Shown piece after piece: positions 1 through 35,636 of a DNA stretch of 35,636 nt. The stretch comes from a virus: the IMG/VR virus record IMGVR_UViG_3300021437_000059, positions 1 to 35,636 of that record. One strand, written 5' to 3'. Below the pieces are notes generated by a model. The model did no database searches, had not been told where the DNA came from, and worked only from the letters and a program-made list of their open reading frames with translations. The position numbers and the translations under genes are program-made. How positions within the stretch are numbered: position 1 is the stretch's first letter; each line of letters opens with the position of its first letter.

Positions 1-627
1 TGTGGCGGCAACCTCATCCTCCCGAAGACGCAGGGCAATGGTATCCAGGTCGATACGGCGGCGCCGACCTTCCCGTGGGGCGACATCATCGGGCAGATAG
101 TCAGTCGGGGCACCGGACCTACGGACCCTGGGTGGGTGACCTATCAAGGCAACATCAAGCAATACGAGTTCCACGCTGGGGATGAGGTGTGGATAACCTT
201 CCACATCCCACACGACTACAAGATGGGTTCGGACCTCTATGTCCATGCTCACTGGTCGCACACCTCCGGCACGGTTACGACGGGCAGCGCCGTGTTCGGC
301 TTCGAGAGCACCTACGCTAAGGGCTACAACCAGGCGCAGTTCCCAACCGCCGTCACGACCACGGCGACGCAGGCAGCAGCCACTGGTGCCACGGGGGCGT
401 ATCGGCATCTCATCGCCGAGACGCAGCTCAGCACTCCTGGTGGGAGCGCATCCCTGCTGGACACGAACCTTCTTGAGCCGGACGGGCTCGTCATCGTGCG
501 GGTCTATCTAAGCAGCGAGACCATCGATGGCGGCGTCTCATCCGTGTTCATTCACACGGCCGACTTGCATTACCAGACGACCAACATCGGCACGAAGCAG
601 AAGAACGGTCCGGCGTTCTGGACCTAA
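1..627 (+). CDS. Giant tail fibre, C-terminal part (continues from 30845-35636)
   Basis: The frame is open from base 1 and ends at the TAA at 625-627. It is the in-frame continuation of the gene starting at 30845. Joined across the 126-bp overlap, the protein is about 1,763 residues. This part is the last 208 residues, past the repetitive shaft: a non-repetitive, probably beta-rich tip with many aromatic and His residues (ITFHIPHDYKMG, LYVHAHWSH, FIHTADLHYQTTN). In tail fibres the C-terminal tip usually binds the receptor, so that role is inferred here. An internal GTG at 136 is not needed as a start. The first codon reads Cys here but Gly in the right-hand copy. Confidence 0.85.
   Translation, partial: CGGNLILPKTQGNGIQVDTAAPTFPWGDIIGQIVSRGTGPTDPGWVTYQGNIKQYEFHAGDEVWITFHIPHDYKMGSDLYVHAHWSHTSGTVTTGSAVFGFESTYAKGYNQAQFPTAVTTTATQAAATGATGAYRHLIAETQLSTPGGSASLLDTNLLEPDGLVIVRVYLSSETIDGGVSSVFIHTADLHYQTTNIGTKQKNGPAFWT
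2..127. repeat. Terminal overlap, left copy
   Basis: These 126 bases are identical to 35511-35636. Base 1 (T) differs from its counterpart at 35510 (G). The tail-fibre reading frame passes through the overlap without a break, so this looks like the end of a closed or permuted molecule. The length is close to a common assembly k-mer (127), so an assembly overlap is more likely than a true packaged terminal repeat. Confidence 0.9.
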
Positions 628-645
628 CATCTAAGGACACTCACA

Positions 646-909
646 ATGGCTCTCATCACTCCGCTCACTCTCGACAACGGGCTCACGGCTCCGGCGGCAT
701 ACGCTCGCATCAAGGAATACACCGGGAACAAGTTCGGCATCGCCGCATTCGTCGAGTTCTACTCCTCGCAGGCCGCTCGAGAGGCGACGCTTCCGGTGGT
801 GCTCGAGCGCCGCTTCATTCTCAGCGGCACTCCAACCGGCGAGGTTCTGCCGTGGTTGTATGCTGAGCTCCGGTCCTTCGAGGACTTCAAGACGGCGGTT
901 GATGCCTAA
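646..909 (+). CDS. Small virion-region protein, paralogue of 1582-1842
   Basis: This is an 87-residue unrecognised protein (starts MALITPLTLDNG) directly behind the tail fibre, with a CTAAGGA ribosome site before the ATG. It resembles the 86-residue protein at 1582-1842 along its whole length: a MAL start, then TAYA(R/K), a central VxxxSQAAR, a PTG(E/D)xL near the end, and a final AVDA. The pair brackets the gene at 922-1569. It has no signal peptide or membrane segment. Its position among fibre genes suggests a small structural or fibre-associated protein. That role is inferred. Confidence 0.75.
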   Translation: MALITPLTLDNGLTAPAAYARIKEYTGNKFGIAAFVEFYSSQAAREATLPVVLERRFILSGTPTGEVLPWLYAELRSFEDFKTAVDA

Positions 910-921
910 CGGGAGACGACA

Positions 922-1569
922 ATGGCTTCACTAGTTCTAACCGACACCGTCGCAACGGATGTTGGCACCCCGAGCACCGGTAAGACGACGCTATTCATCG
1001 ATGCGGACACGCTGAAGATGAAGACCTCGACCGGGACCGTCATTCCGGTCGGCGTCAGCACGCCTGCTGGCCTCGGCTTCGGCGAGATACAATACAATGT
1101 TAGCGGTGCTCTGGATGCTAACAATAACTTCGTCTATGACCCAGTCTATGGCTTCACCATCGGTCAGTCCTATAGCAACCCGCTAATGGCTATCGGCGGC
1201 ACGGTTGGCAGTGGCGCTGAGTTCAGCATCACGCACTGGCCATACAGCGATGCCGTCTTCTTCCTCTCACCAGGCGGTGCGCTGGACCTCACCGGCACGA
1301 ACCAGGTCAAGTTCCCGGCGGTGCTCTCGCTGCCCGAGACCGGCGCCAGTCCGGCAATGGGTGTCGTGACGCTGGTTGGTGGAACCGCCACGGTCAGTCA
1401 CGCGAGCGTCACGGCGAGCAGTCGCATTCTGCTCACCACGCAGGTGCCAGACGGCACCGTTGGAACTCCCTACATCAGCGCGCGCGTTGATGCGACCTCA
1501 TTCACCATCACCTCAACCTCGGGCACTGACACCTCAACCGTCGCCTGGGTTCTGCTCTCACCGCTCTAA
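922..1569 (+). CDS. Probable fibre or decoration protein
   Basis: This is a 215-residue protein starting MASLVLTDTVATDVGTP, with GGGAGA before the ATG. Its composition is typical of phage fibre or decoration proteins: rich in Thr, Ser, Gly and Val, with no Cys and alternating hydrophobic residues. The C-terminal portion (from about residue 148, GVVTLVGGTATVSHASVTAS) resembles the small beta-structured end domains common in tail-fibre proteins, which read like GTVTLVAGTATVSNTAVTA. It sits between two paralogous small genes and appears co-transcribed with the tail fibre. The precise role is unknown; an adhesin or capsid decoration protein are the likely options. Confidence 0.7.
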   Translation: MASLVLTDTVATDVGTPSTGKTTLFIDADTLKMKTSTGTVIPVGVSTPAGLGFGEIQYNVSGALDANNNFVYDPVYGFTIGQSYSNPLMAIGGTVGSGAEFSITHWPYSDAVFFLSPGGALDLTGTNQVKFPAVLSLPETGASPAMGVVTLVGGTATVSHASVTASSRILLTTQVPDGTVGTPYISARVDATSFTITSTSGTDTSTVAWVLLSPL

Positions 1570-1581
1570 CCGGAGAACACA

Positions 1582-1842
1582 ATGGCTCTTCTTCTGAACA
1601 TCAGCACTCCGTTCGGTCTGGCGCTGCCGACCGCCTATGCCAAGGTCCAAGCATTCGCCGGTGACCGAACCACGCTGGATGTATCGGTGGCGTGGTTCGT
1701 CTCGCAGGCGGCACGCGCCGCCGACAAGCGCCCACTGCAGGTTCAGCGCGTGACGATGCCGACGCCGACCGGTGACCTGCTCACCGGCATCTACACGCAC
1801 CTGAAGAGCCGCGCTGACTTCGCTGGCGCCGTGGATGCGTGA
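1582..1842 (+). CDS. Small virion-region protein, paralogue of 646-909
   Basis: This is an 86-residue protein starting MALLLNISTPFGLALPTAYAK, with CGGAGA eight bases before the ATG. It is a diverged second copy of 646-909, with matching SQAAR, PTGDLL and AVDA blocks. The stop TGA (1840-1842) overlaps the ATG of the next gene, so the two are probably translationally coupled. The function is not recognised. The whole gene was copied, not just a fragment. Confidence 0.75.
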   Translation: MALLLNISTPFGLALPTAYAKVQAFAGDRTTLDVSVAWFVSQAARAADKRPLQVQRVTMPTPTGDLLTGIYTHLKSRADFAGAVDA

Positions 1843-2291
1843 TGGACCTGAACAAGCGACGCACCGACGGTGCGGACTATGTCGAGCGCGTTGTTGCGCT
1901 CGAGGTCAATGTTGATAATGTTAAGGATGCCGTGCTGACGCTGGCGGATGACCTGCGCACTCACATCGCCGACGAGCAGTCATCCATCGAGATGGTCAAT
2001 GTTGCCATCGAGCGGCTCGCAACCACGGCGGAGCAGCACTCGACCACGATGGCGAAGATGGCAACCTCGCTGGAGGCCATCGCGGCGCACAACGCTCGTG
2101 TCAGCGTGCTCGAGGCCACGAGCGCCGTCACCGAGAACCGCCTGACGGGACTGGACGGGCGCGTTGATGAGGTCGAGGATGATGTTATCGGCCTGAAGCT
2201 GGAGCGCTCGTTCCTCGTCAAGGCCGTCGTCGTCATCAGCACGCTCATCGGCGCCGGATGGAGCGTCTTCACATTCTTCTACAGAGGTTAA
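1842..2291 (+). CDS. Coiled-coil protein with C-terminal membrane anchor (lysis-associated?)
   Basis: This is a 149-residue protein. Residues of about 15-120 form a long heptad-rich helix (ALEVNVDNVKDAVLTLADDL, LDGRVDEVEDDVIGLKLER). It ends in a single membrane segment, VKAVVVISTLIGAGWSVFTF, and a short FYRG tail. This layout matches XhlA-like or haemolysin-type holin accessory proteins, which sit beside holins. The ATG at 1842 overlaps the upstream stop and is preferred to the GTG at 1839. The neighbouring holin at 2431-2862 supports a role in lysis. The layout is seen; the role is inferred. Confidence 0.7.
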   Translation: MDLNKRRTDGADYVERVVALEVNVDNVKDAVLTLADDLRTHIADEQSSIEMVNVAIERLATTAEQHSTTMAKMATSLEAIAAHNARVSVLEATSAVTENRLTGLDGRVDEVEDDVIGLKLERSFLVKAVVVISTLIGAGWSVFTFFYRG

Positions 2292-2431
2292 TGATGACCA
2301 TCAAGCGCACAACCAAGGGCTATCAGGTTAAGAGCGAGGGCGGCAAGAACCTTAGTCGCCCGAACCTTACGAAGCCGCAGGCGGAGAAGCGCCTGAAGCA
2401 GGTGGAATACTTCAAGGCGAAGGGGAAGTGA
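2291..2431 (+). CDS. 46-residue basic protein
   Basis: This is a short Lys-rich protein (MMTIKRTTKGYQVKSEGG..., ending EYFKAKGK). Its ATG overlaps the upstream TAA, and its TGA overlaps the ATG of the holin gene, so it fits exactly into the chain. Small proteins with a KGYQVKSE...K.LSRPN.TK..A.KRLKQVEYF pattern recur near lysis and structural genes of podoviruses, but I know no function for them. The overlap architecture is the main reason to accept it. Confidence 0.75.
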   Translation: MMTIKRTTKGYQVKSEGGKNLSRPNLTKPQAEKRLKQVEYFKAKGK

Positions 2432-2862
2432 TGGACCTCACCGGACTTGGCTCTCTGTTCGACTTCGGAAGCAAGGTCATTGACCGAGTAATTCCGGACC
2501 CAGCGCAGAAGTTAGCCGCGCAGCAGAAGCTAATGGAGCTCACCGTCTCCAAGGACCTCGCGGTGATGGCGAATGATGCGGCGCTGACGAAGGCGCAGAC
2601 GGACATCAACACTGAGGAGGCGAAGTCCTCATCGCTGTTCGTTAGTGGATGGCGGCCATCCGTGGGGTGGGTATGTTCAGCGGCGCTGCTGTATCAGTAT
2701 CTGCTTCGACCCATCGGCACGGCAGCCTACATTGGCTATACGGGGCACGCGCCAGCGGTGACGCTGCCTGGCATCGATGACAACCTGTGGCAGCTGCTCA
2801 CCGGGATGCTCGGACTTGGAGCAATGCGCTCCTGGGACAAGAAGAACGGCACCGCGCGCTAG
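2431..2862 (+). CDS. Holin, 3-TM gene-transfer-agent type
   Basis: This 143-residue protein fits the family of 3-TM holins used for gene-transfer-agent and phage release (PF11351). An amphipathic N-terminus (FGSKVIDRVIPDPAQKLAAQ) and a charged helix precede the signature SGWRPSVGWVCSAALLYQYL near residues 70-90. A second hydrophobic stretch (IGTAAYIGYTG) and a last one (LLTGMLGLGAMRSWDKKNG) follow. Such proteins make the inner-membrane lesion that frees the endolysin. The ATG at 2431 overlaps the stop of the previous gene. The stop (2860-2862) overlaps the stop of the leftward gene at 2859, with no space for a terminator. Confidence 0.88.
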   Translation: MDLTGLGSLFDFGSKVIDRVIPDPAQKLAAQQKLMELTVSKDLAVMANDAALTKAQTDINTEEAKSSSLFVSGWRPSVGWVCSAALLYQYLLRPIGTAAYIGYTGHAPAVTLPGIDDNLWQLLTGMLGLGAMRSWDKKNGTAR

Positions 2863-3080
2863 AACGGACCCAGCGAGCACTCTCCGCGAAGAGGCTCTGG
2901 CATCTCCATAAGCCAGGTCTCCTTCCAGTCCTCGAACTGGTCCAGGCAGGCGTAGTATGCGGGCTTGTTCGTCCAGTCCTCTCGAACCACCTGCGTCCAG
3001 AACTGCTGAATGACGCTGAGCCACGCCGTTCGGTCGTGCCGAGCGTTGCCGCAGCGCTGAATGAATTCTTCGGTAGTCAT
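2859..3080 (-). CDS. Unrecognised 73-residue protein, end of leftward block
   Basis: This is a small acidic and aromatic protein (MTTEEFIQRCGNARHDRTAW..., five Trp). It has no membrane segment or known motif. Its ATG overlaps the TGA of the upstream gene (TGATG), which argues for coupled translation. It is the last leftward gene and ends tail-to-tail on the holin. The WSVIQQFW and WTNKPAYYACLDQFEDWKETW blocks look like helices of a small folded protein. No function can be assigned. Confidence 0.7.
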   Translation of the reverse strand: MTTEEFIQRCGNARHDRTAWLSVIQQFWTQVVREDWTNKPAYYACLDQFEDWKETWLMEMPEPLRGECSLGPF

Positions 3081-3520
3081 CAGATGTAGGCGGCGACCAT
3101 CGCCTGAATGGCGGGGTTCGTGGAGGAGCGAAGCATTCCACGGAAGGCATCGCCAATACCAACCTTCTCGAGCATTATCGGGAAGAACTTCGCCATCTGG
3201 GCGCCAAGCGCACCCTGCGTGTGACTGACGACGGTCTCCTCGAGGTCCTTCAGGTTCAGGTAGCCATAGAGCTTCGTGCCATACTGCGAGTGCGCCTGCC
3301 TCATCAGCTTCTCGGCTTCATGGTCCGACATCGTGCCGTCATTGACCAGGAGTGCGATGGGCACCGAGTTCGGCGGGGTGGTAAGACCAACGAACAGGAC
3401 GGCATTCGCTCCGTTCTTAACGCAGTGCTCCCAGGAGCCTCCCTCAAGGTGCGTCACAGCCAGAACAGGCTGCTTCGTGCTCAGCTTCAGAGCGGCGTTG
3501 ATGCGTGCTTGCTTACCCAT
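3080..3520 (-). CDS. Unrecognised 146-residue early protein
   Basis: It starts MGKQARINAALKLSTKQPVL behind AAGGA. The sequence is mixed alpha/beta in character (AVLFVGLTTPPNSVPIALLVNDG, TKLYGYLNLKDLEETVV), with no catalytic motif I recognise. It is not a lysozyme, amidase or transglycosylase by any visible motif. It lies between two small leftward genes and ends on the ATG of 2859-3080. Probably a host-takeover or DNA-metabolism accessory, but this rests on position only. Confidence 0.7.
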   Translation of the reverse strand: MGKQARINAALKLSTKQPVLAVTHLEGGSWEHCVKNGANAVLFVGLTTPPNSVPIALLVNDGTMSDHEAEKLMRQAHSQYGTKLYGYLNLKDLEETVVSHTQGALGAQMAKFFPIMLEKVGIGDAFRGMLRSSTNPAIQAMVAAYI

Positions 3521-3541
3521 GACGGTTCCTTATTGAGCTGT

Positions 3542-3787
3542 TCAGAGACCGACGACCATCGGCAGCGGAGCACTGCCAGGCGTCGGACGAACCGTGAAGC
3601 CGAACTTGCCCTCGGCGAAGGTGCTCATGAACATCACGGCGCTGACATTGCCATCGATGATGAGCTGAGAGGTTACACCTTGGTTCGTCTGAACCTTGGC
3701 GCAGGTCTTGGCTTCTGCGCCATTGGCACGAAGGAACTTCTGAACCCGAGCGGCGGGAGCATTGATGTGGAAGATGTAGGAGTTCAT
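3542..3787 (-). CDS. Unrecognised 81-residue early protein
   Basis: It starts MNSYIFHINAPAARVQKFLRA behind GAAGGAA. It is a small soluble protein with an alternating hydrophobic pattern (TSQLIIDGNVSAVMFMSTF, GKFGFTVRP), consistent with a compact alpha/beta fold. It is the first gene behind the promoter-like motif at 3816-3846, so it and the two genes after it probably form one transcription unit. No family recognised. Confidence 0.7.
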   Translation of the reverse strand: MNSYIFHINAPAARVQKFLRANGAEAKTCAKVQTNQGVTSQLIIDGNVSAVMFMSTFAEGKFGFTVRPTPGSAPLPMVVGL

Positions 3788-3815
3788 TCAGGGTTCCTTC
3801 AGGTCTGTGTCGATA

Positions 3816-3846
3816 TAGGTATAATAACACGCCCTTCGCAGAAGTG
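3816..3846 (-). promoter_or_regulatory. Leftward early promoter motif (copy 1)
   Basis: Read leftward, this holds GGCGTGTTATTATACC followed by TATA, about 30-55 bases before the ATG at 3787. The GGCGTGTTA core recurs before the genes starting at 5307 and 7564. A TATTATACCTATA stretch also recurs on the minus strand at 28162-28174. The sharing and placement support a promoter. Confidence 0.55.
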
Positions 3847-3872
3847 CGTGCTTCACATGTAACGCCGACCCC

Positions 3873-4031
3873 TCAGCCTGGAACTCTGTAACGACCGAAC
3901 CGAAGCTCGCCGTCCTGATGCTTCAGCTCCTGCTCCGTTGTCTGCTCCTCGACGAGGAGCTCCTCATCGACCTCGCCCTCGATGGACTTCAGGAATTCAA
4001 TGAACTTCACTGGCAGTACAAGGTCCATCAT
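3873..4031 (-). CDS. 52-residue acidic protein
   Basis: It starts MMDLVLPVKFIEFLKSIEGE with two adjacent ATGs (4031 and 4028). The first overlaps the TGA of the upstream gene. The centre is strongly acidic (EVDEELLVEEQTTEQELKHQD), and it ends LRFGRYRVPG before the TGA at 3873-3875. It fills an otherwise empty gap and fits the chain of overlapping genes, which is the reason to accept it. The acidic, small character is like that of many phage inhibitor proteins, but no role is assigned. Confidence 0.65.
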   Translation of the reverse strand: MMDLVLPVKFIEFLKSIEGEVDEELLVEEQTTEQELKHQDGELRFGRYRVPG

Positions 4032-4306
4032 GTCCTCCGCACAATATCAAGGTTCTTCTGCGCCTGCTCGAGCATCGTAACAATGTCAGGTGGAACGAAG
4101 AACTTCGCGCGCTCGATGAGCTCCATCGCGTTCGAGAGCGCCACTCGTCGAGCCTCGAAGGCCGCTGCTCGTCCAGCGCCGATGTTCGCGCACTCCGCTG
4201 GGGACTTCTTGGCGCCTATCTTCGTGAGCGCTATCTTCTCGCCACGGGTCAGTGGCGTATCCGAGGCCTGCTTCGCGAGCAGGTCACTGAGCTGGTGCTT
4301 CTTCAT
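4028..4306 (-). CDS. Unrecognised 92-residue early protein
   Basis: It starts MKKHQLSDLLAKQASDTPLTR. It is helical throughout, Ala- and Lys-rich, with ERAKFFVPPDIVTMLEQAQKNL near the end. Its ATG overlaps the TGA of 4303-4809, and its TGA overlaps the ATG of 3873-4031. No catalytic or membrane motif is visible. The position inside a run of four overlapping genes suggests a shared process with its neighbours. Confidence 0.7.
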   Translation of the reverse strand: MKKHQLSDLLAKQASDTPLTRGEKIALTKIGAKKSPAECANIGAGRAAAFEARRVALSNAMELIERAKFFVPPDIVTMLEQAQKNLDIVRRT

Positions 4307-4809
4307 TGGTTCTTCCTGGTTGCGTGAAGACGACCCTTCACGGCATCAATGGTTACCTCAAGCAGGGCGTCGTCCTGCAGCATCATGTCACGCGAGAGCT
4401 TCTTCGGCGAGATGCCGCTCGCGTCCGTGAGCTCGCAGCACACTGGTATCAGGTTCTTCTTCTGCTGAACGCATAGGAACGAGTAGGTTCGACCGATGAC
4501 CGGCTCAAGACTGACCAGATGCCAGTTCTTCGGCATCAGCGTGCGTGGAATACCCTCATTCGGATACTCGAACACATTGCGCTCAAGGAAGGTCACCGTC
4601 AGCGGCCGCAGCGGCTGACCCGTCTCGATGGCGCTCAGCAGAAGCGAGTGCCCAGCCGGAGTGAGCGGAACGGTCGCCTCGAAGAGCGGCGCCAGAGGGT
4701 CAGCTTCAGCCTCAGCTTGGACCTCCATCAGCGCGATATCTCGAAGAAGGTTCTGGTTCGCCTGCTGAATGGCCTCGAAGTGCCGCAGCAGAAGGGCGTT
4801 GATGTCCAT
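4303..4809 (-). CDS. Unrecognised 168-residue early protein
   Basis: It starts MDINALLLRHFEAIQQANQN behind GAGGAG. An N-terminal helix (1-35) is followed by an acidic linker and then a mixed domain with NVFEYPNEGIPRTLMPKNW and TYSFLCVQQKKNLIPVCCEL, ending in a basic tail (GRLHATRKNQ). A single-stranded-DNA or nucleic-acid binding role is possible given the neighbouring polymerase-like gene, but I see no diagnostic motif. It overlaps the ATG of the next gene by four bases. Confidence 0.7.
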   Translation of the reverse strand: MDINALLLRHFEAIQQANQNLLRDIALMEVQAEAEADPLAPLFEATVPLTPAGHSLLLSAIETGQPLRPLTVTFLERNVFEYPNEGIPRTLMPKNWHLVSLEPVIGRTYSFLCVQQKKNLIPVCCELTDASGISPKKLSRDMMLQDDALLEVTIDAVKGRLHATRKNQ

Positions 4810-4818
4810 GGGTGCTCC

Positions 4819-5307
4819 TCAGAAGCGCAGGGTTGTTCGGCGAAGTCGAGCAGAGGGCGTCGTAACCAGCTTGCCGCACTTCCTGTTGATGTTCGCCTGC
4901 TCCTCAGGCGTCGGCGGTTCGATGAGCTTCAGCTGCTCAAGGTGCTGATAGAACTCCAGGTCGTTCCACGGACTTGTGCTACCGTGATAGCGTCGAACCG
5001 AGGCCATGTGCGTGAGCCCATACATGAAGCTTGCCGTCGCCTCATCGGTTCGAGCAAGATACTTGACCTCGTAGGTCTTCGCGTTCCCGAGTGGATGCAC
5101 CAGCGCGACATAGAACTCATCCTGAAGCTCAATGTTGCTCGCCTCAGCCGCCACTCGCCAGGTCTTCCCAGTTGGGAAGATGCGTCCAGATGGAATGAGC
5201 TCGTGACAGGTGCAATTCTTCATCATTCGCACGAACAGGAAGTTCAGCCTATCGTGCTTGTAGAGGTCATTCGGTGTTGGTTCGGGTCTTATTGGGTTAG
5301 TTCTCAT
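4819..5307 (-). CDS. Unrecognised 162-residue early protein
   Basis: It starts MRTNPIRPEPTPNDLYKHDR behind AAGGAGA. Cys/His residues (MMKNCTCHELIP) near residue 30 could bind metal, but no complete zinc motif follows. It is the first gene after the promoter-like motif at 5325-5347 and heads a unit of genes leading to at least 3873. The C-terminus is basic (SARLRRTTLRF). No family recognised. Confidence 0.7.
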   Translation of the reverse strand: MRTNPIRPEPTPNDLYKHDRLNFLFVRMMKNCTCHELIPSGRIFPTGKTWRVAAEASNIELQDEFYVALVHPLGNAKTYEVKYLARTDEATASFMYGLTHMASVRRYHGSTSPWNDLEFYQHLEQLKLIEPPTPEEQANINRKCGKLVTTPSARLRRTTLRF

Positions 5308-5324
5308 TGGTTCTCCTTGTTGAT

Positions 5325-5347
5325 GTGTCTATACTAACACGCCGCTT
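5325..5347 (-). promoter_or_regulatory. Leftward early promoter motif (copy 2)
   Basis: Leftward, it reads GCGGCGTGTTAGTATAGACA, ending about 20 bases before the ATG at 5307. The GGCGTGTTA core is shared with 3835-3843 and 7610-7618, and a TATA element follows at the same distance as in copy 1. Confidence 0.55.
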
Positions 5348-5402
5348 CTGTATGTATCTGTTCTATCACGGTTCGATGAGTGCTTATTCGAGGTCGAGAG
5401 GA

Positions 5403-5456
5403 AGTCCTTCATCTCTTAACACAATACCAATACAATACCTTAGTGTATCACAAGTC
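5403..5456. repeat. 54-bp inverted repeat, distal arm
   Basis: The reverse complement of this stretch matches 6256-6309 at 49 of 54 positions. It begins at the stop codon of the polymerase-like gene. The other arm lies inside that gene, so the two bracket its catalytic half. The centre contains an AATACC-rich core that is identical over 23 bases. Confidence 0.9.
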
Positions 5457-6639
5457 AGGAGCTGACAACAACCGTGAAGCCTGCGCGCTGTTCTATGAAC
5501 GCCTGCAACGCATTCGTATCAACCTCTCTGTCCGTCGCCCAGCCGTCGTGAATGAGGAAGAACCTGAAGCCGTTCGTCTTCAGGTAGTCTCGGACGGCGC
5601 CCATCACTCGTCGCTCCAGGTCGAAGTAGAGGCACCACTTGCGCTTGCTGCTTAGCGGCTTCTTGCGCTCTCTGCCGGTCTTCTTAGACACGGTGGTAAT
5701 AACGGGCAGAGATGGCTCTATCGCATCCCAGCAGGTCTTGATATCGTTCTTCAGCCGTGTCAGACGCTCATCGGCTCGAAGGGCGCGAATGCCGCGCAGG
5801 TTCCCATCCAGCACATGATACAGCGCGAAGTCTCGGTTCGCACCTAGTCGAGCGCCGCAGAACATCGCATTAATGGTGACCTTCGCGTCGTGATGGTCCT
5901 CTATCTCGCCGACCGTCTGCACATGCCGCCGGAAGTTGGACTTGTTCTGAAGGTAATCCATCAGACCGAACAGGTATTCGTCCATTCCGAGGTGCTGCGC
6001 ATGCTGAAGAATGAGGGTCGGGGCGCAGGATGCGATGTCGTAGTGATGCGTCAGTCCAGCGTCAGCCAGAACATCGGTTCGAATGTCTGAACCCACATTC
6101 TGGAGTGGGTGCCACCAGCGACTGGCTCGATCCTTGTAGGAGAAGTTCAGCGTTCTGAGGTCCTTCTCGAATTCTCGCTGGACCCAGGCGGTGGCAACTT
6201 CCTTATCGAATAGATGAAGATAGTTCAGGCAGGGCTGAGCAGGAGTGGGCGGAAGGACTTGTGTATCACTATGGTATTGTATTGGTATTGTGTTAGGAGA
6301 TGAAGGACTAATGTTCTTGGACCTTAGGGTCTTGGACGCATGCGTCTTCAGGACATCCTTCTCCATCAGAACGGCTCGAAGGGTTATCGCTCCCTCCTCG
6401 TTCAGCAGGTATTCCTTGACCTTGCCGTTGTCCATGCTGTAGTGGTTGTTCGTGCAGATGAGCAGCCTATCTCGAAGCCAGCGACTGAGCTGGCTGCTTG
6501 CCGGCCCGAAGTGCTTATTGATGAGGTCGCGTGACAACCCCTTCGGCTTCGTCAGCGAGACGAATGCTCGACAGAAGCCATAGGCGTTCCAGAGGCGCTT
6601 CAGACAGCGCGGGTCATCGAAGTTCGGTTCGTAGGTCAT
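5455..6639 (-). CDS. Candidate miniature family-A-like polymerase with N-terminal helix-turn-helix
   Basis: This is a 394-residue protein. The start at 6639 (MTYEPNFDD) has AGGAAG in front and is preferred to the weakly supported longer frame from 6729. Residues of about 30-95 look like a winged-helix (LSRDLINKHFGPASSQLSRW). Residues 100-135 are a Ser/Pro linker. The C-terminal half has three motifs in palm order: YDIASCAP (D201), KVTINAMFCG (K253, G262) and FLIHDGW (H364, D365). The spacings D201-K253 (52) and K253-G262 (9) equal or nearly equal Taq polymerase motif A to motif B and the O-helix K to G. H-D is as in motif C of family-A polymerases and T7-type RNA polymerases. Oddities are a Cys where Tyr is usual, no exonuclease domain and a very short thumb. 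It is the only replication-like gene in the genome. DNA polymerase, primer-making polymerase and RNA polymerase are all open. Confidence 0.6.
   Translation of the reverse strand: MTYEPNFDDPRCLKRLWNAYGFCRAFVSLTKPKGLSRDLINKHFGPASSQLSRWLRDRLLICTNNHYSMDNGKVKEYLLNEEGAITLRAVLMEKDVLKTHASKTLRSKNISPSSPNTIPIQYHSDTQVLPPTPAQPCLNYLHLFDKEVATAWVQREFEKDLRTLNFSYKDRASRWWHPLQNVGSDIRTDVLADAGLTHHYDIASCAPTLILQHAQHLGMDEYLFGLMDYLQNKSNFRRHVQTVGEIEDHHDAKVTINAMFCGARLGANRDFALYHVLDGNLRGIRALRADERLTRLKNDIKTCWDAIEPSLPVITTVSKKTGRERKKPLSSKRKWCLYFDLERRVMGAVRDYLKTNGFRFFLIHDGWATDREVDTNALQAFIEQRAGFTVVVSS
6256..6309. repeat. 54-bp inverted repeat, internal arm
   Basis: This arm is the partner of 5403-5456 and lies within the polymerase-like gene, where it encodes the low-complexity linker SPSSPNTIPIQYHSDTQV. 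The mismatches are clustered: a three-base TAT/ATA flip inside GTG...CAC, plus two single changes. Confidence 0.9.
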
Positions 6640-6677
6640 CGCTCTTCCTATTGTGGTAACTCCGCTGCCAGACGGAG

Positions 6678-6769
6678 GTGCTCTGATAGAAGGCGTCGGC
6701 CCACATGGAAGAGGGTGACATTGCATCACTGAAGCCTGGCAGCATTGCCGACGACTTCTATCAGAGCAC
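6678..6769. repeat. 23-bp inverted repeat with 46-base spacer
   Basis: The stretch 6678-6700 (GTGCTCTGATAGAAG...) matches the reverse complement of 6747-6769 at 22 of 23 positions. In RNA it would form a long stem capped by a 46-base loop. It sits 40 bases before the polymerase-like gene. Confidence 0.85.
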
Positions 6770-6770
6770 G

Positions 6771-6797
6771 ATGTATCGTATCACTCGTATGTATCGT
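6771..6797 (+). repeat. Three iteron-like 9-bp repeats
   Basis: There are three adjacent 9-mers: ATGTATCGT, ATCACTCGT and ATGTATCGT. The first and third are identical, and the middle one shares six of nine bases. They adjoin the 23-bp inverted repeat. The arrangement recalls small replication-protein binding iterons, but three units are few. Confidence 0.5.
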
Positions 6798-7027
6798 CCT
6801 GGACCCAAGTCTCGGTTCAATTCTTCCGAACTTCTTCTAGGTTCGGCGCTTAGAGTGCTCGTGGGTATCTCCGTCTTCAGCCCGTCAGGCACCGTATTCC
6901 TGCGATGCGTTCCGCTCAGCAGGCGAGCGCAGGTGACTGAGTTCCGCTTCGCCTGAGTGCGCCCTGTTCAGTCAGCACCCGGCCGGCGAATGAAGGTCTT
7001 GATGACCCAGCAGGCATCCTGCAGTCT

Positions 7028-7159
7028 GAGGTCCTCGCGTTATGAAGACAGCCTGAGGTCCTCGAACAGCTCTCACAGGGCAGCGAGGTTCATCTTCAGC
7101 TTCGCCAAGAGCTCTTCGGTCTTCTTGATATCCCTCTCGAGGTCCTCGCGTTGTGAAGA
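7028..7159. repeat. Copied segment from the end of the adjacent gene
   Basis: GAGGTCCTCGCGTT plus TGAAGA occurs at 7028-7048 and at 7139-7159 with one change. The 10-base core GAGGTCCTCG occurs a third time at 7051. The 7139 copy is inside the leftward gene 7073-7564 (residues SSQREDLE). The other two lie just beyond its stop, as if the gene once extended further or its end was partly duplicated. Confidence 0.75.
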
Positions 7160-7564
7160 TCTGAACCCATCGACCGACAGGTGCTTCGCTTCTTCGCATC
7201 GCAGGGTCTGATAGGTGTGCCAGAATGGCAGGTTCGTCTTATCAACGAGCCAGCTATGCTTCTCTGTATCATAGATGAGCCTCTCAACCTTCGCTGCGAT
7301 GAACTTGCCAGACTTCTGACGAGTGATGCTAGTGATGCGTATCGCTGCCTTGTAGATCATGGCATAGAGGTCACGACCAAGGAAGCAGTCACCAACTTCC
7401 AAGTTGGCTTCAAGGTCTGTTCGCTTCTTCTCTGTGCGAGCGGCGACTGCCTCCGGCCCCAGATAGGCACGGCTCTGTTCGGCCATCCACGCGTAGTATT
7501 CCTCGGCTTGTTCGTTAGACAGGTTATTGAGCTGCCCGTCTGTCATTGTGCTGAAGTCCGTCAT
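7073..7564 (-). CDS. Unrecognised 163-residue protein, first leftward gene
   Basis: It starts MTDFSTMTDGQLNNLSNEQAEEYYAW with GGAGAA in front; a second ATG at 7546 is possible. Residues 1-50 are helical and acidic. The middle (DCFLGRDLYAMIYKAAIRITSITRQKSGKFIAAKVER) looks like a small beta-rich fold. The C-terminus is a coiled coil (REDLERDIKKTEELLAKLKMNL). As the first gene behind the leftward promoter motif it is probably expressed earliest. No family recognised. Confidence 0.7.
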   Translation of the reverse strand: MTDFSTMTDGQLNNLSNEQAEEYYAWMAEQSRAYLGPEAVAARTEKKRTDLEANLEVGDCFLGRDLYAMIYKAAIRITSITRQKSGKFIAAKVERLIYDTEKHSWLVDKTNLPFWHTYQTLRCEEAKHLSVDGFRSSQREDLERDIKKTEELLAKLKMNLAAL

Positions 7565-7725
7565 TGTGGTTCTCCAATGTTCGCCGTCATCTTGACGACA
7601 GCACAATCTTAACACGCCCCGCCATAAGGTGGGTTAGTTACATCTAGGACGAGCGGTTACACTTCGACCTAGGAATACCGAGCCTCTTCCCCGAAGTTCT
7701 TCCGCTTGGCCACATAGATACTACT
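7565..7725. other. Divergent control region between leftward and rightward early genes
   Basis: This is 161 bases without a gene. It holds the leftward motif (7610-7618). A rightward stretch, GGTGGGTTAGTTACATC at 7627-7643, loosely resembles the same promoter. A CTAGG...CCTAG dyad (about 7646-7674) brackets a TTACACTT and could be an operator. TTACACTT together with CCTAGG also occurs on the minus strand near 28188-28215. Confidence 0.45.
7600..7622 (-). promoter_or_regulatory. Leftward early promoter motif (copy 3)
   Basis: Leftward, it reads GGGGCGTGTTAAGATTGTGC, ending about 40 bases before the ATG at 7564. It shares the GGCGTGTTA core with 3835-3843 and 5335-5343. The following element is less TATA-like than in the other two. 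Confidence 0.5.
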
Positions 7726-8283
7726 ATGACACTGCACTGCATCAGCACCGAGAACGGCTTCTTCCTCATTCACAATGAGCAGGCGTTCTACCGAACCGAG
7801 GAGCCCTACGCCCTCGCTCTGGGCAAGGACCTGCGCTCCGTCAAGAAGCGCGGCATCATCCTCAAGAATGTGCTCCCGCTGGAGAGCCGCATCACGAGGC
7901 ACTCCGTTCAGAACCTCACGGAGCGCGCCATTCGACGCAAGCGGTTCCTGAACGCTGGCTTCCGCCTGACGCCGCCACGGACTTGGACCGAGGAGAACCA
8001 TCAGCGCCTGAACTCCATTCTTGCGCAGACGAAGAACGAGGAGATGCTGGACCTGTTGCTTGTCCTGCTGCTGAACGAGCTGCCCATTCGGTTCGCCATT
8101 AACCCGAACGCAACTCGAACGCTGGGCGTGAAGCTTGTTGAGCTTGCGGGTCGCCTGAACCACCCATTCACACCCATCACCTCGGCAATGAAGATAATTC
8201 GGCAGAAGGTTCCGCAGTGGCCGGACCTGAACGCCATCACCGGAGAACCCCATGATACGCTCAAGGCCAACCCCATCAAGTGA
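7726..8283 (+). CDS. Unrecognised 185-residue protein, first rightward gene
   Basis: It starts MTLHCISTENGFFLIHNEQAFY, with no ribosome site in front (ATAGATACTACT before the ATG), so translation may be leaderless or weakly initiated. The basic, helical middle (KKRGIILKNVLPLESRITRHSV, TERAIRRKRFLN) and an ELLLVLL-like helix (EEMLDLLLVLLLNELP) could form a DNA-binding or dimer domain. No family recognised. It overlaps the next gene by 32 bases. Confidence 0.7.
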   Translation: MTLHCISTENGFFLIHNEQAFYRTEEPYALALGKDLRSVKKRGIILKNVLPLESRITRHSVQNLTERAIRRKRFLNAGFRLTPPRTWTEENHQRLNSILAQTKNEEMLDLLLVLLLNELPIRFAINPNATRTLGVKLVELAGRLNHPFTPITSAMKIIRQKVPQWPDLNAITGEPHDTLKANPIK

Positions 8284-8509
8284 CGCTGCTGACTGGCTTC
8301 AGGAGGCCCTCGTCCATCTCAGCGAGGACTGCTGGGTCGATGACGACGAGATACAAGAATGGGTGCAGGAGGCGCTGCGTCTGTGCTCAGCGTCAGCGAA
8401 CTTCAGCGCCACGCCAGCCGTGAGCACCGTAGCGGCAATGCTCGAGAAGCGCGTGCAGCAGCTCTTGACGCCGAACTACGCGGCGTATCTCGTCATCGTG
8501 ATGCCGTGA
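8252..8509 (+). CDS. Unrecognised 85-residue protein
   Basis: It starts MIRSRPTPSSDAADWLQEALVH behind CGGAGA, inside the end of the previous gene. It is acidic and helical (SEDCWVDDDEIQEWVQEALRL). The stop TGA (8507-8509) overlaps a GTG start of the next gene. The function is unknown. Confidence 0.6.
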   Translation: MIRSRPTPSSDAADWLQEALVHLSEDCWVDDDEIQEWVQEALRLCSASANFSATPAVSTVAAMLEKRVQQLLTPNYAAYLVIVMP

Positions 8510-8778
8510 GAGCCATCTGTTCCGCCTGCGGCCATCTTGCCGGCTCCAAGGAATGTAACGACGCCTGGGACCGTGACATCGACCGAACCTACCGAGAGGG
8601 AACTATGAACGCCCGTGACATTCTGCTCTCCCGCAAGGAGGCGCTGCTGGACGACATCATCAGCGCGAAGAACCGCCAGGACGAGCTCCGCGCCCTCATC
8701 GTCGAGATGCAGACCTTCATTGCCGAGAAGCGCGAGCTGCTGCAGGCGACCCTGCGAGAGTTGCACGAGAACCAATAG
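8506..8778 (+). CDS. Small zinc-finger-like plus coiled-coil protein
   Basis: The start is ambiguous. A GTG at 8506 overlapping the previous stop gives 90 residues beginning MRAICSACGHLAGSKEC, with Cys-x2-Cys, His and Cys that could bind zinc. An ATG at 8605 with AGAGGGA in front gives a 57-residue coiled coil (MNARDILLSRKEALLDDIIS...ENQ). The second has the better ribosome site; the first explains the conserved-looking Cys residues. Both products could be made. Confidence 0.6.
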   Translation: MRAICSACGHLAGSKECNDAWDRDIDRTYREGTMNARDILLSRKEALLDDIISAKNRQDELRALIVEMQTFIAEKRELLQATLRELHENQ

Positions 8779-8788
8779 GAACCACACA

Positions 8789-8863
8789 ATGACCACCTTC
8801 AACCTTGTTACCGAGACGAACCTGAACCTTGGGACGGACTTCAACGGACTTCAACGGGCTTAA
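8789..8863 (+). CDS. 24-codon leader or detached front of the methyltransferase gene
   Basis: This frame reads MTTFNLVTETNLNLGTDFNG and ends at the TAA at 8861-8863. A 10-bp tandem duplication at 8835-8857 shifts it out of frame with the methyltransferase gene. With one unit fewer, it would run straight into that gene as ...DFNGLKELMGYAR. It is therefore either the original N-terminus cut off by the duplication or a leader peptide. Confidence 0.5.
   Translation: MTTFNLVTETNLNLGTDFNGLQRA
8835..8857 (+). repeat. 10-bp tandem duplication (2.3 copies)
   Basis: The unit CGGACTTCAA is present twice in succession, followed by CGG. A 10-base unit changes the frame by one. It separates the 24-codon frame at 8789 from the methyltransferase frame. 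Confidence 0.95.
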
Positions 8864-8870
8864 GGAGCTA

Positions 8871-9623
8871 ATGGGCTACGCTCGCATCGTCAGCGACCGC
8901 CTGCGTGACCAATGGCTTCAGTCGAATAGAACCGACTACAGCATCTACAAGAACCCGGACTACATCTACGAGGGCCTCATCTGCTTCTCGATGATGTCGA
9001 ACCAAGTCATCAAGAACCTTGAGCGATACACTCGCGTGGCGAACCTCCCGAAGGGGTCGCTTCTGGACATCTACAACGGCATCGGGCTGACCTCAGTTCT
9101 TGCCGCGAAGGCTGGCTTCATGCCGTCCGCCGTGAATGACAATATTCCTCAGGTGGAGTTCATGCAGAAGACGGCGAAGCGCCATCTTGGCTATGAGATA
9201 CCAGTCTTCGGGAGCCTCACGGAGGTTCCAGCGCGGTCATTCGACTTCGTCATGTCACTTGAAGTTCTTGAGCACTTCACTGAGCCGCTGAAGCATCTTG
9301 ATGAGACCCTCAGCAAGGTCAAGGGTCCGAACGGCATCTTCGTCGAGAGCACCGGCTTCGCCGACTGCAACCTGCCGGGGCACTTCGAGAGGTATTCCAT
9401 CGACGGACAAGAAGTACTTCATCGGCAGGTATCCAAGCAGCTGAATGCCGCCCTAAGCAAGAACTTCTTCAAGGAGGCATCCTGCGTGAATAAGAAGCCA
9501 CGCATCTGGCGAATGAAGGGAGAGCAGACGGAGACTACCCTATGGAGCTTCAAGAAGGACGGGACCAAGGGAACATTCCGGTGTCTGAACCGAGACATGG
9601 AACGACTTGGACTGGACCTCTGA
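8871..9623 (+). CDS. Class I SAM-dependent methyltransferase
   Basis: This is a 250-residue protein from the ATG at 8871, which has TTAAGGAG at ideal distance. The N-terminus (MGYARIVSDRLRDQWLQS) precedes a Rossmann methyltransferase core. The SAM loop is LLDIYNGIGLTSVLA (D-x3-G-x-G) near residue 80, and the second acidic strand is near AVNDN. The motif FDFVMSLEVLEHFTEPLKHL near 140 is typical of the methyltransferase type 11/12 families. No NPPY/DPPY motif is present, so DNA adenine methylation is unlikely. A tRNA, protein or small-molecule substrate is possible. The gene may once have begun at 8789. A tRNA gene follows 15 bases after the stop. Confidence 0.8.
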   Translation: MGYARIVSDRLRDQWLQSNRTDYSIYKNPDYIYEGLICFSMMSNQVIKNLERYTRVANLPKGSLLDIYNGIGLTSVLAAKAGFMPSAVNDNIPQVEFMQKTAKRHLGYEIPVFGSLTEVPARSFDFVMSLEVLEHFTEPLKHLDETLSKVKGPNGIFVESTGFADCNLPGHFERYSIDGQEVLHRQVSKQLNAALSKNFFKEASCVNKKPRIWRMKGEQTETTLWSFKKDGTKGTFRCLNRDMERLGLDL

Positions 9624-9637
9624 CTGCGATGATAGAT

Positions 9638-9712
9638 GGGCCAATAGCTCACCGGCGAGAGCGGAGTCCTCATAAGGCTTCGGGCTGGGTTCGACACCCA
9701 GTTGGCCTACCA
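9638..9712 (+). tRNA. tRNA with CAU anticodon (Ile2 or elongator Met), CCA encoded
   Basis: It folds completely. The acceptor GGGCCAA pairs with TTGGCCT (one G-U at position 1-72). The D-arm is GCTC/GAGC, the anticodon stem GAGTC/GGCTT (with G-U pairs), the anticodon loop CTCATAA at 9669-9675, and the T-arm CTGGG-TTCGACA-CCCAG. The discriminator A and CCA end at 9712. It is not an initiator: it lacks the unpaired 1-72 position and the three G-C pairs in the anticodon stem. The C4-G69 and C5-G68 pairs are those reported as TilS recognition elements in bacterial tRNA-Ile2, so AUA-reading tRNA-Ile2 is the better guess. It holds the only GANTC site in the window (9664-9668). Confidence 0.93.
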
Positions 9713-9725
9713 ACGAGAGAAGCGA

Positions 9726-10304
9726 ATGATACGACAGAACATCACCCTTGAGCAGTTCTACACGCCACAGACAACGGCGGACTGGGTCATTCAGACCATT
9801 CGGGACCAGCCCTGGTGGATAGACCTTGTGGAGTTCATCGAGCCCACCGCCGGCAAGGGCGTCTTCGTGAATGCCCTGAAGCCCTATGAGCACTACGCCA
9901 CCGTGCATGCTGGCGACCTGGAGCCGAAGCATCCGGATGTTCAGCAGTGGGACGCGCTCACCGTCGATGTGCCGAAGTTGCTAATGCATCCGACGAAGGG
10001 TGTTCAGATACCACGGGACCATGTGTGCCTCATCGGGAACCCACCCTTCGGTCGTCAGTCGAAGCTCGCTCGTGAGATATGGGACCACTACGCCGAACAT
10101 GTTGGCTATACCGCATTCATCGTGCCGCGCTCAATGGCCATTCCGAAGACCTACAGCAAGTCCCGCACCATTCCGAAGTGCCAGGACCTGCTCTTCACAC
10201 TGAGCCTCCCAGAGGACAAGTTCGAGCTTCCGAACGGGAAGATGAAGGTCGTCAAGGGCACCGCGCTGCTCGTTACGCGTCATAAGGCGCTGAGGTTCGA
10301 ATGA
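9726..10304 (+). CDS. DNA N6-adenine-type methyltransferase (NPPF motif)
   Basis: This is a 192-residue protein starting MIRQNITLEQFYTPQTTADW. It has the FYTP element (motif X region) and the SAM-binding EFIEPTAGKGVFVNAL (residues of about 36-50). The catalytic CLIGNPPFGRQSKLA lies near residue 107. This order (X-I-IV) is that of small amino-methyltransferases acting on adenine N6 or cytosine N4. A frame opening with TTG at 9702 lies inside the tRNA and is rejected in favour of the ATG at 9726. There is no target-recognition domain of usual size, so specificity is unclear. Its last 38 residues (LLFTLSLPEDKFELPNGKM...) are duplicated at 10636-10749. It overlaps the next gene (ATGA). Confidence 0.82.
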   Translation: MIRQNITLEQFYTPQTTADWVIQTIRDQPWWIDLVEFIEPTAGKGVFVNALKPYEHYATVHAGDLEPKHPDVQQWDALTVDVPKLLMHPTKGVQIPRDHVCLIGNPPFGRQSKLAREIWDHYAEHVGYTAFIVPRSMAIPKTYSKSRTIPKCQDLLFTLSLPEDKFELPNGKMKVVKGTALLVTRHKALRFE

Positions 10305-10579
10305 AGTTCTACGCCTACAGGCTCGAAGGCGGAGGCAGAGCGGCACTTCGTGCTCGCGGACTTGCTGCTCTGGTTCCTGAGACCAACCAACACCGGCTTC
10401 AGCGTCAAGAAGCCATCGACGGTGCCGACAGCCTGTACTCGCTCGTTGGCGAGGTTCTTCGCCCGGAGCTCATCAGCGAAGACGACATTCAGAGCACGCG
10501 GCAGTTCTCGCCTTCATTCTATCTGCACGCGCAGCTCATTCAGCGCCTGTGCAGTATTCGAGACGAGTGGTCGCGATGA
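10301..10579 (+). CDS. Small protein ending in WSR (family copy 1)
   Basis: This is a 92-residue protein starting MKFYAYRLEGGGRAALRARG. Its C-terminus, LIQRLCSIRDEWSR, resembles the ends of the next-but-one gene (LLDRMLKNREWSR) and the one after (LMERMLQVRHNWSRR). Its ATG and stop both overlap neighbouring genes. It lies between the methyltransferase and a duplicated piece of that gene. No family recognised. Confidence 0.65.
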   Translation: MKFYAYRLEGGGRAALRARGLAALVPETNQHRLQRQEAIDGADSLYSLVGEVLRPELISEDDIQSTRQFSPSFYLHAQLIQRLCSIRDEWSR

Positions 10580-10749
10580 TAACCATCAACAGAACTTCAG
10601 GCGAGTGGTGCGTCGGCAGACAAGCAGGCCAGCACCTGCTCTTCACACTGAGCCTGCCCGAGGACAAGTTCGAGCTGCCAGACGGGAAGATGAAGGTCGT
10701 GAAGGGCTGCGCGCTGCTTGTGACGCGGCATCAGGCGCTGAGGTTCTGA
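10576..10749 (+). pseudogene. Duplicated C-terminal fragment of the NPPF methyltransferase
   Basis: This is a 57-codon frame starting MITINRTSGEWCVGRQAGQH. From residue 20 it copies the last 38 residues of the 9726-10304 protein with four changes (N to D, T to C, K to Q, and the last E lost). It lacks the SAM and NPPF motifs, so it cannot be an enzyme alone. The open frame and overlapping start and stop codons show it is still translated or only recently copied. It could act as a subunit-like piece, but a gene remnant is simpler. Confidence 0.75.
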
Positions 10750-10989
10750 ATGCGAAGTCGTACTCCAGGTCCTGGGCTTGTTCCGTTCCGGCGCTCAATG
10801 CTGCACGGTGAGCCATTCCCGGCTCAGCCACCGAAGGACTGGGAGGCGAAGGCCCTGTGTCATTGGGTCCCAATGACACAGGTGCAGACCATTGAGCGCG
10901 AGCTTGACTGGCTCGCTCCCTGGGGCTCGATGCTCTGGAATGTGACGCTGCTTGACCGAATGCTCAAGAACCGCGAGTGGAGCCGATGA
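10750..10989 (+). CDS. Small protein ending in WSR (family copy 2)
   Basis: This is a 79-residue protein starting MRSRTPGPGLVPFRRSMLHG. The segment ALCHWVPMTQVQTIERELDW and the end LLDRMLKNREWSR align with QTTCYWVLSDAVRWLTGIEW and LMERMLQVRHNWSRR of the next gene. This suggests paralogues with a shared C-terminal domain of about 45 residues. The stop overlaps the next ATG. The function is unknown. Confidence 0.65.
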   Translation: MRSRTPGPGLVPFRRSMLHGEPFPAQPPKDWEAKALCHWVPMTQVQTIERELDWLAPWGSMLWNVTLLDRMLKNREWSR

Positions 10990-11342
10990 GGTATTATCAG
11001 AGACTTCAGCGTGCTCGGGAACTGCGTCGAAGCGCCTCTTCGTCGTCTGCTGACCGTTCGACAGGACTGGAGCCGCAGATGCTGATGCTCAGCGGTACTT
11101 CGACAGCCTCGAACCTGGGCTACACGCCGCTGAGCTCGTTCGTCGGTCTCTCTCTCAGCGAAGCCACAACGAAGCCCGTTGGCTTCCACAAGCGCGGACA
11201 GACCACATGCTACTGGGTTCTGAGCGATGCCGTGCGTTGGCTAACAGGCATCGAGTGGTGCGACACCTGGACCATTCAGCAGCGTGCGAAGCCACTGATG
11301 GAGCGCATGCTTCAGGTTCGGCACAACTGGAGCCGCCGATGA
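10986..11342 (+). CDS. Small protein ending in WSRR (family copy 3)
   Basis: This is a 118-residue protein starting MRYYQRLQRARELRRSASSS. A Ser-rich N-terminal half is followed by the shared C-terminal domain (TTCYWVLSDAVRWLTGIEWC...NWSRR). The ATG at 10986 overlaps the upstream TGA and is preferred to 10977. The stop overlaps the nuclease ATG. Paralogy with 10750-10989 and, more weakly, with 10301-10579 is seen by eye. The function is unknown. Confidence 0.65.
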   Translation: MRYYQRLQRARELRRSASSSSADRSTGLEPQMLMLSGTSTASNLGYTPLSSFVGLSLSEATTKPVGFHKRGQTTCYWVLSDAVRWLTGIEWCDTWTIQQRAKPLMERMLQVRHNWSRR

Positions 11343-11686
11343 GACAGCTCAAGGCCTCTGAGGTTCGTCAGTTCCGTCTGAACCTGCTCGAGCGGCAGGG
11401 CGGTCGCTGCGCCCTCTGCGGCGAGCCCCTCGCACCAGCCCTCGCGTGTCTTGACCACAACCACGCTACAGGTCAGGTTCGTGGCGTTATTCATCGCGCC
11501 TGCAACAGCGTGCTCGGCAAGGTCGAGAACGGGCGCCGCTTCGGCAAGGACTTCGACATCCTCGCATTCGCCGCTGGTCTGCATCGATATCTCTGCGTGC
11601 AGCAGCCATATCCACTTCATCCATCGTTCGGAGCCAAGGTTCGCCGGAAGCGAATAGGTAAGATACGCTCGAACCTCGGTTCTTAG
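11339..11686 (+). CDS. Endonuclease VII-like Holliday-junction nuclease
   Basis: This is a 115-residue protein starting MRQLKASEVRQFRLNLLERQ. It matches the recombination endonuclease VII family (PF02945; T4 gp49). The candidate zinc ligands are C24, C27, H52 and C55, His replacing the usual third Cys. The catalytic DHNH lies at 39-42, followed by GQVRGVIHRACNSVLG with N56. These enzymes resolve branched DNA before packaging. It is shorter than T4 gp49 (157 residues). It closes the rightward chain of overlapping early genes. The ATG at 11339 overlaps the previous stop. Confidence 0.88.
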   Translation: MRQLKASEVRQFRLNLLERQGGRCALCGEPLAPALACLDHNHATGQVRGVIHRACNSVLGKVENGRRFGKDFDILAFAAGLHRYLCVQQPYPLHPSFGAKVRRKRIGKIRSNLGS

Positions 11687-11720
11687 AATAACATACTTAA
11701 CTTAGGTTCGGGAGGCGCTA

Positions 11721-12377
11721 ATGACCTATCTTCAACCCCAAGAGCTGCTGGACGCCATCATCGAGGCGAAGTCGCTGAACTCTCTCACGCCGAGACTTGC
11801 GACGCATCTCGCATCCATCGCCGAGGGTCTCTCTCGTCATCGCTGGTATAACGGTTACTCGTTCCGGGAGGACCTTGTTGCCGAGGCTACCGCTCGCCTG
11901 TGCCGCATCTGGCATCAGTTCGACCCAGCTCGAAGTAGCAGCGCGTTCAGCTACTACACGCGAACCTGCCAGAATGTGTTCCAGGACTACATCAACCGAG
12001 AGCGCGAGCAGGCGGACATTCTTGATACCCTGCTGCTTGAGGCGAACCAGGAGCCCACGGCCGGCTTCGAGGAGCGTCAGGTTAGCAGCACCGGCTGGGC
12101 GAAGCGTCGCGCTCGTCTTGATGCCCTGCGGAAGAAGGACCTTCAGAAGCCACGGAGAACCGCCGAGACGGGCTCCCTGCCCTGGAAGCCCAACAGCCCT
12201 TCAGCATTCATTCACTGCGTTCCAGACGCGAACCCAGCGCATCTTGATGCCGCCTATGACGCCTGCAACGCGCTGAACATTACGCCCAAGGTCATAAGAC
12301 TGCGCCTGAACAGCACCGTCATTCGCGAGGTTCCCTTCGACCTCACACGGCGCGTAATGCTTCCTACGCATAAGTAG
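11721..12377 (+). CDS. Late sigma factor, T4 gp55-like
   Basis: This is a 218-residue protein starting MTYLQPQELLDAIIEAKSLN behind GGGAGG. The first 100 residues align by eye with T4 gp55: ELLDAII (T4 ELLQAII), SIAEGLSRHRWYNGYSF (T4 LIAEGLSKRFNFSGYTQ), HQFDPARSSSAFSYYTR (T4 HNFDETKYKNPHAYITQ), and FQDYINREREQ (T4 FVQRIKKERKE). This is the sigma region 2 that binds core RNA polymerase and the -10 box. gp55 drives T4 late genes from TATAAATA. It is rare in P22-like phages. The gene lies between early and virion genes, and its stop codon is part of the first late-promoter-like motif. About 34 bases of AT-rich DNA precede it. Confidence 0.82.
   Translation: MTYLQPQELLDAIIEAKSLNSLTPRLATHLASIAEGLSRHRWYNGYSFREDLVAEATARLCRIWHQFDPARSSSAFSYYTRTCQNVFQDYINREREQADILDTLLLEANQEPTAGFEERQVSSTGWAKRRARLDALRKKDLQKPRRTAETGSLPWKPNSPSAFIHCVPDANPAHLDAAYDACNALNITPKVIRLRLNSTVIREVPFDLTRRVMLPTHK
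12370..12377 (+). promoter_or_regulatory. Late promoter-like motif ATAAGTAG (packaging genes)
   Basis: This motif overlaps the stop of the sigma gene, 49 bases before the ATG at 12427. It would drive the 55-residue protein and the terminase genes. A small dyad CTAGC-ACCTC-GCTAG follows at 12382-12396. See the other copies at 14631, 16875, 23912, 28179 (minus) and 29311. Confidence 0.6.
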
Positions 12378-12426
12378 AGAACTAGCACCTCGCTAGGCTC
12401 ACTACTCTCCCAGGAGGAACTCTGGA

Positions 12427-12594
12427 ATGAACTACCCAACGGACTTCGTGCAATACTACAACATTCAGACGGACGAGCTCGTCAGCGTTCCGGCTGTTCA
12501 GCGCGTTCAGGAGCTTGAGGCGCAGGTGCTGACCCTCTCGCGGCGCATCATTGACCTGCAGCGCGAGCTGCTGACCCTTCGCGAGGCGCAGTAA
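12427..12594 (+). CDS. 55-residue leucine-rich coiled-coil protein
   Basis: It starts MNYPTDFVQYYNIQTDELVS behind AGGAGG. Residues 23-55 form a heptad helix (VQELEAQVLTLSRRIIDLQR...LLTLREAQ) likely to dimerise. The TAA overlaps the ATG of the small-terminase gene. It could be a packaging helper or, given its neighbour, a partner of the sigma factor. Neither is shown by the sequence. Confidence 0.75.
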   Translation: MNYPTDFVQYYNIQTDELVSVPAVQRVQELEAQVLTLSRRIIDLQRELLTLREAQ

Positions 12595-13025
12595 TGGCAA
12601 CGCCAGGACCAGACAAGAAGTTCTTCCCGCTGGACGAGATGCACATCTGGAAGCCATTGGTGTATCAGCTTGCGCGCTCTCGGAACACGATGGGCACCAT
12701 CGCCGGCAAGTTCGGGTGCTCACACGGCACGCTGAAGGGTCGGCTTGATGTGATGACCATCATTCGTGAGGCTTGGGCGGACCACGACGAGGAGATAGTT
12801 GGACTTCTGCTCGCGCAGGCGCGCCTGAAGCCAGAGCCAGACGAGGACCCATCGGTTCAGTGCCTGAAGCTGAACCTGAAGGCGAAGGCCGTCGCGAAGC
12901 TGCACGACCACATTCACACGGATATTGAGCAACTCAAGGCAGCCTCGGAGCTGAAGCTGAATGTTCTCTCGGACGAGGACCTGAAGAACCGTGTCCGCAG
13001 CCTGGTGAGCAAGCTTGGAGACTAG
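12594..13025 (+). CDS. Probable terminase small subunit
   Basis: This is a 143-residue protein starting MATPGPDKKFFPLDEMHIWK. Residues of about 25-55 read as a helix-turn-helix (NTMGTIAGKFGCSHGTLKGRL). A long acidic helical middle and C-terminal helices (EDLKNRVRSLVSKLG) follow. Position before the large subunit and the helix-turn-helix plus oligomer layout fit the small terminase, which recognises phage DNA and feeds it to TerL. The sequence alone does not name a family. Confidence 0.7.
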   Translation: MATPGPDKKFFPLDEMHIWKPLVYQLARSRNTMGTIAGKFGCSHGTLKGRLDVMTIIREAWADHDEEIVGLLLAQARLKPEPDEDPSVQCLKLNLKAKAVAKLHDHIHTDIEQLKAASELKLNVLSDEDLKNRVRSLVSKLGD

Positions 13026-13197
13026 ATGGATACCCATTCTGGACCTGCTTGGCGCTCGAACTCGCGTCGAGGTTCCGGTGACGCTAACGCAGGAGAGCTT
13101 CGAGCGCCTGAACTTGCATCCATTCATTGGCACGCAAGTGCTGAAGCGCTACAAGAAGGTCAATGATGTTCGAGTGCTGGAGGCACGATGGCGCTGA
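13015..13197 (+). CDS. 60-residue basic protein between terminase genes
   Basis: The frame opens with TTG at 13015, inside the end of the previous gene. It reads METRWIPILDLLGARTRVEV...VNDVRVLEARWR and ends by overlapping the TerL start. A competing frame from the ATG at 13026 (46 codons) has a less protein-like composition. The chosen frame has well-balanced hydrophobic strands. The start is uncertain and no function is known. Confidence 0.5.
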   Translation: METRWIPILDLLGARTRVEVPVTLTQESFERLNLHPFIGTQVLKRYKKVNDVRVLEARWR

Positions 13198-14627
13198 CGC
13201 CTGAGGAGCGCGCTGAGCTTCAGGACGCCCTCGCCGAGCTTGAGCACCGGCGAACAACGGGTGGCGTCTATACTCGGTTCTTCACCGAGGCTGACACGCG
13301 TGAGCGCTACAAGAAGCACTGGGAGTTCTTCGATGCTGGCGCCTCATTCTCGACGCGCCTCTTCACCGCGGGGAACCAGGTTGGGAAGTCCTTCGCCTGC
13401 GCCACGGAGCTCGTCTATCACCTGACCGGCGTGTATCCAGCTGACTGGCGTGGTCGGCGCTTCACCGAAGGCGCCATCAGCGTCTGGATAGTCGGCAAGA
13501 ATTCTGAGCTCGTTCGACAGACCATTCAGCCGCTGCTGCTCGGCGAGGTTGGTCAGTTCGGAACTGGCTTCATTCCGCTGGACAAGCTGGACCTGGAGAC
13601 GCTCGTTGATGCGAAGCGCGCCTCAACTCCCGTCAGCACCTTCCGAGTTCGACACATCACCGGCGGCTACAGCACCGTCTCGCTGAAGTCCGGCGAGCAG
13701 GGTCGAGAGGCATTCCAGGCGGCAACGCTGGACATTGTGTGGTGCGACGAGGAGATACCATTCGATGTCTTCAACGAGTGCCAGGTTCGCCTGATGGTCA
13801 AGAACGGCATTATGATGTATTCCTTCACGCCGCTGAAGGGACGAAGTGAGGTCATCAAGGTCTTCAGCGTCAATGGGAACTTCACCGAGGGCGATGTCGG
13901 CGCCGGCCGGTATGTCGTCCGGTGCTCAATGTATGATGCGCCGCACCAGTCAAGAGAGAACATCGAGAAGCTCATCGCCTCGACGCCGCCATTCCTACGA
14001 GATGCACGCGTTCATGGAATACCAGCCCTTGGCGCCGGCGCCATCTATCCCGTGCCAGAGAGTGAGTTCGTCATTGCGCCAATGCCTATTCCAGACCACT
14101 GGAAGCGCTGCTACGGAATGGACGTGGGCTCCAAGACCGCAGCCGTGTGGCTAGCCATTGACCCCGACAGCGACCTCATCTGGGCCTACGCCGAATACTT
14201 CAAGGAGCGCGAGGAGCCATCTATTCACACCACCGGCATCAAGGCCAAGGGCGAGTGGATACCAGGCGCTATTGACCCAGCATCTCGAGGTCGGTCGCAG
14301 ATAGACGGACAGCAACTGATGCAGATGTATTCTGACCTCGGACTTCACCTCACGCCAGCCATCAACGCCGTCGAGGCGGGTCTCTACACCGTCTGGGAGC
14401 TGCTGAGCACCGGTCGCCTGAAGGTGTTCTCATCCTGCACCTACCTGCTGCAGGAGATGCGGAACTATCAGCGCGACGAGAAGGGCAAGGTCAAGAAGGT
14501 CGATGACCATTGCGTCGATGCGTGTAGGTATGCCATTATGACGCGCGACATCGCGAAGACGAAGCTTAGTTCGCTGCGCACTCGGGACCCGCATCGAGCA
14601 ATGACCTCTGAGAAGTTGGCTTGGTAA
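13188..14627 (+). CDS. terL: Terminase large subunit
   Basis: This is a 479-residue protein starting MALTPEERAELQDALAELEH behind GGAGG. ATPase: Walker A GNQVGKS (62-68), Walker B LDIVWCDEE (D187, E188), and coupling motif YSFTPLKG (211-218). Nuclease: RNase H-like acidic residues in YGMDVGS (D312), GAIDPASRG (about 367) and DHCVDACRYAI (about 450). TerL docks on the portal, pumps DNA using ATP and cuts the concatemer. The length and motif order are normal for the family. Circular permutation of the assembly fits headful packaging as in P22. Confidence 0.95.
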   Translation: MALTPEERAELQDALAELEHRRTTGGVYTRFFTEADTRERYKKHWEFFDAGASFSTRLFTAGNQVGKSFACATELVYHLTGVYPADWRGRRFTEGAISVWIVGKNSELVRQTIQPLLLGEVGQFGTGFIPLDKLDLETLVDAKRASTPVSTFRVRHITGGYSTVSLKSGEQGREAFQAATLDIVWCDEEIPFDVFNECQVRLMVKNGIMMYSFTPLKGRSEVIKVFSVNGNFTEGDVGAGRYVVRCSMYDAPHQSRENIEKLIASTPPFLRDARVHGIPALGAGAIYPVPESEFVIAPMPIPDHWKRCYGMDVGSKTAAVWLAIDPDSDLIWAYAEYFKEREEPSIHTTGIKAKGEWIPGAIDPASRGRSQIDGQQLMQMYSDLGLHLTPAINAVEAGLYTVWELLSTGRLKVFSSCTYLLQEMRNYQRDEKGKVKKVDDHCVDACRYAIMTRDIAKTKLSSLRTRDPHRAMTSEKLAW

Positions 14628-14630
14628 GCG

Positions 14631-14638
14631 ATAAGTAG
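14631..14638 (+). promoter_or_regulatory. Late promoter-like motif ATAAGTAG (portal)
   Basis: GATAAGTAG lies 22 bases before the portal ATG, in the 32-base gap after TerL. Confidence 0.6.
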
Positions 14639-14659
14639 CAGGACATTCTAAGGACGACA

Positions 14660-16855
14660 ATGACATCAGAACTCATCAAGACGGCGCATCAGCGCTTCGC
14701 CCTCGCTCAGGAGGCTCGACAGGCATTCGTGGCGCAGGCGCAGGAGGACCTCGAGTTCTGCGCTGAGGACCAGTGGGACCCGCTTGCTCGGCAGGCGCGC
14801 GAGAGCAGCGGTCGTCCGTGCATGCAGGTCGATAGAATTAACCCGAGCATTCGGCAGATAGTCAATGAGAGCCGGCAGAACCGTCCCGCCATCGATGTTA
14901 AGCCCACCGGCTCTGGCGCATCCGAGGAGGTTGCGAAGGTCTTCGGTGGGCTCATTCGGCACATCGAGTATGACAGCGGCGCTGACATCGCCTATGATGT
15001 CGCCGAGGAATACGCCGTGAAGACCGGACTGGGCTACTATCGCCTAATGACGGACTACGAGGATGCGCTCACCTTCAACCAGCGCCTCGTCATTCGACCG
15101 GTCTATGACCCGCTGACCGTCTATACGGACCCGTTCCACAAGGAAGCCGATGGCTCCGACATGGAGTGGGGCTTCATTGCCGTCGATGTTCCAACGGACA
15201 TCTTCGAGTATGACTACAAGGACAGCGCTCTTGTGAAGCAGGCTCGTGACGGCGGTTGGAGCTCCGTCACCTCGGAACCCGGTTGGGTCACGGCGAACAG
15301 CATTCGGGTTGCCGAATACTTCTTCAAGGAATACAAGTCCAAGAAGCTCTACCATCTGCAGAACAACCTCACCGGCCAGAAGACCGTCGAGGTTACCTCG
15401 GTTGCCATTGAGAAGGGCCTGAAGGATGGCACGCTCTCGAAGCTGGCTGAGCGAACCACGGACATCTGCTCGGTGCGCTGGGTGAAGATGGCTGGCGACG
15501 AGGTTCTCGAGGAGACCGAATGGCCGTCGAGGTTCATTCCCATCTTCCCGGTGAAGGGCGAGGAGTTCTGGGTCAATGGGAAGCGCTTCGTCTGCGGCGC
15601 CGTTCGTCGTGCTCGTGATGCTCAGCGCGCCCTGAACTACCTGCGAAGCGCTCAGATAGAGGCGGTAGATCTTGCGCCGAAGGCGCCATTCATTGGCGCT
15701 GCTGGTCAGTTCGACACCTTCGAGAATGACTGGCGTGATGCGAACCGCAAGAACCTTGCGTATCTCGAATACAACCCCGTCGATGTCGCTGGGAACCAGG
15801 TCAGCGCACCAGCTCGCTCATCCGTCGAGCCAGCCATTCAGGCCATCATTGCGACTGGGAATACGGCGTCCGATGACCTGAAGGCCATCTTCGGCATCTA
15901 TGACGCATCCCTGGGCAACCAGGGCAATGAGACGAGCGGCGTCGCCATTCTTGCTCGCAAGGAGCAGTCCTCGAACAGCAACTTCCACTACTACGACAAC
16001 CTCGTTCGGTCCATCAAGCATCTGGGTCGAGTGCTTGTCGAGGTCATTCCGAAGTTCTATGACGCCGAGCGCACCATTCGCATCGTGAAGCCCAACGGCG
16101 ACCAGGAGCTGAAGGTCATCAATGACCTGATGCAAGAGAAGCCCATCGACTTCGGCGTCGGGAAGTATGATGTCGTTGTGAAGACTGGTCCAACCTATCA
16201 GACGAAGCGCCAGCAGATGGTCGAGCAGGGCACGGCTCTCATTCAGGCGTATCCGAATGCTGGTCCGCTCATTGCTGACCTGCTCGTCTCGGCGTCGGAC
16301 TTCGAGGGTTCGCAGGAGATAGCCGCTCGGCTGCGCTCGCAGGTGCCCGCTGAGGTTCTGCAGGCAACCGGCGAGGATGATGGTGCTGACCCGAAGCAGA
16401 AGGCGCAGGCGCTGCAGCAGGCGCTCTCGCAGGCGAACAAGAACCTGCAGGCGCTGAATGCGCACGCAGCCGAGGTCGAGAAGGCCCTGAAGCTGAAGGA
16501 GGAGGAGCTGAACCTCACGAAGCTCGAGCACAAGACGGACCTCACGAAGGCCGAGATGGACTACAACCTGAAGGCGCAGGACCTTGCGCTGCAGGAGGCC
16601 ATTGCCGAGCTCGAATGGACGACGAAGCAGCAGGCGTTCGACCTGCAGAAGCAGCAGCTTGAGCTTCAGGCCGCTCAGGCGGCGAGCAAGGTTATCACGG
16701 AGCAGCATCGTGCCGAGACCGAGCGCCTGAAGCACAGCGCCGAGATGAGCATTGCGACCATTAGCGCTGTGAAGCCGCTCCCAGAGGTTCAGGTCGGCTC
16801 TGATGCGGACCCTGACCTCGGCGGCAAGTTCGGAACCGGCAAGGAGCTCGACTGA
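14660..16855 (+). CDS. Portal protein, P22-like
   Basis: This is a 731-residue protein starting MTSELIKTAHQRFALAQEAR behind CTAAGGA. The front matches P22-type portals (PF16510): FCAEDQWDP near 33, GRPCMQVDRINPSIRQIVNE near 53-72, and later YDPLTVYTDPFHKEADGSDM. The last 200 residues form a long Gln/Glu/Ala-rich coiled coil (about 570-710), as in the P22 barrel, which reaches into the head. The portal forms the 12-mer gate for DNA entry and exit and is the docking site of TerL and the gp4 ring. The length is close to P22 gp1 (725). Confidence 0.92.
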   Translation: MTSELIKTAHQRFALAQEARQAFVAQAQEDLEFCAEDQWDPLARQARESSGRPCMQVDRINPSIRQIVNESRQNRPAIDVKPTGSGASEEVAKVFGGLIRHIEYDSGADIAYDVAEEYAVKTGLGYYRLMTDYEDALTFNQRLVIRPVYDPLTVYTDPFHKEADGSDMEWGFIAVDVPTDIFEYDYKDSALVKQARDGGWSSVTSEPGWVTANSIRVAEYFFKEYKSKKLYHLQNNLTGQKTVEVTSVAIEKGLKDGTLSKLAERTTDICSVRWVKMAGDEVLEETEWPSRFIPIFPVKGEEFWVNGKRFVCGAVRRARDAQRALNYLRSAQIEAVDLAPKAPFIGAAGQFDTFENDWRDANRKNLAYLEYNPVDVAGNQVSAPARSSVEPAIQAIIATGNTASDDLKAIFGIYDASLGNQGNETSGVAILARKEQSSNSNFHYYDNLVRSIKHLGRVLVEVIPKFYDAERTIRIVKPNGDQELKVINDLMQEKPIDFGVGKYDVVVKTGPTYQTKRQQMVEQGTALIQAYPNAGPLIADLLVSASDFEGSQEIAARLRSQVPAEVLQATGEDDGADPKQKAQALQQALSQANKNLQALNAHAAEVEKALKLKEEELNLTKLEHKTDLTKAEMDYNLKAQDLALQEAIAELEWTTKQQAFDLQKQQLELQAAQAASKVITEQHRAETERLKHSAEMSIATISAVKPLPEVQVGSDADPDLGGKFGTGKELD

Positions 16856-16874
16856 GACATTGGAGTTCTGGACG

Positions 16875-16882
16875 ATAAGTAA
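16875..16882 (+). promoter_or_regulatory. Late promoter-like motif ATAAGTAA (scaffold and coat)
   Basis: GATAAGTAA lies in the 80-base gap after the portal gene, 54-61 bases before the scaffold start. The last base differs from the other copies. Confidence 0.5.
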
Positions 16883-16935
16883 CATCGTAAGGCACTGGTC
16901 CCTCTAGGCCAGGAACACAACATCGGAAGATGGAC

Positions 16936-17760
16936 ATGGAAGTTAGTGATAGTCCCGTTCTGGAGAATGTCCAGACAGCTGAGGCCCCAGCGGCCGTCGA
17001 ACAAGAGCAGGCATCAGCCCCTGCCGAAGAAGCATCAAGTGACCAGGTAGATGCTAACGCCGAGGACGACGGTGAGAATGCTGGTGCTACAGAGACACCG
17101 AAGCGGAAGAATGGCTTCGAGCGTCGTGTTCAGAAGCTGAATGACCGCGCCCGTGAGGCGCAGCTTGAGGCGGAGTTCTGGAAGACGAAGGCGTTGGGCG
17201 CAACAAGCGCTACCGCTCCGACACAGACCTCAACCGAGAAGCCTAAGTTCAGCGACTTCAACGACATCGATGCCTATACGGACGCGGTGACAGACTGGAA
17301 GCTCGAGAGGAAGCTTCAAGAGTTCCAACAAGCGCAGCAGCAGCAGACGGTTCAGAAGACCTATGTTCAGCGCGAGGCGGAGTTCAAGAAGACGGCACTT
17401 GACTTCGATGAGGTGATGGATGACATCGCGCACATCAAGTTCCCGCCCATCGTGCTGAACGCTCTCTCGGAGAGCGACATCGGTCCTGCCGTTGCGTATG
17501 AGCTTGCTCGGAACAGCTCTGAGGCGGAGCGCATCAGTCGGCTCCCACCACTTCAGCAGGTCAAGGAACTTGGCAAGCTCGAAGAGAGACTGACGCGAGC
17601 GAGGACAACCTCGGTTGCGAAGACTGAGACGAAGGCGCCGCCTCCAATGAAGCCAGCAACTGGCAAGGGAGCGAAGGTGCTCGATATCTCGGACCCGAAC
17701 ATCAGCTTCGAGGACTTCAAGAGACTGCGCCAGGAGCAGCTCAGAGCCAAGAAGCGCTGA
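16936..17760 (+). CDS. Scaffolding protein
   Basis: This is a 274-residue protein. The ATG at 16936 has GGAAG at proper distance; the in-frame ATG at 16930 sits directly on that site. The first 55 residues are very acidic (EQEQASAPAEEASSDQ). A basic block (KRKNGFERRVQKLNDRAREA) and a long coiled coil follow. The C-terminus is highly basic (DFKRLRQEQLRAKKR), the coat-binding end in P22-type scaffolds. It lies between portal and coat, the usual place. It would direct procapsid assembly and leave before or during packaging. Confidence 0.85.
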   Translation: MEVSDSPVLENVQTAEAPAAVEQEQASAPAEEASSDQVDANAEDDGENAGATETPKRKNGFERRVQKLNDRAREAQLEAEFWKTKALGATSATAPTQTSTEKPKFSDFNDIDAYTDAVTDWKLERKLQEFQQAQQQQTVQKTYVQREAEFKKTALDFDEVMDDIAHIKFPPIVLNALSESDIGPAVAYELARNSSEAERISRLPPLQQVKELGKLEERLTRARTTSVAKTETKAPPPMKPATGKGAKVLDISDPNISFEDFKRLRQEQLRAKKR

Positions 17761-17788
17761 CTATCACTGAACAGAAGGAGACATCACC

Positions 17789-19012
17789 ATGTCCAATAGC
17801 TTGCTTACCATTAGCATGGTTACCAAGGAGAGCCTGCGGGTCCTCGTCGGTAACCTGAAGTTCGCCACCAATGTCAATAGGGGCTTCAACGACGAGTTCG
17901 CCATCAAGGGTGCGAAGATTGGGCAGACGCTCAACATTCGCAAGCCGGCGCGCTACACAGGTCGAACTGGACCCGTCATCTCGCTGGAGAACCAGACCGA
18001 GACCTACACGCCGCTGACGATGGACCAGCAATACGGCGTAGATCTCGCATTCACCTCCGCCGAGCAGACAATGTCGCTGGACCTGTATTCGGACCGTGTC
18101 ATCAAGCCGGCAATGGCGAACATCGCGAACCGCATCGACGCCTATGTCGCCTCGCTCTCGACGAAGGTGTATAACCAGGTCGGCGCACCTGGCACGGCTC
18201 TCACGGGTGGTCCGACTGGCACGGCGCTGGCAACGGTGCTGAACTCAGGCGCGAAGCTTGACCAGTATCTGACGCCGCGCGATGGGACGCGCTCGTTCCT
18301 GATGGACCCGCTGACGCAGGCAACTCTGGCCTCGAACGGCCTGAACCTGTTCAACCCAGCAGGAACCATCTCCGAGCAGTATCGCACTGGCCAGCTGACC
18401 GAGGCGCTTGGCTTCGGGATGTATATGGACCAGAACATGCCTATCGCTCCGGCATCGACCTTCGCTGGCACTCCGCTGGTGAATGGTGCTGGTCAGACGG
18501 GTGCGACGCTGGTTACCGACGGCTGGGCATCTGGCGCATCGACCCTCAAGGCCGGTGCCGTCTTCACCATCGCTGGAGTGTATGCGGTTAATCCGCAGTC
18601 CAAGGCAACGCTGAGCCAGCTGCAGCAGTTCGTGGTTCTGAGCGATGTGTCGGACACGACGGGCGCAATGAGCATCAGCATCAGCCCGGCCATCGTGACC
18701 TCTGGAGCATTCCAGAATGTGAGCGCTGGACCTGCCGACAATGCTGCTCTGACGCTTGCCGCTGCTACCGGCGTCGCAACTCAACTCTCGCTCGCATTCC
18801 ATCCGGATGCGTTCGTCTGCGGTTGGGCCGAGCTGGATGTTCCGGGTGGCGTCGATATGGCTGCTCGCGAGACTGACCCATCGACTGGCGTCAGCGTTCG
18901 TCTCATCCGTCAATACGATGTGGTGAATGACCGCTGGATTACCCGGTTCGATACGCTGTTCGGCGCGAACACGCTATATGAGCAGCTTGCGGCTCGTGTG
19001 GCCTGCTCCTAA
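17789..19012 (+). CDS. Major coat protein, P22 gp5-like
   Basis: This is a 407-residue protein behind AAGGAG, starting MSNSLLTISMVTKESLRVLV. Early blocks typical of the P22 coat family (PF11651) are FATNVNRGFNDEFAIKGAKI, GQTLNIRKPARY, and VIKPAMANIANRIDAYVASL. The C-terminal end DVVNDRWITRFDTLFGANTL is also of this HK97-fold family. About 420 copies would form a T=7 head. It is followed by a UUCG-capped hairpin. Confidence 0.93.
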   Translation: MSNSLLTISMVTKESLRVLVGNLKFATNVNRGFNDEFAIKGAKIGQTLNIRKPARYTGRTGPVISLENQTETYTPLTMDQQYGVDLAFTSAEQTMSLDLYSDRVIKPAMANIANRIDAYVASLSTKVYNQVGAPGTALTGGPTGTALATVLNSGAKLDQYLTPRDGTRSFLMDPLTQATLASNGLNLFNPAGTISEQYRTGQLTEALGFGMYMDQNMPIAPASTFAGTPLVNGAGQTGATLVTDGWASGASTLKAGAVFTIAGVYAVNPQSKATLSQLQQFVVLSDVSDTTGAMSISISPAIVTSGAFQNVSAGPADNAALTLAAATGVATQLSLAFHPDAFVCGWAELDVPGGVDMAARETDPSTGVSVRLIRQYDVVNDRWITRFDTLFGANTLYEQLAARVACS

Positions 19013-19020
19013 GCAACTCT

Positions 19021-19040
19021 AGAGGGACTTCGGTCCCTCT
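19021..19040 (+). terminator. UUCG-capped hairpin after the coat gene
   Basis: AGAGGGAC-TTCG-GTCCCTCT is a perfect 8-bp stem with a very stable tetraloop, 9 bases after the coat stop. The following bases (TCACATCATC) are not a T-run, so it may weaken transcription or protect the coat mRNA end rather than stop transcription fully. Confidence 0.75.
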
Positions 19041-19070
19041 TCACATCATCATTCTTCAAGGAGACATCCA

Positions 19071-19268
19071 ATGGCTGCACCGAACATCGAGACAACCACA
19101 GAGCCGACCGTCGTTACTGGCGGAACCTTCGGCACCAAGATAGCGAACTCAACCACGGAAGTTCTTGGCTTCTATGGCGCGACTGGCGTAGCGAAGCAGA
19201 CCGGCGTTGCCGTCTCTGCGGCTGCTATTCACGCCGCGCTTGTTGCGCTTGGCCTCATCGCCGCGTAA
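19071..19268 (+). CDS. 65-residue virion protein
   Basis: It starts MAAPNIETTTEPTVVTGGTF behind AAGGAG and ends AAAIHAALVALGLIAA. The stretch EVLGFYGATGVAKQTGVAVS matches a motif often seen in small phage structural proteins (GFYGATPVAQP). It is probably a minor head or fibre-associated protein. It is isolated between two structured RNA elements, which suggests separate expression control. Confidence 0.75.
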   Translation: MAAPNIETTTEPTVVTGGTFGTKIANSTTEVLGFYGATGVAKQTGVAVSAAAIHAALVALGLIAA

Positions 19269-19275
19269 CCAACTG

Positions 19276-19366
19276 GAGGGTGCCGTCGCCGCAAGGCGCT
19301 GAGTGGTGGTTCTCTCATTCCAGCACCCTCTCGGGGATGGCCAAGTCGTGAGACATCGCCATCCCC
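19276..19366 (+). terminator. Two-stem structured element before the tail-hub genes
   Basis: The first stem, GAGGGTGC (19276-19283) with GCACCCTC (19323-19330), encloses a small CGCC-GCAA-GGCG hairpin with a GNRA tetraloop (19287-19298). The second stem is GGGGATGGC (19333-19341) with GCCATCCCC (19358-19366). No T-run follows directly. It could be a terminator, an mRNA processing site or a regulatory RNA. The stems are seen; the role is inferred. It is too short and ill-formed to be a tRNA. Confidence 0.6.
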
Positions 19367-19387
19367 TATTCGTATTCGTGAGGTCCT

Positions 19388-20992
19388 ATGTCAAGTCTTC
19401 GTGAGCTCCTTACCTCATCGCTGCGTCTCATCAATGTCGTTCAAGCGAATGAGAACCCATCAGCGGATGACCTTGAGGTTGCGAAGTCCGCATTCAACGC
19501 TATCGTGGATAGCTGGAGCACGGAGCATCTTGACATCTTCACGGTTCAACCATATCGGTTCCAGCTGACGCCCTACAAGCAGAACTACACGCTCGGTCCA
19601 GGCGGTGACTGGAGCATCGAGCGTCCAATGAACATTCAGCAGGCGTCCGTGATGCTGAACCCCGTCGTCATCGCACCAGCACCAGCACCGACCATCTCCT
19701 TCTCCTTCACGCCGACCACCGGTGCGGCGCCCCTGAATGTAACCTTCACGCCGAGCGACACCTCGTTCATCTCGTATGCGTGGGACTTCGGCGACGGCGG
19801 CACCTCGACGGACATCGCTCCGACGCACACTTACCTGACCGGCGGCACCTTCCACGCTTCGCTCACCGTCGTGACGCCCTCGGCAACCATCACCGCTTCG
19901 GGAGATGTTCTTGTGACGCACATTCCAGACATCACCTTCGAGCTGCGCACCACGCAGGCGTCGATACAATACTGGGCGCAGTATGCGGCCTTCCTGGATA
20001 GCTACCTGCTGACCTACTCCGAACTCGGCGGCGCCTTCGATACCTCCCAGGTCGCGACGAATGCATCGTTCGTGGATGCGCTGAACATCTACTTCAACCC
20101 ACAGGGCACGCAGTCCGCCGTTGGCAGCATCACGGTTCCATCGGCGAACAATGCCTACATCGCCGAGGTTGTCGTCAAGAAGCCCGCCGATGGTCTGTTC
20201 TTCGTGGGCTGCGTTCCATCCGCCGGCGAGGATGTGAATGCGCCGTATGCGAATACAACGACCTCATACTGGCGCTCCGACGGCACCTCGAGAGACTACA
20301 ACCTCGCGCCGACCTCGGGCGCGCCAACCTTCGCCGACGGCGATGTTCTCGGCGTTCTCATCAATGGCAATGGCGGCATCTACTTCCTGAAGAACGGCAC
20401 GGCTGGCTTCAGTCCATCCGCAACCTCGCCGGAGCGCACGCTGAACGCTCGCATCGTCGTCGGCACCATTCCAGCGCCAGTCGTGCCGCACTACGACCAC
20501 TGGGGCGAGGTCTCGTTCCGCAACGGGTATCTCGGCGAGGTTGGCGTGAGCGGCTTCATCGACGCAACCTTCCCGCTGGACACCGGCGCGCTCGTCGCAC
20601 AGACCGCATCCATCAACACGATGGCTGCGAACCCGTATCTCATCAGCAACGGCACGGATGCGCACGGCACCTGGCTCGGCGTCGGGAGCACGAGCGGTCC
20701 TCTCCCGCCGCTGGCTGAGCCGCGTGCCGTGTATGACTTCACCTCGACGACGAACTCGGGTGACTTCACGACCTATGAGCCGCACTTCTTCTTCAGCGGA
20801 CTTCCGGGTGACCACCTCTGGGTGACGGACTTCGCCGGCATCGACCCCGGTGGGTTGTGGGTGGCGACCATCGTCATTGGACCGTCGTTCGATGTTGGTG
20901 AGCAATACTATGTCGCCGGCGACCACGACGGCATCACGGTTGATAGCACCTTCATCAACGCGAACCGGCAACCGAACATCGGAGGACGCTGA
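19388..20992 (+). CDS. Tail-hub gp4-like N-terminal half fused to PKD and SPRY-like domains
   Basis: This is a 534-residue protein. Residues 1-92 are a near copy of the start of the intact gp4-like protein at 21666 (LINVVQANENPSADDLEVAK versus LINVVQANESPTADDMNVSL; KQNYTLGPGGDW versus KQNYTLGAGGDW). An Ala-Pro linker follows, then a PKD domain (about 103-178: AWDFGDGGTS, HTYLTGGTFHASLTV). A beta-rich SPRY-like domain (about 180-370) has YWRSDGTSRDY and DGDVLGVLINGNGGIYFLKN. A last unassigned beta domain runs to residue 534. The missing gp4 C-terminal half is in the next gene. TGA (20990-20992) overlaps the next ATG, so the two may be made together and assemble. Confidence 0.8.
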   Translation: MSSLRELLTSSLRLINVVQANENPSADDLEVAKSAFNAIVDSWSTEHLDIFTVQPYRFQLTPYKQNYTLGPGGDWSIERPMNIQQASVMLNPVVIAPAPAPTISFSFTPTTGAAPLNVTFTPSDTSFISYAWDFGDGGTSTDIAPTHTYLTGGTFHASLTVVTPSATITASGDVLVTHIPDITFELRTTQASIQYWAQYAAFLDSYLLTYSELGGAFDTSQVATNASFVDALNIYFNPQGTQSAVGSITVPSANNAYIAEVVVKKPADGLFFVGCVPSAGEDVNAPYANTTTSYWRSDGTSRDYNLAPTSGAPTFADGDVLGVLINGNGGIYFLKNGTAGFSPSATSPERTLNARIVVGTIPAPVVPHYDHWGEVSFRNGYLGEVGVSGFIDATFPLDTGALVAQTASINTMAANPYLISNGTDAHGTWLGVGSTSGPLPPLAEPRAVYDFTSTTNSGDFTTYEPHFFFSGLPGDHLWVTDFAGIDPGGLWVATIVIGPSFDVGEQYYVAGDHDGITVDSTFINANRQPNIGGR

Positions 20993-21669
20993 TGAGCGCG
21001 CTCTTCACCTTCACGCCGAACAACGCTCCGCCTGGGACGCCCGTTGTCTTCACGAACATCTCGACCAGCGGCACCGTGTTCAGTTGGGACTTCGGCGACG
21101 GGGTCACCGTGACCAGCGACATCGCTCCGGTTACGCACTCGTTCGCGAACCCCGGCGCATTCAGCGTCACGCTCTCCGACGGGGTCACCAGCACGACAGC
21201 AACCGTCACGGTGCCGGGTCTCTCGTTCAACTCGAGCACGCTCTGGATACCACTTGAGAGCCAGACGGATGCGCAGTGGTCATCTATCAGCGTCAAGGGC
21301 ACGCCAGCCGTGTTCCCGCTGAAGTTCTACGACACGGGTGACTATCCGCTTCGAACCATCAAGGTCTGGCCTATTCCGTCGGCGGCGAATGGCGTCGAGC
21401 TCTGGCTGTGGCAGCCGCTCTCGAACTTCAACCTTGATGACCCCATCGCATTCCCACCTGGCTATGAGCGCGCTCTTCGGTTCGCGCTTGCCATCGAGCT
21501 CGCTCCTGAGTTCGGCAAGGACCTTCCACCGCAGGTTCCTATTGCCGCTCGGGCTGCGAAGGCCATTATCAAGCGCCTGAACTCAAGCCCACAGGTGATG
21601 GTCACCGATAGAGGCATTGCGACCGGACGAACAACGATGTTCAACTATCTTAAGGGAGATACGGTATGA
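20992..21669 (+). CDS. PKD domain fused to gp4-like C-terminal half
   Basis: This is a 225-residue protein starting MSALFTFTPNNAPPGTPVVF. Residues 3-75 are a second PKD domain (FSWDFGDGVT, VTHSFANPGAFSVTL). From about residue 84 it parallels the intact gp4-like protein from its residue 107: FYDTGDYPLRTIKVWPIPSA versus LYDNGDYPLRTITVWPIPSS, then GYERALRFALAIEL and EFGKDL. It is thus the second half of an interrupted tail-hub gene. It is in a different frame from the first half, with termination-reinitiation overlap TGATG, and overlaps the next gene by four bases. Confidence 0.8.
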   Translation: MSALFTFTPNNAPPGTPVVFTNISTSGTVFSWDFGDGVTVTSDIAPVTHSFANPGAFSVTLSDGVTSTTATVTVPGLSFNSSTLWIPLESQTDAQWSSISVKGTPAVFPLKFYDTGDYPLRTIKVWPIPSAANGVELWLWQPLSNFNLDDPIAFPPGYERALRFALAIELAPEFGKDLPPQVPIAARAAKAIIKRLNSSPQVMVTDRGIATGRTTMFNYLKGDTV

Positions 21670-22424
21670 CGACAATGCGACAGCTCATCGTTGGCTCCCT
21701 CCGGCTCATTAATGTTGTTCAGGCGAATGAGAGCCCAACGGCTGATGACATGAATGTTAGCCTCTATGCGTTCAACACGCTGCTTGACAGCTGGAGCGCG
21801 GAGCGACTGGGCATCTTCACCATCAACCCATACTTCTTCCAGGTTCATGCGAACAAGCAGAACTACACGCTGGGCGCTGGTGGCGACTGGGATGTGGTGC
21901 GACCGATGCAGATACAGCAGGCGACGCTTACCTTCAACGCCGGGACGCCCGTCTCAGCTCGTGAGCTGAACTACAGTGCGACGATGATGGACTATCCGCT
22001 GGAGCTGCTGAACGACGCTCAATACGCCGGCATCGCCACGAAGGGCATCACCTCACCGTATCCGACGAAGCTCTACGACAACGGTGACTATCCGCTGCGA
22101 ACCATCACTGTGTGGCCTATTCCATCCTCGACGCAGACCATCACGCTCTGGCTATGGCAGCCGCTCGTCACGAAGGACACGCTGGATGTTGATGTTAATC
22201 TCCCGAAGGGCTACGAGCGTGCCCTAAGGTTCGGACTTGCCGTCGAGCTCGCCGCCGAGTTCGGCAAGGACCTCACCGAGAGCATCGTTCGTGTTGCAAC
22301 GGATGCGAAGGCGGTGCTGAAGCGACTGAATGCGGGACCACAGGTGATGGTGAATGACATCGCCCTGAGCCGGGCATCCGTCTCGGTCTATAACAACCTG
22401 CTGGCCGTCTCGACTGGGAGTTAA
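21666..22424 (+). CDS. Tail-hub / head-completion protein, P22 gp4-like (intact)
   Basis: This is a 252-residue protein starting MTTMRQLIVGSLRLINVVQA, with GGGAGA in front. The family pattern is LIN..QA.E.P...D...ALF..LLDSWS with a conserved QNYTLG, DYPL and GYERALRF.LA.ELA.EFGKDL. In P22, gp4 forms a 12-mer ring under the portal and starts the tail. It is longer than P22 gp4 (166). It is the uninterrupted counterpart of the split pair just upstream, so this phage has two hub genes. Confidence 0.85.
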   Translation: MTTMRQLIVGSLRLINVVQANESPTADDMNVSLYAFNTLLDSWSAERLGIFTINPYFFQVHANKQNYTLGAGGDWDVVRPMQIQQATLTFNAGTPVSARELNYSATMMDYPLELLNDAQYAGIATKGITSPYPTKLYDNGDYPLRTITVWPIPSSTQTITLWLWQPLVTKDTLDVDVNLPKGYERALRFGLAVELAAEFGKDLTESIVRVATDAKAVLKRLNAGPQVMVNDIALSRASVSVYNNLLAVSTGS

Positions 22425-22426
22425 GA

Positions 22427-23896
22427 ATGGCAGAGAAGAAGTCACGCATTCCGGGGTTCGTTGGTCCATCCTATGTCGCTCGAGCTGGCAGGTTCGACTG
22501 CCAGCGTCTGGTCAATATGTATCTCGAGATGGACCAACTTGGCGCCGGCAAGGGCAACGAGCCAGCCGTGATGATAAGCACGCCTGGACTTGAGCTGCTG
22601 CAGGCCGTCGGCACTGGACCCATTCGAGCCGTCTATACGCTCTCGAACCAGCAGCTGATGTATGTCGTGTCCGGCTCCGAGGTGTATCAGCTTGCCGCTG
22701 GCTCTGCCACTCCGGTTCATTGCTCTGGCACGCTCACAACGAGCACTGGTCCTGTCTCGGTCGCCGACAATGGTATCGACCTGCTGATGGTCGATGGACA
22801 CAATGGTTACTCAATGACCATCGGCAGTACGGCGCTTGTGAAGGTTGTTAGCCCGAACTTCTATCCAGCGGATGTCGTCTCGTTCCAGGATGGCTTCTTC
22901 CTGCTGAACAGGAAGGGCACTCCTTACTTCTTCTGGAGCGACCTGTATGCGGTGACCTTCCCAGGCGAGAACCTTGCCGCGAAGAGTGGGAACAGCGACA
23001 TTCTCATCGCCGCCTACTCGAACAACCGCGAGGTTCATCTATTCGGCGCGAATACGATGGAGACCTGGTGGCTCGATGGACAGAATGCTGTAACGCCATT
23101 CTCGCGTCAAGACGGCAAGAACTCGCAGTTCGGCTGCGCATCACCGCACAGCATTGCTCGAGTTGGCGAGACGCTTGTCTGGCTTGGCTCGAATGCACAG
23201 GGTGGTGGCGTGGTGTATCAACTTCAGGGTGGGTCACCCGTCAGAATAAGCACGCACGCCGTCGAGTTCGCCATTCAGGGCCTAACCAGCCTCGCGAATG
23301 CTGTCGGGTATGGCTACCAGCAGGAGGGGCACTTCTTCTATTGCCTGAACATTCCTGGCAGCAGCACAACCTGGTGCTATGACATCTCGACCGAGCAGTG
23401 GCACGAGCGGCAGACAACCGTGAAGGGTGTCATCGGCCGTCATCTTGGGCAGACGCACTGCGTGCTGAACGGTCAGCACATCATCGGCGACTACGCAAGC
23501 GCGAACATCTACGCCTACAACCTGGACTGCTACACGGACAATGGCGGAAGTCGCTACAAGATGCGCCAGACGCCGCACATCTCCGAGAGCCTGAAGCGCA
23601 TCTTCTTCAAGCTCTTCGAGTTGGACTGCCAGTTCGGCGTCGGTCTCGTTGAGAATGGCCAGAACCCAGAGAATGATGTGGCTCCACGCGTGGTTCTTGA
23701 GATAAGCAATGATGGCGGTCAGACCTGGTCGAACCCTATCTACGCCTCGATGGGTCGAATGGGACAGTGGCGCTATCGAGCGCGCTGGTCACGACTTGGG
23801 TCGAGCAGGGACCGCGTGTTCCGCGTCTCCATCACGGACAATGTTAAGGTTCAGCTTCTGAGCGCGTTCATCGACGCCGAGGAAGGAATGGCCTAA
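22427..23896 (+). CDS. Packaged-DNA stabilisation protein, P22 gp10-like
   Basis: This is a 489-residue protein starting MAEKKSRIPGFVGPSYVARA. The opening GPSYVARAGRFDCQRLVNMYLE and the following beta-propeller-like repeats (VYTLSNQQLMYVVSGSEVYQL; NGIDLLMVDGHNGY; FQDGFFLLNRKGTPYFFWSDL) match the P22 gp10 family (PF11134). gp10 forms the hexameric plug-and-hub ring between gp4 and the needle or fibres. The length is near P22 gp10 (472). It starts two bases after the gp4-like stop. Confidence 0.9.
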   Translation: MAEKKSRIPGFVGPSYVARAGRFDCQRLVNMYLEMDQLGAGKGNEPAVMISTPGLELLQAVGTGPIRAVYTLSNQQLMYVVSGSEVYQLAAGSATPVHCSGTLTTSTGPVSVADNGIDLLMVDGHNGYSMTIGSTALVKVVSPNFYPADVVSFQDGFFLLNRKGTPYFFWSDLYAVTFPGENLAAKSGNSDILIAAYSNNREVHLFGANTMETWWLDGQNAVTPFSRQDGKNSQFGCASPHSIARVGETLVWLGSNAQGGGVVYQLQGGSPVRISTHAVEFAIQGLTSLANAVGYGYQQEGHFFYCLNIPGSSTTWCYDISTEQWHERQTTVKGVIGRHLGQTHCVLNGQHIIGDYASANIYAYNLDCYTDNGGSRYKMRQTPHISESLKRIFFKLFELDCQFGVGLVENGQNPENDVAPRVVLEISNDGGQTWSNPIYASMGRMGQWRYRARWSRLGSSRDRVFRVSITDNVKVQLLSAFIDAEEGMA

Positions 23897-23911
23897 TAGG
23901 TCTCAGGGTTG

Positions 23912-23919
23912 ATAAGTAG
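23912..23919 (+). promoter_or_regulatory. Late promoter-like motif ATAAGTAG (ejection proteins)
   Basis: GATAAGTAG lies 22 bases before the ATG at 23942, in the only gap between gp10 and the ejection genes. Confidence 0.6.
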
Positions 23920-23941
23920 AAGGAACCACCGGAGAGCAACA

Positions 23942-24415
23942 ATGAGCATCACCTATCAAGTCGAGCGCTGGAATGACATCGTAACCGAGTTCGAGCCCTT
24001 CGTCGAACCCCATTGGCAAGAGCTCGCGCTTGACCAGCGAGATGTGCCCGTCGCCATCGACTGGGCATCCTACGAGAAGTTCGATGATGCTGAGGAGCTT
24101 CATGTTGTCACGGTTCGGGATGACGAGACGCTCATTGGTTACCATATCTCGCTGGTGAAGCCAGGCCTGCACTACAAGACAACCCTGCACGCGTTCGTAG
24201 ATCTCTACTACCTGAAGCCGGAATATCGCCACGACCGAACTGGTCTCGGAATGTTCCAGTTCGCCGAGATGGCTCTTCGGAACATCGGCGTCGTCAAGGT
24301 CATTCAGGGCTCGAAGCTGCATCTCTTCCACGACAAGCTCTTCATCGGACTTGACTACAGACCCTTCGAGGTGCTATTCTCGAAGGTCCTCATTCCTAAG
24401 GAGGATACTCAATGA
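23942..24415 (+). CDS. GNAT-like acetyltransferase
   Basis: This is a 157-residue protein starting MSITYQVERWNDIVTEFEPF behind CGGAGA. The order of strands and helices is that of GNAT enzymes: an N-terminal substrate helix, a central LHVVTVRDDETLIGYHISLV, and the acetyl-CoA loop FVDLYYLKPEYRHDRTGLGM near 100 (R...GLG). Similar genes sit between the tail and ejection genes in other podoviruses. The target is unknown. Its TGA overlaps the next ATG. Confidence 0.75.
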   Translation: MSITYQVERWNDIVTEFEPFVEPHWQELALDQRDVPVAIDWASYEKFDDAEELHVVTVRDDETLIGYHISLVKPGLHYKTTLHAFVDLYYLKPEYRHDRTGLGMFQFAEMALRNIGVVKVIQGSKLHLFHDKLFIGLDYRPFEVLFSKVLIPKEDTQ

Positions 24416-25419
24416 AGTTCCACAAGACATCCTTCGACCTTGATGAAGGGCTTCTTGGCGACAAGTTCTGCAATGCCGCAACCGCCGCAATGGCAGCCGT
24501 TGGCGCCATCAGCGCAAGTCAGCAGGCTGATGCGGCATCATCGGCGGCAGCCGGACAGGCGAATGCGGCTCGGAATGCCAGCGACAACTCGCTGAAGGCC
24601 ACTCGTGAGACGAATGCGCTGAACTGGCAGCTCTATCAGAGCCAGCTTGCCCAGCAGTCGCCATACACGCAGGAAGGTCAGCAGGCGCTGGCCGCGCTCG
24701 GCAAGGGCTTCGGCTTCGCTCCATCGACCGCCGTCGCTCCGCCTGGCTCACCGCAGGCACTGACCTCGCTTGGCGGAGTTGTCTCGCCAACGAACCCAAC
24801 TGGTGCCGGCACCTTCACGAATGCCGCTGGGCAGCTTGTGGATGCGCAGGGGAATGAGGTTGCTCGTCCATATGCCGCCGAGAACTACAACGCCACGCAG
24901 GGACAGCTTGATGCCGCCGCTGGAACCGTGGGTGCCGGCGAGTTCAACAAGCGCTTCAGCCCGAGCGACCTCACGACGGACCCATCATACCAGTGGCGAC
25001 TTGAGCAGGGCCTGAAGGCGCTGCAGAACAGCGCTGCCGCTCGTGGGAAGCTCCTCACTGGACAGGGCGCGAATGCCATCACGGACTACGCTCAGGGTGC
25101 CGCCTCGCAGGAGTATCAGAACGCCTATGACCGGTTCAATGCGAACCAGGACAGGTCCGTTGGACGCCTTATGTCGCTAGCTGGCATCGGCCAGAATGCC
25201 ACGAACCAGACGACGGCGGCAACTGGGAACACGGCAAGCAACATCACCTCGAACACTCAAGCCGGCGTGAATGCGGCGAACAACTTCAACACACAGGCTG
25301 CGAATGCGAATGCCGCTGGCACCATCGGGTCCGCGAATGCCTGGGCTGGTGCGCTGAACAACGGCGCGAACAACTGGCTCAGTCTGCAGTATCTGAACAA
25401 CCTGCCGAAGAAGCCATAA
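24412..25419 (+). CDS. DNA ejection (internal virion) protein, gp7/gp20-type
   Basis: This is a 335-residue protein starting MKFHKTSFDLDEGLLGDKFC. A short hydrophobic Ala-rich segment (FCNAATAAMAAVGAISASQQ) is followed by a long Ala/Asn/Gln-rich chain with SPYTQEGQQALAAL and DPSYQWRLEQGLKALQNSAA. This pattern is typical of P22-group internal proteins that leave the head with the DNA and cross the cell envelope. Order (acetyltransferase, this, two more) supports the call. Confidence 0.8.
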   Translation: MKFHKTSFDLDEGLLGDKFCNAATAAMAAVGAISASQQADAASSAAAGQANAARNASDNSLKATRETNALNWQLYQSQLAQQSPYTQEGQQALAALGKGFGFAPSTAVAPPGSPQALTSLGGVVSPTNPTGAGTFTNAAGQLVDAQGNEVARPYAAENYNATQGQLDAAAGTVGAGEFNKRFSPSDLTTDPSYQWRLEQGLKALQNSAAARGKLLTGQGANAITDYAQGAASQEYQNAYDRFNANQDRSVGRLMSLAGIGQNATNQTTAATGNTASNITSNTQAGVNAANNFNTQAANANAAGTIGSANAWAGALNNGANNWLSLQYLNNLPKKP

Positions 25420-25429
25420 GGAGCACGGA

Positions 25430-26809
25430 ATGCCTATCGACACAAGTTGGCTTGGAACGATGAAGTTCCAGCAGCCGGACTTCGCTGGGAGCATCGAGAA
25501 GGGAATGAACCTTCGCGCGCTCTCAATGAAGCCGGAGCTCATTCAGGCGCAGATAGAGGCAAGCAAGGCGAGCACGGAGGCTACGAAGGCCGGAACGCCT
25601 GGCATTGCGGCGAAGAGCGCGCAGGACCAATACGCAGCTGATGCGCTGAAGTTCCAGCGTGAGAACACTGATAAGTGGATGGATGCGGACCCGAAGAACC
25701 CAGAGGGTCCTGGTGTTCTGAACATTGATAAGTTCGTTCGAGAGCATGCGAAGGCAGGCTTCTTGGATGTGGCACAGGGCGCCGCAGCCAAGGACATTGC
25801 GAACAAGGCTGGTGTTATCAAGAATGCTGGTGAGGCGCGCACTACTCTCGAGGCAGCTCGAGCGCATCTGACGAACATTACTCAGAACATCAGTGACCCA
25901 GTCGCTGCCAAGGCTCTCTGGGATAAGGGGCGCGACTATGTGAATTCGCTTATCCCTGGCGCCGCTGAGCAGCTCGGCGACTACAACCCAACGGTTGCTA
26001 AGGGCGTTCTTGCCGCGACGATGACGCCGCTGGAGCAGGCGAACCTGAAGCTCAGCCAGGGTAACCTTGAGGTCGCACGCGGACAGCTCAAGAACGCCAC
26101 TGAGGCAACGCGCCAAGCAGGTGAGGCATCCGGAACCGGCCCATCCTATAGTGACCCGAACTCACCGGTAAGCAATGCCACTCGGAACATTCTTCGGTCA
26201 GCCGGTATCAGCGTGCCTGATGGGCTTAGCCACTCAGCAATGATGAAGGAGCCACAGTGGAAGGCCATCGTCGAGGGCGGCGTCGTCACTCCTGAGGTCA
26301 AGGCGGCAGCTATCACGAAGAGTGCTGAACACGAGAACCGCGCTAAGGCGTATGACAACATTAGCGCCATCGCGCAGCGACTGATGAGCCGTGGCCTGAT
26401 GCAGCCAAGCAACAAGGTTAGCTCATTCATCACCGACAACAAGAACCGACTAAGCAATGATCCGGACTTCTTGGCTCTTCAGGCGGCGACCTCACAGGTG
26501 CCGGACCTGGACTGGCAGGGTAAGGATGGCAAGGGCCTTAGCGCGCAGGCGAAGCAGCTTGCTGATACGCAGCGTGAATTCGCGAAGACACAGCTGGGTC
26601 TCTCGCAGATGAAGACCTTCGGTGGCGCACCAGCCGCAGAGCCAGCACCAGCACCTGCTGCAGTGAAGCCAGCGCCAGCGCCAGCCGCAGCATCAGGGAA
26701 GATGGACATCAAGGGCGAGCGTGCTAAGGCGAACAGTGCCATTGCTCGTGGCGCTGATGTAGGCAAGGTTCGTGAGCACTTCAAGAAGGCAACAGGACAG
26801 GAGCTCTAA
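25430..26809 (+). CDS. DNA ejection (internal virion) protein
   Basis: This is a 459-residue protein starting MPIDTSWLGTMKFQQPDFAG with AAGGAG in front. It is helical and Ala/Lys/Gln-rich. An Ala-Pro linker (about 405-425, EPAPAPAAVKPAPAPAAA) precedes a basic C-terminus (KMDIKGERAKANSAIARGAD). No enzyme motif is visible. Place and composition are those of the second ejection protein. Confidence 0.75.
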   Translation: MPIDTSWLGTMKFQQPDFAGSIEKGMNLRALSMKPELIQAQIEASKASTEATKAGTPGIAAKSAQDQYAADALKFQRENTDKWMDADPKNPEGPGVLNIDKFVREHAKAGFLDVAQGAAAKDIANKAGVIKNAGEARTTLEAARAHLTNITQNISDPVAAKALWDKGRDYVNSLIPGAAEQLGDYNPTVAKGVLAATMTPLEQANLKLSQGNLEVARGQLKNATEATRQAGEASGTGPSYSDPNSPVSNATRNILRSAGISVPDGLSHSAMMKEPQWKAIVEGGVVTPEVKAAAITKSAEHENRAKAYDNISAIAQRLMSRGLMQPSNKVSSFITDNKNRLSNDPDFLALQAATSQVPDLDWQGKDGKGLSAQAKQLADTQREFAKTQLGLSQMKTFGGAPAAEPAPAPAAVKPAPAPAAASGKMDIKGERAKANSAIARGADVGKVREHFKKATGQEL

Positions 26810-26810
26810 G

Positions 26811-27923
26811 ATGGCTTCGAACAACCCATACGACGCCTACATTCCAGCAAGCGCGAACCCATACGACGCCTACATTCCGGATGCCGTTGGTGGAGGGCGC
26901 GGAGGTCAAGGCGGGCCAACCGCCAAGCAGAGCAACTCGATGTATAACGCGCAGAAGCAGGCGCAGGATGCTGCTGACCAGAAGAGGCGCGAGGACAACA
27001 TTGACCTGATGGACAACATCGCGGCTGGCGTTCGTGGGTTCGCGAATGCGGCAACCTTCGGGCAGGCCACGAAGCTCGGCGCGGCTATTCGGGCTCCGTT
27101 CCAGCCTGGGAACTTCGCGGACAACTACATCGAGAATGTTCTCTCTGAGGACGAAGCGAACAAGAATGCGTCGAACAGGTATCCACTTGCCTACATCGGT
27201 GGCAATATCGTTGGAGGCGCCGCCGCTGGTGGGCCACTGGCAAGCGCTGCCACCTCTATTCCGCGTGGTCTCGCCATCGGTGCAGGTATGGGTGGCGTCA
27301 TTGGGGGTGGCCAGGTTGCGCTTACACCGGAGGAGCAGCGAAGCAAGATGCTCGAAGGCGCTCTCATTGATGCACCACTAACCGCTATTGGGCCTGTGGC
27401 TCGGGCTATTGCGCCGAAGGAGACGGACTGGCTTGCCACCGCTCTAGAACAACTTGCTCGGGCTCGAACTGGTGAGGCGACGAAGAAGCTGCGTCAGGTC
27501 TATGAGATACCGGGTCAGAGAACAGCGGTTCAGGACCTCAAGGATATGGCCATCGAGGATGCGCAGGCCATTCGCTCTGGGGCACCAGCGCCAGGGGCAA
27601 CGCAGGCACTGAGCGAGCACTTCAAGAAGCCAAGTCTGCTTCCATCAGCTGGCGCCGTCGTCAAGGATGTGCTGAATGCGACGCCGGCAATGCTAACCGG
27701 CAATGCTCATCCGCTTGCTGCCGCAGTGGCTCGACCGACAATGGCTGTTGCTCGCAGTGCGGCGGCTCGAATGCTTGCGCCGGTGGCACCTTATGTTACT
27801 CCGGGTGCTGGCGCAGCTGGCATAGATGCGCTTGGTGAGCCGGACCAGCTAGGCGGCCCGTTGGCTGATGTCAGGGCTTATGCGAGAGCGCGTCTGCGGC
27901 AAGGGCGTGGTTCAGGCGACTAA
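26811..27923 (+). CDS. DNA ejection (internal virion) protein with NPYDAYIP repeats
   Basis: This is a 370-residue protein from the ATG at 26811, just after the upstream TAA. The N-terminus carries NPYDAYIP twice. Gly/Ala-rich hydrophobic stretches at about 135-180 (YIGGNIVGGAAAGGPLASAA, IGAGMGGVIGGGQVAL) resemble membrane-inserting segments of ejection proteins. The C-terminal third is Ala/Arg-rich. The 3' end overlaps the leftward gene at 27871. Confidence 0.75.
   Translation: MASNNPYDAYIPASANPYDAYIPDAVGGGRGGQGGPTAKQSNSMYNAQKQAQDAADQKRREDNIDLMDNIAAGVRGFANAATFGQATKLGAAIRAPFQPGNFADNYIENVLSEDEANKNASNRYPLAYIGGNIVGGAAAGGPLASAATSIPRGLAIGAGMGGVIGGGQVALTPEEQRSKMLEGALIDAPLTAIGPVARAIAPKETDWLATALEQLARARTGEATKKLRQVYEIPGQRTAVQDLKDMAIEDAQAIRSGAPAPGATQALSEHFKKPSLLPSAGAVVKDVLNATPAMLTGNAHPLAAAVARPTMAVARSAAARMLAPVAPYVTPGAGAAGIDALGEPDQLGGPLADVRAYARARLRQGRGSGD
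26823..26878 (+). repeat. In-frame 33-bp period repeat
   Basis: A 23-base unit at 26823-26845 is repeated exactly at 26856-26878 (period 33 bases), encoding NPYDAYIP twice. The identity at DNA level indicates a recent duplication. NPYDAYIP may be a docking motif in the virion. Confidence 0.95.
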
Positions 27924-28149
27924 GATGGCGTTCGCGCAGCTTGCGAAGTCTGCGCTCGCACTCCTCGTCTGAGAGCAGCAGCTGCCGCTCGGCGAGATAT
28001 TGCACCTTCACTGGTGCCTCGTCCTCGTTCTTATCCTTGACGAAGAACATGATACTCTTGCCGATGAGCCAGACCGGAGTGCCGAACTTCACGAAGAACA
28101 GCCAGACGGCGAACCAGAAGCCAAGGATGAGAAGGATGATGTGCAGCAC
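27871..28149 (-). CDS. Small membrane protein encoded against the late genes
   Basis: This is a 92-residue protein with a GTG start at 28149, behind GGAG. The first 20 residues are strongly hydrophobic (LHIILLILGFWFAVWLFFVK) and a second segment follows (TPVWLIGKSIMFFV). The rest is a charged cytoplasmic helix (EECERRLRKLRERHLSRLNH). It has its own minus-strand ATAAGTAG motif, so it is probably late. Lysis (holin or antiholin) or superinfection exclusion are plausible. Its end overlaps the ejection gene by 53 bases. Confidence 0.72.
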   Translation of the reverse strand: MLHIILLILGFWFAVWLFFVKFGTPVWLIGKSIMFFVKDKNEDEAPVKVQYLAERQLLLSDEECERRLRKLRERHLSRLNHALAADALSHKP

Positions 28150-28161
28150 TGTGTTCTCCAG

Positions 28162-28186
28162 GTTATAGGTATAATACTCTACTTAT
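28162..28186 (-). promoter_or_regulatory. Leftward late-type motif plus TATTATACCTATA
   Basis: Leftward, ATAAGTAG (28186-28179) is followed by TATTATACCTATA (28174-28162), 13 bases before the GTG start. The first element matches the late motif of the rightward genes; the second is shared with the early motif at 3816-3846. Both point at the leftward membrane gene. Confidence 0.6.
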
Positions 28187-28293
28187 CAACCTAGGTGTTC
28201 AGATACAAGTGTAATAGTTCGACTAGGTTACAGGTTGCCTGCTGAACACGATACATAGTAAGATGAGCAAGGAACCACAACCGCGAGACAACG

Positions 28294-29040
28294 ATGACCC
28301 AGTTCTACACCTACATCTGGACGGACCCGAAGACGAATACCCCCATCTATGTCGGCAAGGGCAAGGAAGACCGTGCTATCTCTCATCTGAAGGCGAAGAG
28401 CCGGTTGGGGAGCACCCTTCGGAAGCGTCTCCGAGAAGGATATGCTGTTGAGCCTCGTATCGTTCTAGCCACAGATGAAGATGATGCGTTCGAGATGGAG
28501 ACCTGCCTTATCGCCCTCATCGGGCGTGAAGACCTTGGGCAAGGGACGCTATTCAACTTGACGCCTGGTGGTGAAGGATGTCTCTATGTTCGTTCAGTCG
28601 AGACAAGGCGTAAGAATAGTGAAGGCTCGAAGCGGGCTTGTGCCCGTGAAGAGGTGAAGGTGAAGAGGGCAATAGCTCGAGGGTCAGCTGAATACAAGAC
28701 TAAGCTGAGGGAGAGCCAAGCTAAGGCGAATGCGCGTGAAGAAGTGAAGGCGAAGCGCCGAGCGTCTGCTTCTCGGGCCAATAACGCCCCAGGAGCAAGA
28801 GAGCGGATGAGCAAGTCTGTGACAGTGGCCCTATCTAAGCCTGAGATAAGGCGTCAGATGAGCGATACAGCGAGACGCAATATGAACAAGCCGGGTGCGC
28901 GAGAGGCAGTAAGTATTGCGACCGCTGCAGGAATTGCTAGACGGCCTCTTCTTACTTGCCCACATTGCCAGAAGTCAAGCAAGGGTGGTAACTTCAAGTC
29001 GTGGCACTTCGATAACTGCAAGTATAAGGAGACCGTATGA
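28294..29040 (+). CDS. GIY-YIG homing endonuclease
   Basis: This is a 248-residue protein starting MTQFYTYIWTDPKTNTPIYV. The catalytic domain has YTYI (5-8), YVGKGKEDRA (19-28, R27) and E53-region acidic residues. NUMOD-like Arg/Lys/Ala repeats for DNA binding follow (two similar A(C)AREEVKVKR...). The C-terminal zinc-finger-like end (CPHCQKSSKGGNFKSWHFDN) is widespread in phage homing nucleases. Its codon use is richer in AGG, AGA and ATA than its neighbours, consistent with recent arrival. It sits between the leftward gene and the fibre genes. Confidence 0.92.
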   Translation: MTQFYTYIWTDPKTNTPIYVGKGKEDRAISHLKAKSRLGSTLRKRLREGYAVEPRIVLATDEDDAFEMETCLIALIGREDLGQGTLFNLTPGGEGCLYVRSVETRRKNSEGSKRACAREEVKVKRAIARGSAEYKTKLRESQAKANAREEVKAKRRASASRANNAPGARERMSKSVTVALSKPEIRRQMSDTARRNMNKPGAREAVSIATAAGIARRPLLTCPHCQKSSKGGNFKSWHFDNCKYKETV

Positions 29041-29309
29041 CCCTCATTCAATGCGCAACGCCGCTGATGTCATTCTTCAACCAGATGGGGAACCTTGCCT
29101 CAGGAGCGAAGCTGTTCGTGTATGAAGGCGGCAGCTTCAGCGTGAAGGCGACGACCTATTCGTCCAATGACGGTCCGCCGAACCCGCAGCCATTGGTTCT
29201 TGACAGTTCTGGTCGGCTTCCGAATGCCATCTGGGCAAGCACTCCAGTGAATATTGTTCTTACGGCCCCAGACGGCGTCACAGTGTGGGCCCAAGTTGAG
29301 GTCGCCTGA
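29037..29309 (+). CDS. Stand-alone fibre-anchor domain
   Basis: This is a 90-residue protein starting MTLIQCATPLMSFFNQMGNL. It parallels residues 1-90 of the next gene: LFVYEGGSFSVKATTYSSND versus LFTYDGGSFSIEKPTYSSST, and LVLDSSGR versus VVMDSSGR. In P22-group tail proteins this domain attaches fibres to the tail hub. It has no tip or shaft, so it is either an adaptor or a fibre gene left truncated, perhaps linked to the homing nuclease just upstream. The ATG overlaps the nuclease stop. Confidence 0.75.
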   Translation: MTLIQCATPLMSFFNQMGNLASGAKLFVYEGGSFSVKATTYSSNDGPPNPQPLVLDSSGRLPNAIWASTPVNIVLTAPDGVTVWAQVEVA

Positions 29310-29310
29310 A

Positions 29311-29318
29311 GTAAGTAG
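29311..29318 (+). promoter_or_regulatory. Late promoter-like motif GTAAGTAG (fibre genes)
   Basis: GTAAGTAG lies 16 bases before the ATG at 29334. The first base differs from the ATAAGTAG consensus. Confidence 0.5.
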
Positions 29319-29333
29319 AACAGGGAGCGAACA

Positions 29334-30836
29334 ATGAGCGTATCTATCTCACCTCTGATGAATGGTGTTCAGGTCTTCGACAATGATGGGAAGCCGGCAT
29401 CAGGTGCGCTTCTCTTCACCTATGATGGCGGCTCATTCTCTATCGAGAAGCCTACCTATTCATCTTCGACTGGGGCAACTCCGAACAGCAACCCCGTTGT
29501 GATGGACAGCTCTGGCCGCATCACAACGGACCTGTGGCTTCTGAACGGTGAATACTACAACTTCGTGGTTACTCTCGCAGATACCACAACGGTCCTCTTC
29601 GCCGTTGATGGCGTCATCGGCGTGGCGGCATCGACCACAACTGGCGGACCAAGCAACCTCATCTGGAATGCGGCACCAGCGGCGCCGACCTATCTCTCAC
29701 CAAGCATCTTCCTGCTTGATGGCGACCAGACGACGAACTTCACCGTTGGGAACCGAGCTCGACTGACCATCGACGCTGGCTTCATCTATGGCACGGTAAC
29801 GGCGGTCTCGTTCTCGAACCCAACCACGCAGGTCACGCTGGAGCTTGATGGAACAGCCATCGACGGCTCCCTCTCAGCTGCCGAGTGGAGCATCGCCATC
29901 ACAAGTGGCCGCATTGTTGATGCGGGCGCCGTGGATTACTCAAGCACTCTTCCGTATGGAACGAGCGGCACCGTGGGGAACAAGCTAAGACTTCTCGAGA
30001 CGGCTGATGCGACGACGAATACCTACATTGACCGCACGCAGACCGTGCAGGTCACGACGGGCACAAGCACCGCCTACATTCTGACGCCAGCACCTGCCTC
30101 AGTTCTGAGCACGAACCAGACCTGGGTTGTGAAGTTCCACATTGCGAATGGACTTGCGCCGACGCTGAACATCTCTGGGACTGGTGCGAAGTCCCTGTTC
30201 CAGTATTCGAGCTCTGGTTCCAAGGTGGCACCAGTCATCACCACCGGAATGGTCAGCGAGGTCATCTACGATGGGACGGACTTCGTTCTTCTGAATGCGC
30301 TTCCGGCGCCGGCGGCAAGTGCCACGCCACGTGGTGGGCAGGTCTTCACCTCGAATGGCTCCTGGACAGTTCCGGTTGGCGTGTCATTCGCGAAGGTCAC
30401 CTGCGTCGGTGGCGGTGGCGGTGGCAGTGCTGGCTACGCCACCTTCGGTCCGGACCCGCATCCGCACGATGGCGTATCCGGTGGATGTGGCGCAATGTCC
30501 TTCACCTATCTCGCCGTCACGGCTGGGAATACATACACGGTGACTATCGGCGCCGGTGGGCTTGGTGGTCCAACGCCATCTATTCCAGCGCAGGACGGCG
30601 GTCAGACCTCGTTCGGCATCACGGCTGCCTATGCTGGTGGCGGTGGGCATGGCGTGGGTCAGGTTGATGGCGGTGGAACGCCTGGCGCGAACTCCTCGGT
30701 TGGAACGGGCTTCGTTCTCATTGGAACTCCATACACGACCGGCTACGGTGGTCCTGGCTCTGGTGGGCACACGACAACCTCATCCTATGGCGTCGGCGGG
30801 CAGGGTCAGGCTGGCCTCTGCATCGTAGAATACTAA
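29334..30836 (+). CDS. Tail fibre / adhesin with glycine-rich tip
   Basis: This is a 500-residue protein starting MSVSISPLMNGVQVFDNDGK. It has an N-terminal anchor domain (1-95), a beta-rich middle and, from about residue 335, a glycine-rich tip. That tip begins GSWTVPVGVSFAKVTCVGGG and continues through ten or so Gly-rich loops to GQAGLCIVEY. Glycine-rich tips of this kind (as in T4-type gp38-like adhesins and lactone-type fibre ends) contact the cell surface. The following gene starts nine bases later. Confidence 0.85.
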   Translation: MSVSISPLMNGVQVFDNDGKPASGALLFTYDGGSFSIEKPTYSSSTGATPNSNPVVMDSSGRITTDLWLLNGEYYNFVVTLADTTTVLFAVDGVIGVAASTTTGGPSNLIWNAAPAAPTYLSPSIFLLDGDQTTNFTVGNRARLTIDAGFIYGTVTAVSFSNPTTQVTLELDGTAIDGSLSAAEWSIAITSGRIVDAGAVDYSSTLPYGTSGTVGNKLRLLETADATTNTYIDRTQTVQVTTGTSTAYILTPAPASVLSTNQTWVVKFHIANGLAPTLNISGTGAKSLFQYSSSGSKVAPVITTGMVSEVIYDGTDFVLLNALPAPAASATPRGGQVFTSNGSWTVPVGVSFAKVTCVGGGGGGSAGYATFGPDPHPHDGVSGGCGAMSFTYLAVTAGNTYTVTIGAGGLGGPTPSIPAQDGGQTSFGITAAYAGGGGHGVGQVDGGGTPGANSSVGTGFVLIGTPYTTGYGGPGSGGHTTTSSYGVGGQGQAGLCIVEY

Positions 30837-30844
30837 GGCAACGA

Positions 30845-33800
30845 ATGGCACTCTCACTCATTCCGCTCAATAGAGACCTCACGAACAAGGACAACAAGGT
30901 CCAGCAGGCCTGGGCGTTCTGGTTCCAGGGCATCGCGAATGCAGTGAAGACGGTTCAAGCTGGTCCTGATGCGGACAGACCAGCCCCAACGGCGGGTGTG
31001 CTCTACTTCGCCACGGATACCGGCGTCATCTACTTCTCCGACGGAACAACCTGGCACACCTTCAATGTCAGCAGCACCGAGGGCGGCGTTCTAACCGGCG
31101 ATGTTACGAAGCCAGCGGACACCTCTGAGACGACGCTGAAGACGGTGTTCCTCAGTCCAGGCACCTACGGCGGTCCATCGCTGACGCCGACGCTCACGGT
31201 GGATAACGCCGGTCGAGTGACGGACCTCTCATTCAACCCCATCACGACAACGCCGACGGCGGCTGGCTCATCGGGCCAACTTCAGTGGAACAACGCTGGC
31301 GTCACCAGCGGCACGGCGCTCATCACCTACAACCCGGTCACCGGTGGGTTCGTGTTCAGCGACCCAACCCCGACGCGAGAGGCGCTGAGCCCGCTGACGA
31401 CCAAGGGCGATGTATTCGTTCGGGATGACGCTGGCAGCACTCGACTGCCGGTGGGTGCGGATGGACAGGTGCTGACGGCGAGCTCGACGGAGACGACTGG
31501 ACTGACCTGGGCGACGGTTGCTGACAAGATGATGCCGTTCGTGGTTCCGGTTGGTGAGACCTTCACGGTGGCGGCGAACAAGCAGGGGTTGTTCAGTGAG
31601 AGCATCGAGGTCAGCGGTGACCTGGTTGTGGATGGACATCTGGTGGATGTTACCGGCGGGGTTCGCTCATTCGATGGGCGCACTGGTGATGTAATACTTG
31701 TCTCAGCCGATGTGACGACCGCGCTTGGGTTCATTCCTATTCCACGCCCAGAGCCGGTGGTGCCAACATCCATCATTCGGTATAACTCATCTGGACTACA
31801 ACTCGAGGGCGCTGCGAATACCTCCTCGTATCAGGTCACACCATCAGGCGCGAACCTTCGGCTTGGTGACAGCAGTGGGCTCATCTATGCTGGTGACTTC
31901 TCCACCTATGAGCTCTATAACGGCGGTCTAACTGTTCGCAGCGACTACAACGGAGCGAACTTCCTTGGGTCCATCACCTCGCAGAGCTCGCTCGAGCTCG
32001 TGGCTGGCACAACCTCGCTGAAGCTGAGTGCTGATGGCTCCTGGAGCATTGATGGCTCCTCAGGGACCGCCGGACAGGTTCTGACCTCGGGTGGCGTCGG
32101 TGCTGCGGTCAGTTGGACCTCACCGACCACTGGCACCGTGACCTCCGTCGCAGCGAGTGGCTCCGAGGGCGTGACCATCAGCGGCAGTCCCATCACCTCC
32201 TCTGGAACCATCGCCATCGGGCTCGGTGACATCACGCCAACCTCGGTTGCGGCAAGTGGCACGGTGACTGGCAGTAACCTCTCCGGCACGAACAGTGGTG
32301 ACCAGACCTTCAGCGGCACGAACCACATCAGCACCTCAGGCACAAGCAGCGTCACCATCACCTCCGACGGCACCTCGGCGAACACGGTCAGCACTCTCGT
32401 CGCTCGTGACGCATTCGGGAACTTCGTGGCGACGAAGCCAACCGTGGATGCGCTGGACCTGAACACCGGCGGCGCTCAGGCGGATGCGGTCGGTCGTCTC
32501 AAGTGGAGCAGCACCTACGGGACGCCTGAGGTCGGGCTGGTCGGTGGCAATGTGACGCTGCAGCTCGGGCAGGAGACGGTGGCGCTATGCTACAACCGCA
32601 CGGGCTCGACCATCCTGAACGGGCAGGTCGTCTATGTTCTTGGGGCGCACGCCGATGACCTCGAGGTTGGACTGGCAAGCAACACCAGTCACGCCACCTC
32701 GCACGGCACGCTGGGAATGGCAACCGAGGACATCAACAACAACTCGCAGGGGTTCGTGACGGTGCTCGGGTTGGTGCATGGGTTGGACACGCACTCGTTC
32801 GCCGAGGGCGACACGCTGTATCTCGGGACGAGCGGCGCCGTGACGAACATCGCTCCGACCTCGCCGACGCACCGGGTCATCGTGGGCATCGTCGTTCGCA
32901 GTCATCCGGTCAATGGCATCATCTGGTGTAACCCGGCGCCCGGACTGGACCTCACGGACCTGGACGATGTGTATGTGCCATCGCCGACCTCGGGACAGGT
33001 TCTCTCGTGGAATTCCACGAACTCGCGCTGGCAGGCGGTGACGCCGACGACTGGGACGGTGACCTCGGTGGCTGCCACTGGTTCAGGTGGCGTCACCGTC
33101 TCTGGGTCACCCATCACCACGAGTGGCACTCTTGCCATCGGTCTCAGTGCGGTGCCGAATGCTTCACTGGCGAACTCATCCATCACGGTGGGTTCGACGA
33201 ACATCGCTCTGGGCGCCACGGCGACCTCGCTGGCTGGACTGACTGGCGTCACAGCGACGACCTTCACGGGTGCGCTCAGTGGGAATGCGACCACGGCAAC
33301 CACGGCGACGAACCTTGCTGGTGGTGCGGCTGGCTCGCATCCGTATCAGACGGGCTCAGGCACCACGGCGATGCTCGCCGCCGGGACCTCCTCGCAGGTT
33401 CTCGTCAGTGGTGCCACTCCTGCCTGGACGAACACGCCGACGCTGACCGGCACGAACTTCACGGGCATTCCGAACGGAGCGCTGACGAACAGCAGCATCA
33501 CCATCGGGACCACCAGCACCTCGCTCGGTGGCACCAGCACCGCTCTCGCTGGACTGACGAACCTGACGCTATCCTCTGGCATCCTAACTCTTCCAGTGGG
33601 AACCGTCAGCAACCCGTCGCTCATCTTCAGTGGGTCCGCATCAACGGGGCTGTGGTCGCCTGGGACTGGCATCGTGAGCATTGCCACCTCTGGGCAGGAG
33701 CGCGTTCGTGTTGGCAGCACTGGGCTCATCGGCATCGGTGCCGTTGTTCCAACGACCATCGGCACGGCGGTGTTCCAGCAGGCGAACACGGTGCTCTCGG

Positions 33801-35636
33801 TTCAGAAGACGGCGGGTGCCGAGACCGCCATCACGACGGCGCAGTTGGTTACGAAGAACCCAGTTGCGCAGTTCATCGGCGTATCAGCGGATAACGAGAA
33901 CAACCCAGGTCTGGTCAGCATCATCACGCCCGGCATCGGCAGCACCTCGCAGCGCGGCTCCGGACTGAACTTCGTCGGCACCCGTGCCACCACGGCGCAA
34001 CTTCAGGCGGGCACCTTCAACCCAGTCATCTCGGGCGACAACCTCGGCACCATCTACTTCGGCGGGGACAACTCAGCATCTCTGCGGACCTACGGCGCGA
34101 ACATCGCCGCTTCGGCGAACAGCACCTGGTCCGCCACGAACTCCGAGGGTCTCCTCGCATTCGGCGTCACGGCGCTGAACAACACCTCTCCGACCGAGCG
34201 CTTCCGCATCTCCTCGACCGGCGCATTCGGCATCAACGGCACGAACTACGGCACCACGGGTCAAGTCATCATCTCGAACTCGAGTACGGGTGCGCCGACC
34301 TGGTCCTCGACGCCGACGCTCACTGGGACGAACTTCAGCGGCATTCCGAACTCGGCGCTCACGAACTCATCCCTCACCATTGGGACGACGACCATCGCCC
34401 TGGGTGGCACCAGCACCACGCTCGGTGGTCTCGCCGGCGTGACGCTCACCTCAGGGGTCGTGACGCTGCCATCGGGCGCCGTCGGCACGCCGTCGCTGAC
34501 CATCAGCGGCAGCACCTCGACTGGGTTGTGGTCCTCGGCGGCGAACACGCTGAACGCATCAGCGAACGGTGCTGAGGTGTGGCGCATCTCCTCAACCGGA
34601 CACAACATCATCGGAGCGGTAACTGGGACGGCGGACCTGCTGAAGCAGGAGGTCTATAGCACTCGTTACACCGCCGGCAACTTCAGCTCGGTTGTTGGGG
34701 TGTTCAGCACGGATACATTCAATGCGAATGTGGGCGGTGGCATTCAACTCGGCGGTCAATACACGACGAATGCCTACACGGGCTTCGCCGAGCTTGTTGG
34801 TCTCAAGGAGGATGCGACTGGTGGCACCTACGGTGGTGCGCTCTCCATCAAGACGCGCGTCAATGGCGGGAATGCCACCGAGCGCGTTCGTATCACCTCC
34901 ATCGGGCAGGTGGGCTTCGGGGTGGTCCCGGCGGCATCCGTCTCGTTCCAACTCTCGCGTGGGATGACGGGGAATGCGACCTCCTACGGGACCTATCAGA
35001 ACCCAGTCATTGCCAGCGATGTGCTGACGAACGCCATCGTCAATAGAACGCTTCCCTCGACGGCGGCAGCGGCATTCGTCTGTACGAACCTGTATCACTA
35101 TATGGCGTCGCTGAACACCATCGGGGCAGGGTCATCCATCACAACACAGCGCGCGTTCTATGCTGATGCCTCCATCACGGGCGCCGGCACGAACCAGGGG
35201 TTCTACGCTGATATTCCGTCTGGTGCTGGGAACTGGAACTTCTACGCGAACAGCACGGCGCTGAACCGGTTCAATGGGAATGTGGGCATCGGGAACACGC
35301 CGACGACGCAGCTCGATGTTGATGGTCAGAGCAGCACCTCGACGGTGACGGTGCGCTCGTCATCCTTCACGGCGAACAAGACCCAACTGTCCCTTGATGT
35401 GACAGGTAGCCGCTCCGTTCTGGCATCAAGCAGCATCTATCCGCTGGCATTCGATGTTAATGCGACGGAGATGATGCGCATCTCCTCGACCAAGGATGTT
35501 CTGCTGACCGGTGGCGGCAACCTCATCCTCCCGAAGACGCAGGGCAATGGTATCCAGGTCGATACGGCGGCGCCGACCTTCCCGTGGGGCGACATCATCG
35601 GGCAGATAGTCAGTCGGGGCACCGGACCTACGGACC
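30845..35636 (+). CDS. Giant tail fibre, N-terminal and central part (runs off the right end)
   Basis: The frame is open from the ATG at 30845 (MALSLIPLNRDLTNKDNKVQ) to the last base and continues at 1-627, for about 1,763 residues in all. The body holds repeated fibre modules. GTVTSVAASGSEGVTISGSP-type units occur near 32133 and 33057. A roughly 95-residue unit beginning LTGTNF(T/S)GIPN occurs near 33442 and 34319. A DVFVRDDAGSTRLPVGADGQ segment and SFDGRTGDV-type tail-fibre motif are also present. These Ser/Thr/Gly-rich modules build trimeric shafts. The N-terminus would attach to the tail hub. It was joined across the window ends by reading frame and by the 126-bp identity. Confidence 0.88.
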   Translation, partial: MALSLIPLNRDLTNKDNKVQQAWAFWFQGIANAVKTVQAGPDADRPAPTAGVLYFATDTGVIYFSDGTTWHTFNVSSTEGGVLTGDVTKPADTSETTLKTVFLSPGTYGGPSLTPTLTVDNAGRVTDLSFNPITTTPTAAGSSGQLQWNNAGVTSGTALITYNPVTGGFVFSDPTPTREALSPLTTKGDVFVRDDAGSTRLPVGADGQVLTASSTETTGLTWATVADKMMPFVVPVGETFTVAANKQGLFSESIEVSGDLVVDGHLVDVTGGVRSFDGRTGDVILVSADVTTALGFIPIPRPEPVVPTSIIRYNSSGLQLEGAANTSSYQVTPSGANLRLGDSSGLIYAGDFSTYELYNGGLTVRSDYNGANFLGSITSQSSLELVAGTTSLKLSADGSWSIDGSSGTAGQVLTSGGVGAAVSWTSPTTGTVTSVAASGSEGVTISGSPITSSGTIAIGLGDITPTSVAASGTVTGSNLSGTNSGDQTFSGTNHISTSGTSSVTITSDGTSANTVSTLVARDAFGNFVATKPTVDALDLNTGGAQADAVGRLKWSSTYGTPEVGLVGGNVTLQLGQETVALCYNRTGSTILNGQVVYVLGAHADDLEVGLASNTSHATSHGTLGMATEDINNNSQGFVTVLGLVHGLDTHSFAEGDTLYLGTSGAVTNIAPTSPTHRVIVGIVVRSHPVNGIIWCNPAPGLDLTDLDDVYVPSPTSGQVLSWNSTNSRWQAVTPTTGTVTSVAATGSGGVTVSGSPITTSGTLAIGLSAVPNASLANSSITVGSTNIALGATATSLAGLTGVTATTFTGALSGNATTATTATNLAGGAAGSHPYQTGSGTTAMLAAGTSSQVLVSGATPAWTNTPTLTGTNFTGIPNGALTNSSITIGTTSTSLGGTSTALAGLTNLTLSSGILTLPVGTVSNPSLIFSGSASTGLWSPGTGIVSIATSGQERVRVGSTGLIGIGAVVPTTIGTAVFQQANTVLSVQKTAGAETAITTAQLVTKNPVAQFIGVSADNENNPGLVSIITPGIGSTSQRGSGLNFVGTRATTAQLQAGTFNPVISGDNLGTIYFGGDNSASLRTYGANIAASANSTWSATNSEGLLAFGVTALNNTSPTERFRISSTGAFGINGTNYGTTGQVIISNSSTGAPTWSSTPTLTGTNFSGIPNSALTNSSLTIGTTTIALGGTSTTLGGLAGVTLTSGVVTLPSGAVGTPSLTISGSTSTGLWSSAANTLNASANGAEVWRISSTGHNIIGAVTGTADLLKQEVYSTRYTAGNFSSVVGVFSTDTFNANVGGGIQLGGQYTTNAYTGFAELVGLKEDATGGTYGGALSIKTRVNGGNATERVRITSIGQVGFGVVPAASVSFQLSRGMTGNATSYGTYQNPVIASDVLTNAIVNRTLPSTAAAAFVCTNLYHYMASLNTIGAGSSITTQRAFYADASITGAGTNQGFYADIPSGAGNWNFYANSTALNRFNGNVGIGNTPTTQLDVDGQSSTSTVTVRSSSFTANKTQLSLDVTGSRSVLASSSIYPLAFDVNATEMMRISSTKDVLLTGGGNLILPKTQGNGIQVDTAAPTFPWGDIIGQIVSRGTGPTD
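35511..35636. repeat. Terminal overlap, right copy
   Basis: Identical to 2-127; see the left copy. Removing one copy leaves about 35.51 kb of unique sequence. Confidence 0.9.

Follow-up and report, generated by a model that had tools for sequence, protein, structure and literature searches.

The DNA analyzed here (the window) comprises all 35,636 bases, positions 1 to 35,636, of the viral contig in IMG/VR record IMGVR_UViG_3300021437_000059, which carries a 126-bp direct terminal repeat. The gene of interest (5455 to 6639, minus strand) starts with an ATG at position 6639, ends with a TGA at 5457 to 5455 and encodes a 394-amino-acid protein that, on the basis of its open reading frame (ORF), translation, alignment and AlphaFold2 model, is predicted to consist of a winged helix, a linker and a minimal family-A palm. 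Elsewhere in the window, a tRNA gene (9638 to 9709) occupies the gap between two methyltransferase-like ORFs, a 125-nt direct repeat with 89% identity is found at the end of a methyltransferase-like ORF and again ca. 450 nt further on (10180 to 10303 and 10628 to 10752), and a 29-nt near-perfect palindrome spans 10854 to 10882. A late sigma factor homologue (phrog_234, Sigma-70 region 2) is encoded at 11721 to 12377; of 26 related contigs, G038 alone also encodes one. Finally, a structural gene appears to be duplicated in tandem (19388 to 22424): an insert carrying two PKD domains divides the first copy into two ORFs, and the second copy (21666 to 22424) is intact.

The AlphaFold2 model, built with 39 relatives, has a mean pLDDT of 90.3. 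Residues 1 to 104 (6328 to 6639, minus strand; pLDDT 93.8) form the winged-helix DNA-binding domain, for which the best matches among PDB structures are LmrR/PadR, the replication terminator protein RTP and MepR, at modest Z scores of 5.4 to 5.7. A disordered linker follows (residues 105 to 139; 6223 to 6327, minus strand), in which residues 105 to 133 are the sole stretch of the model with a pLDDT below 50. The remainder (residues 140 to 394; 5458 to 6222, minus strand) is a palm/fingers domain that, in a structure search, matched T7 DNA polymerase with a Z score of 12.9 and a root mean square deviation of 3.8 Å over 217 amino acids, as well as Klenow, Pol theta and mitochondrial RNA polymerase (Z scores of 10.8 to 12.1); the Zamilon virophage replication protein was among the viral structure matches. 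In the 39-member alignment, D201, K253, H364-D365 and R174 are invariant, and a motif A aspartate, an O-helix lysine and a motif C aspartate appear to be present in order, the residue equivalences being those suggested by motif order. With an RRM-type palm and fingers that match solved enzymes, the domain belongs to the family-A superfamily at the fold level. By sequence, Pfam DNA_pol_A (PF00476) gave no match above its curated cutoff, Pfam, PHROGs and NCBIfam gave marginal matches only, with no known family fitting, and the PDB yielded nothing credible. Judged in this way, the protein represents a family without a Pfam, PHROG or NCBIfam entry.

The catalytic half of this protein, with its DNA-binding and polymerase domains, is bracketed in the DNA by the two arms of an inverted repeat (5403 to 5456 and 6256 to 6309), as the initial annotation had recognized. 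Its description of the arms held up well: they are reverse complements of each other at 49 of 54 positions and are separated by 799 nt, and BLAST E values (2.9e-14 against the window, 4e-16 in the whole record) show that a repeat of 54 nt is not due to chance. One arm (6256 to 6309) encodes residues 111 to 128, which do lie inside the low-pLDDT interdomain linker. The other had been said to begin exactly at the stop codon; it is located there, but the match is one base off, since the arm ends at position 5456, within the TGA. Also as annotated, three bases are flipped between the arms (GTG-ATA-CAC versus GTG-TAT-CAC), and, since relatives read TGTnnnACA at this position, the linker copy must be the altered one in the window. 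Were the intervening segment to flip, the third codon then read would, going by the sequence, indeed be a stop (AGG AGC TGA).

Searches of viral-contig proteins raised the number of relatives from 1 to 2, 5 and then 37, and a scan of bacterial genomes yielded prophage-like copies in Caballeronia and in Janthinobacterium, the one in Janthinobacterium being L071, together with a copy in a Legionella metagenome-assembled genome and another that is distantly related, for a total of ca. 40; collections of named phages and plasmids contained no match. Among 43 distinct genes (39 unique genes plus L028, L070, L071 and L072), 33 have a near-identical pair of sites, usually 40 to 60 nt long, with one copy at the stop codon or 3' end and the other upstream of that copy. 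In 30 of these 33 pairs, the first copy lies in linker-coding DNA; in L039, L041 and L071, it precedes the gene. The initial annotation had proposed looking for the repeat in relatives, and while the repeat itself proved to be conserved, its inverted orientation did not: almost all pairs are direct, and inverted pairs were found in the window, in L041/L071 and in L063, the last of which additionally retains a direct core. These three cases sit in separate places in the tree, where the sister and closest relative of the window, L038, has the direct form. The inverted repeat is thus one geometry of a conserved site pair.

Several genomes depart from the common layout. L064 and L067 have pairs with diverged cores; L042 has only the linker copy, and L044 has only the stop copy; L060 combines a stop copy with a partial inverted core at the start, L070 an upstream copy with a decayed stop copy, and L043 has a weak copy. 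In L040, two tandem copies follow the stop codon; tandem arrangements were seen in L040 and L049 only, with one core per place otherwise. No recognized site was found in L062, L065, L066 and L068 (4 of the 43 genes). In L028 (357 to 1568), two adjacent ORFs take the place of an uninterrupted polymerase gene, with both sites retained. Just past the stop codon of L063 (9123 to 9208), two head-to-head cores make up an 88-nt palindrome-like element, which may be an intermediate in a change of orientation. Two contigs (L019, 12976 to 13028, and L030, 1 to 123) end within ca. 100 nt of a site, cutting the gene, which may reflect either assembly breaks caused by the repeat or real structural variation.

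Alignment of the sites on their cores showed that each consists of a conserved 19-nt core, CCCTAGTGTnnnACAAGTC (ATATAGTGT in one clade), that is flanked by an AT-rich, G-poor tract on a single side. In the window, this core occurs exactly twice (0.08 occurrences expected): on the minus strand in the linker copy (6256 to 6309), with its core at 6256 to 6274 (CCATAGTGATACACAAGTC) and its flank at ca. 6275 to 6299, and, inverted relative to that copy, on the plus strand in the copy that overlaps the stop codon (5403 to 5456), with its core at 5438 to 5456 (CCTTAGTGTATCACAAGTC) and its flank at ca. 5413 to 5437. The core is a hyphenated dyad, TGTnnnACA in most genomes, followed by AAGTC. On the side on which homology between copies extends (see below), the 25-nt flank exceeds the AT content of its genome by 17 percentage points (34 of 34 genomes; Wilcoxon P = 1e-10) and has 5% G on that strand, compared with an AT excess of 5 points on the opposite side of the core. 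Flank polarity tracks the core even where a copy is inverted, as in the window. The unit differs from the one initially annotated in being a directed site, a 19-nt core with a one-sided flank, that forms a direct repeat in relatives.

A scan of 2.9 million viral contigs with the 21-nt pattern TACCCTAKTGTNNNNNAAGTC, which made use of DNA only, returned 26 stretches, and a gene of the present family was contained in all 14 stretches with two hits and in 6 of the 12 with one hit. Likewise, in scans of whole contigs, the strong matches were at the polymerase-like gene, with weaker matches scattered elsewhere. Translation of the linker copy gives a YPSVLQV-like peptide in most relatives, an IPYC-like one (IPYCITS) in L042, L047 and L048 and a TYSV-like one in L055 to L058 and L063; depending on the genome, the stop copy lies in frame or out of frame or is not translated. 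This use of different reading frames by the linker copy indicates that selection acts on the DNA or RNA. Single sites showed no consistent or stable RNA fold, and no Rfam family covers them.

Within each genome, the two copies evolve in concert. Identity within a genome is ca. 100% over most of the core, and between genomes only the core is conserved. The center triplet of the dyad varies between genomes, yet both copies share it in 25 of 28 genomes (with the tandem copies of L040 counted as a pair), against 3.6 expected and a maximum of 12 in 10,000 shuffles, and where close relatives differ, identical substitutions are often seen in both copies (e.g., 2/2 in L021/L027, 4/4 in L016/L037 and 7/7 in L004/L007). 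It is these shared triplets and parallel substitutions that establish concerted evolution. In 26 of 30 genomes, homology between copies on the 5' side of the core (gene sense) exceeded the 95% level of between-genome comparisons; on the other side, it did so in 3 of 30. Distances between sites followed those of the N-terminal rather than the catalytic domain (partial r = 0.29, P = 0.0008), a covariation that is carried by one clade (P = 0.41 without the ATATAG clade).

What might such a site pair be for? The initial annotation had seen in it an invertible switch that yields a truncated DNA-binding protein, or a long mRNA stem, and in the window genome alone the geometry would fit. However, the same two places hold a direct repeat in almost all relatives, the nearest kin (L038) included, and since inversion of a segment or pairing into a stem is impossible between direct repeats, such a general function is excluded; given, in addition, the instability of single-site folds and the fact that no dedicated recombinase turned up among the window proteins scanned, we consider this explanation very improbable. 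As a side effect in the window phage alone, inversion (leaving the DNA-binding half) or hairpin formation is formally possible. The repeats might instead be exchange points at which the catalytic domain or the whole gene is replaced as a cassette, with conversion keeping the copies alike. Phages do swap polymerases (PMC11348598), the copies are homogenized within genomes, and the repeats flank the catalytic domain or, in L039, L041 and L071, the entire gene; yet the distances of the N- and C-terminal domains correlate (r = 0.77) with no clear swap outlier, no deletion form retaining only the N terminus was seen among the DNA-pattern matches, and mere homology would not need a core that is conserved throughout the family. 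We therefore regard a cassette as improbable.

Two further explanations assign the sites to transcription. In one, the winged helix would bind both sites as operators and limit transcription of its own gene by a roadblock or DNA loop, with no origin involved. The resemblance of this domain to MarR/PadR regulators agrees with that, as do the indifference to orientation, expected of a looping or roadblock repressor, the upstream position of the first site in L039, L041 and L071, and an extra upstream core in L054, L055 and L059. Upstream cores were, however, rejected as a general operator, being confined to a few genomes; most sites lie inside and at the end of the gene instead of at promoters, an operator needs ca. 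20 nt whereas 40 to 60 nt with a strongly biased one-sided tract are kept identical, and the catalytic domain would be left unexplained. While this makes autoregulation an unlikely explanation, we rate it above the other, according to which the gene encodes a minimal single-subunit RNA polymerase, with the sites, read as GACTTGTAATACACTA-GGGTAT, serving as its promoters for primer or antisense RNA. The palm does match yeast mitochondrial RNA polymerase (Z score of 10.8), and, read backwards, the site resembles T7-type promoters (ACACTA..GG), but its likeness to T7, T3, SP6 and K11 promoters was not above that of shuffled controls (P = 0.13 and 0.055), and no such sites precede other genes. A search with PF00940 (RNA polymerase) found no match, but neither did its controls. 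On balance, promoters of this kind seem doubtful.

The reading that we favor, with a probability of roughly 0.58, is that the two arms are paired replication-initiation sites (replicators) of the phage's own initiator, encoded by the gene in which they reside. It is the combination of a dyad core with a one-sided AT tract, a protein with DNA-binding and palm domains, and the lack of other replication matches that points in this direction. Binding, unwinding, priming and origin activity of the sites are what we infer from these features, and primase activity is proposed by analogy. The N-terminal winged helix would bind the 19-nt core (TGTnnnACA, then AAGTC), a binding of protein to repeat that had been suggested before and that we consider plausible, and the AT-rich, G-poor tract beside it would open. 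The family-A palm, acting as a primase-polymerase, would then start a strand, probably with a G across from the core's conserved CCC, and the new strand would run on into the G-poor tract. Placing one copy in the DNA for the floppy linker would disturb the protein least, the other being at the gene end, and the relative orientation of the two sites would be immaterial.

In most contigs, nothing comparable to the site pair occurs elsewhere. None of 26 contigs had a match to DnaB, Pfam DNA_pol_A or D5_N, while controls were positive; since many of these contigs may be incomplete, this absence of other replication genes is soft evidence. No helicase or single-stranded-DNA-binding partner was identified, and GC skew, which follows gene strand, contained no origin signal. 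The four genes without a recognized site and the few with a single one count against replicators, and the coexistence of direct, inverted and tandem arrangements would be odd if each site set fork direction. Having two copies might serve redundancy, a two-site complex or looping, each of which would tolerate either orientation. As to how they are kept alike, we can only tentatively suggest that the enzyme itself homogenizes the sites, a primer begun at one being extended at the other, so that sequence is copied across. Although such primer transfer would explain the sharp end of homology at the core, the variable 20 to 60 nt on the other side, the identical triplets and the indifference to orientation, we think it improbable; a simpler alternative is ordinary gene conversion following an old duplication.

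Replicators within an initiator gene have a precedent in phage lambda, whose ori, inside gene O, consists of 18-bp hyphenated-dyad iterons and an adjacent AT-rich region (PMC6022878). As in our phages, the initiator has an N-terminal DNA-binding domain, a flexible linker and a C-terminal domain (PMC6022878), and a dyad site beside an AT-rich tract lies in the linker-coding part of the gene. Lambda, however, has four iterons in one place and an O protein without a polymerase (PMC6022878), whereas the phage pair consists of single sites in two places, linker and gene end, that evolve in concert and vary in orientation; clustering of iterons was not seen, with one core per place except for the tandem copies in L040 and L049.

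For the catalytic domain, the closest parallels are CcPol-MP and TV-Pol, found in mobile elements and viruses, with which it shares a minimal family-A palm, two catalytic aspartates and a hairpin arginine (PMC7581432, PMC10061031, PMC2579912). D201 and D365 are both invariant, and R174 lies in the second strand of a beta-hairpin (169 to 171/174 to 176). The RxxxK motif of the fingers is absent (K253 is invariant, but the residue four positions before it is not an arginine), as is a fused or linked D5-like helicase, D5_N being missing from the 26 contigs, many of them possibly incomplete; we therefore rejected an assignment to TV-Pol. Different, too, are the winged helix fused in front and the presence of sites within the gene itself. 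Primase activity has been shown for CcPol-MP, an A-family primase that starts with a purine, mostly opposite a template C, at sites whose consensus is similar to TACCACTTAAT, the putative origin repeat of SCCmec; related SaPI origins are found immediately downstream of rep (PMC7581432). If our palm behaved like CcPol-MP, synthesis would begin opposite the core's CCC, and the G-poor tract would then be copied.

The replication protein of pRN1, a winged-helix prim-pol that depends on an element immediately 3' of its gene (PMC4234260), resembles the system proposed here. There, an archaeo-eukaryotic primase (AEP) and SF3 helicase act at a stem-loop origin of ca. 100 nt, compared with a PolA-type palm and an unstructured, duplicated site in our phages. 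A strong hairpin with a 23-bp stem and a 46-nt loop, similar in size to the pRN1 stem-loop, is present just upstream of the polymerase gene start in the window (6678 to 6769); as it is strong in the window and L063 only, we rejected a gene-adjacent hairpin as in pRN1. Phage P4 alpha, an AEP-type primase-helicase with multi-iteron sites at ori and crr, likewise is an initiator-primase with two cis sites.

While each ingredient has a precedent, the protein family and the twin-site arrangement appear to be undescribed in the literature searched. De novo priming by a family-A palm has so far been shown for CcPol-MP only, and, by analogy, the protein described here may be a compact candidate for priming of this kind that is directed by sequence. 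If the sites are replicators, they would provide a natural example of concerted evolution between paired replicators, and the locus would be a one-gene unit comprising initiator, primase-polymerase and its own origin: a candidate replication system for a wide group of small uncultured phages that have no other recognized replication enzyme.
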